Below are positions 1 through 59,028 of a stretch of 59,028 nt of DNA, in pieces (the stretch's first letter is position 1; each line of letters begins with the position of its first letter). The translations under genes were made by a program, and so were the position numbers. This DNA comes from Bacteroidaceae bacterium (GTDB taxonomy: Bacteria; Bacteroidota; Bacteroidia; Bacteroidales; Bacteroidaceae). The notes below the pieces were generated by a model, which was not told the DNA's origin, did not search any database, and saw only the letters and a list, made by a program, of their open reading frames with translations. Where the stretch lies: positions 1 through 59,028 of the forward strand of contig JAGAQH010000019.1 in assembly GCA_017622815.1 (NCBI GenBank), given 5' to 3'.

Positions 1-24
1 AAGCAAGCAAGCAAGCAAGCAAGC
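1..24. repeat. (AAGC)6 tetranucleotide repeat at the window edge
   Basis: Six perfect AAGC units open the window, so the array may extend further upstream. It lies in the leader region of the secreted protein gene at 200. Length variation of such a tract could affect an upstream gene, but nothing here shows that. Confidence 0.8.
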
Positions 25-75
25 ATATAATAATAGGTACGCGCGAGGAAGATTCTCGTGCCTATCCTTGCCATA

Positions 76-121
76 GCCTCTCGGTTTGGAAAGAGTGACA
101 GCTCTTCCCAAACCGAGAGGC
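76..121. terminator. Strong stem-loop ahead of the secreted protein gene
   Basis: The arms at 76-95 and 102-121 pair almost perfectly (GCCTCTCGGTTTGG with CCAAACCGAGAGGC plus an inner AGAG/CTCT). No long T-run follows on either strand, so this may end transcription of a gene left of the window or form a 5' leader structure for the gene at 200. A smaller imperfect hairpin lies at about 36-63. Confidence 0.55.
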
Positions 122-199
122 TTGCGTTGTTATCCCTATACTTCACGCCTCGCCACAAAACAAGACAATCAACATATAACTAATTTAAATAACAAAACA

Positions 200-3082
200 A
201 TGAAGAAATTTTTACTTTTATTCGCCGTAATGCTCTCTGCGGTGGGGGCATGGGCACAATTGGTGGAGACCTCAACAGAGGACTCTCCTATTTATTATGT
301 AATCAGTAGTTATAACCGTGGTGGCGTTATCAACTACGCTAATGTAGGTGAGGCTGTTCAACACGCAGACTACAACGATAATAGCCTTTGGTACTTTGAG
401 GCTGTTCCTGACAATGCGAACAATGGTGTCTATATTGTAAACAAGAACAAATCAGGAGAAAACAAGGTTTATTTGGGTAGCGATAAAAAGGCATCTACAA
501 CAGCTGCTGTTTGGTATGTGTTGGAGAATGGGGTAAACAATAATGGATTTAGCATATCATCTAAAGCAGAGATCGAAGGCCATTGCTGTCTAGATGCGAG
601 CAATGGCGGTTCTGGTATTGGAGATTATGCTCCTGTATCTACAGACTGGCAAGGTACTACTTGGGTATTCCATAAGGAGACTGATCTTCTTGACCCAACA
701 TACAATCCCAACGGTTGGGTAACTCGTGCAGGTACAGGTGGTCGTTATATCAAGTCAATAACGATAAATGGTGTACAGCAAACAACCACTCCTTACTACG
801 GACTTGTATATTTCGATTTGACAGAGAGCGCAACATTCAATGTTGCCGCTGGCAGTGAGGTAGAGATTTCTATTGATAGAAATGGTGGTTGGATGCAGGC
901 GTTTGCTTATGTTGATTTTGATGGCAATGGATTTGCGACCGATGGAGTAGATACAGATGGATACACTCCCACAGGCGATCTTGTAACCTACTCTTGCTAC
1001 GATGCAGACGACAATGAGGCTGGTGTAAATAGCGCAAGCACAGAGCTTACAGGGGCTAACAGAAATACTGTTGTGATGCCTAACTTTACAGCACCTGAGA
1101 CTCCTGGCGTATATCGCTTGCGCGTAAAGTACGACTGGAATGATTTGGATCCTAATGGTGCTGATGGGAAGATCAATTCGGCAGGTGGTGTCTTTGTGGA
1201 TGTTACATTGAATGTTGTCAGTGTAGACGTAATGGCTACCGTTACCTATATATTTAAGTATGGCAATGAAGAAAAGGGTCGTGAGGTTATTGATGTAACC
1301 AAGGGTTCTGAGTATCCAGACTATACTCAAACATTCCCTTACGGTATTGTTGCGGCTGCTAAACCTACGGGTACTGTAGAAGCTGATGCAGAAGTTGAAA
1401 TAGCTCTTGCAAACAACCTCCCCTTCACCGTTTCAACCTTGACCGATGGTGAATTCGGTGGAGACATGGCATGGTATTATCTGAAGATGCGCAGTAAGGA
1501 TGTTACCTACGATGCGGCTACTGGTAAGGCTCTTGCTCAGAATGTAGATGAGAAGTCTGCATACAACTACTTTGCCTTTACGGGTAACCCCTTCGACGGC
1601 TTTAGCATCTACAATTATGTAGCAGGTTCCAATAAGGTGTTCTGGAGAGCAGATGCGACAGACGGAGGCCGCGTATTCTTTACTGACAAGGAGGATACCG
1701 ATGGCAACACTTGGGTGCTGTCTGCTAATGGTACAAGCGGTTATGTGTTCCGTCTTAACGGCTATGAAACTGGTTACATGAATGACCATCAGCCTGAGAT
1801 TGCTATATGGAACAGTTCATGGGGTGCAACCGATGGCGGTTCAACGTTTACTTTTGAGTATGTTGAAAATCCGGACTTGACAATTCTTTATGACATTACC
1901 TATGAATATGTATATGATGGCGATGTAAAGGCAACCCAGACCTTTACGGTTGAAGAGGGTTCTGAGTATCCTGCTTGCAGTTATGTTGCACCTTATGGCG
2001 TAATCGTTGGTGCCAAGCCCGAAGGTTATGTTTCTGCGGATGGAACGCATCAGATTGAATTGACCAAGGAAAAGGAGTTCACTTCTGTAAAGACTGTTGT
2101 TGATGCTGCAAACATAGATACATGGTATTATGTCCAGATGCATGCTAATGGCAATGTTACATCTTATATCGAAGACAATGGAGGCTCTACTGTTGAGTGG
2201 ACTGATAAGACCGTAGCACAAGCAGATATAGAATCCCATCTTTGGGGTTTTGTTGGTGATGTTTTCGGCATGAAGATGGTTAACAAGAAGACTGGTAAGG
2301 CAATTGCATCAACAGGAAGTGGTAGTGCTTCTATGTCTGACGTTAATTCTGCAACATCTTTCGTTGTTACGGCCAGCCAGGCTAATGACCCTTGGTTCTG
2401 TTTCAAGTATCCGACAAATAACAATTATTTGAATGCGCAGGGTGATTGTATTAAACATTGGGCTGCTAACGATAACGGTTCCTCTTTTAAGGCTACAGAG
2501 TACAAGATTCACGAGGTTGAAGTAGGTACAGCAGATTATGCAACTCTCTATCTGGGTTCTAAGGTGTTCATTCCAGAAACAGTTGAGGCTTACGTTGTCT
2601 CTGAGGCAACTGGCAACTATGCATCCCTGACTCAGGTGACAGGTTCTCTGCCTGCAAACACAGGCGTAATCTTGAAGGGTGAAGGTACACACCAGTTCAT
2701 TACATCTGCTGATGCCGCAACAACCATTGAATCTAATCTGTTGGCAGGTTCAGTTGAAAACACTTACGTTGCAGGTCCTGCTTACGTCTTGGCAAATGGT
2801 ACAAATGGTGTCGGTCTCTACAAGGCAACATTGAACAAGGATGCGGAGGGTGCAGTCGGTACAACCCATTTCCTGAACAATGCTTTCAAGGCATACCTGC
2901 CTGCAACCACTGCTGAGTCTCGCTTCCTCGTTTTCAACTTCGGTGATGACAATGCAACCGCTATTGAGGGCATCGAGGCAGAGAGCACTGCCGATGCAGT
3001 AGTTTATGACCTGGCTGGTCGTCGCGTACAGAAGGCACAGAAGGGCCTGTACATCGTGAACGGCAAAAAGGTAATCAAGTAA
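200..3082 (+). CDS. Large secreted multi-module protein with C-terminal sorting-type domain
   Basis: A 960-residue protein of unknown function. The start at 200 is chosen because it gives a clear signal peptide (MKKFLLLFAVMLSAVGAWAQ); the frame stays open further upstream but encodes nothing signal-like. Three stretches with a W/YYY...F pattern (near residues 30-100, 425-500 and 640-720) look like ricin- or lectin-like modules. A 60-residue unit containing GSEYP...PYG(I/V)..GAKP occurs twice, near residues 345-407 and 563-627. Residues 170-340 resemble a GEVED-type beta domain (FVDxDGNG). The tail, VYDLAGRRVQKAQKGLYIVNGKK, is typical of Prevotella secreted proteins and resembles type IX sorting domains. 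It is probably surface-exposed or secreted. The ligand is unknown. Confidence 0.9.
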   Translation: MKKFLLLFAVMLSAVGAWAQLVETSTEDSPIYYVISSYNRGGVINYANVGEAVQHADYNDNSLWYFEAVPDNANNGVYIVNKNKSGENKVYLGSDKKASTTAAVWYVLENGVNNNGFSISSKAEIEGHCCLDASNGGSGIGDYAPVSTDWQGTTWVFHKETDLLDPTYNPNGWVTRAGTGGRYIKSITINGVQQTTTPYYGLVYFDLTESATFNVAAGSEVEISIDRNGGWMQAFAYVDFDGNGFATDGVDTDGYTPTGDLVTYSCYDADDNEAGVNSASTELTGANRNTVVMPNFTAPETPGVYRLRVKYDWNDLDPNGADGKINSAGGVFVDVTLNVVSVDVMATVTYIFKYGNEEKGREVIDVTKGSEYPDYTQTFPYGIVAAAKPTGTVEADAEVEIALANNLPFTVSTLTDGEFGGDMAWYYLKMRSKDVTYDAATGKALAQNVDEKSAYNYFAFTGNPFDGFSIYNYVAGSNKVFWRADATDGGRVFFTDKEDTDGNTWVLSANGTSGYVFRLNGYETGYMNDHQPEIAIWNSSWGATDGGSTFTFEYVENPDLTILYDITYEYVYDGDVKATQTFTVEEGSEYPACSYVAPYGVIVGAKPEGYVSADGTHQIELTKEKEFTSVKTVVDAANIDTWYYVQMHANGNVTSYIEDNGGSTVEWTDKTVAQADIESHLWGFVGDVFGMKMVNKKTGKAIASTGSGSASMSDVNSATSFVVTASQANDPWFCFKYPTNNNYLNAQGDCIKHWAANDNGSSFKATEYKIHEVEVGTADYATLYLGSKVFIPETVEAYVVSEATGNYASLTQVTGSLPANTGVILKGEGTHQFITSADAATTIESNLLAGSVENTYVAGPAYVLANGTNGVGLYKATLNKDAEGAVGTTHFLNNAFKAYLPATTAESRFLVFNFGDDNATAIEGIEAESTADAVVYDLAGRRVQKAQKGLYIVNGKKVIK

Positions 3083-3219
3083 TAACGAGAATACAGTTTT
3101 AGTTTTAGTTTATAGTGGGGCTTCGGCTCCCTGTTCACCCCCTGCTCCTTTGCCGTGAGGTACGGGACAGGGAGGATGAGCTAAATAATGTGAAACAAAT
3201 TAGATAATAAGACAAGAAT

Positions 3220-3393
3220 ATGAAGAAGATGTATGTTGCTCCCGAAGTGGAGACAATCAAGGTTAATGCCATGAATATGCTGGCTGCTTCTCTGGATGTT
3301 AATGAAGAAGAGGTAGATACTTCTGTCTCTGGCGGTCAGCTCGGCCGTGAGGATAACCCCTCTCGCCCCAACATCTGGGAGCAGGGCTGGTAA
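3220..3393 (+). CDS. 57-residue Bacteroidales peptide beginning MKKMYVAPEVE
   Basis: A short frame of 57 codons lying 137 bp after the secreted protein gene and before a hairpin. The product begins MKKMYVAPEVETIKV, has a small hydrophobic patch (MNMLAAS), then an acidic segment, a Gly-Gly (SVSGGQ) and ends NIWEQGW. From memory, Prevotella and Bacteroides genomes carry many small genes with the MKKxYxxPxxE...ML layout and no known function. It has no signal peptide in the usual sense and no membrane helix. Translation is supported by the ATG, the absence of internal stops and the downstream hairpin. It may be a ribosomal peptide precursor, a small regulator or a secreted peptide; the sequence does not decide. 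Confidence 0.7.
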   Translation: MKKMYVAPEVETIKVNAMNMLAASLDVNEEEVDTSVSGGQLGREDNPSRPNIWEQGW

Positions 3394-3432
3394 TCCCCAA
3401 GACGAGACGTAAGTACATTATTGTAATATACA

Positions 3433-3472
3433 GACAAGAGGAGTGGCTGCAATGCCGCTCCTCTTGTCGTTT
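3433..3472 (+). terminator. Hairpin after the 57-residue peptide gene
   Basis: The arms 3433-3447 (GACAAGAGGAGTGGC) and 3454-3468 (GCCGCTCCTCTTGTC) pair with one mismatch around a 6-nt loop, followed by GTTTG. It probably ends the unit that starts with the secreted protein gene. Confidence 0.7.
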
Positions 3473-3642
3473 GTAAGCATTTTCCCTGCCTGCACCCAAT
3501 AACATGGTGTCTCTATAGTGCCAATCCCGTCAATCTTCCCTCTGCCAAAAGATTTGCCAAGACTACACAATACAAAGGCTATGAGAATGGGAGGTATAAG
3601 CAGAAAGAGCGCGTTGTATTATATAAACCCAATGTTGTGCAG

Positions 3643-3680
3643 TATTGTACCTAACACTCAGTCATATTGTACTAAACACT
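3643..3680. repeat. Paired 16-bp direct repeats
   Basis: TATTGTAC(C/T)(T/A)AACACT occurs at 3643-3658 and 3665-3680, 22 bp apart, with a weaker third match near 3689. Helical spacing suggests a protein-binding site, but no gene starts close by. The rest of 3473-3830 holds nothing I can identify. Confidence 0.4.
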
Positions 3681-3841
3681 GAATACAAATGTACTCAATA
3701 CGCAGTACATTATTATAAGCATGTGTTTCGTATGTTTGTTTACTTGTTCTAATACGATTTAATAACTATAGTTGACAGTTTTAACCCCAAACCGGCCATT
3801 AGCGTTATGATGATAATCTCCGCGTTCTCTGCGCTCTTTGC

Positions 3842-3934
3842 GTGAGCATGAACTTACTCTTGCCATAAGGAAATTCTGTGGATTCTGTGAGAGAGAATAA
3901 ACCCATCTGTGTGAGCTGAGGAATTATATTTCAC
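3842..3934 (+). repeat. About 93-bp direct repeat, copy 1
   Basis: This copy matches 4134-4235 almost base for base. It carries CTTGCCATAAGGAAATTCTG and AGCTGAGGAATTATATTTCAC. Copy 2 has one extra GATTCTGTG unit, so the two copies differ by a 9-bp expansion. Both are bordered by the CGCTCTTTGCGTGA repeat. Confidence 0.85.
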
Positions 3935-4133
3935 ACGGAATACACAGAATTCACAGAAACGATATAATAGGGGGAGATGTAAAGGGGGCAAGCAGATGGA
4001 AAGAATACACAGAATTTGTCGCAGACTTCGTCACGACGGCTGGCGCGGTGAGAAGGAGGAGATATTAACGTTTAACGATTAACGATTAGAGCGGTGAGCA
4101 CTGTGAAACAGGTGCTATTCTGTGTATTCCAGC

Positions 4134-4235
4134 GTGAGCGTGAACCTACTCTTGCCATAAGGAAATTCTGTGGATTCTGTGGATTCTGTGAGAGAGAATA
4201 ACCCCATCTGTGTGAGCTGAGGAATTATATTTCAC
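4134..4235 (+). repeat. About 102-bp direct repeat, copy 2
   Basis: The second copy of the repeat at 3842-3934, with the internal GATTCTGTG present twice instead of once. Between the copies (about 3935-4130) lie fragments of ACACAGAATTCACAGAA and a TTAACGTTTAACGATTAACG motif that recurs after the AAA gene at about 5985-6025. Confidence 0.85.
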
Positions 4236-4321
4236 GCAGAGGGCGCAAAGAGCGCAAAGAATTATAAAATGTTATTGCTTGAGAGAGATGTTCTCCGCGT
4301 TCTCTGCGCTCTTTGCGTGAG
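4232..4321. repeat. Inverted pair of CTCTGCG...TTTGCGTGA repeats
   Basis: The left arm 4232-4261 (TCACGCAGAGGGCGCAAAG...) is the inverse of the right arm 4290-4320 (...GCGCTCTTTGCGTGA). It is the same repeat family that fills 6247-6960 and 7430-7935, here just upstream of the AAA/PD-(D/E)XK gene. Confidence 0.75.
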
Positions 4322-4377
4322 ATATAACCACCACACGGATGTTTTGTTCCCGTTTGTTTCCCGTTTCCCGTTCGTAT

Positions 4378-4408
4378 TTGCGTATTTGCCATAAAAACAT
4401 TATATTTG
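4378..4408 (+). promoter_or_regulatory. Bacteroidetes-type promoter for the AAA/PD-(D/E)XK gene
   Basis: TTG at 4378-4380, a 20-nt spacer, then TATATTTG at 4401-4408 match the Bacteroidetes -33/-7 consensus. The gene starts 28 bp further on. Confidence 0.65.
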
Positions 4409-4436
4409 CACGGTAAAACGATAAATAGGGCAGATT

Positions 4437-5981
4437 ATGAAGTACCCAATAGGTATACAGCACTTTGAGAGTTTGCGTGAAGATGGTTATCTCTACGTTG
4501 ACAAGACCAGGATTCTTTACGATCTCGTATCCAATGGACGATACTACTTCCTGAGCCGTCCCCGCCGTTTCGGCAAGAGTCTGCTGATATCTACCTTGGG
4601 TGCATATTTCGAGGGCAAGCGTGAACTGTTCCAGGGTCTTGCCATGGAACAGTTGGAGCAGGAGTGGCGTGTGCACCCTGTTCTTCGCCTGGATCTGAAT
4701 ACGGAGAAATACGATTCCATTGACAGTGTTGACAAGAAACTGGACCGCGAGTTCAGGATCTGGGAGAACCTATACGGTGCAGACCCTGCCGAGACTACCC
4801 TGCCCATGCGTTTCGAGGGTATCATACAACGTGCCTATGAAAAGACAGGCGAGCGTGTTGTAATCCTGGTGGACGAGTACGACAAACCTCTGCTGCAGGC
4901 AATATCTGACAAATCACTACAGGACGAATACCGTGCCACCTTGAAGTCAGTTTATGGTGCACTGAAGAGCATGGACGGATGTATTAGGTTTGCCTTGCTT
5001 ACCGGCGTTACCAAGTTCAGCAAAGTCAGCGTGTTCAGCGACCTGAACAACATTGAAGACATTTCCATGAATCCTTCCTATTACGATATATGCGGTATCT
5101 CCGGGCAGGAACTGCACGATGTGTTTGACGAAGAGATTGGTGAATTTGCCAAGGTGAATGGCCAGACCAGGGAGGAGGCATACGCTATGCTGGAGCAACG
5201 TTACGACGGTTACCATTTCGCCCCCTATACGCCTGGCATGTACAACCCGTTCAGTGTCTTGCTTACTTTGAAGAACCAACAATACGGCAGTTATTGGTTC
5301 AGCACCGGCACACCCACCTACCTGGTTGAACTGCTGAAGGAGGTGGACATGAACCCCACGGAACTGTCGGGCTACGAGGCCTCTGCCAGCGAGTTGGACA
5401 GTGTGCATATAAAGGTCGACAACCCCATAGCGGTGCTTTACCAGAGCGGTTATCTTACCATCAAGGGCTATGACCGTAGTGTCCGCCTGTACACCCTTGA
5501 CTATCCCAACGAGGAGGTAAAGGAGGGATTCATGAGTTTCCTGATGCCCTTCTACACTCCCATTTCTCAGAACGACTCCCCGTCGTTTGTTGGAAAGTTC
5601 GTTCGGGAGGTTAGGAACGGCAAGGTTGATGCCTTTATGCTGCGCCTTAAGGCCCTTATGGCTGATACTCCTTACGAATTGATACGCGACCTCGAGGTCC
5701 ATTACCAGAATGTTATGTTCATCTTCACCAAACTGATGGGTTTGTATGTCCAGGCGGAATACCGTACTTCCCGTGGGCGCATAGACCTGACCATAGGTAC
5801 CGACAGGTACGTTTATGTCATTGAGTTGAAACTGGACGGTTCTGCCGAGGATGCTCTGGCCCAGATAAACGAAAAGGACTATGCCCTGCCCTTTGCCGTG
5901 GACGGCAGGGAGACGGTTAAGATAGGCGCTAACATCACAAGCGAAACCCGCAATCTGGAACGTTGGCTGGTGGAGTATTGA
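4437..5981 (+). CDS. AAA-ATPase-like protein with C-terminal PD-(D/E)XK domain
   Basis: A 514-residue protein of the AAA-ATPase_like / PDDEXK_9 architecture that is abundant and multicopy in Bacteroidetes. The N-terminus KYPIGIQHFESLREDGYLYVDKT is the family hallmark. A P-loop-like RPRRFGKS lies at residues 41-48 and a Walker B-like VVILVDEYDKP near 140-150. The C-terminal nuclease-like core has the Asp of GRIDLTI near residue 449 and ELK at 463-465. It is a predicted cytoplasmic ATPase-nuclease; substrate and role are unknown. The gene is complete and flanked on both sides by intergenic repeats, which fits a laterally moving or amplified gene. Confidence 0.9.
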   Translation: MKYPIGIQHFESLREDGYLYVDKTRILYDLVSNGRYYFLSRPRRFGKSLLISTLGAYFEGKRELFQGLAMEQLEQEWRVHPVLRLDLNTEKYDSIDSVDKKLDREFRIWENLYGADPAETTLPMRFEGIIQRAYEKTGERVVILVDEYDKPLLQAISDKSLQDEYRATLKSVYGALKSMDGCIRFALLTGVTKFSKVSVFSDLNNIEDISMNPSYYDICGISGQELHDVFDEEIGEFAKVNGQTREEAYAMLEQRYDGYHFAPYTPGMYNPFSVLLTLKNQQYGSYWFSTGTPTYLVELLKEVDMNPTELSGYEASASELDSVHIKVDNPIAVLYQSGYLTIKGYDRSVRLYTLDYPNEEVKEGFMSFLMPFYTPISQNDSPSFVGKFVREVRNGKVDAFMLRLKALMADTPYELIRDLEVHYQNVMFIFTKLMGLYVQAEYRTSRGRIDLTIGTDRYVYVIELKLDGSAEDALAQINEKDYALPFAVDGRETVKIGANITSETRNLERWLVEY

Positions 5982-6049
5982 ACGGTGAACGTTTAACGAT
6001 TAACGTTGAATGTTTAACGATGAATAGGTTTTAACCGAAAAGTACGTAC

Positions 6050-6119
6050 ATAAAAAAAGAAGGTTGTCTCACGACAACCAATCTTTCGTTAACCTTAAAT
6101 CTAATACCATGAAAAACAC
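6050..6119 (-). ncRNA. Candidate small RNA of about 70 nt with its own promoter and terminator
   Basis: On the reverse strand a promoter (TTG-N19-TACCTTTG, 6124-6153) is followed within about 45 nt by a 7-bp GGTTGTC/GACAACC hairpin with a GTGA loop (6062-6079) and a T-rich tract (6050-6061, TTCTTTTTTT). The predicted transcript is therefore about 70 nt with no room for an ordinary gene. A 13-codon frame, MVLDLRLTKDWLS, runs from 6110 into the hairpin, so a leader-peptide-like role cannot be excluded. From memory, similar segments occur in other Bacteroidales genomes. The start at 6119 is estimated from the -7 box. Confidence 0.6.
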
Positions 6120-6123
6120 GATG

Positions 6124-6153
6124 CAAAGGTACGGCTTTTTCCGAGACCTGCAA
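6124..6153 (-). promoter_or_regulatory. Promoter of the candidate small RNA
   Basis: Reading the reverse strand, TTG (6151-6153), a 19-nt spacer and TACCTTTG (6124-6131) are an exact match to the Bacteroidetes promoter consensus. Confidence 0.7.
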
Positions 6154-6246
6154 TAGTAAGGGCGAACTTTTTGCCCGTACTCCGTGTTTTATTGATTTAT
6201 GTCAAGTGGTTTTAGAAATACCCGATGCAAATGGGACTTTAGCTTG

Positions 6247-6960
6247 TTTCACGCAGAGATTGGCATGATATGATATATATGGAACTCTGCGTTCTTTGTG
6301 CTCTCTGCGTGGAATAGGGAAAGAATTTATGCTTTTTTTCACGCAGAGGCCGCAGATTACGCGGAGATTTTGGTGCTGTTTGCGCTGTCGCTGGATTAGT
6401 CGCAAGCTTTGCTACGACAGAGGTCGCAGAGGTTGGTATGAGATTATATATATATATGGAACTCTGCGTTCTTTGCGTTCTCTGCGTGGAATAGTGAAAG
6501 AATCTGTGCTTTTTTCACGCAGAGGTCGCAGATTACGTGGAGATATTCAGTGCAGTCTTTGTTATTGCGTTACTTAGTTATGTTCTGCGTTCTTTGCGCT
6601 CTCTGCGTGGAATAGGGAAAGGTTCTGTGTTTTTTCACGCAGAGTTCGCAGATTACGCGGAGATATTCAGTGCTGTTTGCGCTGTCGCTGGATTAGTCGC
6701 AAGCTTTGCTACGACAGAGGCCGCAGAGGCAGGCATGACAGATTCTATGCTTTTTTCACGCAGAGGTCGCACATTACGTGGAGATATTCGGTACTGTCTT
6801 TGTTGTTGCGGTACTTGGCTATGTTCTGCGTTCTTCGTCGTAGCGAAGCTTGCGGCTAATCCAGCGTTAGCGTAATACCCTATCCAAGGAGTCTTTGCGT
6901 TCTTTGCGCTCTCTGCGTGAAAAAAGGCCTGTGGGCTTTGTGTTTATTTCTTGCAAGAGC
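6247..6960. repeat. Repeat array left of the GxxExxY gene
   Basis: Units begin TTCACGCAGAG(G/T)(C/T)CGCAGATTACG and end CTCTGCGTTCTTTGCGCTCTCTGCGTGGAATA. The middle takes one of two forms: one with GCTGTCGCTGGATTAGTCGC, the other with TTGCGGTACTTGGCTATGTT. A further segment has GAGATTATATATATATATGG. Translation gives only low-complexity Arg/Ser-rich frames that follow the repeat, so I read none as genes. The GxxExxY gene follows directly on the opposite strand. Confidence 0.85.
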
Positions 6961-6964
6961 CGGT

Positions 6965-7345
6965 TTAATATTTGTTGACTATTCGTTTGATCCCGTCCTT
7001 GAGGTTTTCTGTGTTGAAGTTGATTAGAATACCAACACGTTTATCTGTTAGCCTCAGATAGGTTAACAACTGCTTGTGGTGCAGAGGTTTCAACTCTTCT
7101 ACTGATTTTAGTTCCACAATAAGTGTGTTGTCTACAAGAACGTCAAGTCTGAGGCCATTTCCAAGATTAGTTCCTTTGTAGTTTATCTCTATCTCAACTT
7201 GTGTCTTTACTGGGATGCCATTTAGTGTCAGTTCGTGAACAAGTGCCTGTTCGTAAATATTTTCAAAGAGACCAGGCCCCAATGTCTTATGCACTTCCAT
7301 TGCACATCCAATAACCTTGTAGGATAGTTCGTCTATTTGATTCAT
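6965..7345 (-). CDS. GxxExxY protein, PD-(D/E)XK-like
   Basis: A complete 126-residue protein of the GxxExxY family. The naming motif GLFENIY lies at about residues 26-32, after VIGCAMEVHKTLGPG. A nuclease-like core follows: LDVLVDNTLIVELKS, with Asp and ExK spaced as in PD-(D/E)XK folds, then QLLTYLRLTDKRVGILINFN. The family is small, cytoplasmic and often multicopy; its substrate is unknown. The gene sits in the middle of a long array of CTCTGCG-type repeats on both sides. No partner gene is present. Confidence 0.92.
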   Translation of the reverse strand: MNQIDELSYKVIGCAMEVHKTLGPGLFENIYEQALVHELTLNGIPVKTQVEIEINYKGTNLGNGLRLDVLVDNTLIVELKSVEELKPLHHKQLLTYLRLTDKRVGILINFNTENLKDGIKRIVNKY

Positions 7346-7429
7346 GTTGTATTAGTGTTGAATGCTGGAACAAAGTTAAAAAATGATGAATGTTTCTGCC
7401 AATTCTCTTGTTTTTGTGTGAGAAAGGTG

Positions 7430-7935
7430 GGTATATTTTTTCACGCAGAGGTAGGCATGATATGATATATATATGGAACTCTGCGTTCTTTGCGCTCTCT
7501 GCGTGGAATAGGGAAAGGTTCTGTGTTTTTTTCACGCAGAGGCCGCAGATTGCGCAGAGATTTTCGGTACTGTCTTTGTTGTTGCGGTACTTGGCTATGT
7601 TCTGCGTTTTTTGCGCTCTCTGCGTGGAATAGGGAAAGAATCTGTGCTTTTTTTTCACGCAGAGTTCGCAGATTACGCGGAGATATTCAGTGCTGTTTGC
7701 GCTGTCGCTGGATTAGTCGCAAGCTTCGCTACGACAGAGGTCGCAGAGGTTGGCATGATATGATATATATTGAACTCTGTGTTCTTTGCGCTCTCTGCGT
7801 GGAATAGGGAAAGGTTCTGTGCTTTTTCACGCAGAGGCCGCAGATTACGCGGAGATATTCAGTACTGTCTTTGTTATTGCGTTACTTGGTTATGTTCTGC
7901 GTTCTTTGCGCTCTCTGCGTGAAAAAGGAGTGCTG
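7430..7935. repeat. Repeat array right of the GxxExxY gene
   Basis: This holds the same unit and the same two middle variants as 6247-6960, in the same orientation (TTTTTCACGCAGAG ... GCGCTCTCTGCGTGGAATAGG). The boundaries TTTTTTCACGCAGAGG recur at about 7525, 7650 and 7825. The array ends about 40 bp before the ispF stop. No other feature lies between 7346 and 7977. Confidence 0.85.
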
Positions 7936-7977
7936 CGTTGTCGTTATGTTGGCAGATTACATGAAGATGTTTTGGGC

Positions 7978-8454
7978 TTATCCCTCTATCAGCACGGTGG
8001 CATAGGCAGATATGCCCTCCTCGCGGCCGGTGAAGCCGAGTTTCTCTGTGGTGGTGGCCTTGATGCTGATGTCGTCCGCGTCTATGCCCATGCATTCGGC
8101 CAGACATTCCTGCATGGCGGGGATGTGGGTCTTCAGTTTCGGGCGCTCGGCACAGATGGTGGCGTCTATGTTGCCCACGCGGTATCCCTTGGTGGCAATG
8201 ATTTCCACGGTTCGGCGCAGGAGGATCTTGCTGTCTATGTTCTTGAATTCTGCACCGGTGTCGGGGAAGTGATAACCGATGTCGCGCATGTTGGCGGCGC
8301 CAAGCAGGGCATCGCAGATGGCATGTATGAGCACATCGGCATCACTGTGGCCAAGGAGGCCCTTGGTGTGCTCCAGGCGGATGCCTCCAAGCCAGAGGTC
8401 GCGGCCTTCTACAAGTTGGTGTACGTCGAATCCGAATCCTACTCTGATTTTCAT
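7978..8454 (-). CDS. ispF: 2-C-methyl-D-erythritol 2,4-cyclodiphosphate synthase
   Basis: This cytoplasmic enzyme converts CDP-methylerythritol 2-phosphate to the cyclodiphosphate in the non-mevalonate isoprenoid pathway. The protein is 158 residues, the usual length. It has the N-terminal GFGFDVHQL with metal ligands Asp and His, LGHSDADVLIHA, the HFPDT segment and the C-terminal KATTTEKLGFTGREEGI. Another enzyme of the pathway, dxr, lies at 30495. The gene follows the twin-BRCT gene on the same strand after a 58-bp gap with a minisatellite, and the GxxExxY repeat array begins just downstream. Confidence 0.97.
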   Translation of the reverse strand: MKIRVGFGFDVHQLVEGRDLWLGGIRLEHTKGLLGHSDADVLIHAICDALLGAANMRDIGYHFPDTGAEFKNIDSKILLRRTVEIIATKGYRVGNIDATICAERPKLKTHIPAMQECLAECMGIDADDISIKATTTEKLGFTGREEGISAYATVLIEG

Positions 8455-8479
8455 GGTTGATGGTTTTGGTTTTTTTAAA

Positions 8480-8521
8480 AGGTCCTTAGAGTCTTTAAGG
8501 TCTTTAGGGTCTTTAGGGGAT
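8480..8521. repeat. 9-bp minisatellite between the BRCT gene and ispF
   Basis: The sequence is built of variants of GTCTTTAAG / GTCTTTAGG with a 9-bp period. Similar 9-bp arrays of other sequence lie at 11659-11694, 12062-12118 and inside the CobW gene. Confidence 0.75.
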
Positions 8522-9262
8522 TATTAGGGATGAGAGGGTGGGGTCGGGGAACTGTTGTGCCCGATGCTGGAGATATGCCAGCAGGTCCTCCAGGATGATG
8601 AAGGGGAGGTTGAACTGTGTGGCACGGCTGGCGTTGTAGTAATCCTCTACGGCCTGGCAGATGTTCCGTGGCATGTCCTTGGGGATGAGGATGCAATCCG
8701 TGTCGTCTGCCATCCCGGTATTGGCATAGGCTCCGAGGCAACCGAGGGCTTGTGCCAGTGAGGGCATGGAGTCCATGATGGAGGTGTGGACGAATATTTC
8801 CTTGTTGTAGAGGACATCGGGGGCATCCAGCGTGAGGGGTGAAGCCTGGCGGGTGTTCTTAAGTCCGCTTATCTCGGGAGCGGCCCAATGGAGATGCTCT
8901 TGTGTCAGGTGCAGTTCCTTGGGCATGTCCTCCGGCACCTGATAGGCAGAGTATTCTCCATGCTGTATGCGTTGCAGGTCCTCTGCCGTAAGTCGGCGGA
9001 TGTTGTAGCCGTCGTGCACGTAGAGGCGCCAGTAGTTGATGACCTCGGGGTCGGGGTTCTCGCCGACAAGCAGGAAGTGCGTGTTGCGTTGCAGTTTGTC
9101 ATAGCGCACTTCGGCCGAACCAAGTTTCAGCAAGGTGCTGCGGAGAGTCTGGCGGCTCTGTGGAAAGGCGCCTGTCGCCACCACTTTGCGTCCGAGGAAC
9201 GGGCATGGGAGAGTGGGGGAGGCATCGAAGTCGTCAAAGAGAGAAAGTTGCTCTGCTTGCAT
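8513..9262 (-). CDS. Twin-BRCT protein with N-terminal clamp-binding peptide
   Basis: A 249-residue protein. Residues 5-9 are QLSLF, the canonical sliding-clamp binding pentapeptide. Residues 22-98 read as a BRCT domain (FLGRKVVATGAF...LLKLGSAEV...THFLLVGENP...YNIRRLTAEDL). Residues 150-235 look like a second one (LYNKEIFVHTSIM...ALGCLGAYANTGMADDTDCILIP...FIILEDLL). BRCT domains of this kind are found at the C-terminus of DNA ligase LigA and of some polymerase III epsilon-like exonucleases; here no exonuclease part is present. I infer a DNA replication or repair adaptor bound to the clamp. The domain calls are by eye. Confidence 0.75.
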   Translation of the reverse strand: MQAEQLSLFDDFDASPTLPCPFLGRKVVATGAFPQSRQTLRSTLLKLGSAEVRYDKLQRNTHFLLVGENPDPEVINYWRLYVHDGYNIRRLTAEDLQRIQHGEYSAYQVPEDMPKELHLTQEHLHWAAPEISGLKNTRQASPLTLDAPDVLYNKEIFVHTSIMDSMPSLAQALGCLGAYANTGMADDTDCILIPKDMPRNICQAVEDYYNASRATQFNLPFIILEDLLAYLQHRAQQFPDPTLSSLIIP

Positions 9263-9420
9263 GTGTCGGGTATGATGAGTGTCAGTGCAAAAGTACGATT
9301 ATTTTTGCAGAATAGTGCCATTGCGCCGGGTTTTGTAGGCGTTTTATAAAGAAAAGTTGTACCTTTACACACCGAATGACTATATAATATATATAAGGTA
9401 TAATATAACAGGAAGACAAT

Positions 9421-9900
9421 ATGAGCAAGCAACAGCAGATACAGATCCAGTTCAAGTTGAACGACGTCCGTCAGGTACAGTTCGTGACCCTTTGCAACGA
9501 GTGGCCCGAGGGCGAATTGCAGGTAGGCAACCAGATAAACTTCAGCAGCGACACGCAGAACCGTCTGGTTCGCTGTCTGCTGAACATAGAATACAAGAAG
9601 AACGACATCACGCAGATGATGTTGGGTGTGGAGACCGTCTTCGAGTTCTCCCGCGAGTCGTGGTCGTCCATGTATGACCTGAACGGTGACCAGTGGATAC
9701 TGCCCGTAGGTCTGGTGCACCACCTGACAGACATCACCATAGGCGCTGCCCGTGGTATCCTGGCCGTGCGCACCGACGATGCAGGTTTCCCCCGTGCCAT
9801 GCTGCCGTTGGTGAACCCACAGCAGTTCATGCGCGACAATCTGCGCTTCCCGCGCAATGCCGCACCGCAGGTGCCCACAACCCCACAGGCCGAGGCATAA
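9421..9900 (+). CDS. SecB-like protein, possible export chaperone
   Basis: A 159-residue cytoplasmic protein without signal peptide. The C-terminal half reads LPVGLVHHLTDITIGAARGI, then FPRAMLPLVNPQQFM. This resembles the end of SecB ([29 protein letters not shown] in E. coli), including the FP...L.PVN pattern. The first half has beta-strand-like segments (IQIQFKLNDV, LNIEYKKND, LGVETVFEF), as in the SecB fold. I therefore suggest a SecB-fold protein; function is inference. Its stop overlaps the start of the PHP gene by one base, so the two are co-expressed. A TACCTTTA box lies at 9360-9367. Confidence 0.6.
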   Translation: MSKQQQIQIQFKLNDVRQVQFVTLCNEWPEGELQVGNQINFSSDTQNRLVRCLLNIEYKKNDITQMMLGVETVFEFSRESWSSMYDLNGDQWILPVGLVHHLTDITIGAARGILAVRTDDAGFPRAMLPLVNPQQFMRDNLRFPRNAAPQVPTTPQAEA

Positions 9901-10613
9901 TGCAACTGATACCTAAACTGGATGTGCACACGCACACCATAGTTTCCGGCCATGCCTACAGCACGATGCAGGAAATGGCTCGCGAGGCCGCTGAACGCGG
10001 CTTGGAGATACTGGGAATAACGGAACATGCACCCGGTATCCCCGGCACGTGCGACCCCATATATTTCCGCAACCTTCATGTCGTGCCGCGCGAGATGTAT
10101 GGTGTGAAACTTATGCTTGGTGCGGAACTCAATATCCTGGACAAGGACGGCACGCTGGATTTGGATGAGTACTACTATCGTATGCTGGACCTGCGCATTG
10201 CCGGCATACACTCGCTCTGCTGGAAGGGAGGGACACGCGAGGAGAACACGCAGGGCATGATAAACGTGGTGCGCAATCCATGGGTGCAGATAATCTCGCA
10301 CCCCGGCGACGGTACGGCAGAACTGGACTTTGAACCCATAGTGCTGGCGGCAGGGGAGAGCCGGACGCTGCTGGAGATAAACAACAGCAGTCTTATCCCC
10401 TCGAGAGGAAAGGTGCAGGCCAGGGCCAATAACGTGGAGATCCTGCGCCTGAGCCGTAAGCATGGCATTCCCGTGATACTGGGCAGCGATGCGCATACTG
10501 CCTTCTCCATTGCCGACTACAGGTATCTGTGGGAACTGATAGAGGAAACGGACTTCCCATCGGAACTTATCATGAACGACAAACCGGATGAGTTTCTGGC
10601 GTACATTGGCTGA
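9900..10613 (+). CDS. PHP-domain metal-dependent phosphatase/hydrolase, YcdX-like
   Basis: A 237-residue PHP-domain protein. The start at 9900 overlaps the previous stop (TAATG) and gives MQLIPKLDVHTHTIVSGHAYS, whose HTH is the first metal-binding motif. Later motifs are GITEHAPGIPG, LGAELNILD, GIHSLC, ISHPGD and GSDAH, all expected in YcdX-type PHP phosphoesterases. Substrate unknown; phosphatase activity is inferred from the family. It overlaps the comF-like gene by 26 bp, giving a three-gene unit. Confidence 0.9.
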   Translation: MQLIPKLDVHTHTIVSGHAYSTMQEMAREAAERGLEILGITEHAPGIPGTCDPIYFRNLHVVPREMYGVKLMLGAELNILDKDGTLDLDEYYYRMLDLRIAGIHSLCWKGGTREENTQGMINVVRNPWVQIISHPGDGTAELDFEPIVLAAGESRTLLEINNSSLIPSRGKVQARANNVEILRLSRKHGIPVILGSDAHTAFSIADYRYLWELIEETDFPSELIMNDKPDEFLAYIG

Positions 10614-11286
10614 CCTGCTTCTGCCACGCCATTGTGTGGTGTGCGGTGCCGAGTTGGACGGCACGGAACAGGACCTGTGCAATGTGTGCCTTTGCCGGAT
10701 GTTGCCGGTAACATGGGAGAGTACCACGGACAACCCATTGCTTCGCCTCTTGTGGGGCAAGCACGATGTGGAGGCGGCAGGCAGTTCGTTTTACTACAAT
10801 TCTTCCTCGGATTTCCACAACGTATTCATAGCGATAAAGTATGGGGGATGCCCGAAGTTGGGGGAGAGGTTGGCGCGCCTGTCTTTCCCCGTGTGGCATG
10901 CCCGTGGCTTGGGACAGAATGCCGATTGCGTGATACCTGTGCCTCTGTCATGGAAGAGACGCTTGAAGCGTGGCTACAACCAGGCCGAATGGATAGCACG
11001 CGGCGTGGCCGATGCTGCGGGCATCCCATTGTGTACGGATGTGCTTGCCAGAAGGAAAGACAACGAGACTCAGACGCACAAGTCTGCCAGCCAAAGGCAG
11101 GAGAACACCCGCGGCATTTTTGTCGCCAAGAATGGACGGACAAATTTGGACGGCAAGACCGTGCTTCTGGTGGACGACATCATGACCACCGGTGCGACCA
11201 TCAGCGATAGCATACGTGCGCTGAGGGAAGCATTTCCCTCGGTACGCGTGCAGGTCTATACGCTGGGATGGGCGGGGGAGCGGTGA
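10588..11286 (+). CDS. ComF family protein, phosphoribosyltransferase-like
   Basis: A 232-residue ComF-type protein. An N-terminal zinc-ribbon-like segment with CVVC...CNVC is followed by the phosphoribosyltransferase fold, with IPVPLSWKRRLKRGYNQAE (the family signature) and VLLVDDIMTTGATI (PRPP-binding loop). ComF proteins are needed for DNA uptake in naturally competent bacteria, but they are also common in bacteria not known to be competent. No other competence gene is in the window. It overlaps the PHP gene by 26 bp. Confidence 0.93.
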   Translation: MSFWRTLADLLLPRHCVVCGAELDGTEQDLCNVCLCRMLPVTWESTTDNPLLRLLWGKHDVEAAGSSFYYNSSSDFHNVFIAIKYGGCPKLGERLARLSFPVWHARGLGQNADCVIPVPLSWKRRLKRGYNQAEWIARGVADAAGIPLCTDVLARRKDNETQTHKSASQRQENTRGIFVAKNGRTNLDGKTVLLVDDIMTTGATISDSIRALREAFPSVRVQVYTLGWAGER

Positions 11287-11333
11287 GGGAAACGGAAAGC
11301 GGAAAGCGGAAAACGGAAAACTGCGGTGAGCGG

Positions 11334-11463
11334 CTATATCATACCCCCTCCCCCCTACGGGGTGCTCGCCCCTGTCTCAGGGGGAGAGTCAGTTACAGAA
11401 GTAAACCACACTCAACTTTGTCCCTCTGAGACAGGGGGACGAGCGAAGCGGAGGGGGTATGAT
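11334..11463. repeat. Long inverted repeat with CCCCCTCC arms
   Basis: The left arm 11334-11385 (TATCATACCCCCTCC ... CCTGTCTCAGGGGGA) is the inverse of the right arm at about 11412-11463 (TCCCTCTGAGACAGGGGGAC ... GGAGGGGGTATGATA). The right-arm sequence appears alone again at about 16952-16993. It looks like a non-coding mobile repeat. Confidence 0.8.
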
Positions 11464-11527
11464 ATAAACGGAAAGGTGAAAACGGAAAACGGAAATCTGC
11501 GAGTAAGCGAAAGCAGAAGCATGGTAG

Positions 11528-11728
11528 GGACACGGCATGCCGTGTCCGATAACAAAGCATAAGCGGACTCGGCCGAGTCCCTACATCCCCGAGCGGGAGC
11601 AGATTCAAGACGACGGAGTGGATTAAAACGGAAACGGTTAGATGCCTCGGGAAAGTCTGAGTATTCTGAGTATTCCGAGTATTCCGAATACTGGAAGAAT
11701 GAAAACACGGACACGGCATGCCGTGTCC
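11528..11728. repeat. Two copies of the 20-bp palindrome GGACACGGCATGCCGTGTCC
   Basis: Perfect copies lie at 11528-11547 and 11709-11728. Between them are a related palindrome GGACTCGGCCGAGTCC (11563-11578), a fragment also seen inverted near 52180, and the 9-bp array at 11659-11694. TAGG precedes the first copy and CCTA follows the last, suggesting paired inverted ends. Other copies are at 16818, 46180 and 46226. I see no gene between 11287 and 11763. Confidence 0.85.
11659..11694. repeat. GAGTATTC(C/T) 9-bp minisatellite
   Basis: Four tandem 9-bp units: GAGTATTCT, GAGTATTCC twice, GAATACTGG. The same unit recurs in frame inside the CobW gene at about 24295-24357, where it encodes Glu-Tyr-Ser repeats. 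Confidence 0.85.
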
Positions 11729-11763
11729 CTACAGAGGATAAAACATGAAAAAAGATTGATGAT

Positions 11764-12054
11764 ATGAGTGAGATACTGATGACTCCGGATGTGTGCATGC
11801 AATTCCTTGTGTGGTCCTACTACTACCATGGTGTCATGCCACAGAAGGAGGTGAGTTATGCGGAGTGCGGATTGTTTGCGGAAAAGGACGTTGCACGTCT
11901 TGATGAACTGAAAAGCACGTTGTTCAAGTGCTTTGAGGAAGATTCTGTGGTGCGTGCCTGCCAGCAGTTTCAGTTGGCAAAGCACCGTGGCGAACCATGC
12001 CCGTTCCCCCAGCAGATGTTGGACAGGATGTTTGCGGGGGAACTGAAGGACTAA
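11764..12054 (+). CDS. Conserved-looking hypothetical protein, 96 residues
   Basis: I do not recognise the family. The protein is soluble and probably helical (MTPDVCMQFLVWSYYYHGV ... LDELKSTLFKCFEEDSVVRACQQFQLA), with four Cys and no signal peptide. It follows the repeat cluster at 11287-11760 and faces the endonuclease-family gene convergently. Base composition resembles coding neighbours, so I consider it a real gene. Confidence 0.6.
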   Translation: MSEILMTPDVCMQFLVWSYYYHGVMPQKEVSYAECGLFAEKDVARLDELKSTLFKCFEEDSVVRACQQFQLAKHRGEPCPFPQQMLDRMFAGELKD

Positions 12055-12061
12055 GGGGGGA

Positions 12062-12120
12062 TAGCGTCCTTAAGGTCCTTGATCTCCTTAAACTCCTTAA
12101 ACTCATTAAATTCCTTAAAC
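12062..12120. repeat. TCCTTAAAC-type 9-bp minisatellite between convergent genes
   Basis: Six or so degenerate units of TCCTTAAAC (also TCCTTAAGG, TCATTAAAT) with a 9-bp period fill the gap between the stops of the convergent genes at 12054 and 12133. Confidence 0.75.
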
Positions 12121-12132
12121 TCCCCATTCTCC

Positions 12133-13068
12133 TTATGGTACCGAGAAGTCGGCGGTTAGGGGGAGGTGGTCGCTGAGTCCGCCGAGATAACTTGTGCCTC
12201 CATAGGTGCGATGGGGGATTTGCTTCTTTGTCCTAAGAAGCCAGGGGAAGCGGCACTCTGTGGCTTTGCCAAGGGAGTGCCGGTGCAGTTCCGGAGATAC
12301 CAGTATATGGTCCAGGTATCCCCATACGCTACGGAAGTAGTATGTGCCCCGTTTGTCGTTCAAAGTTTTCCTGTCTGTGGGCATCAGCGTTACGAGCCGT
12401 TGGGACAGGGAAGTGAAGATTTCATCGCCAGGTTCAGCGTTGAAATCGCCCATTATCATTACTTTTCGTCCTTTTAACGAGTCCAGGATGTTGCACAATG
12501 AGTTCACGGCCAAGGCACGGTTTTGGCGTGTGGCCCTGTCATTGTTGCGCCGGCTTGGCAAGTGTACCACGCAGACGTGCAGGGTGTCATTGCCCACCAT
12601 GCCGTTGGCAACAAGGATGTCTCTCGTCGGGCGCAGGCCATGCTCCTGAGAGGGTATGCGTACGGCATGCCACGACAGGAGTGAGAATACCTTTGGGTTG
12701 TACAGAAGCGCCACGTCCACGCCACGTTCGTCCGGACTGTCTGTTATGACATACTTGTAGCAGGCCGACCAAAGGGCGGTGCGGCGTGTCAGGTCGCGAA
12801 GAACGGTGTCGTTCTCCACTTCCTGAATGCCAACCAGTGCCGGCAGTTCCATTGCCGCCAGAGTTTGGGTGATGCCACGCAACTTTCGCCAGTAGCGTCC
12901 GCTATGCCACCGGCGTTCTGCATGAGGGAGAAATTCCAGGTCGTTCTTGCCCTCGTCGTGAACCGTGTCAAAGGCATTCTCTATGTTCCATGTTGCCACA
13001 CGGAACCTCTGCCCATGAACTGATGTCAGTGGCAGGAGCATCGAAAGCAGAACAAAAAGGTACCTCAT
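12133..13068 (-). CDS. Secreted endonuclease/exonuclease/phosphatase family protein
   Basis: A 311-residue member of the EEP superfamily. The start at 13068 is preferred because it gives a signal peptide (MRYLFVLLSMLLPLTSVHG). Catalytic motifs are present: ATWNIENAF, GIQEVEN, VHLPSRRNN, IMGDFNAEPGD and SDHLPL with the final His. Substrate may be DNA, RNA, lipid or sugar phosphate; the family does not tell. It is likely periplasmic or surface-exposed. It is divergent from the topoisomerase IV gene. Confidence 0.9.
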   Translation of the reverse strand: MRYLFVLLSMLLPLTSVHGQRFRVATWNIENAFDTVHDEGKNDLEFLPHAERRWHSGRYWRKLRGITQTLAAMELPALVGIQEVENDTVLRDLTRRTALWSACYKYVITDSPDERGVDVALLYNPKVFSLLSWHAVRIPSQEHGLRPTRDILVANGMVGNDTLHVCVVHLPSRRNNDRATRQNRALAVNSLCNILDSLKGRKVMIMGDFNAEPGDEIFTSLSQRLVTLMPTDRKTLNDKRGTYYFRSVWGYLDHILVSPELHRHSLGKATECRFPWLLRTKKQIPHRTYGGTSYLGGLSDHLPLTADFSVP

Positions 13069-13124
13069 GTGGACAAAGATAGCAATAAAAGCCACAATTC
13101 AGCCGTGATGCCGTATCTTTTTCG

Positions 13125-13132
13125 TATATTTG
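13125..13132 (+). promoter_or_regulatory. -7 box TATATTTG upstream of parC
   Basis: A TATATTTG box lies 18 bp before the ATG. No convincing TTG is found at the usual distance, so the promoter call rests on the -7 box. Confidence 0.45.
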
Positions 13133-13150
13133 TACGGAAATTCCCGTAAA

Positions 13151-15808
13151 ATGGCAGACAATAAACAACAAAGCGGTGGTGCTGTCCACCACCTTAGCAA
13201 CATGTACCAGAACTGGTTTCTGGACTATGCTTCGTATGTAATCCTGGAGCGTGCCGTGCCGCATATCGGCGATGGCTTCAAGCCTGTCCAGCGGCGCATC
13301 CTCCACTCCATGAAACGCATGGACGACGGCCGCTACAACAAGGTGGCCAACATCGTGGGTCACACCATGCAGTTCCATCCCCATGGCGATGCCAGTATCA
13401 AGGACGCTCTGGTACAGTTGGGACAGAAGGAATTGCTCATTGACTGCCAGGGAAACTGGGGCAATATCCTCACCGGCGACGATGCGGCCGCGGCCCGTTA
13501 CATTGAGGCCCGCCTGTCCAAGTTCGCCTTGGATGTGGTATTCAATCCCAAGACTACGGAATGGAAACTGAGTTATGACGGACGCAACAAGGAGCCGGTG
13601 GCCCTGCCCGTGAAGTTCCCTCTGCTTCTGGCTCAGGGAGCGGAAGGCATTGCCGTGGGCCTGTCGTGCAAGATATTGCCACACAACGTAGGTGAGATTT
13701 GCGAGGCTGCCATCAAATACCTCCATGGCGAGGAGTTCCAGTTGTATCCCGACTTCCCCACGGGCGGCAGCATAGACGTGAGCCGTTACAACGACGGCCA
13801 GCGCGGAGGTGCGGTGCGTGTGAGAGCCAAGATAGAGAAGCGCGACAACAAGACGCTGGCAATTACGGAGATTCCCTTCGGCAAGACCACAGGTACGGCA
13901 TCCAAACCCTCCACTTTCATCGACTCCATACTGAAGGCTGCCGAGAAGGGCAAGATAAAGGTGCGCAAGGTGGAGGACATGACATCCGCCAACGTGGAGA
14001 TACTGGTGCACCTTACCCCAGGCGCATCTTCCGACAAGACGATAGATGCCCTGTATGCCTGTACGGATTGCGAGGTGAGCATAAGTCCCAACTGTTGTGT
14101 CATCGACGAGAGGAAACCTCAGTTCCTTACCGTCAGCGACGTGTTGCGCCGTTCCGTGGACAACACCCTCGGACTCCTGCGCCAGGAAAGGCTTATCCGC
14201 AAGGGCGAGTTGTTGGAGCAGTTGCACTTCGCCTCCCTGGAACAGATATTCATAGAGGAGCGCATCTATAAGGACAAGAAGTTCGAGAATGCCAAGACCA
14301 TGGACGAGGCCTGCGAATGGATTGATGAACGCCTGACGCCATGGTATCCCAAGATGGTGCGCGAGGTTACCAAGGACGACATCCTGCGCCTCATGGAGAT
14401 AAAGATGGCCCGCATCCTGAAGTTCAACAAGGACAAGGCCGAGGAACTGATGGCCCGCATCCGCGAGGAACTGGCACAGATAGACCGGGAACTGGCCAAT
14501 ATGGTGGAGGTGACCTGCAAATGGTTCGAGTTCATCCTGGAGAAGTACGGCAAGGACCATCCGCGCCTTACGGAGATAAAGAACTTCGACACCATTTCTG
14601 CCGCTACGGTGGTTGAGGCCAACGAGAAACTGTACATCAACCGCGAGGAGGGTTTCATCGGCACATCGCTGAAGAAGGACGAGTACATCTGCAACTGCTC
14701 CGACATAGACGACGTCATCATCTTCTACAAGGACGGCACGTACAAGGTGGTGAAGGTGGCCGACAAGATTTTCGTCGGTGAAACCGAACGTTCCAAGAAG
14801 GAGAAACGCAAGGTGGAGATTATCCACGTGGCCATCTTCAAGAAGAGCGACACGCGCATCATCTACAATGCCGTGTACCGCGACGGCAAAGCCGGCAACT
14901 ACTATGTGAAGCGTTTCAACGTTACCAGTATGACACGCGACCGCGAGTATGACCTCACCAAGGGAACTCCCGGCAGCCGTGTGCTATACTTTACCGCCAA
15001 TCCCAACGGCGAGGCCGAGGTGATAAAGGTGGTGATGAAACCCAACCCGAAGTTGAAGAAGGTGTTCTTCGACTACGACTTCTCCCTGCTTGCCATCAAG
15101 GGACGTGCTTCCATGGGCAATCTGCTCTCGAAGAACGAGATTGCCCGTGTAACACTGAAGAGCCACGGCGGCAGTACACTGGGCGGACGCAAGGTGTGGT
15201 GGGACCCTGACATAAACCGTATCAACTATGACGAGCAGGGCGAATATCTGGGCGAGTTCCAGAGCGACGACCAGATACTTGTTGTACTGCCTGGCGGTGA
15301 GTTCTACGTTACCAACTTCGATACAAACAACCACTACGAGAGCAATATCCTGCGCATAGAGAAGTACGACTCGGCCAAGGTTTGGACGGCAGTGCTCTTC
15401 GATAAGGACCAGAACGGCTATGCCTACGTGAAGCGTTTCCCCATGGAGGCGACACCGCGCAGGCAGAACTTCCTCGGTGAGAATCCCGATAACGAACTGC
15501 TATTGCTTACCGATACGGCATATCCCCGCATAAAGGTGACCATGGGTGGAGTGGACGATTTCCGCGATCCCATCGAACTGGATGCCGAAGAGTTCATCGG
15601 AGTGAAGAGTTTCAAGGCCCGTGGCAAGCGCATTACCACGCTTAATGTGGCCGGGGTGGAGGAACTGGAACCCTTGCGTTTCCCTGCAGAGACTGTTGAG
15701 ACAGAGTCGGACAAGCCCGAAGATGAGACGGTAGAAGACCCCGATGCCGGCAAAAGCCAGCAGGACGTGGCCGACGAGATGACAGGGCAGATGCATCTGT
15801 TTGACTGA
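13151..15808 (+). CDS. parC: DNA topoisomerase IV subunit A
   Basis: An 885-residue type IIA topoisomerase A subunit. The start at 13151 (MADNKQQ) is 7 codons inside a longer frame. Motifs include QRRILHSM, the [14 protein letters not shown] helix-turn-helix region and the catalytic Tyr117 in AARYIEARL. The middle is coiled-coil rich ([23 protein letters not shown]) and the C-terminus forms a degenerate beta-pinwheel. It lacks the gyrase box (QRRGGRG), which favours ParC over GyrA. With ParE it would unlink daughter chromosomes. The last residues are QMHLFD, resembling a sliding-clamp binding peptide. No parE neighbour is seen here. Confidence 0.93.
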
Positions 15809-15832
15809 TATAGTGTATAGGCGCACCACTAC

Positions 15833-16660
15833 ATGAAGCACGCCATTGCCATACTGATGTTTCTTTTTCCTTTCGTCTGCCTCTGCGGCCAGACGGCAGG
15901 AGATTCCATACGTTCCCATGCCTTCATGCTTGGTGTGGGTTCGTCGCATCAGTTGGATACCTACCTCTCGCCACAGAACTACGACGGCTTCCAGATATCC
16001 CTGCTCAGGGAGACCCTCCGCATGACACGTCTGGCCGGCCGCCGCATATCCTTCCAGAGCCTATGGCAGGGAACCTTCTCGCATAGCGACAACGCCTCTG
16101 GTACGGCAACGGACTGGGGCGGGCACATAGGATACGATGCCCTGTGGCACTACAACTGGACACCCTTGCAGGGTCTCCGCCTGATGGCCGGCGGTGCGGT
16201 GGGTGCCGATGCAGGTTTCCTCTACAACTCCCGTGGCGGGAACAATCCGGCACAGGGCAGGTTGGGAGCGGACCTTTCCGCCTCCGTCATGGCAATATAC
16301 CGCCTCCGCCTTTGGGGACAGGACCTGGCACTGAGGTATCAGGCCAACATGCCTCTGGTGGGTGTGATGTTTTCTCCTCAGTTCGGCCAAAGTTATTATG
16401 AGATAGGAGAGGGGTACACCAATGGCAATGTGTGCTTTTCCCATCCCGGCAATGCCTTCAGCCTGTGGCAACAACTTACGGTAGACATCCCCTTGGGCAG
16501 ACACATTGTGATGAGGGCAGGCTATCTGTGCGACATCAGGCAAAGCCATGTCAACGGCATAAAGATGCACGACCGCTCCCACTCCTTCATGATAGGATTC
16601 GTAAGGCATTTCCGCAAGGTGGGGCGTGACGAACGCAAGGCGGCAGCCGTGATACTTTAG
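15833..16660 (+). CDS. DUF3316 family outer-membrane-like protein
   Basis: A 275-residue secreted protein with signal peptide MKHAIAILMFLFPFVCLCG. Alternating hydrophobic strands and family hallmarks (DTYLSPQNYDG, the NNPAQG loop, FSPQFGQSYYEIGEG, GYLCDIRQSHVNGI) match DUF3316. This is a Bacteroidales family likely to form an outer-membrane beta-barrel. It begins 24 bp after parC and may share its transcript. Function unknown. Confidence 0.85.
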   Translation: MKHAIAILMFLFPFVCLCGQTAGDSIRSHAFMLGVGSSHQLDTYLSPQNYDGFQISLLRETLRMTRLAGRRISFQSLWQGTFSHSDNASGTATDWGGHIGYDALWHYNWTPLQGLRLMAGGAVGADAGFLYNSRGGNNPAQGRLGADLSASVMAIYRLRLWGQDLALRYQANMPLVGVMFSPQFGQSYYEIGEGYTNGNVCFSHPGNAFSLWQQLTVDIPLGRHIVMRAGYLCDIRQSHVNGIKMHDRSHSFMIGFVRHFRKVGRDERKAAAVIL

Positions 16661-17150
16661 AACGGAAAACGGAAATCGGAAAACGGAAAACTGCGAGTAA
16701 GCGAATTTTGCGTGTAAGCGAGAGCAGAGTCAAACTTGTTTGAATTATGCCGAGCATGAGCAAAATCGACGAACCAAAGGTCGACGTTAAGTCAAGTCAA
16801 AAGCAGAAGCATGGTAGGGACACGGCATGCCGTGTCCGAGAACAAGAGGAGGCAACGTAAAATAAAAGCAGAAACAGGAAATATGAAGAATATGTTTTTG
16901 AGAACACGGACAACTGGAATAAAGGCTGGATTTCCCGCTTCCCATTTCCTTTGTCCCTCTAAGATAGGGGGACGAGCGAAGCGGAGGGGGGATGTCCTAA
17001 CAGTTTTCCGTTTTCCGTTTTCCGTTCGTGATGTTTTCCGTTTTGACTTTGTCGAATCTGCTTCCGCTCGGCATAATCAAAGTGGACTTTGCTTCTGCTC
17101 TCGCTTACTCGCAGCTTTCCGTTTTCCGTTTTCCGTTTTCCGTTTAATAA
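16661..17150. repeat. Composite repeat block upstream of the S41 peptidase
   Basis: From 16661 there are GGAAAACGGAAAAC tracts, CTGCGAGTAAGCGA, a palindrome copy (16818-16837), a CTCTAAGATAGGGGGACGAG arm (about 16955-16990), and from 16999 several TTTTCCGTTTTCCG tracts around an inverted CTCGGCATAATCAAAGTGG segment. The same composite sequence occurs at 11465-11640 and 52165-52265. The block runs directly into the peptidase coding sequence. Confidence 0.8.
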
Positions 17151-18136
17151 TACTATTCTCAACCCTGACGCTCGCCTCGTGTGTAGATGAGGTGCAGTTC
17201 GACAATACCCCCGAGGGCAATATGGAAGCCCTTTGGAAGATTATCGACGAGCACTATTGTTTCCTGGATTACAAGGCAGAGGCCATCGGTTTGGATTGGG
17301 ACGAGGTGCATGCAAGGTATCGTGGCAAGTTGGACAAGAACATGAGTTCCGCCCAGTTGCAGGAGGTTCTCTGCAACATGCTTGCCGAGTTGCGCGACGG
17401 GCATGTCAACCTCTACACAGCCTCCGATGTGGGACGCTATTGGGCATGGAAAGAGGATTATCCCTCCAATCTCAACGATGAAATCAGGGAATCCTATCTC
17501 GGTACGGACTATCGTATAGCCTCGGGGCTCTACTACCGCATCCTGGATGACAATGTGGGATACATCGTTTACAAGAGTTTCTCTTCTGCAATAGGCGAGG
17601 GCAACATTGCCGAGGTACTGCACCATCTGCGCCTCTGCTCGGGTTTGATAATAGATGTCCGTGGCAATGGCGGCGGGCAGTTGGACTATGCCCAAAGGCT
17701 TGCATCGCATTTTACCAACGAGCGCATACTGACGGGCTACCGCTCGCACAAGACAGGTACGGGTCATTCCGACTTCTCCGACCTCACGCCAGAATACCTT
17801 GAACCCAGCACCACGGTGCGTTGGCAGAAGCCAGCCATAGTGCTTACCAACCGCGGATGCTATAGCGCCACAAACACTTTCGTGCGCGATATGCTCTGTT
17901 GCCTCAATGTCCGTACCCTGGGAGACAGTACCGGAGGCGGTAGCGGCATGCCCTTTACCAGCGAACTGCCCAACGGATGGCTGGTGCGCTTCAGCGCCTG
18001 TCCCCAGTACGACAGGGAGAAGCGCCACATAGAATTCGGCATCGCTCCCACCATACCATGCGAATTGAAGGCCGAGGACGTGGCAAAGGGCGAGGATACG
18101 CTGATAGAAACGGCCCGCAAGTTGTTGGCAAGATGA
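16883..18136 (+). CDS. S41-family peptidase, lipoprotein; start uncertain
   Basis: The conserved part runs from about 17139 to 18136. LFSTLTLASC is a lipobox with Cys at 17180-17182, followed by a helical region and the S41 core (LRDGHVNLY, VGYIVYKSF, LIIDVRGNGGGQ, the nucleophile Ser in NRGCYSATN, GDSTGGGSGMP). It is probably a periplasmic or surface serine peptidase. The oddity is the start: no ATG, GTG or TTG lies in frame just before the lipobox. The nearest in-frame ATGs are at 16883 and 16892, and the intervening ~95 codons are translated repeat (FRFPFSVF). Either the signal peptide is now repeat-derived or the gene has lost its start. Confidence 0.75.
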   Translation: MKNMFLRTRTTGIKAGFPASHFLCPSKIGGRAKRRGDVLTVFRFPFSVRDVFRFDFVESASARHNQSGLCFCSRLLAAFRFPFSVFRLIILFSTLTLASCVDEVQFDNTPEGNMEALWKIIDEHYCFLDYKAEAIGLDWDEVHARYRGKLDKNMSSAQLQEVLCNMLAELRDGHVNLYTASDVGRYWAWKEDYPSNLNDEIRESYLGTDYRIASGLYYRILDDNVGYIVYKSFSSAIGEGNIAEVLHHLRLCSGLIIDVRGNGGGQLDYAQRLASHFTNERILTGYRSHKTGTGHSDFSDLTPEYLEPSTTVRWQKPAIVLTNRGCYSATNTFVRDMLCCLNVRTLGDSTGGGSGMPFTSELPNGWLVRFSACPQYDREKRHIEFGIAPTIPCELKAEDVAKGEDTLIETARKLLAR

Positions 18137-18172
18137 TGAAACCGCATATAAAGAAGTAATACAGATACTGCT

Positions 18173-18979
18173 ATGAAGCATCTACGTTATATGGTAATAT
18201 TCCCGTTGTTGCTGATAATGGTCTCCATTGTTGTCGGTTGGAGGTGCTATGACAAGGCCAGGACAGAGATGGTGGAGGACCTGAACCAGGCCCTGCAACG
18301 TACGACGGTGGCGGATGAGGGAGTGGATGCCATGCTCGACTCCCTGTCCTGCATGCACGGCAACCCAATGCTCACTTTCAACGGCACTCACCATGGCTTT
18401 GCCCGGTTCCTGCGTATCCCATCCTTGCGAGACACGGCACATATATCCTATTCCCTGGCACAGGTCGGTGGGGAATGTAATGGCGGAACCACCCATGCGC
18501 GTATTGTCAGCGACACAATCACGGTGGCTGGTTGCGGAGCCGACGGCAGGGATGTTCTTTTGGCAGTAAGGGCTTTTGCCAACCCCTCCATGGCAAGTGT
18601 TTTCGGTCACGCCGGCATGGCATGGCCCATGGCGTCTTTTTTCCTGGGCCTGATGTTGCTCGCCTTCATGCTTGCAAACGGCAGGCTTGTACACGCCTCG
18701 GTGGGAGCCGGCGCGCCATCCCGTGCCGACCTGATGCTTACTCCCATGCAGCAACAACTCATGGACATGTTCCTTGCCAGTCCCGGCCGCACCCTTTCCA
18801 AGGAGGAAATCTGCTCGGCATTATGGCCCAAGAAGGACAATCCCGATGATTCTTTCTATACATTCATAAGCAGGATGAAGTCTTCTATGGCAAGACAATC
18901 GTCTTCGTTCAAGATAGAGAACAAGAGAGGACGGGAATATGTTCTTGCCGATGAAAAGGGCGATTTTGCACAGGGCTGA
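18173..18979 (+). CDS. Membrane-anchored winged-helix regulator, ToxR-like layout
   Basis: A 268-residue protein with a transmembrane helix at residues 5-23, a probable periplasmic domain (25-148), a second helix (149-169) and a cytoplasmic C-terminal OmpR/PhoB-type winged helix (188-260: LTPMQQQLMDMFLASPGRTLSKEEICSALWP...FYTFISRMKSSM...IENKRGREYVL). It would be a one-component sensor that binds DNA from the inner membrane, without phosphorylation. The periplasmic part has three Cys (60, 102, 121). It starts 36 bp after the S41 peptidase, so periplasmic proteolysis may be linked to it; that is inference. Confidence 0.8.
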   Translation: MKHLRYMVIFPLLLIMVSIVVGWRCYDKARTEMVEDLNQALQRTTVADEGVDAMLDSLSCMHGNPMLTFNGTHHGFARFLRIPSLRDTAHISYSLAQVGGECNGGTTHARIVSDTITVAGCGADGRDVLLAVRAFANPSMASVFGHAGMAWPMASFFLGLMLLAFMLANGRLVHASVGAGAPSRADLMLTPMQQQLMDMFLASPGRTLSKEEICSALWPKKDNPDDSFYTFISRMKSSMARQSSSFKIENKRGREYVLADEKGDFAQG

Positions 18980-19068
18980 TGCCGGAAGCGCTGTGCCGTG
19001 CTGCTTCCTTGCGTAATTGTAAGGGTAATGTAAGGTGGGTTTTGCATGAAGGTATGCCGCTCCTTCAT

Positions 19069-19076
19069 ATCTTTGC
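19069..19076 (+). promoter_or_regulatory. -7 box TATCTTTG upstream of the DUF2723 gene
   Basis: TATCTTTG lies 24 bp before the ATG at 19101. The nearest TTG gives a 24-nt spacer, longer than usual, so only the -7 box is supported. Confidence 0.45.
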
Positions 19077-19100
19077 CGGAGAAACCAAATCCGTGCAATC

Positions 19101-22100
19101 ATGCAAAAGTTCCGATTCAATCTTGTTGACCGCATCATGGGGTGGGTGGCGTTTGCCATTGCCGCCACGGTCTATTGTCTTACGGCAGAACCTACGGCAA
19201 GCCTGTGGGACTGCTCCGAGTTCATCATTTCCGCCTATAAACTGGAGATAGGCCATCCGCCAGGCGCACCCTTCTTCATGCTTACGGCCAACCTCTTCTC
19301 CCAGTTTGCCTCCGACCCGTCCCAAGTGGCATACATGGTGAACATCATGTCTGCCCTGCTCAGTGCCGGGTGCATCATGCTTCTGTTCTGGACGGTGTCC
19401 CACCTGATGCGCCGTCTGCTATGCGGTTATGGCGAGGTGGAGCGCATGCAGGATCTCCTCCTGATTGAAGGTTCCGCACTGGTGGGCGCACTGGCCTGCA
19501 TGTTCAGCGATTCCTTCTGGTATTCTGCGGTGGAAGCGGAGGTTTATGCCTATTCCAGTTTCCTTACCGCCCTGGTGTTCTGGCTCATGCTGAAGTGGGA
19601 CGAGGAGGCGGATGCCCCCGGTTCTGACCGTTGGCTTCTGCTCATATCATATTTCATAGGTCTGTCCATAGGTGTGCATCTGCTGAACCTGCTCTGCATA
19701 CCTGCCATGGTGCTGGTGTATTACTTCCGTAGAACGCGGAAAGTGGGCATGTGGGGCATCTGCAAGGCATTGCTGGTAAGTTTTGCCTTGCTTGGCGGCA
19801 TACTCTACGGACTCATACCCGGTGTGTTGTGGTTGGCAGGCAGGGCAGAACTGCTGGCCGTAAACCAGTTGGGACTTCCCTTCAATTCTGGGCTTCTTGC
19901 CTTTATATTATTGCTTTCCGTACTGGTTGCCTGGGGTCTGTGGCGATGGCGCGGTACAAGAAGGCTTGTCCTGTCCTGTGTGACCCTGATACTGGTCGGT
20001 TTCAGTTGCTATGGTGTAATCCTTGTCCGCTCTGCCGCCAATCCGCCTATGGACGAGAATTCCCCCGAGGACGTCTTCGCCCTGAAACGCTACCTCAACA
20101 GGGAGCAGTACGAGGATAATCCCCTGTTCTATGGTCCGACTTACAAGGCAAAGCCCGAATACGAGCGCAAGGGCGACTTTATGGTTGCCAAGCGCAAGGA
20201 GGGAGAGACCGTCTGGCGCAAGTCGGAGAAGACGGGGAAGTATGTGGACGCGGGCAATAAGTTGGAGTACGTCTACGACAACAACATGCTCTTCCCACGT
20301 ATGCACTCGTCACGTCATGCCCAGGCCTACAAGCAGTGGATGGGAGGCGTGGAGGGACCCACGATGAAGGAAAACATCCGTTTCTTCGTGTCCTACCAAT
20401 TATATTATATGTATATAAGGTACTTCCTGTGGAACTTTGTCGGCCGGCAGAACGACATCCCCGGCAACGGAGAGACGGAGCACGGCAACTGGATAACGGG
20501 CATAGATGCCGTGGACGGTTTGCTCTTGGGGTGCGATATGGACAAACTCCCCTCCGACCTGAGGGAGAACAAGGGACGAAATGTCTATTACGCCCTGCCC
20601 CTGCTATTGGGACTGTTGGGCATGGTGTGGCAACGCAGGCGAGGCGCTCAGGGCAGGGCACAGTTCCTCGTCACCTTCTGGCTCTTCTTCATGACAGGAA
20701 TAGCCATAGTCCTGTACCTCAACCAGACTCCCCTGCAGGCCAGGGAGAGGGACTATTCCTATGCCGGTTCCTTCTATGCCTTCTGCATCTGGGTGGGACT
20801 TGGCACCGGTGCGGTGGTATCGTTGCTGAGGCGCATGAAGTTGGGAGAGCGCACCTCGGCCGTTGGCGGCGTGCTCCTGTCTCTGCTTGTGCCCATACAG
20901 ATGGGATGCCAGAACTGGGACGACCACGACCGTAGCGGACGCTATACCTGCCGCGACTTCGGACGGAACTATCTGGAGACGGCACCCGAGGAGGGCAATC
21001 CCATCATCTTTTGTCATGGCGACAACGACACCTTCCCGCTTTGGTATGTCCAGGAAGTGGAGGGGAAGCGCACGGAGGCAAGGGCATGCAATCTGTCCTA
21101 TGCCGGTGCCGACTGGTACGTGGAGCAGATGCTCCGCCCGGCCTACGGCTCTCCCGCTTTCCCTTTGGGATGGGAAACGGAAGACTATAGTTATGGCAAC
21201 AACGACGTGGTGCGGATAGAGCCCGAACTGCACGACAGGGTCCTTGCCCTCTACAGGCAGGAACCTCACACTCTAAGGAGAATTCTGGGCGAAGAACCGT
21301 TCGATATGGCCAACATACTGAAGCATTGGGTGTTCAACCGCACGGACGGCATGAGCGAGGAGGATGTGCGCCTGCGACGGTATGTGAAGGCTCTTGCCTG
21401 CGGACGCGAGGACGAATGGGAAACACTGGACATACGCTGCATCCCCACCGACACGGCCTTTGCCGTGCAGAAGTCGGGCAAACGCATGCCCCTGTCTTTC
21501 GCCGGCAAGGACATGCTGTTCAAGAGCGACCTGCTGATACTCCAACTCCTCGTAAATGCCGATGAAACCAGGCCTTTGTATGTGACTACGTCCATGAACG
21601 TGGATGATGTGGCATATCTGAAACCTCATCTTGTGCTCGAAGGTCTGCTGTATCGCATCGCCCCCTCCGATAGCCTGGAAACGGAAATACGTGTGGACGT
21701 GGAGCGCCTGTACGAGAACATCATGAAGAACTTCTCCTACGGAGGTTTGTCTGCTGGTGATGTGTATGCCGACTATGACGTGCGTAAGATGGCATACGGA
21801 CATCAGCATAAGATGGCAACCCTGATAGATGCCTTGCTTGAGCAGGGCGACAATGAGCGCGCCTTGGCCGTTGTACGCAAATGGCAACAGGAAATGCCTC
21901 CGCATGTCGTGCCCTACGACGATGCTGCCCTTTCCATGCTGCGTTGCCTCTACCATACTGGGCATCACGAGGAGGCCGATGCACTTGCCAATGACATGCT
22001 CTCCCGTTCGGTGGAGTGGTTGGAATGGATAGGCACGTTGCGCCCCGAGCGCCGTCGCGGTTCCGCCTTCACGGAATACCGTTGGAACCGTATAATGGAA

Positions 22101-22178
22101 AGGACCGTGTCCATGTTGTTCCATTACGACAGGAAAGAACTTCTCAGTACCTATTTCCCCGAACAAATATCAAAATAA
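19101..22178 (+). CDS. DUF2723 integral membrane protein, glycosyltransferase-like
   Basis: A 1025-residue protein. The N-terminal half has about ten membrane helices. The family signature is near residues 27-60: TAEPTASLWDCSEFIISAYKLEIGHPPGAP, with the Asp and Glu typical of GT-C enzymes. The C-terminal part (from about 580) is soluble (FCHGDNDTFPLWYVQEVEG, then helical repeats). DUF2723 is related to eukaryotic TMEM260, an O-mannosyltransferase, and is widespread in Bacteroidetes, where protein O-glycosylation occurs. A role as a lipid-linked-sugar-dependent glycosyltransferase is therefore likely but not proven. It overlaps the DUF3098 gene by one base. Confidence 0.88.
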   Translation: MQKFRFNLVDRIMGWVAFAIAATVYCLTAEPTASLWDCSEFIISAYKLEIGHPPGAPFFMLTANLFSQFASDPSQVAYMVNIMSALLSAGCIMLLFWTVSHLMRRLLCGYGEVERMQDLLLIEGSALVGALACMFSDSFWYSAVEAEVYAYSSFLTALVFWLMLKWDEEADAPGSDRWLLLISYFIGLSIGVHLLNLLCIPAMVLVYYFRRTRKVGMWGICKALLVSFALLGGILYGLIPGVLWLAGRAELLAVNQLGLPFNSGLLAFILLLSVLVAWGLWRWRGTRRLVLSCVTLILVGFSCYGVILVRSAANPPMDENSPEDVFALKRYLNREQYEDNPLFYGPTYKAKPEYERKGDFMVAKRKEGETVWRKSEKTGKYVDAGNKLEYVYDNNMLFPRMHSSRHAQAYKQWMGGVEGPTMKENIRFFVSYQLYYMYIRYFLWNFVGRQNDIPGNGETEHGNWITGIDAVDGLLLGCDMDKLPSDLRENKGRNVYYALPLLLGLLGMVWQRRRGAQGRAQFLVTFWLFFMTGIAIVLYLNQTPLQARERDYSYAGSFYAFCIWVGLGTGAVVSLLRRMKLGERTSAVGGVLLSLLVPIQMGCQNWDDHDRSGRYTCRDFGRNYLETAPEEGNPIIFCHGDNDTFPLWYVQEVEGKRTEARACNLSYAGADWYVEQMLRPAYGSPAFPLGWETEDYSYGNNDVVRIEPELHDRVLALYRQEPHTLRRILGEEPFDMANILKHWVFNRTDGMSEEDVRLRRYVKALACGREDEWETLDIRCIPTDTAFAVQKSGKRMPLSFAGKDMLFKSDLLILQLLVNADETRPLYVTTSMNVDDVAYLKPHLVLEGLLYRIAPSDSLETEIRVDVERLYENIMKNFSYGGLSAGDVYADYDVRKMAYGHQHKMATLIDALLEQGDNERALAVVRKWQQEMPPHVVPYDDAALSMLRCLYHTGHHEEADALANDMLSRSVEWLEWIGTLRPERRRGSAFTEYRWNRIMERTVSMLFHYDRKELLSTYFPEQISK

Positions 22179-22408
22179 TGCCTATGACCCTGAAACGCCT
22201 CTTCGTGGAACGCACGCACTATGTCGTTTCCGCCCTTGCCGTATCCCTCATCCTGTTGGGCCTCCTGCTCATGACAGGAGAGGGCAGTAGCAACGAAACA
22301 TTCTGTCCCGACATCTTCTCCGCACGGAGGATAACCCTCGCACCTCTCCTGTGCCTCGCCGGTTACCTGATGCTCATTCCTGCCATACTGTGGCGCAGAA
22401 AGACGTGA
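22178..22408 (+). CDS. DUF3098 small membrane protein
   Basis: A 76-residue protein with two membrane helices. The start at 22178 overlaps the DUF2723 stop (TAATG). Between the helices lies the family motif (LMTGEGSSNETFCPDIFSARRITLAP). DUF3098 is restricted to Bacteroidetes and has no assigned function; in other genomes it is often near cell-division or undecaprenyl-pyrophosphate genes. Translational coupling to the DUF2723 protein suggests a shared membrane role. Confidence 0.85.
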   Translation: MPMTLKRLFVERTHYVVSALAVSLILLGLLLMTGEGSSNETFCPDIFSARRITLAPLLCLAGYLMLIPAILWRRKT

Positions 22409-22441
22409 AGGTAGGCGATTGCCATACGGATGATGAACTTT

Positions 22442-22479
22442 TGTTGCCGTATCAACACTGCTCTGTTGATACGGCAACA
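22442..22479. terminator. 16-bp perfect stem after the DUF3098 gene
   Basis: TGTTGCCGTATCAACA (22442-22457) pairs perfectly with 22464-22479 around CTGCTC. No T-run follows on either strand, so it may be an intergenic repeat or a 3' stabiliser rather than a classical terminator. Confidence 0.5.
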
Positions 22480-22545
22480 GCGTTCTGTTGATAGTACAAC
22501 AAAAACTTGTCCTCACTGAGCGTGTGGCATGACATCGGCCAGAGA

Positions 22546-22588
22546 AAACAGCAAAGAGGGGTCGCAATGACTCCTCTTTTCTGTTTCG
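22546..22588 (-). terminator. Terminator of tRNA-Leu
   Basis: On the reverse strand, directly after the tRNA, AAACAGAAAAGAGGAG pairs with CCCCTCTTTGCTGTTTT around a short loop and ends in TTTTC. Confidence 0.7.
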
Positions 22589-22670
22589 TACGCCTGATAG
22601 GACTCGAACCTACACGCATCGCTGCACCAGATCCTAAGTCTGGCGTGTCTACCAATTCCACCACAAGCGC
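22589..22670 (-). tRNA. tRNA-Leu (anticodon TAG)
   Basis: The 82-nt cloverleaf folds cleanly: acceptor GCGCUUG with CAGGCGU, D arm with GGUGGAAUUGGUAGACAC, anticodon stem CCAGA/UCUGG with loop CUUAGGA (anticodon UAG), a class II variable arm, T arm GUAGG-UUCGAGU-CCUAU, discriminator A. CCA is not encoded. Confidence 0.95.
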
Positions 22671-22683
22671 AACTCGGATGGTG

Positions 22684-22691
22684 CAAAGGTA
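22684..22691 (-). promoter_or_regulatory. -7 box TACCTTTG of tRNA-Leu
   Basis: On the reverse strand TACCTTTG lies 14 bp before the tRNA 5' end, the right distance for a short 5' leader. No TTG lies at the usual distance. Confidence 0.55.
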
Positions 22692-22791
22692 CGCCTTTTT
22701 TTTTAATTATACACCATAAGGGCCTATATATCTATTCTGAATGAACTATATTTCTCATCAGGATATGCAATCCCAGGCCTATATATAAGAA

Positions 22792-22825
22792 AAGGACAGG
22801 TGCCATTGTGCAGGCATCTGTCCTT
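22792..22825 (-). terminator. Terminator of the HU gene
   Basis: AAGGACAGGTGCC (22792-22804) pairs with GGCATCTGTCCTT (22813-22825), one G-T pair. On the reverse strand the stem is followed by TTTCTTATATA, fitting the HU gene that ends at 22848. Confidence 0.8.
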
Positions 22826-22847
22826 CTTTATCCGAAAGCGGAGGAGA

Positions 22848-23141
22848 TTATTCCTTTACTTCCTTAACCTCGGCTACTCTGCTCTGGAACTCGGGGCAGG
22901 GCTTGAAGGCGGGGATGTAGTGCTCGGGCACGATGATAGTCTCCTTCTTGGTGATGTTGCGGGCGGTCTTGGCGGCACGCTTCTTCAGGTTGAAGGTACC
23001 GAAACCACGCAGGTACACGTTCTCGCCGCTTGCCATGGTATCCTTGATGATATTCATGAGGGCCTCAACTGAAGCCAGGGCGGTAGGCTGGTCAATACCG
23101 GTCTCGTGTGAAATGGCACGAACAAGTTCTTGCTTTGTCAT
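22848..23141 (-). CDS. HU/IHF family DNA-binding protein
   Basis: A 97-residue histone-like protein with the family features TKQELVRAIS, GEN(V)YLRGFGTFNLKKRAAK and, after a DNA-binding arm (ARNITKKETIIVPEHYIPAFKPC), an extended acidic-basic tail AEVKEVKE. It bends and compacts DNA. It lies alone between its own terminator and two tandem promoter-bearing repeats (23215-23245 and 23290-23320). Bacteroidales carry several HU paralogues, so I do not give a symbol. Confidence 0.95.
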   Translation of the reverse strand: MTKQELVRAISHETGIDQPTALASVEALMNIIKDTMASGENVYLRGFGTFNLKKRAAKTARNITKKETIIVPEHYIPAFKPCPEFQSRVAEVKEVKE

Positions 23142-23214
23142 AATAATATGTTTTATGTGTTATTATTGTGTTATCAGTGGGGATTATATGCTGACTTTTA
23201 GAGTTTTGCGGGTG

Positions 23215-23245
23215 CAAAGGTACGAATAAGCGAGCGATTTTCCAA
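23215..23245 (-). promoter_or_regulatory. Promoter P1 of the HU gene, in dispersed repeat
   Basis: Reverse strand: TTG (23243-23245), 20-nt spacer, TACCTTTG (23215-23222). The spacer ends CTCGCTTATTCG, which is repeated in P2 and in the two promoters at 26790 and 26876. Confidence 0.7.
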
Positions 23246-23289
23246 ATTTATTTGAGAAAATCCGAGCGGGAGTACTTTAGACGATATGT

Positions 23290-23320
23290 CAGAGGTACGA
23301 ATAAGCGAGCGAAATAGCAA
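23290..23320 (-). promoter_or_regulatory. Promoter-like repeat P2 upstream of HU
   Basis: Reverse strand: TTG (23318-23320), 20-nt spacer CTATTTCGCTCGCTTATTCG, TACCTCTG (23290-23297). It is 75 bp upstream of P1. A third, decayed copy (CAGAGGTGCTAA) lies at 23376-23387. Otherwise 23321-23490 holds only related repeat fragments (AAAGTACCTTAGAGC, GAGAGTACTTCG). Confidence 0.6.
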
Positions 23321-23495
23321 ATAAAAGGGACTTTTAATTTGATATTTCCGGGTGAAAGTACCTTAGAGCACAGGTCAGAGGTGCTAATATGTGTGGGAAT
23401 TGCCTAATTTATATGAAGAAATCAGCGCGAGAGTACTTCGTGCATAGTCATAAAATACAGGGAAGTAAGTGCAGCCAATGATAAGTCATACAAAA

Positions 23496-23518
23496 GGGGG
23501 CACGGCATGCCGCACCCC
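23496..23518 (-). terminator. Palindrome acting as probable terminator of the CobW operon
   Basis: GGGGGCACGGCATGCCGCACCCC forms a hairpin that on the reverse strand is followed by TTTTGT. It is a variant of the dispersed palindrome GGACACGGCATGCCGTGTCC and lies 38 bp after the last gene of the operon. Confidence 0.6.
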
Positions 23519-23555
23519 TCTAAGATGTCTTGTATGTAGTGGTCATCTCCAGTCG

Positions 23556-23711
23556 CTATTCCTCTTCGGTCAGGGCCTCGTAGATCTGTATGGCCTTGTC
23601 CTTGATATTGTAGCGGTAGTAGGCATAGTCGAGGTAGGCCCACAGGTACACCAGCACCACGAAGCAGAGCCAGCCGGTCAGTATTGGATATTCTTTTATA
23701 AGGTCAAGCAT
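23556..23711 (-). CDS. 51-residue single-span membrane protein
   Basis: This short gene follows CobW by 18 bp on the same strand. The product MLDLIKEYPILTGWLCFVVL continues with VYLWAYLDYAYYRYN and a charged tail (IKDKAIQIYEALTEEE), so one membrane helix at about residues 10-27 and a C-terminal amphipathic helix. I do not recognise the family. Codon use and operon position support it. Confidence 0.7.
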   Translation of the reverse strand: MLDLIKEYPILTGWLCFVVLVYLWAYLDYAYYRYNIKDKAIQIYEALTEEE

Positions 23712-23729
23712 ATTCTTTCTGTTTGTCGT

Positions 23730-25106
23730 TTAGTCCGTGAGGCATGCCTCCAGTTTCTGGCGCAGGTCTTCGATGTCCATGTGTATGCCTATGAAGACGA
23801 GTTTCTGCATGCGGTCGCCATAGGTGGGGTCCCAGTCGTCCTGCAACCTCTGGTCGCGTGCCAGGATGGGCTTGAGTTCCTCCTCGGGCATGGTGGCATA
23901 CCATTGTCCTGCCTGGTGCAGGGACACCTGTCGGCCAGCCTGTTCGAAGAGGTAGCACATGTGTTCCTCGCCCTTGAAGTAGCACATGCCCTTGGCGCGG
24001 ACGATGCTCTTGGGCCATTGGCGTGCCACGAAGTGGTCGAAGTTGCCGAGGTTCAGAGGGCGGCGGCTGTAGAACACCCATGTGCTGATGCCGTATTCGT
24101 CGCCATGCGGATGTTCGGCATCGTGGTGATGTCCGCAACAGCAGTGCCCGTCTTCATCGTGGTGATGATGGTGTCCGCAATGCGGGCATGCTTCCCCATC
24201 TTCCTCGTGGTGGTGGTGATGATGGTGCTCGTCTTCGTGATGGTGGTGATGGTGGTGGTCTTCACCTTCATGGTGGTGATGGTGATGGTCCGAATACTCC
24301 GAGTACTCCGAATACTCTGAGTTCTCTGAGTCCTCTGAGTCCTCTGAGTGCTCCTCCTCATGGTGGGGTTTGTCCAGTTCCTCAATCCATTTTGCCGAGG
24401 TGGCAACGGTTTCGAAGTCGAACATGCCGGTGTTGAGCAGGAGATCGAGGTCCACATCGCAGAAGTTGCACGGGATGATCTCGGCCTTGGGCTGTATGGT
24501 GTGCAGTATGGAGCGTATGCGTCCCAGTTCCTCCTCCGTTACCTCATCTGCCTTGTTGAGCAGTATGGTGTTGCAGAACTCTATCTGCTGGATGACGAGG
24601 TTGGCAATGTCGTCCTCGGCTATTCTCTTGCCCGTAAGGTCCAGACCGCATCCGAACTCGTCCTTCAGGCGGAGTGCATCCACCACGGAGCAGATGCAGT
24701 CCAGGGTGGGGATGTGCGTGATGGGGCCTGCGTTGAAGGTGTTGAGGTCCAGGGACTGCTCGTATGCACAGATGGTCTGTGCTATGGGGGATGGTTCGCA
24801 GATGCCGGAGGCCTCGATGACAATGTAGTCGAAGCGCTCGGACTTCATCAGGTCGCGGAGTTGCAGGACGAGGTCCATCTTCAGCGAGCAGCAGATGCAT
24901 CCGTTCTGCAGGGCAACCAGAGAGTCGTCCTGCTGGTCAACGATTCCGCCCTTCTGTATGAGGTCGGCATCGATGTTCACCTCGCCGATGTCGTTTACGA
25001 TGACGGCAAAGCGTATACCTCTTTTATTATTAAGTATGCGGTTCAGCAGGGTTGTCTTGCCGCTGCCCAGATAACCGGTTATGAGTAATACTTTTGTCTC
25101 TTTCAT
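23730..25106 (-). CDS. CobW/COG0523 family GTPase with His-rich metal-binding insert
   Basis: A 458-residue G3E GTPase, a likely metallochaperone. GYLGSGKTT (residues 11-19) is the P-loop; CICC (70-73) is the family's metal-binding CxCC. IEASGICEPSPIA and NKADEV complete the G domain. The C-terminal COG0523 domain (GISTWVFYSRRPL ... FEQAGRQVSLHQAGQWY) is present. Between them lie a low-complexity stretch (SEDSEDSENSEYSEYSEYSD) and a long His-rich region with CPHCGHHHHH and CCCGHHH, which would bind zinc or a similar metal. The Ser-Glu-Tyr part is encoded by a 9-bp minisatellite also found between genes. It is in an operon with DUF1846 and DUF4250 genes. Which metal and which target are unknown. 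Confidence 0.92.
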   Translation of the reverse strand: MKETKVLLITGYLGSGKTTLLNRILNNKRGIRFAVIVNDIGEVNIDADLIQKGGIVDQQDDSLVALQNGCICCSLKMDLVLQLRDLMKSERFDYIVIEASGICEPSPIAQTICAYEQSLDLNTFNAGPITHIPTLDCICSVVDALRLKDEFGCGLDLTGKRIAEDDIANLVIQQIEFCNTILLNKADEVTEEELGRIRSILHTIQPKAEIIPCNFCDVDLDLLLNTGMFDFETVATSAKWIEELDKPHHEEEHSEDSEDSENSEYSEYSEYSDHHHHHHEGEDHHHHHHHEDEHHHHHHHEEDGEACPHCGHHHHHDEDGHCCCGHHHDAEHPHGDEYGISTWVFYSRRPLNLGNFDHFVARQWPKSIVRAKGMCYFKGEEHMCYLFEQAGRQVSLHQAGQWYATMPEEELKPILARDQRLQDDWDPTYGDRMQKLVFIGIHMDIEDLRQKLEACLTD

Positions 25107-25109
25107 TTT

Positions 25110-25289
25110 CTACCAGAACTTGTTTGTGTCGGGATTGTACTCCATGCCTATGCTGCCCAGTGTGGTGGTGAGTACCTCCTTCTCTATGTTCATGTCCTCG
25201 CACAGGGCATCCAGAGTGGGGTAGTAGTCTCTGAGTTTCATGTTGATGAGGCTCATGAGCATGAAGGGGTCGCGTGGAAGGTCTTTCAT
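25110..25289 (-). CDS. DUF4250 protein, 59 residues
   Basis: A short gene between the DUF1846 and CobW genes, one base after the former and 3 bases before the latter. The product begins MKDLPRDPFMLMSLINMKLR, then DYYPTLDALCEDMNIEKEVLTT and ends GMEYNPDTNKFW, matching the DUF4250 pattern (LPxDPxMLxSxxNxxLRD...LxxLC...IGxxY). Function unknown; predicted small helical cytoplasmic protein. Confidence 0.85.
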   Translation of the reverse strand: MKDLPRDPFMLMSLINMKLRDYYPTLDALCEDMNIEKEVLTTTLGSIGMEYNPDTNKFW

Positions 25290-25290
25290 C

Positions 25291-26754
25291 TTACTTCTTG
25301 CTTGCAGGGTCGCAGGTCAGGGATATGCCCAGTTTCTTCAGTATCTTCTGGTCCACCTGGCTCAACATCACGGTGGAGTGTGCCTGTAGGCCGTTCAGTT
25401 CGGGAAGCATGGCCAGGGCACGGCGGCAGTTGGCATCGTTGAGCGACAGGACGCTGAGGGCCACCAGCACCTCGTCCATGTGCAGGCGCGGGTTCTTGCC
25501 ACCGAGATAGTCCACCTTGGTCTTCTGTATGGGTTCGATGAAGTCCTGGGGTATGAGTTTCAGTTCGTGGTCAATGCCGGCAAGGTGCTTGATGGAGTTG
25601 AGCAGAAGGCTTGCGCATGTGCCCAGCAAGGGACTGCTGCCTGCGGTTATCATGGTGCCGTCGCTCAGTTGTATGGCAGAAGACTCGTTGCCGCTTTCCT
25701 GTGCGCGTTTCTTGGCCGCCACGGTGGTGATGCGGTCATCGGTGGAGATACCAGCCTGCTTCATGAGCAGACGTATCTTGTTCACCTCCGTCTCGTTCAT
25801 CGCTCCCATGGCCATCTTGTTGAGGGCGGTATAGTAGCGGCGTATGATTTCCTGCTTGGAGGCTTCGCGGCACACGTCGTCATTGCAGATGCAGAAACCG
25901 AGCATGTTCACGCCCATGTCCGTGGGACTTTTGTAGGGGCATGTGCCGTAGATGCCGTCGAAGATGCTGGTGAGTACGGGGAAGATTTCCACGTCGCGGT
26001 TGTAACTGATCGCCACCTCGTTGTAGGCCTCCATGTGGAAGGGGTCTATCTCGTTGACATCGTTCAGGTCGGCGGTGGCCGCCTCGTAGGCGATGTTTAC
26101 GGGGTGCTTCAGCGGGAGGTTCCAGACGGGGAAGGTCTCAAACTTGGCATAACCGGCGCAGACGCCGCGCTTGTGCTCGTTGTAGAGTTGGGACAGGCAT
26201 ACTGCCATCTTGCCGGAACCGGGACCGGGAGCGGTGACAATGACCAGGGGACGCTCCGTCTCCACAAAGTCGTTCTTGCCGAAACCCTCGTCGGAGTCTA
26301 TGAGCGCCACATTGTTGGGATAGCCCTCGATGGTGTAGTGGTAGTAGGTCTTTATGCCGAGCGACTCCAGGCGGCGGCGGTATGTTTCGGCGGAACTCTG
26401 GCCGTTGAAGTGTGTTATTACCACGCTTCCCACCATGAAGCCGCAGTTCTGGAACTCGCTTCTCAGGCGCAGTACATCCTCATCGTAGGTGATGCCCAGG
26501 TCCTGGCGCACCTTGTTCTTCTCGATGTCCACGGCACTGATTACGATAACAATCTCGGCCTGTGAAGACAGTTGTGACAGCATCCTCAGTTTGGAATCGG
26601 GCTGGAAACCGGGCAGGACACGGCTAGCATGGTGGTCGTCAAAAAGTTTTCCGCCCAGTTCCAGATAGAGTTTGCCCTGGAACTGTGCTATCCTCTCCCT
26701 GATATGCTCGCTCTGGATGCGGATATATTTGTCGTTGTCAAATCCGTATTTCAT
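25291..26754 (-). CDS. DUF1846 family protein
   Basis: A 487-residue cytoplasmic protein of the DUF1846 family. The start at 26754 (MKYGFDNDKYIRIQSEHI) is chosen over an upstream in-frame codon because the family begins here and the longer form would run through the promoter. Features: GKLYLELGGKLFDDHHASRVLPGF near the N-terminus, a Walker A-like APGPGSGKMA near residue 195, and LRMLSQLSSQAEIVIVISA. The family has no confirmed biochemical role. It leads the operon DUF1846-DUF4250-CobW-small membrane protein and is preceded by two promoter-bearing repeats. Confidence 0.9.
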   Translation of the reverse strand: MKYGFDNDKYIRIQSEHIRERIAQFQGKLYLELGGKLFDDHHASRVLPGFQPDSKLRMLSQLSSQAEIVIVISAVDIEKNKVRQDLGITYDEDVLRLRSEFQNCGFMVGSVVITHFNGQSSAETYRRRLESLGIKTYYHYTIEGYPNNVALIDSDEGFGKNDFVETERPLVIVTAPGPGSGKMAVCLSQLYNEHKRGVCAGYAKFETFPVWNLPLKHPVNIAYEAATADLNDVNEIDPFHMEAYNEVAISYNRDVEIFPVLTSIFDGIYGTCPYKSPTDMGVNMLGFCICNDDVCREASKQEIIRRYYTALNKMAMGAMNETEVNKIRLLMKQAGISTDDRITTVAAKKRAQESGNESSAIQLSDGTMITAGSSPLLGTCASLLLNSIKHLAGIDHELKLIPQDFIEPIQKTKVDYLGGKNPRLHMDEVLVALSVLSLNDANCRRALAMLPELNGLQAHSTVMLSQVDQKILKKLGISLTCDPASKK

Positions 26755-26789
26755 AGAATTATCTCGCTTATTACCTTTATAACAAGATA

Positions 26790-26820
26790 CAAAGGTACGA
26801 ATAAGTGAGTGAAATAGCAA
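26790..26820 (-). promoter_or_regulatory. Promoter P1 of the DUF1846 operon, in dispersed repeat
   Basis: Reverse strand: TTG (26818-26820), 20-nt spacer CTATTTCACTCACTTATTCG, TACCTTTG (26790-26797). The spacer differs from that of HU P2 at only two bases. A decayed inverted copy (CTCGCTTATTACCTTTAT, 26764-26781) lies beside it and could pair with it. Confidence 0.7.
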
Positions 26821-26875
26821 ACAATTTTTAAATTGATTTGATATTTCCGAACGATAGTACCTTCGACCATTAGGC

Positions 26876-26905
26876 CAAAGGTACGAATAAGCGAGATAAT
26901 TACAA
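26876..26905 (-). promoter_or_regulatory. Promoter-like repeat P2 of the DUF1846 operon
   Basis: Reverse strand: TTG (26903-26905), 19-nt spacer ending CTCGCTTATTCG, TACCTTTG (26876-26883). It lies 86 bp upstream of P1, so HU and this operon share the same tandem arrangement. Confidence 0.6.
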
Positions 26906-26946
26906 AAAAGTATGCTCTTATTTTTTCTGTTAGAGCCAAGTTTTGT

Positions 26947-28158
26947 TTACCAGTTCACTTCAACGGCATGTTTGAAGTCGCGCATGGGGTCTCCCCAGAG
27001 TTCCTGGGAGAGTTTGCGGGTCTTCTTTGAACTCTTCACTTTACCGCAGAACACCTGCTTGCCGTTGATGCGGACGGTCACCTTTTTCTTCAGGTCAACG
27101 AGTTGGCCGGACAGGAAGATGCGCAGGTGTCCGTGCTGTGCAGGAGTGAGGTCCTTGCTGAAGAGCATGTCTATGCCCCAGTGCGGATCCTTCCATGTGG
27201 CGTTGTACTTGACGCCATCCACCTTGATGTCAATGCTGTTGTCGGCATTGGCGGTAAACTCGTATCTGGTGCGGTAGGCATCCGTTTCCTCCAGCACCTG
27301 CAGGTTGTAGAAAGCATTGCGCTTAAGCCCGTCCATCTCGAGGTTTTCCCAGATGAAGTGGCGTGGCTGTGCATTGCGCTTGTGTTGCGCCAGCCATGGG
27401 GTGGTGGGAGTATAGTCGATGGAATGTCCTTTGTCGGGGATGAGTTCCACACGATGCTTGTACTCGTTGGGGAAGAGACGTTGCATGCTGTCCAGTTTCT
27501 CGCCTGTGGTCTTGGTGAGCAGATGGCGGTAGAACATGTAGTCCTTGTCGCCGGTCAGGAAACTCAGGGGAACGTTGCCCAGGTTCTCGACAGGTGCATT
27601 TATCAAGGGTTCGCCTCCGGCCATAGGACCTGCCGCTGCCCAATAGTCGGCATAGAACGATGCCAGACGCTGGCTTCCGTATCCGCCCTCGGAGATACCG
27701 AAGACGTAGATGCGGTTCTTGTCCACTTCGGGCATGGACATAAGGATTCGCAAGATTCGTTCCCATGTCCATTGCTTGCTGCGTTGCCACCATCTGTACC
27801 ATGCCCCTTCCTGCGGAATCTGCGGGACGATGTACATGGAGGGGCCGTCCTGGAACATCTTGGCCAGACGGAGACCGTTAGCCCATTCGTGCTCTCTGGG
27901 ACCTGAACCATGCAGATAGAGGAACACCGGGTAGCCGTCTTTGGGCATGTCGCCCTTCACTCCCAGGTAGAAGTTCATTTTTGCGTTTGGCTCCAAAGAA
28001 TCGGGCAGTGTCCAGGTAGTGACATTTGCCTTGGAAAGAGAGTCCGTAAGTAGTTTGCGGAACTCTGCCACATCCTGGGCTTCCTTGTCGTTGTCGGCCA
28101 GTACTGTTCCGCATGTCATCAATGCGGAGAGGGCCAGTAACAGGATCTTGATTTTCAT
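26947..28158 (-). CDS. Secreted alpha/beta hydrolase, esterase or peptidase-like
   Basis: A 403-residue exported protein with signal peptide MKIKILLLALSALMTCGTVLA. It has an oxyanion-type LYLHGSGPREHEW, the nucleophile elbow GISEGGYG and the late His in DKGHSIDYTP, with a candidate acid in TGDKDYMF. After the catalytic domain there is a C-terminal beta module (residues about 300-400, ADNSIDIKVDGVKYNATW...). It resembles polyhydroxybutyrate-depolymerase- or acetyl-esterase-like enzymes found in polysaccharide-degrading Bacteroidales. Substrate not determinable. It lies alone, downstream of the Zn peptidase gene on the same strand. Confidence 0.82.
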   Translation of the reverse strand: MKIKILLLALSALMTCGTVLADNDKEAQDVAEFRKLLTDSLSKANVTTWTLPDSLEPNAKMNFYLGVKGDMPKDGYPVFLYLHGSGPREHEWANGLRLAKMFQDGPSMYIVPQIPQEGAWYRWWQRSKQWTWERILRILMSMPEVDKNRIYVFGISEGGYGSQRLASFYADYWAAAGPMAGGEPLINAPVENLGNVPLSFLTGDKDYMFYRHLLTKTTGEKLDSMQRLFPNEYKHRVELIPDKGHSIDYTPTTPWLAQHKRNAQPRHFIWENLEMDGLKRNAFYNLQVLEETDAYRTRYEFTANADNSIDIKVDGVKYNATWKDPHWGIDMLFSKDLTPAQHGHLRIFLSGQLVDLKKKVTVRINGKQVFCGKVKSSKKTRKLSQELWGDPMRDFKHAVEVNW

Positions 28159-28206
28159 ATCGGTATTAAGTGTTTAAGGTTTTCTTGACAGGCAGGGGTG
28201 CAGATG

Positions 28207-28887
28207 TCAGTTTCTGCTTCTTCCCATAAACATGAGTATGTAATATACGAGTGTTGCCAGAGAGCCGAGGGCGGCGGCGACATAGGTGTAGGCGGCACTG
28301 CGCAGGGCATCGTTTACCATAGGCTGTGTCTCGTATGTAGTGATGCCGGCATTCTTAAGCCATGCAGTTGCCCTCATGCTGGCGTTGATTTCCACCGGCA
28401 GGGTGATGAAGGCAAAGAGTGTGGTCATGGCAAACAGGATGATGCCGCCAAGCATGATCTGCGGGAATGCCTCGATGGTCAGGATACCGATGAGCAGAAC
28501 CCACTGCATCCAACTGGAAGCGAAACTTACAACGGGCACCAGAGAACTGCGCATCTTCAGGGGCCCGTAGGCAGTGGCATGCTGTACGGCATGGCCACAT
28601 TCGTGTGCCGCCACGGCAGCCGCCGCCACGGAGCAGTCGTTATACACATCGTCGCTGAGGTTCACGGTCTTGTCAACGGGGTTGTAGTGGTCGGTAAGTT
28701 GGCCGGGAGTGCTGATGACGCGCACGTCGTAGATGCCATTGTCGTGCAGCATCTTTATGGCAACATCCTTGCCCGTCATCCTGTTGGGCAGGAACACCTT
28801 GCCGTATTTCTCAAATTTGCTCTTCAGGTTCCACTGAACCAGATAACTCACAAGGGCTATAACGCCGAATAGAATGTAGTATGTCAT
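28207..28887 (-). CDS. Membrane zinc metallopeptidase, YugP family
   Basis: A 226-residue integral membrane protein with the zinc motif HECGH at residues 95-99 inside VAAAAVAAHECGHAVQHA, an N-terminal membrane helix (4-20) and three more helices after residue 110. It belongs to the DUF2268/COG2738 neutral zinc peptidase family. Substrate unknown. It is 48 bp upstream of the secreted hydrolase and may be co-transcribed. Confidence 0.92.
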   Translation of the reverse strand: MTYYILFGVIALVSYLVQWNLKSKFEKYGKVFLPNRMTGKDVAIKMLHDNGIYDVRVISTPGQLTDHYNPVDKTVNLSDDVYNDCSVAAAAVAAHECGHAVQHATAYGPLKMRSSLVPVVSFASSWMQWVLLIGILTIEAFPQIMLGGIILFAMTTLFAFITLPVEINASMRATAWLKNAGITTYETQPMVNDALRSAAYTYVAAALGSLATLVYYILMFMGRSRN

Positions 28888-28951
28888 AATCTGTATAATC
28901 TTATACGGTTATTAACCGTCTTATGTATTTGTTTGCCGTTGCGAAGTTATG

Positions 28952-28967
28952 ACTTGTCCGGACAAGT
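28952..28967. promoter_or_regulatory. 16-bp perfect palindrome, operator candidate
   Basis: ACTTGTCCGGACAAGT lies 65 bp upstream of the Zn peptidase start, beside a TAACTTCG box (28942-28949, reverse strand). The symmetry and position suggest a repressor or activator site. Confidence 0.45.
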
Positions 28968-29052
28968 ATGGTGCAACCTCGTGTTAAAAACATATAAAAC
29001 GGCCAATGTATTAACGAAAGGGTGTCGTACTTGACAACATTTAACAGAACGG

Positions 29053-30462
29053 TCAGAAGAAGAACCTCATGATGTCGTTGCTGAATGCCAGTATCATCAG
29101 GCCGAACAGCAGGAAAAGACCGAGTTTCTCTATCACGTCCATAACCTTTGCCGAAGGCTGGCGGCCAACGATGCCCTCATAGAGAAGAAGGACAATGTGC
29201 CCGCCGTCCAGGCCGGGGATTGGAAGGATATTCATTACGGCAAGGATGATGCTGATGAATGCCGTCATGCTCCAGAACGCATGCCAGTCCCATGTGTTAG
29301 GGAATAGGCTGCCGATGGTAAGGAACGAACCTACCTGCTGAACGCCTTCCTTGTTGAAGAGGTACTTCAAGGACACCACGTAGTCGGACAGGGTGTTCCA
29401 TGCCAGTTGGAAGCCGGCAGGTATACTCTGCAGGAAGCCGTATGATATGTGCTCCGTCTGGATGTCCTTGAGTTGGGTGTCATCCCACATGACTCCTAAT
29501 TTGACATCATCGGAAAGTTGCATCTGGAGAGTGTCCGGAGTTGCCGCATTCGCGTGGAGGACAACAACGGAAAGACTGAGGGCGCGGAGGCTGTCCTCTT
29601 GAGAGCATCCTTCTGCTTCGATGATGTCCTGTCTGCGTCCCAGTTCCAGTGTGACGTCGCTGATGTCATAGGTGGGGACACTGCCCACTTCCAGTATGGT
29701 GTCGCCTTTCCTGATGCCTGATTTTTCGGCAGGGGTACCTTCGGCCACTAATCCCACGATGGGCTTTATGGGCATGGAGAAGAAGCGTGGCTCCTTCTGC
29801 ATCTCCAGCAGGGACACCCCTTCTTCCGGCATCTCTATGTCCACAGCATTGCCGTCGCGCAGCACGGTTACCACGCTTGCTTCGGAAATGTCCATCATCA
29901 AGGCACCGCTGTAGCCTTCTATCTCTTCTCCGTCCACCTTTATGGGTATGTCACCGTTGCGGAAACCTATCTCGTGGGCGATGTGGTTGTAGTTAAGGCC
30001 ATTGGGCAGATTGCGCATCGGCACAATCTCGCGTCCCCATGTGTACATTATGGCGGAGTATATTACCAAGGCTGCGATAAGATTGAACAGGACGCCTCCC
30101 GCCATGATGAGAAAGCGGCGCCAGACAGGTTTCTGGTTGAAATCGCTCTCCTGTGGCTCTCTGGCAGCGATGTCCTCGGCGCTCTTTGTCTCGTCCACCA
30201 TGCCGGCTATGCTCACGTATCCGCCCAAGGGCAGCCAGCCTATGCCATATTCCGTTTCATTGTCCTTGAAATAGGGGAACAGGCGTGTGAACCATTTGTC
30301 CCTTGTTGAGAATATGTGGAAGTAAGGGTTGAAGAACAGGTAGAACTTCTCCACCTTCACGCCAGAGAACTTGGCGAAGAGAAAGTGCCCGCCCTCGTGG
30401 ATGAACACCAGCAGGCTCAGGCAGAAAATAAGTTGCAGTGCTTTTATCAGTATTATTTCCAT
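29053..30462 (-). CDS. rseP: RIP metalloprotease RseP (site-2 protease)
   Basis: A 469-residue intramembrane zinc protease. HEGGH at residues 22-26 sits in the first helix, and MNILPIPGLDGGH in the penultimate region gives the third zinc ligand. Between them are PDZ-like domains (PIVGLVAEGTPAEKSGIRKGDTILEV). It cuts membrane-bound anti-sigma factors or signal-peptide remnants. It is the last gene of the reverse-strand operon, 32 bp after dxr, a neighbourhood common in Bacteroidetes. Confidence 0.96.
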   Translation of the reverse strand: MEIILIKALQLIFCLSLLVFIHEGGHFLFAKFSGVKVEKFYLFFNPYFHIFSTRDKWFTRLFPYFKDNETEYGIGWLPLGGYVSIAGMVDETKSAEDIAAREPQESDFNQKPVWRRFLIMAGGVLFNLIAALVIYSAIMYTWGREIVPMRNLPNGLNYNHIAHEIGFRNGDIPIKVDGEEIEGYSGALMMDISEASVVTVLRDGNAVDIEMPEEGVSLLEMQKEPRFFSMPIKPIVGLVAEGTPAEKSGIRKGDTILEVGSVPTYDISDVTLELGRRQDIIEAEGCSQEDSLRALSLSVVVLHANAATPDTLQMQLSDDVKLGVMWDDTQLKDIQTEHISYGFLQSIPAGFQLAWNTLSDYVVSLKYLFNKEGVQQVGSFLTIGSLFPNTWDWHAFWSMTAFISIILAVMNILPIPGLDGGHIVLLLYEGIVGRQPSAKVMDVIEKLGLFLLFGLMILAFSNDIMRFFF

Positions 30463-30494
30463 TGGAGTGTCGTCGTTTGTCTAAAAGATAGTTC

Positions 30495-31640
30495 TTATAA
30501 TAGTTCTGTTGCGGTTATTCTTGCTATGCGGTCGGTTTCCAGATAGTCCTCCAGGGACGGCTCTTTGATATATGGTACACGTTCGAGTGTTTCCGCGATG
30601 ACTTCCGCCATTTGCAGGAAACCGCATTTGTCCTGTCGGAAGGCCAGGTTCACCACCTCGTTGGCGGCATTTACCACGCAAGCGGCATTGCCACCACGGC
30701 GTATGGCCTCGTATGCCATGGCCAGGCAGGGGAAACGCTCCAGGTCGGGACGTTCGAATGTCAGATCCTGCATGTCCCACCAGTCTATGCGAGGGAAACT
30801 GCTCTCCAATCGGACGGGATAGGACATGGCCAACTGTATGGGAACCCGCATGTCGGGTGCGCCAAGTTGGGCCTTTACCGCACCGTCCTGGAACTGTACG
30901 GCGCTGTGTACTATGCTTTGTGGGTGTACCACCACCTGTATGCGGTCGGCGTCTACATCGAAGAGCCACTTTGCCTCTATTACCTCGAAGCCCTTGTTCA
31001 TCATGCTTGCCGAGTCTATGGTAATCTTGGCACCCATGTCCCAGTTGGGGTGTTTTAGCGCCTGTGCCGCGGTCACATCCTTCATCTCGTCCAGTGTGAA
31101 CTTGCGGAAAGGACCGCCCGAAGCCGTGAGGATAATCTTCTCTATGGGACTTTCCTCTCCCATAAGGCTCTGGAAGATTGCAGAGTGCTCGCTGTCCACT
31201 GGCAGCATGGGCACATTATATTCCTGGCAGAGTGCCGTTATTAGTTCACCTGCGACTACTAACGTCTCCTTGTTGGCAAGCGCTATGGGCTTGCCAGCCT
31301 TGATGGCGGCGATGGTGGGGCGCAGGCCGCTGAAACCAACCAGTGCCGTCAGGACCATGTCCACGGGTTCCATGGCAACAACCTGGCAGAGTGCTTCGCT
31401 TCCGGCATATACCTGTATGGGCAGGTCGGCCAGGGCCTCACGTACGTGGTCATATTTGCTCTCGTCGGCAATTACCACGGCGCATGGCACGAATTTGCGA
31501 GCCTGGCTGATGAGCAGGTCGGCATTGTTTCCGGCCGTTAGCACGTATGCCTCGAATAAGTCGCTGTGCTCTTCTATAACCTGTAAGGCCTGTGTACCGA
31601 TGCTTCCGGTAGAGCCTAATATGCAAATCTTCCTTTTCAT
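30495..31640 (-). CDS. dxr: 1-deoxy-D-xylulose 5-phosphate reductoisomerase
   Basis: 381 residues. Catalyses DXP to methylerythritol 4-phosphate with NADPH, the committed step of the non-mevalonate pathway. Seen: NADPH-binding ILGSTGSIGTQAL, ALANKETLVVAGE, LPVDSEHSAIFQ with the metal-binding Asp/Glu, TASGGPFR, and MNKGFEVIEAKWLF. It lies 6 bp after rimM and before rseP. Together with ispF at 7978 it shows that this pathway is used. Confidence 0.98.
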   Translation of the reverse strand: MKRKICILGSTGSIGTQALQVIEEHSDLFEAYVLTAGNNADLLISQARKFVPCAVVIADESKYDHVREALADLPIQVYAGSEALCQVVAMEPVDMVLTALVGFSGLRPTIAAIKAGKPIALANKETLVVAGELITALCQEYNVPMLPVDSEHSAIFQSLMGEESPIEKIILTASGGPFRKFTLDEMKDVTAAQALKHPNWDMGAKITIDSASMMNKGFEVIEAKWLFDVDADRIQVVVHPQSIVHSAVQFQDGAVKAQLGAPDMRVPIQLAMSYPVRLESSFPRIDWWDMQDLTFERPDLERFPCLAMAYEAIRRGGNAACVVNAANEVVNLAFRQDKCGFLQMAEVIAETLERVPYIKEPSLEDYLETDRIARITATELL

Positions 31641-31646
31641 AACTGT

Positions 31647-32147
31647 TTACAAGTCCAAAAGCCCTTCGGGCAGAATCATATATATGGTACGTTCCTTGGC
31701 GTCTATCCTCTCGATGAAGTCCTCTGTGGCAGGGATGAGTTTGTCCCCTACGAAGAAGATTGTATTGGCGGTAGAGTCCTCGACATGTTCTATCTCGCCT
31801 ATTGCTCCAGCAACGGCGTCCACGACCTGCCAACCGGTAAAGTGCCGCCATGTGTATTCGTCATCCTCGCTGGGTTCGGGTGTAAGGTCGTGAGGGAAAT
31901 AGACATCCGCCCCGACATATTCCAATGCGTCCTCGGCGGTATCTATGTCCTGGAACTTCAGCAGTGCCACGGAATCGCTGCGGAATCGCCACTCTTCCAG
32001 GAAGAAGGGCACCTGTATGCCGTCCACTTCCAGAAAGACATAGTCGGCATCGGCCCTGTCCCACACGTCGTCGGTGAAGTTCATGGACAACTCGCCGCTT
32101 ATGCCGTGAGTACGTGTCAGTGTGCCTATTTTATAGGTGTCAATCAT
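31647..32147 (-). CDS. rimM: Ribosome maturation factor RimM
   Basis: 166 residues. RimM assists 16S 3' domain assembly of the 30S subunit. The N-terminal barrel starts YKIGTLTRTHGISGELSMNF, and the C-terminal PRC-barrel has GWQVVDAVAGAIGEIEHVEDS and IPATEDFIERID, both typical. The start overlaps the murA stop by 4 bases (ATGA), and dxr follows 6 bp later. Confidence 0.96.
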   Translation of the reverse strand: MIDTYKIGTLTRTHGISGELSMNFTDDVWDRADADYVFLEVDGIQVPFFLEEWRFRSDSVALLKFQDIDTAEDALEYVGADVYFPHDLTPEPSEDDEYTWRHFTGWQVVDAVAGAIGEIEHVEDSTANTIFFVGDKLIPATEDFIERIDAKERTIYMILPEGLLDL

Positions 32148-33451
32148 TCTACTCTGGTTATGTTTGCTCCAAGTTTGTTCAGTCTCTCCTCTATGTTCTC
32201 ATAGCCACGGTCTATCTGCCCGATGTTGTCTATGCGGCTTGTCCCCGAGGCGCTCATGGCGGCAATCAGCATGGCGATACCGGCACGGATGTCGGGCGAG
32301 GTCATCTTTCCCCCTTTCAGCATGAACTGCTTGTCGTGGCCTATGACTACGGCCCGATGGGGATCGCATAGTATAATCTGTGCTCCCATGTCGATTAGTT
32401 TGTCCACGAAGAACAGTCGGCTCTCGAACATCTTCTGGTGTATCAGCACGCTGCCCTTTGCCTGGGTGGCAACGACAAGCAGGATACTCAGGAGGTCGGG
32501 GGTAAGGCCCGGCCACGGAGCGTCGGCTATGGTCATGATGCTGCCGTCCAGGAAAGACTCTATCTCGTAGTGTTCCTGCTTGGGGATATAGATGTCGTCT
32601 CCCCTGCGCTCCAGATGTACACCGAGGCGCTGGAACACGGTGGGGATGATGCCCAACTGGTCGTAACGGACATTGCGTATCAGCACTCCCTCGCCGCACA
32701 TGGCGGCCATGCCTATGAACGAACCCACTTCAATCATGTCGGGCAGTATGGTGTGTGATGTTCCGCCGAGCCTCTCCACACCGGTAATGGTAAGCAGGTT
32801 GGAGCCTATGCCCTCGATCTTTGCCCCCATGCCGCAAAGCATGGTGCACAACTGCTGCAGGTAGGGTTCGCATGCGGCATTGTATATCGTGGTGGTTCCT
32901 TCTGCCAATACGGCCGCCATCATGATGTTTGCCGTGCCTGTTACGGAGGCTTCTTCCAAGAGCATGTATGTGCCGTGAAGTCGGTCTGCCTTTATCTCGA
33001 AGATCCCTTTCCCGGCGTCATAGGTGAAGTCTGCACCCAGTTTCTGTATGCCCAGGAAATGGGTGTCCAGACGACGGCGTCCTATCTTGTCGCCGCCGGG
33101 CTTGCTGACAAAGGCATGCCCGAACCTGGCAACCAGCGGGCCTACGAACATCACGCTTCCGCGCAGACGGGAGCATCGTTCCAGAAACTCCTCGCTCTGC
33201 AGGTAACTGAGGTCTACGCTGTCTGCCTGGAAGGTCATGTCGCCTTGTCCATGACGTGTGACACGTACCCCCACGTCCTGCAGCAGACGTATCTGGTTGT
33301 TCACGTCGGCTATGTCAGGCAGGTTGCTGATTCTTACGGGTTCGCTGGAAAGCAAGGTGGCGCAAAGCACCTGCAAGGCTTCGTTCTTGGCACCCTGCGG
33401 CACTATCTCTCCCTTTAGGGGGCGTCCTCCTTCTATGATGAATGCTGACAT
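32144..33451 (-). CDS. murA: UDP-N-acetylglucosamine 1-carboxyvinyltransferase
   Basis: 435 residues. First committed step of peptidoglycan synthesis: transfers enolpyruvate to UDP-GlcNAc. Motifs: GAKNEALQVLCATLL, LRGSVMFVGPLVARFG, and KPGGDKIGRRRLDTHF. The loop residue that is Cys115 in E. coli is Asp121 here; Asp at this site is known to give fosfomycin-insensitive MurA. It overlaps DUF4290 by one base upstream and rimM by four downstream, within the housekeeping operon. Confidence 0.97.
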   Translation of the reverse strand: MSAFIIEGGRPLKGEIVPQGAKNEALQVLCATLLSSEPVRISNLPDIADVNNQIRLLQDVGVRVTRHGQGDMTFQADSVDLSYLQSEEFLERCSRLRGSVMFVGPLVARFGHAFVSKPGGDKIGRRRLDTHFLGIQKLGADFTYDAGKGIFEIKADRLHGTYMLLEEASVTGTANIMMAAVLAEGTTTIYNAACEPYLQQLCTMLCGMGAKIEGIGSNLLTITGVERLGGTSHTILPDMIEVGSFIGMAAMCGEGVLIRNVRYDQLGIIPTVFQRLGVHLERRGDDIYIPKQEHYEIESFLDGSIMTIADAPWPGLTPDLLSILLVVATQAKGSVLIHQKMFESRLFFVDKLIDMGAQIILCDPHRAVVIGHDKQFMLKGGKMTSPDIRAGIAMLIAAMSASGTSRIDNIGQIDRGYENIEERLNKLGANITRVE

Positions 33452-34050
33452 TATCTTTTCTTCTTTCTTTTCAATATGTTGGTGGGCAGTGTGTGCAGAT
33501 TGGCGTACTGGTGTCCTTCCAGGGCGTCGCTGAGGTTCTGTCCCTGGGTGTATGCTTCAATGTCTGCTGCCACTTTCTCTTCGCTCATGACATCCGGATT
33601 CCAGGTGAACAGGTTCTGTCTCATGCGGTCTGCCGTCTGTCGTACAAGTGCGTCGCGCTCTTCGCCCTCTGGCATTTCGTTCAGGTGCTTCAGCGCTTCT
33701 TCTATGATGCGCCCGTAGTGCTTGTGGCGGATTCTGCCTTGTGGCAGCGACATGGGCGAGGGGTGCGATGTGGCTTCTGCCTTTGGAATTATCTCCACGG
33801 GATAGTCTATATCGAGTTTGAAGTCGCTGATAAGGGCCAGGTGGTTCCACAGTTTGCTCTGTACCTCCGGATTGCCCGACTTTTCCTGCACCAGGCTTGC
33901 CATCACCGACACGATGCCCTGTGCGCATGCCAGGCGTTCCTGCCTGTCCTCTATTGTCAGGCAATGGTTCACCATCTCCTGGACGATGCGTCCGTATTCC
34001 GACATTAGCAGGCTTGTCTTCTCAGTGTTGTATTGTTGTGTTCTGTTCAT
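33451..34050 (-). CDS. DUF4290 protein
   Basis: A 199-residue cytoplasmic, mostly helical protein of DUF4290. The start at 34050 (MNRTQQYNTEKTSLLMSEYGRIVQEMV) fits the family and overlaps the tsaB stop by 4 bases. HPSPMSLPQGRIRHKHYGRIIEEAL is a conserved middle segment and the C-terminus is basic (ILKRKKKR). Function unknown; its place between tsaB and murA is a recurring Bacteroidetes arrangement. Confidence 0.9.
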   Translation of the reverse strand: MNRTQQYNTEKTSLLMSEYGRIVQEMVNHCLTIEDRQERLACAQGIVSVMASLVQEKSGNPEVQSKLWNHLALISDFKLDIDYPVEIIPKAEATSHPSPMSLPQGRIRHKHYGRIIEEALKHLNEMPEGEERDALVRQTADRMRQNLFTWNPDVMSEEKVAADIEAYTQGQNLSDALEGHQYANLHTLPTNILKRKKKR

Positions 34051-34739
34051 AGTAGGTTCTTGGGCTTGGTGGCTTGAAACTCTTTTAGGTAGAAAGGCTC
34101 GAAGTATGCCGTAGATACTGTCTCGCCTCTTCTCAACCGCTGCTCGGCCAGTGGTGCGGCATTGCTGGCCAACGGGTGTATGCCGTCTATGAATATGGCA
34201 TTGGGGTGCGTGATGACTTCCTTGCACTTGCCGCTGCCGTTGCCGAAGAATACCACAGGGCCGCGTTCCAGATATTCAAGATACGTGTTCCCGTCCACAA
34301 TGTCGGCCTGTATGCCGCGTATCTCCTTCAGGCTACGGTCGTAGACCGCGGAGTAGACCTCCATCCTTCTGGCGTCTATCATGGGAACGAGCAATGAATT
34401 CTCGGGAATCTCCTCATGGTACAGGAGCACTGGCACGCAGAGCAACTGCAGGGTGGGTATGGATACGAGGGGTACGTTGCGCCCGTATGCCACGCCCTTT
34501 GCCATGCTTACTCCTATGCGCAATCCTGTATAACTGCCGGGACCTTCGCTCACCGCCACGGCATCCAACGGGATGGCATGGCTTTCGGCAAAGGAGAGCG
34601 CCTCCTGTACGAACAGACCGCACTGAACGGCATGCGAGGGTCCCTCGTAGTCTTCTTTGCGGAAGATTACGTGGTTATCCTCTGCCACGGCCACCGAACA
34701 TACGTTGGTGCTCGTTTCTATGCTGAGTATTGTTGCCAA
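34047..34739 (-). CDS. tsaB: tRNA threonylcarbamoyladenosine synthesis protein TsaB
   Basis: 230 residues. TsaB pairs with TsaD for the t6A37 modification of tRNAs reading ANN codons. The family start ATILSIETSTNVCSVAV, then SEGPGSYTGLRIGVSMAKGVAYG and LLVPMIDARRMEVYSAVYD are all present. The start codon is TTG: the first possible codon after the gmk stop in this frame, and the homologous N-terminus begins exactly there. The gene is 2 bp from gmk and overlaps DUF4290 by 4. Confidence 0.95.
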   Translation of the reverse strand: MATILSIETSTNVCSVAVAEDNHVIFRKEDYEGPSHAVQCGLFVQEALSFAESHAIPLDAVAVSEGPGSYTGLRIGVSMAKGVAYGRNVPLVSIPTLQLLCVPVLLYHEEIPENSLLVPMIDARRMEVYSAVYDRSLKEIRGIQADIVDGNTYLEYLERGPVVFFGNGSGKCKEVITHPNAIFIDGIHPLASNAAPLAEQRLRRGETVSTAYFEPFYLKEFQATKPKNLL

Positions 34740-34741
34740 TG

Positions 34742-35317
34742 TTATTCTGCGTTTAAGAAATTGCTTATTGCCTTCAGCGTCTCGGCCTTGGCGGTGTCCA
34801 GATCGTCGTTCACGATGATGCGGTCAAACTGCGGGGCGAAGGACATTTCGTATTCGGCCTTTGCCAGACGCTCCTCTATCTGTTCGGGGCTGTCCGTAGC
34901 ACGTCCAACGAGACGCTTTCTCAGTTCGTCCACGCTGGGAGGCTGGATGAATAGCGCCAAGGCATGCTCGCCATAGAACTTCTTCACGTTGATTCCGCCC
35001 TTTATGTCTATGTCGAAGATTACGTTCTTGCCGCTCTTCAACTGTTCCTCCACCTGGCTCTTCAGTGTACCGTAGTAGCGGTCGGTGTAGACCTCCTCGT
35101 ACTCCAGAAATTCGTCAGCCTCTATCTTGGCCTTGAACTCCTCGGGACTGAGGAAGAAGTATTCCACTCCGTGCTGCTCCGTGCCGCGTGGTGGGCGTGA
35201 TGTTGCGCTGATGCTGAATACCAGATTCAACTCGGGATGCTCCTTGGTGAGCCACTGCACTATGGTGCTTTTGCCGCTACCGCTCGGAGCGCTGAATATA
35301 AGACATTTTCCGTTCAT
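34742..35317 (-). CDS. gmk: Guanylate kinase
   Basis: 191 residues. Phosphorylates GMP to GDP with ATP. Start at 35317 gives MNGKCLIFSAPSGSGKSTIV with the P-loop GPSGSGKS-type SAPSGSGKST. SRPPRGTEQHGVEYFF is the GMP-binding region and VIFDIDIKGG the Walker B. Thirty-seven bases separate it from yicC; the gmk-yicC pairing is widely conserved. Confidence 0.97.
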   Translation of the reverse strand: MNGKCLIFSAPSGSGKSTIVQWLTKEHPELNLVFSISATSRPPRGTEQHGVEYFFLSPEEFKAKIEADEFLEYEEVYTDRYYGTLKSQVEEQLKSGKNVIFDIDIKGGINVKKFYGEHALALFIQPPSVDELRKRLVGRATDSPEQIEERLAKAEYEMSFAPQFDRIIVNDDLDTAKAETLKAISNFLNAE

Positions 35318-35354
35318 TCTGAAATAGTTTTCTTCTGTTTGTCGCCTGAACACG

Positions 35355-36233
35355 TTATAGCACGTTCAGTACCTGTTCCTTTATCTGCTCCAGTTCGTCC
35401 TTCATCATCACCACTATGTTCTGCATTTCCGCCTGGTTTGATTTTGAACCTGTGGTGTTTATCTCCCTGCCCATTTCCTGGGCTATGAAGCCAAGTTTCT
35501 TGCCTTGCCCGTATTCTCCGCTTAGGGTTTCGCGGAAATACTCCAGGTGGTGGAACAGTCGCTGCTTCTCTTCGTTGATGTCCAGTTTCTCTATGTAGAA
35601 GATCATTTCCTGCTCCAGGCGGCCCCTGTCGTACTCTACCTCGGGTATGGTGGAAAGGGCGTCCGTCAGTCGCTGGCGTATCTTCTCGGTACGTGCCTTC
35701 TCGTATGGCTCTATGCTTTTCATCAGGGCCTCGATGTTGTCTGCCTTCTCGCGGAACTTCTGCTCCAGAGCCTTGCCTTCCTGAGTGCGGAACTCCATCA
35801 GTTGGTTCACTGCCTGTTCGGCCACGGAACGGGCCACGTTCCATTCTTCCTCGGCCAGTTCCTCTGCCGTGTCCTGCTTGCTCACAGCATCCGGCAGTCT
35901 CAGTATCACCTCTGTCAGGTTCTCTGGAACGGGTATGCCGTATTCTGTGTTGGCTTCCTGGAACTGCTCCATGTATTTTTTGATGAGCGGAGCGTTCAGC
36001 CTTGCTGCCTGCTCGGTCTCGTCGCGTTCTACCCACAGGGAAAACTCCACCTTGCCTCGCAGGAGGGTGTTGCTTATCATGGCACGCAGTTCCATTTCCT
36101 TCTCGCGGTAGCATACGGCTATGCGTGCCGTCAGGTCCAGGGCCTTGCTGTTCAGGGATTTTATCTCGGCGGTAATCTTCTTGTCGTTGTATGTGGCAGA
36201 AGCCTTACCGTAGCCGGTCATTGAGAGTATCAT
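35355..36233 (-). CDS. yicC: YicC family endoribonuclease
   Basis: 292 residues, family-typical. N-terminus MILSMTGYGKASATYNDKKITAEIKSLNSKALDL and C-terminal DINEEKQRLFHHLEYF...GKKLGFIAQEMGREINTTGSKS are the two conserved domains. YicC proteins have been shown to act as RNA-degrading hexamers in other bacteria. It is first in the reverse-strand operon running to rseP; a TATTTTTG box at 36260-36267 is the likely promoter. Confidence 0.95.
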   Translation of the reverse strand: MILSMTGYGKASATYNDKKITAEIKSLNSKALDLTARIAVCYREKEMELRAMISNTLLRGKVEFSLWVERDETEQAARLNAPLIKKYMEQFQEANTEYGIPVPENLTEVILRLPDAVSKQDTAEELAEEEWNVARSVAEQAVNQLMEFRTQEGKALEQKFREKADNIEALMKSIEPYEKARTEKIRQRLTDALSTIPEVEYDRGRLEQEMIFYIEKLDINEEKQRLFHHLEYFRETLSGEYGQGKKLGFIAQEMGREINTTGSKSNQAEMQNIVVMMKDELEQIKEQVLNVL

Positions 36234-36259
36234 ACCTTATATAATATAAAATTTGTCTG

Positions 36260-36297
36260 CAAAAATAGCAAAAATTCGGCAGAAAAGGCTAACTTTG
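36260..36297. promoter_or_regulatory. Divergent -7 boxes for yicC and nadD
   Basis: Reverse strand TATTTTTG (36260-36267) serves yicC; forward TAACTTTG (36290-36297) serves nadD, whose ATG is 9 bp later. The close spacing implies a very short nadD leader. Confidence 0.5.
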
Positions 36298-36305
36298 TCT
36301 GCGAA

Positions 36306-36908
36306 ATGTGCAAGCATGTGCCAAAAAAGACAATAACGGGAGTGTATGGGGGAAGTTTCAATCCCATACACCTTGGTCACACCTCTATGGCCCGAGAAAT
36401 GCTGCGCCAAGGTCTGGTGGATGAGATGTGGCTGGTGGTCAGTCCCCAGAATCCTCTGAAGGACAATGGCTTGTGGGATGATGCCTTTCGTCTTGAACTT
36501 GCCCGTACGGCGGTCAGCGGCATAGAGTCGGTGGAGGTGTCGGATGTGGAATTCGGTCTGCCCAGGCCCAATTATATGATTACCACGTTAGAGACACTTT
36601 CCCGCAAATTCCCCGACAGGGAGTTCGTGCTGGTCATAGGTATGGACAACTGGGACTGCTTCCATCGTTGGTATCAATGGGAGAAGATACTCGAAGGTTA
36701 TCGTCTCATGGTACTTCCCCGGCAGACGGATGGAGGATGTGCCGATGCACGTCTGGAAATGTATTCGGACCGGGTCACTTTTGTTGACGTGCCGCTGATA
36801 AACCTCAGCAGCACATGGATACGTTCGGAAATCAGCGCCAATCCCCAGTACGATGGTGAGGGACTGGACGCTAATGTGTGGAAAATGATAAGAGAAAAAA
36901 TGCGATGA
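36306..36908 (+). CDS. nadD: Nicotinate-nucleotide adenylyltransferase
   Basis: 200 residues. Makes deamido-NAD from nicotinate mononucleotide and ATP. The nucleotidyltransferase motif GVYGGSFNPIHLGHTSM and the ISSTxIR equivalent (NLSSTWIRSEI) are present, as is VIGMDNWDCFHRWYQWE. The yicC-gmk-nadD neighbourhood is common in Bacteroidetes, here with nadD divergent. Its stop overlaps the MORN gene start by 4 bases. Confidence 0.96.
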   Translation: MCKHVPKKTITGVYGGSFNPIHLGHTSMAREMLRQGLVDEMWLVVSPQNPLKDNGLWDDAFRLELARTAVSGIESVEVSDVEFGLPRPNYMITTLETLSRKFPDREFVLVIGMDNWDCFHRWYQWEKILEGYRLMVLPRQTDGGCADARLEMYSDRVTFVDVPLINLSSTWIRSEISANPQYDGEGLDANVWKMIREKMR

Positions 36909-37558
36909 AAAGGATATTTACGATACTTCTGTCTGCCGTCTTCATGGCTTTGCCTGCCAAGGCACAGCAGACACCGTTGCAGAAATATGATGTTGCTCCC
37001 TGGTCTTTCGAGCACGTCTTTGTGGATTATGTCAAGGACTTCCGCTCGCATCTTATAGACCATGGCGGAGGACAGTATGTCGGACAGGTAGATGACCGCT
37101 ATGCTTTGTGCGGATATGGCCAGTATATCAACGAGGACGGCGACATCATCATAGGAAAGTTCCGTCAGGGAGAACTGATGCAAGGAATAAGCCTTGGCAA
37201 GTATGCCGTCACGGTAGGAAGCCGCGATTTCTATTGCAGTTACAGCCTGGCAACGGGCGAGTTGCAGTATATCTCCAAGCATGGAGGGCGTGAGACCGTG
37301 GAGGTGCCCGATACTGCAGGCTATACCTTCATGTCCCAGACCTTTGCCAATGGCGACAGGTATGTGGGCGAGTTCTATAAGGGGAAGCGTCATGGACTGG
37401 GCATATACTACTATGCCGACGGCGGTTTGTGGTATGGCAGTTTTGTCAACGATATCCGTTGCGGTTTCGGTGCCTGGTTCAAGTTGGACAATGATATGGT
37501 AATAGGCCTTTGGGAAGGCGAGGACGAGCGCAGAAGGGTGTATGTGCCCCTAAGATGA
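36905..37558 (+). CDS. Exported MORN-repeat protein
   Basis: 217 residues with signal peptide MKRIFTILLSAVFMALPAKAQ. The start at 36905 overlaps the nadD stop (ATGA). MORN-type repeats are visible: YVGQVDDRYALCGYGQYI, GDIIIGKFRQGELMQG, GDRYVGEFYKGKRHGLGIYYY and GGLWYGSFVNDIRCGFGAW. Such repeats usually mediate binding. Location periplasmic or surface. Role unknown; translational coupling to nadD is probably only organisational. Confidence 0.85.
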   Translation: MKRIFTILLSAVFMALPAKAQQTPLQKYDVAPWSFEHVFVDYVKDFRSHLIDHGGGQYVGQVDDRYALCGYGQYINEDGDIIIGKFRQGELMQGISLGKYAVTVGSRDFYCSYSLATGELQYISKHGGRETVEVPDTAGYTFMSQTFANGDRYVGEFYKGKRHGLGIYYYADGGLWYGSFVNDIRCGFGAWFKLDNDMVIGLWEGEDERRRVYVPLR

Positions 37559-37565
37559 TAGTGCT

Positions 37566-38645
37566 ATGGTAAACATTTCTCTCATAGGTCTTGGCCAGCG
37601 GGGACAGGTTACTCTCGAGCGCCTTGGGCGTGTGCCGAATGCCAATGTCATGGTCAAGTGCGACGTCGAGACGGACTGGCGCGAGGCGGCCACCCATCCC
37701 GATGTGGATCTGGTGTGGATATGCACTCCGTGGGAATGGCACATGCGTATGGCCGTAACAGCCATGCAGGCAGGAAAGGATGTTGCCCTGGAGGTTCCTG
37801 CCGCCATGACGGTGGCAGATTGCGAGACTCTGGTCAGGGTGGCACGCGAGACCGGCAGGCACTGCGTCATGCTGGAGAACTGTTGCTACGACACGTGGCA
37901 CCTCGGAGTCAGGGAGATGGTGCGCCGTGGCATGCTTGGCCGTGTCAAGCATCTTGAAGGGGCCTATGCGCACACTGTGCCTGAAGGCTGGATGCGTGCC
38001 CACGGGCGCAGGCAGGGTGGCAATCCCTATCCTACGCATGCCTTGGGGCCCATGTGCCAGTTGTTGCCGGAAGGGGACACTCTGGACTATCTCGTTTCCC
38101 TCTCCTCCCCAATCCCCGGCGACCATACCAATACTTCGCTGATCCGCTCCGTTTCTGGCGTGAGCATGCTTCTGCATTACGATATCTCCACGCCGCGTCC
38201 CTACAGCCGTATGCAGACGGTGTGTGGTACATTGGGCTTCCTGCAGAAGTATCCTCTGCCCACCGTGCATCTGGAGATGGGGAAGGACGTGATGGAACTT
38301 AGTGGCGATGAGGCTGTGGAATACGTTGAGGGCTTCATTCCTCCACATTTCAAGAGCATGATAGACGAGGGTAGGGCCATAGGTGTACCCAATGTGATGA
38401 ACTATATGATGGACCGTCGCCTGTTGGATGCCATTGAGCAAATACGCCAGGCACGTGCCGAGGGCCGCCCCGAACCGGTGTGCCTGGATATGGATGTCTA
38501 CGATGCGGCCCTGTGGTCGTCCGTAATAGAACTGACGGACATGTCTGCACGCAGGGGTTCTGCTCCTGTAATGTTCCCCCGTTTTGCCCTCCCCGAGGAC
38601 AAGGGCGAGTCACCGAGGGTGACAAGGGCGAGTCACCGAGGGTGA
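37566..38645 (+). CDS. Gfo/Idh/MocA family protein, GH109-like
   Basis: 359 residues. An N-terminal NAD-binding fold (MVNISLIGLGQRGQVTL...VDLVWICTPWEWHMRMAVTAM) and the GH109 pattern of alpha-N-acetylgalactosaminidases: ENCCYDTWHLGVREMVRRG, GAYAHTVPEGW, THALGPMCQLL, DYLVSLSSP, ISTPRPYSRMQTVCGTLG. GH109 enzymes are NAD-dependent glycosidases, usually exported with a Tat signal; this one has no signal peptide, so it may act inside the cell on small substrates. Its last ~15 codons (DKGESPRVTRASHRG) are made of a 23-bp tandem repeat that continues past the stop. Confidence 0.85.
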   Translation: MVNISLIGLGQRGQVTLERLGRVPNANVMVKCDVETDWREAATHPDVDLVWICTPWEWHMRMAVTAMQAGKDVALEVPAAMTVADCETLVRVARETGRHCVMLENCCYDTWHLGVREMVRRGMLGRVKHLEGAYAHTVPEGWMRAHGRRQGGNPYPTHALGPMCQLLPEGDTLDYLVSLSSPIPGDHTNTSLIRSVSGVSMLLHYDISTPRPYSRMQTVCGTLGFLQKYPLPTVHLEMGKDVMELSGDEAVEYVEGFIPPHFKSMIDEGRAIGVPNVMNYMMDRRLLDAIEQIRQARAEGRPEPVCLDMDVYDAALWSSVIELTDMSARRGSAPVMFPRFALPEDKGESPRVTRASHRG

Positions 38646-38689
38646 CAGGGGCGAGTCACCGAGGACAACAAGGACGAGTCACCCGGGAC
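38598..38689 (+). repeat. Four 23-bp tandem repeats across the end of the GH109-like gene
   Basis: Units of about GACAAGGGCGAGTCACCGAG plus GGT or GAC start at 38598, 38621, 38644 and 38667. The stop codon (38643-38645) is created at the junction of units two and three, so the C-terminus is repeat-derived. Confidence 0.85.
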
Positions 38690-38749
38690 AACAAAATCCT
38701 GATGTCCGGACGGCGGAATCCGAGCCTCCGGCTTTCAATAGAAAAACAG

Positions 38750-38788
38750 CAAGGGATGCTTTCATTACGCATGTGAAAGCATCCCTTG
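38750..38788 (-). terminator. Terminator of rpoD
   Basis: CAAGGGATGCTTTCA (38750-38764) pairs perfectly with 38774-38788. On the reverse strand the stem is followed by CTGTTTTTC. It lies 28 bp after the rpoD stop. Confidence 0.85.
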
Positions 38789-38816
38789 CCTGTATTGTGT
38801 GTGACGGGTGTATGTC

Positions 38817-39677
38817 CTAACCCAGGTATGAGCGCAGTATGCCGGTCTTGTTGGCATTGCGGAGTTTGCGGATGGCCTTTTCCCTGATCTGGCGCACTCG
38901 TTCTCTGGTCAGACCGAAGCGGTCGCCTATTTCCTCCAGAGTCATCTCCGGCTGCGCTATACCGAAACTCATTTCTATGATGTCGCGCTCTCGCTCGTTG
39001 AGAATTTCCAGTGCGCGAGAAATCTCCATCTGCAGGCTCTCGTTTATGAGGGTGTGGTCGGCGGCCGGAGCATCGGTGTTCTCCATTACGTCCAGAGGGC
39101 TGTTGTCCTCGCCCTCCACGAAGGGTGCGTCCACACTGACGTGGCGTCCGCTGGCACGCAGGCTGTCGTTGATCTTCTCGGGAACCTCGTTTACCAGTTC
39201 TGCCAACTCTTCAGGGCTGGGTTTGCGCTCGAACTCCTGTTCGAACTTGGTGATGGCCTTGCTTATCTTGTTTACGGCGCTGACCTGGTTCAGGGGCAGA
39301 CGCACGATGCGGCTCTGCTCTGCCAGTGCCTGCAGGATGGTCTGGCGAATCCACCATACGGCATAACTGATGAACTTGAAACCGCGGGTTTCGTCGAACT
39401 TCTCTGCGGCCTTGATGAGGCCTACGTTACCCTCGTTGATGAGGTCGGGGAGACTGAGACCCTGGTTCTGGTACTGTTTTGCCACAGATACCACAAAGCG
39501 CAGGTTGCTCTTTACCAAAATGTCCAGTGCCTGGCGGTCGCCCTTGCGTATCCGCTGGCTGAGTTCCACTTCCTCTTCTACGGTCAGAAGTTGCTCGCGT
39601 CCTATTTCCTGAAGATACTTGTCCAGTGACTGGCTGTCGCGGCTGGTGATGCTCTTGGTGATTTTTAGTTGTCTCAT
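38817..39677 (-). CDS. rpoD: Primary RNA polymerase sigma factor, Bacteroidetes type
   Basis: 286 residues, the short form typical of Bacteroidetes. Region 2 has [38 protein letters not shown] and [16 protein letters not shown]; region 3 [10 protein letters not shown]; region 4 [46 protein letters not shown]. This factor reads the TTG/TAnnTTTG promoters seen across the window. The gene has its own matching promoter (39747-39777) and terminator. Confidence 0.97.
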
Positions 39678-39746
39678 TCCGGAGGTTTTTGTTGTTTGTT
39701 ATCCTGTTGTCCCGACGAAAGTGCCGTGACTACATATTTCAGCCCG

Positions 39747-39777
39747 CAAAGCTACGCTTTTTTGTTGGAATTGCCAA
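39747..39777 (-). promoter_or_regulatory. rpoD promoter
   Basis: Reverse strand: TTG (39775-39777), 20-nt spacer, TAGCTTTG (39747-39754). The gene starts 70 bp downstream. Confidence 0.65.
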
Positions 39778-39840
39778 GGAAATGGCGATGAAATGTTAAA
39801 ATGAGCCCCGAAATAAAAGTATTTTGGCGCATCCGGGCAG

Positions 39841-39868
39841 TTGGTACGGCATTATTTCTTACCTTTGC
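39841..39868 (+). promoter_or_regulatory. glyS promoter
   Basis: TTG (39841-39843), 17-nt spacer, TACCTTTG (39861-39868); the ATG at 39888 follows 19 bp later. This also argues against using the longer in-frame start at 39801. Confidence 0.7.
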
Positions 39869-39887
39869 GCGAAAAATATTTACGATA

Positions 39888-41432
39888 ATGGCACAACAAG
39901 AAGACGTTTTCAAGAAAATCATTTCCCATTGTAAGGAATATGGCTTTGTTTTCCCCTCAAGCGACATATACGACGGTCTGGGCGCAGTGTACGACTATGG
40001 CCAGAACGGCGTTGAACTGAAGAACAACATCAAGCAGTACTGGTGGCAGTCCATGGTATTGCTCCACGAGAACATCGTGGGTATCGATGCCGCCATTTTC
40101 ATGCACCCCACCGTATGGAAGGCCAGCGGACATGTGGACGCTTTCAACGATCCCCTGATTGACAACAAGGACAGCAAGAAGCGCTATCGCGCCGACGTGC
40201 TGATAGAGGACCAGTTGGCAAAGTACGACGAGAAGATTGACAAAGAGGTGCAGAAGGCCGCCAAGAAGTACGGCGAGGCTTTCAACGAAGCAGAGTTCCG
40301 TGCCACCAATGCACGCGTGCTGGAGAACCAGCAGAAGCGCGATGCCTTGCACGAGCGCTTTGCCAAGGCTCTGAACGACGGTGACCTGGCCGAACTCCGC
40401 CAGATTATCCTGGATGAGGAGATTGCATGCCCCATCAGCGGCACCAGAAACTGGACAGAAGTACGTCAGTTCAACCTGATGTTCTCCACCGAGATGGGTT
40501 CCACCGCCGATGGCGCCAACAAGGTGTACCTTCGTCCCGAGACCGCTCAGGGTATCTTCGTAAACTACCTGAACGTGCAGAAGACCGGACGCATGAAGTT
40601 GCCCTTCGGCATAGCACAGATAGGCAAGGCCTTCCGCAACGAGATCGTAGCACGCCAGTTCATTTTCCGCATGCGCGAGTTCGAGCAGATGGAGATGCAG
40701 TTCTTCGTTAAGCCCGGCACGGAACTGGATTGGTTCGGCCAGTGGAAGCAGACACGTATGGCATGGCACCAGGCCCTTGGTTTCGGCGCCGACAACTACC
40801 GTTTCCACGACCACGACAAGTTGGCCCACTATGCCAATGCCGCTACCGACATCGAGTTCCACATGCCCTTCGGTTTCAAGGAGGTAGAGGGTATCCACTC
40901 TCGTACCAACTTCGACCTTTCCAGCCATGCCAAGTACAGCGGCAAGAAGATAGAGTACTTCGACCCCGAGACAAACGAGTCATACACTCCGTACGTTATC
41001 GAGACCTCTATCGGTGTAGACCGCATGTTCCTGTCCATCATGTGCCACAGTTATGAGGAGCAGCAGTTGCCCGACGGACAGACACGTACCGTCCTGCACC
41101 TGCCCGCAGCCCTGGCTCCCGTCAAGTTGGCGGTGTTCCCCCTGACCAAGAAGGACGGCATGCCCGAGAAGGCTCAGGAGATCATGAACGACCTGCGCTT
41201 CCACTTCAACTGCAAGTACGAGGAGAAGGACCAGATAGGCAAGCGCTACCGTCGTATGGACGCCATCGGCTGCCCCTTCTGCGTTACCGTTGACCAGCAG
41301 ACTTTGGAGGACAACACCGTCACCCTGCGTGAGCGCGACAGCATGGAGCAGCGCCGTGTGCACATCTCTGAACTCCGCGGCATCATCGAGGACCAGGTGA
41401 GCATCACCAGCCTGCTGAAGAAGTTGCTCTAA
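39888..41432 (+). CDS. glyS: Glycyl-tRNA synthetase (single-chain type)
   Basis: 514 residues, dimeric eukaryote/archaea-like GlyRS. Motifs: FVFPSSDIYDGLGAVYDYGQNGVELKNNIKQYWW at the N-terminus, FNLMFSTEMGS and RPETAQGIFVNY, FGIAQIGKAFRNEI, the class II motif 2 FRMREFEQMEMQFF, and GVDRMFLSIM. The C-terminal anticodon-binding domain follows (APVKLAVFPLTKKDGMPEKAQEIM). The start at 39888 is supported by the promoter at 39841-39868. Confidence 0.97.
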   Translation: MAQQEDVFKKIISHCKEYGFVFPSSDIYDGLGAVYDYGQNGVELKNNIKQYWWQSMVLLHENIVGIDAAIFMHPTVWKASGHVDAFNDPLIDNKDSKKRYRADVLIEDQLAKYDEKIDKEVQKAAKKYGEAFNEAEFRATNARVLENQQKRDALHERFAKALNDGDLAELRQIILDEEIACPISGTRNWTEVRQFNLMFSTEMGSTADGANKVYLRPETAQGIFVNYLNVQKTGRMKLPFGIAQIGKAFRNEIVARQFIFRMREFEQMEMQFFVKPGTELDWFGQWKQTRMAWHQALGFGADNYRFHDHDKLAHYANAATDIEFHMPFGFKEVEGIHSRTNFDLSSHAKYSGKKIEYFDPETNESYTPYVIETSIGVDRMFLSIMCHSYEEQQLPDGQTRTVLHLPAALAPVKLAVFPLTKKDGMPEKAQEIMNDLRFHFNCKYEEKDQIGKRYRRMDAIGCPFCVTVDQQTLEDNTVTLRERDSMEQRRVHISELRGIIEDQVSITSLLKKLL

Positions 41433-41475
41433 TCCCTAAATCCATATCCACCCTTTAAGGCAAATAGGAGAGTTG

Positions 41476-42147
41476 ATGAAGAAATATCTGTATATACTGT
41501 TGGCGGCAGTCCTGGGCTTGGCCTCTTGTAGCGAGACGGACAATACCTACAAACCCTATGAAAACTGGCAAAGCCGCAATGCCAAGTGGTACGAAGACAC
41601 CGTCCAGGTGGCACGCCAGGCCATAGCGCAGGCACAGGCCGAGTATGGCGAAGAATGGGAAGACCACTGCCAATGGCGCATGTATAAGTCGCTGTTCAAG
41701 TCTCCCGGTTCCACCGGACCTCTTACGGACAGCATCTGTGTCCGTATTCTGGAGCGTGGTGCAGACCCCTCGGGAAAGGGTTCTCCTGCTTACAACGATT
41801 CGGTGCACATCAGTTACAGAGGCTGGATGATGCCCGTCTATAACTATACGGGCAATGGTTCGGAGATGGGCATGGTCCAGGATGTCTTCGATACAAGTTA
41901 TTTCGGAGACTACAATCCTGAAACCGCTGCACCCACTCTGATGAGCGTGCGCAATCTTATAGAAGGTTTCAGTACCGCCATCCAGTATATGGTGGAAGGC
42001 GACGATTGGATGGTATTCATCCCCTACACCCTGGCTTACGGCAGCGAGGGAAGCGGAAAGATTCCCGGTTATTCCACACTCCAGTTCCGTGTCCACATGG
42101 TGCGCTGGTATGAAAGCGGTACAGGTACTCCGGGCGGATGGGAATAA
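41476..42147 (+). CDS. FKBP-type peptidyl-prolyl isomerase lipoprotein
   Basis: 223 residues. ATG at 41476, with AGGAG 6-10 bases before it, gives MKKYLYILLAAVLGLASCSE, a lipobox with Cys18, so the protein is lipid-anchored in the envelope. The C-terminal half is FKBP-like: NDSVHISYRGWM, VFDTSYFG, LIEGFSTAIQYMVEGDDWMVFIPYTLAYG and STLQFRVHMV. It is predicted to assist folding of exported proteins. It lies 43 bp after glyS and ends at a strong terminator. Confidence 0.9.
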   Translation: MKKYLYILLAAVLGLASCSETDNTYKPYENWQSRNAKWYEDTVQVARQAIAQAQAEYGEEWEDHCQWRMYKSLFKSPGSTGPLTDSICVRILERGADPSGKGSPAYNDSVHISYRGWMMPVYNYTGNGSEMGMVQDVFDTSYFGDYNPETAAPTLMSVRNLIEGFSTAIQYMVEGDDWMVFIPYTLAYGSEGSGKIPGYSTLQFRVHMVRWYESGTGTPGGWE

Positions 42148-42195
42148 GGCTTGCCCCCCCCCGCCGAAGGGGCATGGCGAGATAAAGACATAATC

Positions 42196-42236
42196 AAAGG
42201 AGGTCATCTTCGTGGTGAAGATGACCTCCTTTTTTG
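42196..42236 (+). terminator. Terminator of the FKBP lipoprotein gene
   Basis: AAAGGAGGTCATCTTC (42196-42211) pairs perfectly with GAAGATGACCTCCTTT (42217-42232), followed by TTTT. It also separates the convergent asd gene. Confidence 0.9.
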
Positions 42237-42277
42237 TGGTATGCTATGCAATGTTATGCCATGCGACGCTCATTGCC

Positions 42278-43294
42278 TTACCCCTGGAACTTGGGGTCGT
42301 TCTGTATGAGCCATTCGGCTATCTGTACGGCGTTGAGGGCGGCACCCTTCTTTATCTGGTCGCTCACCAGCCAGAAGGTGAGGCCGTTGGGGTTGCTGAT
42401 GTCCTTGCGGATACGGCCCACGTAGACATCGTCGCATCCCTCCAGGAAGAGGGGCATGGGGTATTCCTTCTTCTCGGGCTCGTCCTGAAGGCGCAGGCCG
42501 TTGCCGTTGCGTACAGCCTCCTTGAACTCCTCCACGCTTACGGGACGCTCGGTCTCTGCCCAGATGGCCTCAGAGTGGCAACGCAGAGAGGGCACGCGAA
42601 CGCACATGGCTGAGCAGTCGGCATCGGTGTGCATGATCTTCTTTGTCTCGTGGAACATCTTCATCTCCTCCTTGGTGTAACCGTTGTCGGTGAACACGTC
42701 AATCTGGGGGATTACGTTGAAGGCCAACTGGTATGCGAACTTCTCCACGGTGGGTTTCTCGCCGGCCAGCACCTGGCGGTACTGCTCGAACAGTTCTGCC
42801 ATGGCGGCGGCGCCGGCACCGCTGGCAGCCTGATAACTGGCCACGTGGATGCGGCGGATGTGGCTGATGTTCTCCAGAGCCTGCAGGGCCACTACCATCA
42901 TGATGGTGGTGCAGTTGGGGTTGGCTATGATGCCGCGGGGGCGGTCCAGTGCGTCCTTGGCATTGCACTCGGGCACTACCAGGGGCACGTCCTCGTCCAT
43001 GCGGAATGCACTGGAGTTGTCTATCATCACGGCACCGTGCTTGGTGATGGTCTCGGCAAACTCCTTGCTCGTGCCGCCACCGGCGCTGGTGAAGGCGATG
43101 TCCACGCCCTTGAAGTCATCGTTGTGCTGGAGGAGTTTCACTTCTATCTCCTTGCCACGGAAGGTGTATTTGGTTCCGGCGCTGCGCTGGCTGCCGAAAA
43201 GCAACAGTTCGTCAATGGGGAAGTTGCGTTCATCCAGAACGCGCAGGAATTCCTGACCTACGGCACCGCTGGCGCCTACAATCGCTACTCTCAT
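42278..43294 (-). CDS. asd: Aspartate-semialdehyde dehydrogenase
   Basis: 338 residues. Reduces aspartyl phosphate to the semialdehyde, feeding lysine, threonine, methionine and diaminopimelate synthesis. Seen: NADP site [17 protein letters not shown], the catalytic Cys in [26 protein letters not shown], and the late [20 protein letters not shown] with its catalytic His. It stands alone; a TAATTTTG box lies at 43341-43348 on the reverse strand. Confidence 0.97.
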
Positions 43295-43402
43295 CGTTTA
43301 TCTTTTTTTGTTTTGATTACTCTGTTTGATAATTTGCGTGCAAAATTACGGAAAATATTATAAATAAGGTGTACTCTTGCCTATAAATAGCACAAAAAAC
43401 CT

Positions 43403-43410
43403 TACCTTTG
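43403..43410 (+). promoter_or_regulatory. -7 box TACCTTTG beside the antiporter start
   Basis: TACCTTTG ends one base before the ATG at 43412. Transcription would begin around or after that ATG, so either the message is nearly leaderless or translation starts at the next in-frame ATG, 43433. The TTG at 43377-43379 is 23 nt away, longer than usual. Confidence 0.5.
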
Positions 43411-43411
43411 C

Positions 43412-45460
43412 ATGAAATTATACACACAGGACATGCTTCAGATACTGACATCCATACACATGCCGATGGCATTGGTCACGGACCCCACGTGGGTGTTCTT
43501 CGTGGTACTGATGATTATCCTGTTTTCTCCCATCCTGCTCCGCCGTCTCCGCACGCCCCACATCATAGGCCTGATTTTGGCCGGTGTGATGATAGGCCAG
43601 CATGGCTTCAACATCATAGAGAGGGACAGGAGTTTTGAAATCTTCGGTCAGGTGGGAATATACTTCATCATGTTCCTGGCCGCACTGGAGATGAACATGG
43701 GCAGTGTGCACCAGTATGGGCGCAAGGGTTTTCTGTTCGGCATGATAACCTACTGCGTGCCGTTTGTCCTCGGTTTTCTGGCCGCGCACTATCTGCTGGG
43801 GTTCGGTGCCATCACGTCGGTCCTGCTCAGTTGTATCCTTGCCTCGCATACGCTGATAACGTATCCCATAGTGAGCCGTTTCGGTTTGTCGCGCCATCCT
43901 GTGGTTACCGTTTCCGTGGTGGCCACGGCGGTGGCCCTGTTCGTGGCCCTGCTTGTGCTGGCCATAGCGGTGGGTTCTTTGCAGGAGACAGACTGGAGGT
44001 TCTGGGCGTTCTTTACGGTGAAGTGCCTGGCATACGGAGCGTTCATCATATATGCCTATCCCAGGATAGGGCGCTGGTTCCTGCGCAGGTACGACGAACC
44101 GATAATGCAGTTCATCTTCATCCTTTCGTTGGTCTTCCTGAGTGCCGCCCTGGCGGAACTGGCAGGATTGGAGGGATTGTTGGGAGCGTTCCTCGCAGGT
44201 CTGTCGGTAAACAGGCTCATCCCCCGTACCTCGCCCCTTATGTCCTACATCCAGTTTGTGGGCAATGCCCTGTTCATCCCCTATTTCCTGATAGGCGTGG
44301 GCATGCTCATCGACCTTAGGGTGCTCTTCGGCGACCTGGATACAATATGGATTGTGGTGGTGATGGTACTGGTGGGCACGTTCTCCAAGTGGCTGGCTTC
44401 CTATGTCATGAGCCGCTTCTCCAAGGACCTGAAGGGAGGTTCCCTGCTTATGTTCGGCCTTACCAACGCGCATGCCGCAGGTGCTCTGGCCATAGTGATG
44501 ATAGGCACCGACCCGAAAGTGAACCTGATGGATGCCTCGGTGCTCAACGGCACGGTGATGCTGATACTCTTCTCTTGCATAATAAGCAGTTTTGCCACCA
44601 GCGAGGGAGCACGGCGCCTGGCCCTCATGGATACGGACACCGAGGAGAACCAGGGTGCATGGCACGGCAAGTGCCTGGTTACGTACAGCCAGCCGGACAG
44701 CGTGGGACTTCTGACCCAGTTGGCACTGATAATACGAAATTCCCGTATCCCCGACAGTCTGATGGGACTTACCGTCACTCTCAACGACTACGACGGGGAG
44801 GCGCAAGGCTACCGCGAGGCCCAGCGCATGCTGGAGGAGGCCACCTCGGTGGCATCGGCTGCGGAGGTTGACCTGAAGACCCTTTCGCGCCTGAGCACCA
44901 ACATAGCGGGCGGTATCCTGCACACCATACGCGAATACGATTGCGGTGAGGTGATGGTATGCCTTACCGACCGCACCACGGGCATGCCCAAGTCCAGCCT
45001 CGGACCGGTCATAGACCATGTGCTGGAGGGAACAAACCGCGAGGTCATGGCCGTGCGCCTTATTGTCCCGCCAGGCACGTTGCACAAGGTAATCGTTGCC
45101 GTTCCGCAGAAGGCAGAGTACGAGGCTGGCTTCTACAAGTGGCTGGAGCACGTCTGCCGTATGGGAGAGCAACTGGATTGCCAGTTGGAGTTCCATGCCC
45201 ACCCCGACACCATGCCCAACATAAAGAGTTACATGTGGCGCTACCATGTGTCCCTGCGTGCCGAGTACATTGAGATGGCCCTGTGGACAAAGATCATCTC
45301 TCTGGCGCAAAGGGCCGGTTCCGACGAGATGGTGGTATTCGTCAGCGCACGCCCCGGTTTCATCTCCTATAAGGGTTCGTTCGCAGGCCTGCCCCTGATG
45401 ATACACAGATATTTCAGTCACACCAGCGTAATGCTGCTATACCCCGACCAGTGGTCATGA
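43412..45460 (+). CDS. Kef/CPA2-type cation:proton antiporter with C-terminal soluble domains
   Basis: 682 residues from 43412, or 675 from 43433. The first 390 residues carry about 12 membrane helices with the CPA2 pattern ([50 protein letters not shown]). The C-terminal ~260 residues are soluble and contain two regions like universal-stress-protein domains ([24 protein letters not shown]...; [24 protein letters not shown]). It likely exchanges K+ or Na+ for H+. Its stop overlaps the LolD-like ATPase start by 4 bases, so the two are coupled. Confidence 0.9.
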
Positions 45461-46110
45461 TAAAGATAGAAGACATAAGGAAGAGTTTCGGCAACCTGCA
45501 GGTGCTTAAGGGCATCAGCCTGGAGATTGGCAAGGGCGAGGTGGTGAGCATCGTGGGTTCCAGCGGTGCCGGCAAGACCACCCTGTTGCAGATCGTAGGC
45601 ACACTGGACAAGGCCGACTCGGGACGTGTCGTCATTGCCGGCGAGGACGTGACGAACCTCTCCTCCGACCGTATGGCGCGTTTCCGCAACAAGCACATAG
45701 GCTTCGTATTCCAGTTCCACCAACTCCTGCCCGAATTCACGGCGCTGGAGAACGTCATGATGCCTGCCTTCATAGCAGGAACCTCGCACAAGGAGGCCAA
45801 GAAGCGTGCCATGGAACTGCTCGACTTCATGGGGCTCTCCGAGCGTGCCGCACACAAGCCCAACGAACTCTCCGGCGGCGAGAAACAGCGTGTGGCGGTG
45901 GCACGTGCCTTGATGAACAACCCCGAACTGGTGCTTGCCGACGAACCTTCGGGCAGTCTTGACACCAAGAACAAGGAAGAACTGCACCGCCTTTTCTTTG
46001 ACCTTAGGGATAAGTTCGGACAGACCTTCGTCATCGTCACCCACGACGAAACCCTGGCATCGCTCACTGACCGCACCATCAGGATGAAGGACGGGGTGAT
46101 AGTGGACTGA
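45457..46110 (+). CDS. ABC transporter ATP-binding protein, LolD-like
   Basis: 217 residues. Start ATG at 45457 overlaps the antiporter stop (ATGA). Walker [13 protein letters not shown]-loop [21 protein letters not shown], signature [15 protein letters not shown], Walker [13 protein letters not shown] and H-loop VIVTHDE. It belongs to the LolD/MacB/FtsE group. No permease is adjacent; Bacteroidetes LolC/E-like permeases are commonly encoded elsewhere, so it may serve lipoprotein release. This is inference. Confidence 0.9.
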
Positions 46111-46322
46111 CCCTCCCCCTTACCCCTCCACAAGGGAGGGGAGTAGTTACAACCAACAATAAGGAGCATCAAGCAGTAGGGACACGGCATGCCGTGTCCG
46201 AAAGATAACAACGTATAACACAGGCGGACACGGCATGCCGTGTCCCTACAATATCAAAATCCTCTATTCCCCAGTAGTATAAACTCCCTCCCATACAGGG
46301 GAGGGTTGGGGAGGGGTCCTAT
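46111..46322. repeat. Nested inverted repeats with two palindrome copies
   Basis: The outer arms (ACCCTCCCCCTTACCCCTCC..., from 46110, and its inverse ...GGGGAGGGTTGGGGAGGGGT ending 46318) enclose two inverted copies of GGACACGGCATGCCGTGTCC (46180-46199 preceded by TAG, 46226-46245 followed by CTA). The whole interval between the ATPase and CvfB genes is thus a palindrome within a palindrome. No gene is present. Confidence 0.85.
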
Positions 46323-46326
46323 TAAT

Positions 46327-47163
46327 ATGAACATAAAATTAGGACAAATAAACACCCTCAGGGTGGTAAAGCAGGTTCCCTTCGGATACTATCTGGATGG
46401 CGGACGCATACATGGCGAGGTACTATTGCCGCAGAACGAAGTGGATGGCGACGTGGCCATAGACCAGGAAGTGGAGGTGTTCCTGTATCTCGATCAGGAA
46501 GAGCGCCTCATTGCCACCATGCGCAAGCCTTTGGCACAGGTAGGCGACTTTGCCTTCCTGGAGGTGGCATGGGTCAACAACTTCGGTGCTTTCTTGGGCT
46601 GGGGCCTCATGAAAGACCTCTTCGTCCCCTTCCGCGAGCAGAAGATGAAGATGGTGAAGGGGCAGAGCTACATCGTACACATTCATCTGGATGAAGACAG
46701 CAACCGCATAATGGCCAGCGCCAAGGTGGAACGCTATCTGGACCACGGCATTGCCCCATACCGCCGTGGCGACGAGGTGGACATCCTCGTGTGGCAGAAG
46801 ACCGACCTCGGTTTCAAGGTAATCATAGACAACCGTTGGGGCGGACTCCTCTACGACTCGCAGGTGTTCCGCGACCTGCGCACAGGCATGCGCACGCGTG
46901 CATATATAAATAAGGTGCGCGAGGACGGCAAGATAGATGTAACACTCACCCGTCAGGGTCAGGAAGGTGTGGCCGACTTCAGCGACATCCTCCTTTCCTA
47001 CCTCCACGACCACGGCGGCCATTGTCCCTTGGGCGACAAGAGTCCTGCCGAGGACATTGCCCAGACATTCAACGTCAGCAAGAAAGTCTACAAGAAAGCC
47101 GTTGGCGACCTCTACAAGCGCCGCCTGATAACCATCACAGACGAAGGTTTGAGACTTGTGTAA
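46327..47163 (+). CDS. cvfB: CvfB-like S1-domain RNA-binding protein
   Basis: 278 residues of the CvfB/YitL family. The start at 46327 (MNIKLGQINTLRVVKQVPFGYYLDGG) matches the family; an in-frame upstream extension would translate repeat DNA. S1-like segments recur: GDVAIDQEVEVFLYLDQEERLIATM, FAFLEVAWVNNFGAFLGWGLMKDLFVPF and YINKVREDGKIDVTL. The C-terminus forms a winged helix (DIAQTFNVSKKVYKKAVGDLYKRRLI). Family members bind RNA and affect virulence gene expression in Gram-positives. Role here unknown. Confidence 0.92.
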   Translation: MNIKLGQINTLRVVKQVPFGYYLDGGRIHGEVLLPQNEVDGDVAIDQEVEVFLYLDQEERLIATMRKPLAQVGDFAFLEVAWVNNFGAFLGWGLMKDLFVPFREQKMKMVKGQSYIVHIHLDEDSNRIMASAKVERYLDHGIAPYRRGDEVDILVWQKTDLGFKVIIDNRWGGLLYDSQVFRDLRTGMRTRAYINKVREDGKIDVTLTRQGQEGVADFSDILLSYLHDHGGHCPLGDKSPAEDIAQTFNVSKKVYKKAVGDLYKRRLITITDEGLRLV

Positions 47164-47189
47164 GGAAATAGAGGCTGGCTTCTGTGCTG

Positions 47190-48611
47190 TCAGCGAAACA
47201 AATCGTCCATTGTCAGTTCATTGCGGACACAATCGCTATACATGTTTTTCTTCACTCCGAAAGTAGTTATGAAGGTGAGATGAAGTCCTCCACGGGTTTG
47301 AGTCTCTTCTTGAAAACAGCCAATTCGGTTGCGGAGCCGAGTCTCTTCTGCTTTGCTGATGCTATATGGAAATTCACTGTACTTTACCTCGCAGACATTA
47401 ACCAGGTTGTCGGCCCGTTCAATTATCAGGTCAATCTGTGCGGCAGGTTGACTGTGTTTGCTTCGCCAGGAATAGTATTCAGTGTGTATTCGGTCAATGC
47501 CAAGTGTTGACTTGATTTGTGGTATATGTAGCAGACACACGCGCTCAAAGGCCAGTCCCAACCATGAATTCATTCGGCTTGTCCCTATCATGTTGGACCA
47601 ATAGTGTTCGTCTGTTGTTGTCTTTTGTGCAAAGGTGTAATGGAATAGTGTAAAGAGGTCAGTGAGTTGGTAAAATTGTGCATTGGCCTTGATTTTCTTT
47701 TCTTTTACGTTGAAACTTCGGATGAAGTCGCAGTTTTTTAGATTTGTGAGCATTTTGCTCAGTCGTCCGTTGTTGGATAATTTTGCTTTGTTTGCTATTT
47801 CATCTCTGGATAAGCCTTGTTTGTTTTCCGATAAAACCTTAATAATGGATAGGTAGGAATCGGGTGATGCAAACAAGGACTTGAATAGACGGTCGTGTTC
47901 GCGACGCATTTCCCCGTCCTCCCCAAAAAATAGGCGGTCGATGTTTTGTGCAAGGCTGTTTTTTTTGTCGAGCAGACTATAGTAATATGGTACTCCTCCT
48001 AATACCATGTAGGTTTGCAGTATGGACAAACGGTTCCATTCAAAACCATATTCTTTGAAATAATTCTCTGTTTCTGCTAATGTAAATGGGCGGAGGTGCA
48101 TCTCGTGAGTAATGCGGTTGTGTAGTCCGCCGTGATTGTCAATGATGTTGTCTACCATCCACGAGGTGGCCGAACCGCAGACAATCAGCTTGATATTGCT
48201 GTGATGAGCAGCCCAACCATTCCAGAAATGGTCAAATGCTCTGATGAAGTCAGATTTGGTGGTGTCAAAGCATGGCAGTTCGTCTATAAAGATAATGCAT
48301 CGTTGACATCCGACCTTGTCTTCAAGCATTTGTTGCAGTATTCCGAAGGCCTGGTTCCAATCTGTGGGTATGTCTGTTCTGTCGTATCCGTATCTGCGCA
48401 AGGCTTGTATGAAGTTGAACATTTGTTCGCTCTTCTTGCCATTGATGGTTCCCGATACTTCAAAGGTGAATTCATTGCCCAACAGTTCGCGAATTAGGAA
48501 AGTCTTTCCTACTCGGCGTCTGCCATAAACGGCTATGAATTCAGCCTTGCCAGAACTCATATATTCTTGCAGGGCTTTTATTTCTTTATCGCGCCCGATG
48601 ATGTTGCTCAT
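47190..48611 (-). CDS. AAA ATPase with C-terminal DUF234 nuclease-like domain
   Basis: 473 residues, of the ATPase_2 / DUF234 architecture common as multicopy genes in Bacteroidetes and archaea. Walker A GRRRVGKT at residues 30-37, Walker B CIIFIDELP near 115, sensor-like CGSATSWM. A winged-helix region (LSRDEIANKAKLSNNGRLSKMLTNL) lies in the middle. The C-terminal DUF234 has IDLIIERADNLVNVCEVKYS, an Asp/ExK arrangement as in PD-(D/E)XK folds. Function unknown. It is convergent with cvfB (27 bp) and preceded by 53-bp repeats and a TATCTTTG box at 48635-48642. Lower GC than its neighbours suggests acquisition. Confidence 0.9.
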   Translation of the reverse strand: MSNIIGRDKEIKALQEYMSSGKAEFIAVYGRRRVGKTFLIRELLGNEFTFEVSGTINGKKSEQMFNFIQALRRYGYDRTDIPTDWNQAFGILQQMLEDKVGCQRCIIFIDELPCFDTTKSDFIRAFDHFWNGWAAHHSNIKLIVCGSATSWMVDNIIDNHGGLHNRITHEMHLRPFTLAETENYFKEYGFEWNRLSILQTYMVLGGVPYYYSLLDKKNSLAQNIDRLFFGEDGEMRREHDRLFKSLFASPDSYLSIIKVLSENKQGLSRDEIANKAKLSNNGRLSKMLTNLKNCDFIRSFNVKEKKIKANAQFYQLTDLFTLFHYTFAQKTTTDEHYWSNMIGTSRMNSWLGLAFERVCLLHIPQIKSTLGIDRIHTEYYSWRSKHSQPAAQIDLIIERADNLVNVCEVKYSEFPYSISKAEETRLRNRIGCFQEETQTRGGLHLTFITTFGVKKNMYSDCVRNELTMDDLFR

Positions 48612-48656
48612 GCTTTTTTGCCTTTAGTTTATCGCAAAGATAAGTATATTTTTTAG

Positions 48657-48781
48657 ATACTGTGTCTAAAGTGCCCCAAAAATCATCGTTTTAGACCATC
48701 TATCGTGTGATACCATGTCTAAAGTGCTGAAAAAATCATCGTTTTAGACCACTTATCGTGTAATACTGTGTCTAAAGCACC
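48657..48781. repeat. Two and a third 53-bp tandem repeats upstream of the ATPase gene
   Basis: Units at 48657-48709 and 48710-48762 and a partial one at 48763-48781. Each full unit holds ATGATTTTTG-type A-rich sequence between GTCTAAAGTGC and GTTTTAGACCA, an imperfect inverted repeat. The spacing ahead of the gene (46 bp) suits autoregulatory operators. A smaller gap to 48902 shows nothing else. Confidence 0.85.
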
Positions 48782-48902
48782 AAAACTTTTGCCAAAGCCG
48801 TTAACCCTAAATTAGACATAAGAGCGTGCCAGTTTCCCTATTGGAGCACTCATGTGTCAATACTATCAGTAGGGGAGTGGATTTATAGTTACAGGAGAAT
48901 GT

Positions 48903-49577
48903 TTACATCATCACCTCGTCCACCACGCAACCGTCGAAGAGGTTGACTATGCGGTCGGAATAGGCGGCATCTCGTGCCGAGTGTGTCACCATCACTATTG
49001 TTGTACCTTCGCGATGCAATTCGCGCAACAGCCCCATCACCTCCAGACCATTCTTTGAGTCAAGGTTTCCCGTAGGCTCGTCGGCAAGGATTACCTTGGG
49101 TTGCATCACCACGGCACGTGCTATGGCAGTACGTTGCTGCTGACCACCCGACAGCTGAGAGGGGAAGTGCTTGGCACGATGTTCAATGGCCATACGTTTC
49201 AGGGCATCGGTGATGCGACGCTTGCGCTCGTCGGCAGGAACTTTCATGTACAATAGAGGCAGTTCGATGTTTTCCTCTACGGTAAGTTCGTCAATCAGAT
49301 TAAAGCTCTGGAAGATGAAGCCCAGTGTGCCACGTCTAATCACATTGCGCTCCTTCTCGGTCAGTGCGCACATATCCTTGCCATCAAGGAAGTACTGACC
49401 ATCGGTAGGTCTGTCCAGCAAGCCAAGAATATTCAGCAGCGTAGACTTGCCACAACCCGAAGGTCCCATTATGGCTACAAACTCGCCCTGCTTTACCTCA
49501 AGGGAAACGTTAATCAATGCATGAGTCTCAACCTCTTCCGTGCGAAACACTTTTGATATACTATCAGTCTTAATCAT
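48903..49577 (-). CDS. ABC transporter ATP-binding protein, MacB-type
   Basis: 224 residues. Walker [13 protein letters not shown]-loop [20 protein letters not shown], signature [15 protein letters not shown], Walker [14 protein letters not shown]-loop [10 protein letters not shown]. It powers the adjacent FtsX-like permease encoded 75 bp upstream on the same strand. Its C-terminal 55 residues are nearly identical to those encoded by the fragment at 55013, so a second copy once existed. It lies downstream of the sigma-54 promoter at 52050-52067. Confidence 0.93.
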
Positions 49578-49617
49578 AATATTGTCTTGTTAAATTTTCT
49601 TATCTATTATCTAAACT

Positions 49618-49645
49618 CGCTAATCGCTCGTCGCTAATCGCTCGT
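49618..49645. repeat. Two 14-bp direct repeats between permease and ATPase genes
   Basis: CGCTAATCGCTCGT occurs at 49618-49631 and 49632-49645 in the 75-bp intercistronic gap. No hairpin with T-run is seen, so transcription probably continues from permease to ATPase. Confidence 0.7.
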
Positions 49646-49652
49646 CGCTCCA

Positions 49653-51968
49653 CTACGCCTTAATCACCATTGCCGGTTTTTCCTTGAAGCACATCTTCAC
49701 CTTGTAGGCAACAAGGATGGAGACAACGGATACAATCAGCACAATGATGCAGAGTGCAGGCATTACGCCAAGTGTTATTTGCTCGCTATATGTTTCAAGC
49801 CACATAGTCATCATTATATAGCCTATGCACAGACCCATGGCACTGCCAATGAATGTGATGAGGAGATAGGTGCGTAGGGTCTTGCCTAAGCATATAGAGT
49901 ATGTGGCACCGAAGATGCGACGGATGGCCAATGAACGGCGTTGGCGCTGAAGGTCGGCACTGATGAGTGTCAACAAACCGAAGAGTGCGATGCAGAAACC
50001 TATGGCAGAGAGAACTGAATATAGTTTCAGATAGTTCTGCTCCTTCTCGTAAGTATCAGATATCGTATCTCCAAAGTTGACCACACGAACAAGTCCGGCA
50101 TCCACATTCATGTCCCTACGACGCAACAGATCCTCCACGGCTGCTATACCTTCTTTCTCCCTGCCGGGATGGAAACTGAAGTAGGCAACATTTGTGTCCC
50201 AGTTATTATGATAATGGCTATAGGCAACCAAGTAGGGGTCTTGATGCATATTTATTGTACAAATATTCAGGATACCTACTGCTTCCAAACCATTTGGCAG
50301 AAAGGGATTCTCTGGTGTGATGCCAAAATACTTCGCGGTATTTGTAGCGAGCAAAATCTGGCCCATTTTCATTTCAAACTCCCCATCTGCATCTTTCCAT
50401 AGATTTGGCTTGATTTCGAATAGACGCATTGCAGCAGGAGTCAATTGCAAGGTCCACATATTCTTGTCAAATCCCTCAAAGGGCGTGACAGTATTTGAGG
50501 TAACATCATAAAACGGGGCTTGTACGATACAGGTGTCTACTGCTGCTATTGATGCAACTTCATGTGCAAATTCGGTGGAACTGACCAGGACCTGAGCTTT
50601 TGCATCAGTAGTTTTTATAGTGTAGACTTTGTGTGCATTAAATCCCAAGCCATCGTGGCTGACATACCTCAATTGTCTGCCACCATTCCACACCAGAAAG
50701 AGCAATAATACGCTGACGCTTATCTGCGTTGTTACAAAGATATGGTTCAGGAACGAGGATTTGCCTTGCGGTGCGCCATGGATAGCTTTCTTGTACTTTT
50801 TGTGTTGCAGATACACAGGTATTGTGCACAGAAAAATCAAGAGCACCACTATTGCGAACCATACCGTCACGAGCCATTGCATCACATCGCATTCCGGCAT
50901 CTGCATATACTCCAGGAAAGCTTTGTAACCCAGTTCCTGTATTATGCACGCACAAAATCCAACGCCAAGAAGTACCAATAGCACTTCGGAATAGATGCGT
51001 CGCAAGGTGTCGGTACCTGCACCGAAACTCAATCTTAGGCGATGCTCTGTCCAACGGCTTTCGGCATTTGTATTAAGCAATGCCAAGTATGAGAATGACG
51101 CAGATATGAGCAACAAGGCAGACAGTATAAGGAATATTCCAGGATACAAGGCTGCCTTCCAGAAACTGCTATTGCTCCACAACAGGTGAAACATTCTTAC
51201 TGGTACCAGTCTTAATGCTGCTACCTTCTCCTCCATATTCTCATTGTTCTGTTCTATCAATGCCATCAATGCCTTGCTATCTGTGGTCCTTGTAACAATC
51301 AATGCGGTATTGATTTTATATGTGTATTTACTAAACCATGTCACATTCTCGATCTTACGATATAAAAACGCCTGAGCACCTGTAATCATGCTTTCTTCTT
51401 CTCCTTTGACTATACCACATACTTTTGCCTGTATGCTTTTGTTATGGTCTTCTTCTAAAGTTATCTCTACCATAGTGCCCACCAAATCGGTTGTGCCATA
51501 CAGAACCTGTGCGGCTTGTTCGGAGACGACCACTTCACCTTCTTCTTGTACAGGTCGGCCGTAGATAAAATCCGCTTGTACCACATCAAAGAATTCGGGA
51601 GTTACCAATAGCACAGGCTTAGTCTGATTGGATGCACTATCTGTCCTTCCTTTTAATTTATTACCACTTAGTGATGCCATTGTAGCAATCATACCTTCAG
51701 GCATATTCTTTGTCAGTTCGCGTGCTTTTTTTACCGTAAAGAAATAATTGGATTGTGTGAGTCCTTCTGGTGTGTATGCTTGTAAAGCATATACATCGGC
51801 ATCGTCACCGATGCCATGTTCTTCGTGCGTTATTTCCCATATACCAGCAGCGGAGAATACGAAGGCGGCCATAGCAAACGACAATATGCCCACTATGAGG
51901 CAGGTCTGTAGCTTGTTGCGCTTGATGTGGCGCATGGCCTGAACGAAATTGATGAATAGTAACTTCAT
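49653..51968 (-). CDS. FtsX-like ABC transporter permease, MacB-type double domain
   Basis: 771 residues. The N-terminus MKLLFINFVQAMRHIKRNKLQTCLIVGILSFAM is a MacB-type start, followed by a periplasmic MacB_PCD-like domain, three membrane helices (about residues 270-390), a second helix and periplasmic domain, and a C-terminal FtsX block with three helices (QNYLKLYSVLSAIGFCIALFGLLTLISADLQRQRRSLAIRRIFGAT). Such transporters work by mechanotransmission to export peptides or lipoproteins from the periplasm. The substrate is unknown. It is the first gene after the sigma-54 promoter and enhancer pair, which ties it to the adjacent two-component system. Confidence 0.92.
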   Translation of the reverse strand: MKLLFINFVQAMRHIKRNKLQTCLIVGILSFAMAAFVFSAAGIWEITHEEHGIGDDADVYALQAYTPEGLTQSNYFFTVKKARELTKNMPEGMIATMASLSGNKLKGRTDSASNQTKPVLLVTPEFFDVVQADFIYGRPVQEEGEVVVSEQAAQVLYGTTDLVGTMVEITLEEDHNKSIQAKVCGIVKGEEESMITGAQAFLYRKIENVTWFSKYTYKINTALIVTRTTDSKALMALIEQNNENMEEKVAALRLVPVRMFHLLWSNSSFWKAALYPGIFLILSALLLISASFSYLALLNTNAESRWTEHRLRLSFGAGTDTLRRIYSEVLLVLLGVGFCACIIQELGYKAFLEYMQMPECDVMQWLVTVWFAIVVLLIFLCTIPVYLQHKKYKKAIHGAPQGKSSFLNHIFVTTQISVSVLLLFLVWNGGRQLRYVSHDGLGFNAHKVYTIKTTDAKAQVLVSSTEFAHEVASIAAVDTCIVQAPFYDVTSNTVTPFEGFDKNMWTLQLTPAAMRLFEIKPNLWKDADGEFEMKMGQILLATNTAKYFGITPENPFLPNGLEAVGILNICTINMHQDPYLVAYSHYHNNWDTNVAYFSFHPGREKEGIAAVEDLLRRRDMNVDAGLVRVVNFGDTISDTYEKEQNYLKLYSVLSAIGFCIALFGLLTLISADLQRQRRSLAIRRIFGATYSICLGKTLRTYLLITFIGSAMGLCIGYIMMTMWLETYSEQITLGVMPALCIIVLIVSVVSILVAYKVKMCFKEKPAMVIKA

Positions 51969-52049
51969 AGGATCTGTTGTTTTGGTTTAACGGTTATTGC
52001 TGTTCGTATCAAGGACACCGTAGTGCGGTTGGGCCTATGTATATACTCT

Positions 52050-52067
52050 TGCAAAAACCGTGCCAAA
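52050..52067 (-). promoter_or_regulatory. Sigma-54 promoter of the ABC exporter
   Basis: The reverse strand reads TTTGGCACGGTTTTTGCA: TGGCAC, five bases, TTGC, a near-perfect -24/-12 element (GG and GC 10 bp apart). Transcription should start near 52040, leaving about 70 nt of leader before the permease ATG at 51968. Confidence 0.85.
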
Positions 52068-52121
52068 CATCTTATCTGCTGATTATGCAACAGTTACAGC
52101 GTTATGCTGGTTCTCAAAACC

Positions 52122-52156
52122 GTGCGTCAGCGCACATCAGGTGTGCGGAATCGCAC
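52122..52156. promoter_or_regulatory. Paired GTGCG-N4-CGCAC sites, enhancer for the sigma-54 promoter
   Basis: GTGCGTCAGCGCAC (52122-52135) and GTGCGGAATCGCAC (52143-52156) are 21 bp centre to centre, two helical turns, and lie about 90 and 110 bp upstream of the predicted start. This is where an NtrC-type activator dimer pair binds. Identical half sites appear at 54959 and 55176-55210. Confidence 0.8.
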
Positions 52157-52164
52157 GAATAGCT

Positions 52165-52265
52165 TCCCGTTTTAATCCGACTCCGTCGTCTTGAATCTGC
52201 TCACGCTCGGTATAATCAAAGTAAACTTTGCCTCTACTCTCGCTTACTCGCAGATTTCCGTTTCC
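52165..52265. repeat. Dispersed composite repeat after the kinase gene
   Basis: CCGTTTTAATCCGACTCCGTCGTC, TGAATCTGCTCACGCTCGG, ATAATCAAAGTAAACTTTGCC and CTCTCGCTTACTCGCAGATTTCC reproduce, in inverse orientation, parts of 11465-11640 and, directly, 17043-17125. It ends immediately before the kinase stop codon. Confidence 0.75.
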
Positions 52266-53495
52266 CTAAGGTAGTGTTATCGTGAATACGCTTCCGTGCT
52301 GAGGTTGTGACTTTACGGATATGCGTCCGCCATGACGCTGGATTATCTGCTTGCAGAGGCTCAGGCCTATGCCGGACCCTTGTGGCTTGGTAGTAAAGAA
52401 CGGTATAAAGATGCTGTTAATCACTTCGGGCAGGATGCCCTGTCCGTAATCGCGGACGGAAATCTCTATGTGGCCGTTGGCATTGCGAGCCACGTTGATG
52501 TCTATAGGACCGGGACCCGCCTCGGAAGCATTGTTGACAAGATTCACCAGAACCTGCATCAGCAGGCGGGGGTCGGCATTGACTTCCAGAGTGGAGGGTG
52601 TGGCATTGCACCTCAGGCGCTGGCCGTAGAACTCCATCAGGTCGTTGAAATATTCCTGCACGGGTATTGCTTCGCATTGAGGCTGGGGTATGCGTGTCAG
52701 CTTGCGGTAGTTGTTGACAAAGTCCAGCAACCCCTTGCTGCGCCGGTGTATTACGCTCAGTGCCTGTTCTGCCTCGGTGGCAGTGTTGGAGGAATGGGAA
52801 TCCTTGGGTTCTGAAAGGCCGATGATGGGAGTGAGCGAGTTCATAATCTCGTGTGTCAGCACGCTTACCAACTTTTGCCATGCCTCTATCTCCGTTTCTT
52901 CAATCACTTCGTGTATGTCCCTGAGGCTGACAATGCGGTAGGTCTGTCTGTCCAGTACAAACTTGCGCGAGCATACCAGCATCTCGTACACCGTATTGTG
53001 ATGGGTGTGCGTCACCTTATGTGCCGAGTGTGTGGCTATCCATTCCTGTGGCATGTCGCGCATGGACCCCAACATCAGTATGGAGGCACGGTTCTGCCAT
53101 GTTATTTCGCCATCTTCCTTGCACACGAGTACACCAGTGTCCACTTCGTCAAGGACCTGCTCGTAGTAGTGCTGGCGTATGGCTTCGCTTTGCAGACGTT
53201 GCCTGAACATGTCGAACGTGAGGTTCAGTTCCCTGACAATGGCACGCCCAAAGCTGCCCTTGGACGAAGAAACCCTGTCCGATGTGTCGCCCATGCGTAT
53301 CAGTTCTATAGTGCCAAGCATGGTGGATAATAGATGCTTTTGCATGGAGACGATATATATAATAAGGAATACCTGCACCAGCAGGCATCCGAAGGCGCTG
53401 AAGTAGAAATCGTGCAGCAGACACGCTACCAAGGCATAGGCGCTGAGCGTGAGCAGGACGGTTGTGCACAGAACCTTTAGAGTGAATCTTGTCAT
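52266..53495 (-). CDS. Sensor histidine kinase, NtrB-like class
   Basis: 409 residues. The start at 53495 overlaps the regulator stop by 4 bases (ATGA). Two membrane helices (residues 6-27 and 32-50) leave almost no periplasmic part, so the signal may be sensed within the membrane or cytoplasm. A PAS-like domain follows (YYEQVLDEVDTGVLVCKEDGEITWQN, about 108-190). The phosphorylated His215 lies in SVLTHEIMNSLTPI. N-box NLVNNASEAG, then GQGI and FTTKPQGSGIGLSLCKQII complete the ATPase domain. It partners the sigma-54 regulator upstream of it in the operon. Confidence 0.94.
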   Translation of the reverse strand: MTRFTLKVLCTTVLLTLSAYALVACLLHDFYFSAFGCLLVQVFLIIYIVSMQKHLLSTMLGTIELIRMGDTSDRVSSSKGSFGRAIVRELNLTFDMFRQRLQSEAIRQHYYEQVLDEVDTGVLVCKEDGEITWQNRASILMLGSMRDMPQEWIATHSAHKVTHTHHNTVYEMLVCSRKFVLDRQTYRIVSLRDIHEVIEETEIEAWQKLVSVLTHEIMNSLTPIIGLSEPKDSHSSNTATEAEQALSVIHRRSKGLLDFVNNYRKLTRIPQPQCEAIPVQEYFNDLMEFYGQRLRCNATPSTLEVNADPRLLMQVLVNLVNNASEAGPGPIDINVARNANGHIEISVRDYGQGILPEVINSIFIPFFTTKPQGSGIGLSLCKQIIQRHGGRISVKSQPQHGSVFTITLP

Positions 53496-54853
53496 AGACC
53501 GTACTTCTCCATCTTTCGGTACAACATGAATCGGGTAATGCCCAGCAGTTTGGACGCACGGCTCACATTGCCTTCGCAACGCGCCAGTGCCCGCTCTATT
53601 GAGATGCGCTCCACGGTTTCCAGATCGAGCGTGTCTTCCGGATTGGCAGATGGAAGCCTGTTGAAACTATCAGCAGGCAGATCGTTTGTCCCAATTACTG
53701 ATTTCTTGCACAGGATAACGCCACGCTCTATCAGATGTTGCAGTTCGCGCACATTGCCCGGCCAACTGTATTCCTTCAGTCGTTTGAGCAGTTCGGCAGA
53801 AAGCCCGGTGATGTTCTTGGAATACTTGCGGGCATAGATGTTGGTAAAGTGCTTTGCCAGCAGGGGAATGTCCGTAATGCGTTTGCACAATGGCGGAACA
53901 CGCAGTTCTATGGTATTGATGCGATAGAGCAGATCCTGGCGGAAGGCCCCCTCTGCCACTGCCCTGTGTATGTCAATATTGGTGGCGCAGATAAGGCGGA
54001 CATCAATGGGGACGACCTTTGTGGAACCAAGACGCGAGCATTGGCGCTTTTCTATGCATGTCAGCAACTTTGCCTGAATCTCTGTCCTTAGATTTCCTAT
54101 CTCGTCCAGAAACAGGGTGCCGCCATTGGCACTCTCCATGCGTCCTGCCTTGGCACTAAGGGCACCGGTGAAGGCACCACGCTCATATCCGAACAGTTCG
54201 CCTTCAAACAATGTCTCTGGCACAGCTCCCAGATCAATGCCTACAAAGGGCTTGCCGTTGCGCAAGGAATGCCTGTAGATGTATTGTGCAAGTACGTCCT
54301 TGCCGGTGCCGTTCTCGCCCAGAATGAGTATGTTGGCATCCGTCTTGGCCACTTCCCTGGCAAGGGAGAGCAGTTGTTGCATGGATTCGCTTTCTCCGAT
54401 TATCTCCGGGGCAGCATGCGAGGTGCCTGAGGATTGCGCTCTTGACGGAGATTCCTCGCATCCCGATCCCTTTAACCGCATGGCAGAAGAGAGCATTGCC
54501 ATCAGTTGGCTCCTCTCCCAAGGCTTGGGCAGGAAGTCTGTGGCACCTGCCTTAATGGCGCGTACCACTTTGGGCGTATCGCTATAGGCAGTCATCATGA
54601 TAACAGCCAGGGTCTTGTCTATCTTCAGCATATCCCTGAGCAACTGGAACCCCTCTTCACCGCTCACTGCATCGCGGGTGAAGTTCATGTCCATCAGTAC
54701 CACATCGGGGCTATACTTCTTGCATAGCATCAGGGCACGCTCGGGTGTATAGGCAACTCTCACCCATTCGCAACGTGGCGCCAACTGGTTGTTGATGGTG
54801 AAAAGCACATCGGCATTGTCGTCGACAACAAGGATTTTTCCAAACTTCTCCAT
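53492..54853 (-). CDS. Sigma-54-dependent response regulator, NtrC family
   Basis: 453 residues. Receiver domain with D11, D12 and phospho-acceptor D55 (VVLMDMNF); AAA+ domain with Walker [11 protein letters not shown], an intact GAFTGA loop ([13 protein letters not shown]) that contacts sigma-54, and Walker [12 protein letters not shown]; a C-terminal Fis-type HTH ([33 protein letters not shown]). It should activate the promoter at 52050-52067 by binding GTGCG-N4-CGCAC sites. One such site, as core of a 42-bp palindrome, lies 106-119 bp before its own start, suggesting autoregulation. rpoN is not in the window. Confidence 0.95.
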
Positions 54854-54944
54854 TCTATGTCAAAAGCAGATTACATTGTCATATGCACGCAAAATTATAC
54901 ATAATAAACGACTCTGCACAGGACAATGCTCTAAAAGAACCCTG

Positions 54945-54986
54945 TTAAGAGTAAAAGTGTGCGGTACCGCACACTTTTACTCTTAA
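54945..54986. promoter_or_regulatory. 42-bp perfect palindrome with GTGCG-N4-CGCAC core
   Basis: The sequence from TTAAGAGTAAAAGTGTGCGGT to its exact inverse has no mismatches and no loop. The centre GTGCGGTACCGCAC (54959-54972) matches the enhancer consensus. It lies upstream of the response regulator gene and downstream of the ABC fragment. It may be an autoregulatory site; a two-way terminator is the alternative, though no T-run follows. A TAATTTTG-type box at 54890-54897 lies between it and the gene. Confidence 0.65.
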
Positions 54987-55012
54987 GCCCCATTAAATTT
55001 GGCGTATAGGTC

Positions 55013-55177
55013 TTAAATTTCCATCGTGTCCATGACCCTTCCGTCGAACAAATTGACAATGCGGTCGGCATAGGAGGCATCACGGGCAGAGTGTGTCACC
55101 ATCACTATGGTCGTGCCTTCTTTGTGTAGTTCTCGCAGAAGCATCATCACTTCCTGACCGTTTTTGGAATCCAGATT
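55013..55177 (-). pseudogene. C-terminal remnant of a MacB-type ATPase gene
   Basis: From NLDSKNG onward the frame encodes [43 protein letters not shown], nearly identical to the end of the intact ATPase at 48903. Everything before the Walker B region is missing: there is no P-loop and no start. The break falls exactly at a GTGCG-N4-CGCAC pair, as if a deletion had joined an enhancer region to the interior of the gene. Confidence 0.88.
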
Positions 55178-55210
55178 GCGCTGGCGCACATCTGCCGTGC
55201 GCCAGCGCAC
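55176..55210. promoter_or_regulatory. Second GTGCG-N4-CGCAC pair with 21-bp spacing
   Basis: TTGCGCTGGCGCAC (55176-55189, one mismatch) and GTGCGCCAGCGCAC (55197-55210) are 21 bp centre to centre, exactly as at 52122-52156. No sigma-54 promoter remains beside them. Region 55211-55282 shows nothing else I can name. Confidence 0.7.
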
Positions 55211-55282
55211 AATCGCATCCTTCTGTTTAATACATTAACTTGCGTAAGTGTGGTTTCAATATTGTGTAACCTTCCTAAAAAA

Positions 55283-55355
55283 GTAAAGGCCATTACTTTG
55301 CAAAGTTAAGACCTTTACATTACGAAGCAAAGGCCTTTACATTGCGAAGCAAGTA
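55283..55355. repeat. 22-bp tandem repeats
   Basis: CCTTTACATT(A/G)CGAAGCAA occurs at 55312 and 55334, preceded by related AAAGGCCATTACTTTGCAAAG (from 55285). The array lies downstream of the receptor gene. Between 55355 and 55415 nothing further is seen. Confidence 0.75.
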
Positions 55356-55415
55356 CTACTGCCTTTGGGAGTGTGTGTTTCTTGCATGATAGATGTGCGT
55401 TTCTTTACGGGATAA

Positions 55416-58100
55416 TTATTTTTTCTTCGTAGCAAAACGATACTTCACGCTCAGCATAGCATACCTGCCGAGAGTATTATTGTACGTATTGGTGAGAGAG
55501 GTGGCATCGTACATGCGAGTGAAGCCGGTGTTCTCATTCAGCAAATCATGGGCAGATATTTCGACAAGTAGATTCTGTCCTTTCAAAAAGTATCGTTCAA
55601 TAGAGAAGTCCATCATAAGCCAGTCCATGCGCTTGCGGTCAGCATGGTATGCCGCATAGTTCTGGTAGTTTATTACAGCATCGAAGTTGAGCGACCAAGG
55701 CAGTTGCCATGTCAGACGTCCTTGGATGTGGTGTTGCCACAGTTCTTTATTATTGCCAGCGATGTAAGTGCTACGGTTGTTCTCAAGAGTAAGTTCGTAG
55801 GCGATGGATGCATCAATATTACTAAACTTCGCACGAGGCTTTACTTTTGCCGAGTAAGCATGGAGATAGTTGCTGTTGAGCATGGGCTGTTCATCTTTAT
55901 GTCCTACCACGGCATAACTGTTGGTGTGGTGTATGTGTGCATTGGCAGATACATCCAGCCAAAAACGTTGTGAACGGTCGAGTGGAGTGGTAAAGTTGGC
56001 TCCCAGACTGCCATACCAGTTGCCTGAGACGTTGATGGGTGTAGAGGTTACCTCGCCACTGACACGGTCATAGGTCATGAGGTTTGTGAAATCATTCTCA
56101 ATAAAGGCTACGTTGAGGTTGGCACTCAGTAGCCGTGTCACTTTGCTGCTATCTGCACGGTAACTGATGAGATCTTTGTTGTATGAACTTCGCAGATTGT
56201 ATTTGGTACTTTTCTTCAAAGCCTCGTTGCCATAAATGATATATTGGGGGTCGGCCATATCAGGATAGGTTACGAGCGATAGAATGTCGGGTAGTGTGTG
56301 CGAAATGTCTCCATAGAATCGCAGAGTACCCAGTTTGTCTGTGCTGAATCTAAACTGTGATTTAAGATCCACATATATATAGTCGCGCTCTGGAGTGAGT
56401 GTTGGCAATGTTCCCTTGGTATAGTATAACCGTTCCTTGGCGAAACAGATAGTGGGCCAAAGTTCCATATAGAATATCTCTTTGCCAAGATCTATGGCTG
56501 GTGTTATGGAGTGAGTATTACTTGTAGACTCCCAATGTCGGGTGGTCTCGTCCTCCATTGCTACAGAGCGCCACGAGGCATCGGTAGGCAACGTGCCAAA
56601 GAGTTCGTGCGATGTGGTAGGGTCGTTGTAGACACCACCCAGATTGTTTAGCAAATATCCATGTTCGTCATGTTCTTCATGCTGGTATTTGTAGTCGTAT
56701 ACCAAAGACGTACAGAAATAATTAAATCCCTTGACATCATAATACTTCATAATCCTTGCCTTTACATCTTGCTTGGAATTGTTGCTCTGCATATCCTTGT
56801 AGCGGTTAATCAAGGTGGAGTTTGTATGTTCTGTATTGAAATACTTGTAGTATGTCTGGTTGTGTTCTGCCCCACTATCGTATCCTATGTGCATATTATG
56901 AAAGAGGGAGATGTATATGTCCTTATCAGCAATAGCATGAGTTATTTTCAGATTATGGTCATACTTTGCAGCATCGCCCCGATTCAGTACAGACTTGCGT
57001 TGAAGGTCTATGACTGAAGGCTGATAAGGCGGAGCTATGGAGAGGTATAGCAAGGTGTCGGCAAGGTGTTCGCCATACTCAGGACGTTCGTTCCAATTAG
57101 CTGTAAGAGAAGACAGATTCTCGGTGTGCTGATGAATGTCTAAATTTCCTTGGTAACTCAAGGACGTGGCATCGGCTATTTTCCAGTCGAGTCTCATCAT
57201 TGCGGCAATACGGTCGGTGTCGCTATTCTTTTGTACATCAGAGGCAGAGTACATGCTTCCGTCAGACAGATATAGTTCGCGCTCTGTCTGAGTGTTATTG
57301 TCATGCTGTTCCTTATTGTAATCCACGCTACCCTCTATCTTGAAGTATCCCTTCTGTTTCTGTCGAAGCTTGTTTTTCCAGTAAAATGTGGCACCAGGTG
57401 TGTAATAGCGGTTATCTCCTGCCACTGCATCTCCCGGGCATTGACGTCCGTCGCCACTATACCATATCTGTTCATTGATATTATTGGCATTGCCAAATAA
57501 CGATATTCGGTACTGGTCGGTAAAGGTGTTGGCAAATCCGCGACCCATGAAACGCTTGTCACTGCCGCCACCGGCAGCAATCTCGCCAGTCCATGTGCCC
57601 ATGTATTTACGACGTACTGTGACATCAGCCACCAATTCACGGAAACCGTCGTCCTTTCCATGCATCATGCTGAAATCGCTCTGCCGTTCATATACTTTCA
57701 CATCTTTCATAATATATGATGGCAGGGTCTGCAAGGCCAGCATAGGGTCTTTGCGCGAGAAGTCAACTCCGTTGATAAGAATGCTATTCACTTCACGTCC
57801 ATTGTGATAGAGTACTCCATCCCTGAAACTCATGCCAGGCAAACGCTCAAAGGCATCGCGTAACAATGCCCCTTCCTTTATGGTTAGCGCATCCAGGTCG
57901 TAGATGGTGGTGTCGTTCTTGGTAACAAGCAGTAGTCTTGTGGCACGGACAGTTACTTCCGAAAGTGTATCTACGTTAATACTGTCTGTAGATGAGGTAT
58001 TTACGGGAGTGCCCTCAGTCATTGGTAGATTGTTTGCATAGACAGATTGAAATATGGATGTAAATAGGCATCCTAATATCAGATAATATCTATTTTTCAT
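55416..58100 (-). CDS. Outer-membrane beta-barrel receptor, TonB-dependent receptor-like
   Basis: 894 residues with signal peptide MKNRYYLILGCLFTSIFQSVYA. A plug domain (residues about 45-150: LSEVTVRATRLLLVTKNDTTIYDLDALTIKEGALLRDAFERLPGMSF..VNSILINGVDFSRKDP) is followed by a long beta-barrel of the OMP_b-brl_3 type, ending GRYAMLSVKYRFATKKK. It lacks the N-terminal carboxypeptidase-like domain that most Bacteroidetes relatives have. No SusD partner is adjacent, so it is unlikely to be a glycan SusC. Ligand unknown. It lies upstream of the sigma-54 cluster on the same strand. Confidence 0.92.
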   Translation of the reverse strand: MKNRYYLILGCLFTSIFQSVYANNLPMTEGTPVNTSSTDSINVDTLSEVTVRATRLLLVTKNDTTIYDLDALTIKEGALLRDAFERLPGMSFRDGVLYHNGREVNSILINGVDFSRKDPMLALQTLPSYIMKDVKVYERQSDFSMMHGKDDGFRELVADVTVRRKYMGTWTGEIAAGGGSDKRFMGRGFANTFTDQYRISLFGNANNINEQIWYSGDGRQCPGDAVAGDNRYYTPGATFYWKNKLRQKQKGYFKIEGSVDYNKEQHDNNTQTERELYLSDGSMYSASDVQKNSDTDRIAAMMRLDWKIADATSLSYQGNLDIHQHTENLSSLTANWNERPEYGEHLADTLLYLSIAPPYQPSVIDLQRKSVLNRGDAAKYDHNLKITHAIADKDIYISLFHNMHIGYDSGAEHNQTYYKYFNTEHTNSTLINRYKDMQSNNSKQDVKARIMKYYDVKGFNYFCTSLVYDYKYQHEEHDEHGYLLNNLGGVYNDPTTSHELFGTLPTDASWRSVAMEDETTRHWESTSNTHSITPAIDLGKEIFYMELWPTICFAKERLYYTKGTLPTLTPERDYIYVDLKSQFRFSTDKLGTLRFYGDISHTLPDILSLVTYPDMADPQYIIYGNEALKKSTKYNLRSSYNKDLISYRADSSKVTRLLSANLNVAFIENDFTNLMTYDRVSGEVTSTPINVSGNWYGSLGANFTTPLDRSQRFWLDVSANAHIHHTNSYAVVGHKDEQPMLNSNYLHAYSAKVKPRAKFSNIDASIAYELTLENNRSTYIAGNNKELWQHHIQGRLTWQLPWSLNFDAVINYQNYAAYHADRKRMDWLMMDFSIERYFLKGQNLLVEISAHDLLNENTGFTRMYDATSLTNTYNNTLGRYAMLSVKYRFATKKK

Positions 58101-58118
58101 AATAATTCTGCTGTAAAA

Positions 58119-58328
58119 TTATAAATCTCTATTTAACCTCTGTTTCTCTGTTAATGCTAGAAATATGCAGAAAAATAGTTGATAAAAATCCAGTGGAGAT
58201 ATTAAACCATCTTTATTAATATCCAACATTATACGATATAACTTTTTTATTTGTGTGGGTGTTGAAGTATTGTTTATGAGCGATTCCAATATATGGCTGT
58301 TGATTTTCTCAATGTAAAAGTATGACAT
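58119..58328 (-). CDS. Possible 69-residue protein with one EF-hand-like loop
   Basis: The frame MSYFYIEKINSHILESLINN continues to LYRIMLDINKDGLISPLDFYQLF. DINKDGLISPLD fits the EF-hand/dockerin calcium loop (D-x-N-x-D-G-x-I-x-x-x-D), followed by a hydrophobic segment. It lies 18 bp before the receptor gene on the same strand and in AT-rich DNA. No strong start signal is seen, so it may be spurious or a decayed fragment. Confidence 0.4.
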   Translation of the reverse strand: MSYFYIEKINSHILESLINNTSTPTQIKKLYRIMLDINKDGLISPLDFYQLFFCIFLALTEKQRLNRDL

Positions 58329-58355
58329 ATAATTGGATTTAATCCCATTATTTCA

Positions 58356-58442
58356 TTACACTTTTTACACTGCCACAAAATACAGGAGGGGGTATTTGCT
58401 TTTATTTCAGTATATTATCTTTTGCTTTACACTTTTTACACT
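58356..58442. repeat. Paired 16-bp direct repeats
   Basis: TTACACTTTTTACACT is found at 58356-58371 and 58427-58442. Both lie in the AT-rich gap between the LuxR-type gene and the small frame at 58119; binding sites are possible. Confidence 0.6.
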
Positions 58443-58475
58443 CAAGGTATATTGATTATTAGGTATATAAAAATA

Positions 58476-58516
58476 ACCCTATCTCCCAATTTATAATTAA
58501 AATTGAAAGATAGGGT
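58476..58516 (-). terminator. Terminator of the LuxR-type gene
   Basis: ACCCTATCT pairs with AGATAGGGT, with AATT/AATT inside. On the reverse strand the stem is followed by TATTTTTATA, 28 bp after the gene's stop. Confidence 0.8.
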
Positions 58517-58543
58517 GTGATTGTTTAGCTGTGTTCGTGTTGG

Positions 58544-59028
58544 CTACTTCAAGGACATGAGGTGAGAATCAAGTGTCTTGGCCCCTTGTGTTCCAAACAA
58601 TTTTTGATTGACTGACGATTTAAGATTGGTGATTCGTTGCGAACTAAGTCCTAAGAGCAGTGATATTTCCGATGGAATGAATCGAAAACGAATCAAGATA
58701 CTTATGACAATTTCTGTATGAGATAGTCCTTTGGAGGCATCTGTAATATTAGCATAGAATTTTGGGAATGCATTTTGAGCTGTGACAAGAAGACAATTTA
58801 ATTCATTAGGTGTTGCTTTTTGAGCATGCGAAGAAAGAGAATGCAGATGCTTTGCAATATCGCATGCGAATATTGCACGTTCGTCACTCCATTGCTCAAC
58901 ATTCTGCACATTGCCCTGATACATGCTTAGTGCTGTTTGCAGACTTTGTATTTCTAACTCTTTTTCCTTTAAGAATCTCTCAGAATCCGTTTTTACCAAT
59001 TGCAATTCTTCTGCAGATTTCTCTATCT
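58544..59028 (-). CDS. C-terminal part of a LuxR-type regulator (runs off the window)
   Basis: The frame is open to the window end, so the gene's start lies beyond 59028. The visible part has a coiled-coil region (ERFLKEKELEIQSLQTALSMYQ), a helical linker and a C-terminal HTH (LSHTEIVISILIRFRFIPSEISLLLGLSSQRITNLKSSVNQKLFG). This is the layout of the end of Bacteroidetes TPR-transmembrane-HTH regulators. It may regulate the outer-membrane receptor that follows, from which it is separated by a terminator. Confidence 0.8.
   Translation of the reverse strand, partial: IEKSAEELQLVKTDSERFLKEKELEIQSLQTALSMYQGNVQNVEQWSDERAIFACDIAKHLHSLSSHAQKATPNELNCLLVTAQNAFPKFYANITDASKGLSHTEIVISILIRFRFIPSEISLLLGLSSQRITNLKSSVNQKLFGTQGAKTLDSHLMSLK

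Follow-up and report, generated by a model that had tools for sequence, protein, structure and literature searches.

Paired GTGCG-N4-CGCAC sites upstream of sigma-54 promoters suggest a two-component export regulon in Bacteroidales

A pair of palindromic GTGCG-N4-CGCAC sites placed upstream of a sigma-54 promoter very probably belongs to a two-component, sigma-54-dependent export regulon that is present in many Bacteroidales and whose control region here is that of an export operon. The DNA analyzed is a 59,028-nucleotide stretch from a Bacteroidaceae bacterium, referred to as the window. The sites, the promoter, the fixed or helically stepped distance between them, the association with one regulator clade, and the exporter targets can all be read directly in the DNA. 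To judge from these sequences, the pair seems to be an address label for an export-control system, because in many related bacteria it recurs at a fixed promoter distance, usually near one type of regulator and before pump genes. To our knowledge, sigma-54 targets and activator codes have hardly been worked out in Bacteroidales, a major gut order. Here a regulator clade, a DNA address, and the target pumps are tied together in named strains, which makes a direct search for inducers and substrates possible.

The relevant genes of the window all lie on the minus strand, with a regulator and a kinase upstream of the promoter and a permease and an ABC ATPase downstream. The regulator (53492..54853) is an NtrC-type response regulator with a receiver domain (Response_reg, 75.9 bits), an AAA+ domain (PF00158, 215.6 bits), and a Fis-type HTH (HTH_8, 49.9 bits) by Pfam, and its AAA+ domain carries GAFTGA; these are the marks of a sigma-54 enhancer-binding protein. 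The partner histidine kinase (52266..53495), whose ATG likely overlaps the regulator stop (ATG/TGA), scored over the cut-off for HATPase_c and just under it for HisKA, and hydropathy indicates an N-terminal two-helix hairpin with no evident periplasmic sensor domain. The target permease (49653..51968, 771 aa) is a duplicated member of the FtsX/MacB_PCD superfamily, scoring 48.4 bits for FtsX (PF02687, cut-off 25.5) and 30.3 bits for MacB_PCD (PF12704, cut-off 27), with an NCBIfam match to ADOP (89.2 bits) under the cut-off. The ABC ATPase (48903..49577; Pfam ABC_tran) is a separate gene of the MacB/LolD type with DarD as its best NCBIfam match (273.3 bits against a cut-off of 375). In MacB, the macrolide exporter, an ATPase is fused to a 4-TM permease; here no ATPase is fused to the permease, and by hydropathy its eight hydrophobic helices fall into two halves that resemble ADOP/DarB-type duplicated permeases, unlike MacB proper. 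The term MacB-type exporter, used in the earlier note, is therefore a loose one.

Upstream of the permease start at 51968, the sequence TGGCACGGTTTTTGCA (52065-52050, minus strand) matches TGGCAC-N5-TTGC exactly, with correctly spaced -24/-12 GG...GC elements. It is the only perfect match within the window, is identical in the close relative G259, and predicts a transcript start at ∼52040 when counted from the -12 element at 52051. Two exact GTGCG-N4-CGCAC palindromes, both putative operators, lie further upstream: the promoter-proximal site GTGCGTCAGCGCAC (52122-52135), with its inner edge 56 bp upstream of the promoter, and the distal site GTGCGGAATCGCAC (52143-52156). They are separated by a 7-bp gap and repeat with a period of 21 bp, equal to two helical turns, so that their centers fall near -89 and -110 relative to the predicted start. 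In G259, one N4 base of GTGCGTCAGCGCAC is changed and GTGCGGAATCGCAC is identical. The promoter ahead of the permease gene, the two sites about 90 and 110 bp upstream at 21-bp spacing, and the intact GAFTGA loop of the neighboring regulator had all been named in the earlier note and were borne out; its list of sites was incomplete, missing a second near-exact pair at 55176-55210, an exact site at 54959-54972, and a further target on contig C26. Single sites carry little information. Relaxed single sites (up to 2 mismatches) numbered 31 in the window against 28.5 expected, and exact single sites numbered six in the organism's own genome against three for a reversed control. With single sites at or near chance in both window and genome, single-site scanning was dropped as evidence. 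Unlike single sites, the pair and its promoter distance are not chance.

The distribution of the pair across the organism's own genome (2.57 Mb, 88% complete) makes this point more sharply. That genome encodes rpoN (PF04552, 161.5 bits, contig C11) and has six PF00158 matches, four of them strong and NtrC-type (>200 bits) and the others at 31 and 21 bits. Genome-wide, a 7-bp-gap pair within 3 mismatches was found only at 52122 and 55176, and the control gave 0. The genome contains 28 perfect TGGCAC-N5-TTGC sites, and a pair precedes two of them within 160 bp, at distances of 56 and 57 bp; at each of the remaining 26, the best upstream match has at least 6 mismatches in 20. The scan for pairs that the earlier note proposed thus returned positions that are not random. 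The second of these promoters lies on contig C26, where the pair has 1 mismatch, a 6-bp gap, and a distance of 57 bp. It stands ahead of genes for a TolC-type channel and an adaptor (best NCBIfam match DarC, 149.3 bits against a cut-off of 450) and points away from the genes of a paralogous regulator and its kinase. Between them, the window and C26 targets cover every component of a tripartite ABC exporter, and we infer that these components work together. The genome has two more full NtrC-type regulators, on contigs C10 and C6, and no pair was present at either locus. An exact site on C18 (L005) was considered as a candidate and dropped, being inside a coding region.

To place the pair in other genomes, we searched a collection of species genomes for pairs whose two sites are 5-9 bp apart, which returned at least 120 loci, a sample that sorted by record title into 65 Bacteroidota and 55 others. 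By a stricter pattern, a promoter lies 30-120 bp away in 63 of the 84 distinct Bacteroidota pairs (matches listed plus family loci) and in none of the 72 pairs from loci titled other phyla, among the matches listed; the latter are mostly tandem repeats (e.g., Rokubacteria and Magnetomicrobium) among those same matches. Since the strict pattern misses promoters ending TTTG[TA], a slightly looser motif was applied to 90 distinct Bacteroidota pairs, comprising 64 among the scan matches listed, 25 from other fetched loci, and the organism's own. An outward sigma-54 match was found at 45-80 bp for 78 of these 90 pairs, with 47 at exactly 56 bp and 66 at 53-58 bp among the matches listed. Displaced outward by one or two turns of the helix, nine fall at 63-68 bp and three at 76-77 bp, with none at 59-62 or 69-75 bp among the 78 listed. 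On the same 90 pairs, the inward orientation gave 4 matches and five scrambled motifs gave 0-3 each. Because the distance moves in steps of ∼10 bp, these data suggest that the activator must occupy a given face of the helix. Twelve of the 90 listed pairs have no promoter at 45-80 bp: eleven have none, and L217 has only a poor match at 22 bp, let in by the one-mismatch rule and not counted. Some of the promoterless pairs sit in unrelated repeats (e.g., L013, L080, and L110).

Of the 399 family genomes, 47 carry an exact pair, and the reversed motif gave 0 in every genome. Incomplete MAGs are frequent among the genomes and numerous loci are related to one another, so the counts given here are not independent. 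A phylum draw of 296 genomes, which contained no same-order genomes outside the family, included three family members, of which only the window's own genome has an exact pair; the remaining 293 have none. Pairs were also found in other Bacteroidales, for instance Parabacteroides gordonii, among the matches listed.

The genes placed behind these promoters are mostly exporter parts. A first gene could be called for 63 of the 84 Bacteroidota pairs among the matches listed, and by Pfam these 63 first genes include OEP/TolC family proteins (36), MacB_PCD (18), FtsX (15), and ABC ATPase (2). In the laboratory commensal Phocaeicola vulgatus ATCC 8482 (NC_009614.1 near 4,002,176; regulator ORF at about 4,002,225-4,003,664), the promoter is followed by the gene of a Sel1-repeat protein and then by that of a TolC homologue, and at L022, L031, and L112 the first genes are not obviously exporter parts.

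The pair is accompanied by a particular clade of regulators. Relatives of the window regulator split at a score gap, with one group at ≥445 bits and the rest at ≤380 bits. In a survey of 80 of the 399 genomes, chosen by hand as 40 of the 47 pair-bearing and 40 pair-free genomes, the high-scoring clade was found in 37/40 pair-bearing and 13/40 exact-pair-free genomes (Fisher p = 2.8e-8). All 13 of the latter hold a pair with 1-2 mismatches in 20 near the regulator; nine of these degenerate pairs have a promoter at 54-56 bp, and four have none by the pattern used (L254, L255, L257, and L265). Counted by locus, 17 of 20 clade loci have such a pair, with none within the fetched stretch of L267, L268, and L272; at L267, the recognition helix is also changed. 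No pair within 4 mismatches was found at 20 loci of other NtrC-type regulators. Conversely, G035 and G053 (89% and 92% complete) carry a pair with no clade member detected, and G379, which apparently carries the same contig as L118 with its regulator split into two frames, gave a weak match only. Read by eye, the recognition helix of the clade is LG[IV][TS]R[FY]xLYRK, and that of another clade contains RQTLYNK. The earlier note had joined one regulator, its DNA code, and its exporter target into a system. These elements do cohere, well outside this locus too, given the co-occurrence of clade and pair, the fixed promoter distance, and the exporter first genes; the code belongs to a whole clade, and its target is most often a TolC-type gene. 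Among 111 reading frames of this clade (clade A) in the fetched loci, not de-duplicated, the loop reads GAFTDA in 85 and GAFTGA in 22, with 4 unresolved. According to PMC4641369, on Desulfovibrio, the GAFTDA variant is compatible with activation.

The second clade appears to use an operator of its own. At RQTLYNK-clade loci, we found a palindrome, GTCYAA-N3-TTRGAC, near sigma-54 promoters, sometimes paired with a 22-bp period. This motif was found post hoc and is present within one mismatch in 8/14 discovery loci. In 20 further loci, it is present in 13, with 24 sites against 1 for the reversed control, a test that is not fully independent because some of these loci are orthologues of discovery loci. 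Divided by helix, 13/17 further loci with a detected helix and 0/3 without one have the motif; L277, L278, L286, and L293 have the RQTLYNK helix and no GTCYAA site. The motif is absent from 20 clade-A loci (125 kb). GTGCG sites within one mismatch number 35 in the 20 clade-A loci versus 2 in the 14 discovery loci, and in the 20 further RQTLYNK loci there are five at the same tolerance, all single and one an exact match. This double dissociation of two operators is the best evidence that the adjacent regulator reads the site, and the code of the second clade suggests that the recognition helix may reveal which operator a regulator uses. Several RQTLYNK-clade members were seen beside exporter genes (loci L233-L246 and L274-L293).

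Across the fetched loci, the partner kinases start with a helix hairpin or have no membrane helix near the N terminus. A hydrophobic segment precedes residue 120 in 47 of 58 kinase frames, often as two adjacent segments, and 11 are without one, in a set assessed by hydropathy only that is not fully de-duplicated and includes some partial frames. Two helices with a domain-sized gap were not found among the printed kinase segments (at most four per protein). As hydropathy gives no evident periplasmic sensor, this suggests that the kinases may sense within the membrane or through a coupled transporter, as Bce systems do. We propose, in line with the standard sigma-54 scheme, that such a sensor kinase, without an evident periplasmic sensor domain, would respond to a signal by phosphorylating the NtrC-type clade regulator. 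The phosphorylated regulator would bind directly to the two palindromic GTGCG-N4-CGCAC sites, two helical turns apart, and an AAA+ ring would assemble on the paired sites. Acting as an activator and not as a repressor, this ring would remodel the closed sigma-54 polymerase held 56 bp downstream on the TGGCAC-TTGC promoter. The tripartite ABC exporter would then be switched on, with the permease and ATPase made from this operon and the TolC-type channel and adaptor from C26, and would move its presumed substrate out of the cell.

A different role for the same partners is conceivable, in which the pair is this regulator's operator but serves mainly repression or autoregulation, and its proximity to sigma-54 promoters reflects divergent gene order. 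We consider this unlikely. It draws on a -7-like TAnnTTTG box found on the far side of the pair, at a spacing of exactly 23 bp from that edge, in 22 of the 78 listed pairs with a one-sided promoter, so that the pair would there be placed just upstream of a housekeeping promoter. Because a regulator frame lies within 400 bp on that side in 22/22 of these listed pairs, the pair in divergent loci may indeed control the regulator's own promoter too. However, the pair in the window sits between kinase and permease and not at the regulator's promoter, and the sigma-54 distance stays at 53-58 bp in 66 of the 78 listed, as it does in stretches showing no regulator (e.g., L041, L073, L093, and L121); moreover, both roles can coexist. 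The TAnnTTTG box was often seen after a ACAACACA-like sequence, on the regulator side in L070, L059, L118, L183, and others.

It is very unlikely that a protein other than the neighboring clade regulator reads the pair. G035 and G053 would be explained by such a reader, yet both genomes are incomplete, and the co-occurrence of clade and pair, their adjacency in many loci, a recognition helix peculiar to the clade, and the separate operator of a second clade all argue for the neighbor. As for the promoter and palindromes being chance matches, we give this almost no weight: single sites do occur at chance in the window when relaxed and at only twice the control genome-wide when exact, but the family-genome counts of exact pairs (47 of 399, against 0 for the control) and the fixed promoter distance refute a chance origin of the pair, and in G259 pair and promoter are kept save one N4 base. 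The evidence thus favors activation of exporter genes by the clade regulator through the paired sites.

Compared with known systems, the window regulator has the receiver, PF00158 AAA+ domain, and Fis-type HTH in common with NtrC, ZraR, and AtoC, and NtrC-family regulators and ZraR are among its relatives with solved structures. NtrC-type systems likewise have palindromic sites in tandem ahead of a -24/-12 promoter, as found here. The regulator falls under the NCBIfam cut-offs for AtoC (339.9/714), NtrC (337.5/558.6), and ZraR (304.9/760), and its match to the PEP-CTERM regulator is also below cut-off. The NtrC site is TGCACC/GGTGCA, from which GTGCG-N4-CGCAC differs. On the exporter side, MacB_PCD, FtsX, a MacB/LolD-like ATPase, a TolC-type channel, and an adaptor are common to this regulon and to the MacAB-TolC and DarBCD (darobactin) exporters. 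None of the DarBCD equivalog cut-offs was reached, DarB scoring 27.8/700 in addition to the DarD and DarC values above, and MacB equivalog scores were below cut-off too. In Bce-type detoxification modules, an FtsX-type transporter is accompanied by a kinase that has a two-helix hairpin and lacks an evident periplasmic domain. The window kinase has the same hairpin, lacks an evident periplasmic domain, and lies adjacent to an FtsX-type transporter, whereas the regulator here is NtrC-type and works with sigma-54, in place of the OmpR-type regulator of Bce. A tentative extension would be that these are a modular family of sigma-54 export-defense circuits in Bacteroidales, in which the helix sets one operator pair per clade and the kinases, devoid of any outside sensor, read the transporter's activity or substrate load, a sigma-54 counterpart of Bce-type flux sensing. 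Within that reading, GTGCG-N4-CGCAC would possibly be the code for R[FY]xLYRK and GTCYAA-N3-TTRGAC that for RQTLYNK, an assignment we offer with considerable reserve.

Sigma-54 promoters of COG0577 permeases have been predicted in Bacteroidia by a position matrix and called first evidence (PMC12316311), and MacB/FtsX-type permeases are enriched among the predicted sigma-54 targets in Bacteroidia (PMC12316311). By term search, the main text of that paper contains no TolC, UAS, or upstream-activating terms, and the passages matched there give no operator or cognate regulator. Similarly, the main text of PMC3162934 contains no Bacteroid-, ABC transporter, or TolC terms, and such a regulator is only listed in a table of PMC10434189. 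Among the literature matches listed, which cover few subscription papers, so that a description may exist, we found none of the operator or regulator. Thus, where the earlier note knew of no described Bacteroidales system with this site, the literature matches listed likewise show no description of the operator, but sigma-54 control of COG0577 permeases in Bacteroidia had already been predicted (PMC12316311). The two-component sigma-54 exporter regulon as a whole reads as undescribed.

Near 55 kb, the window holds traces of what may be an older arrangement. The second pair (55176..55210), a putative operator with a 7-bp gap and 1 mismatch in 20, has no sigma-54 promoter seen adjoining it. Fused directly to it is a 54-aa remnant of an ABC ATPase C terminus (55016..55175, minus strand), in which 43/54 residues are identical to the end of the intact ATPase. 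In G259, the gene order is the same, one site of the second pair is kept, and most of the remnant is lost. The stretch 55016-55210 is probably the scar of a lost second operator-permease-ATPase copy. Upstream of the regulator, in the interval that separates its start from the ATPase remnant, lies a 42-bp perfect palindrome (54945..54986) whose core is the exact site 54959-54972; G259 retains this site and nearly the whole palindrome, which may be a terminator-like element or an operator.

Two further features of the window were noted. An 894-aa protein (55416-58100, minus strand) by eye resembles an outer-membrane barrel protein, although neither Pfam nor NCBIfam gave a match at 0.001. A tandem repeat at 48656-48777, with 2.3 copies of a 53-bp unit, is placed between the ATPase gene and an AAA ATPase gene (47190-48611) and contains GTCTAAA...TTTAGAC half-sites.
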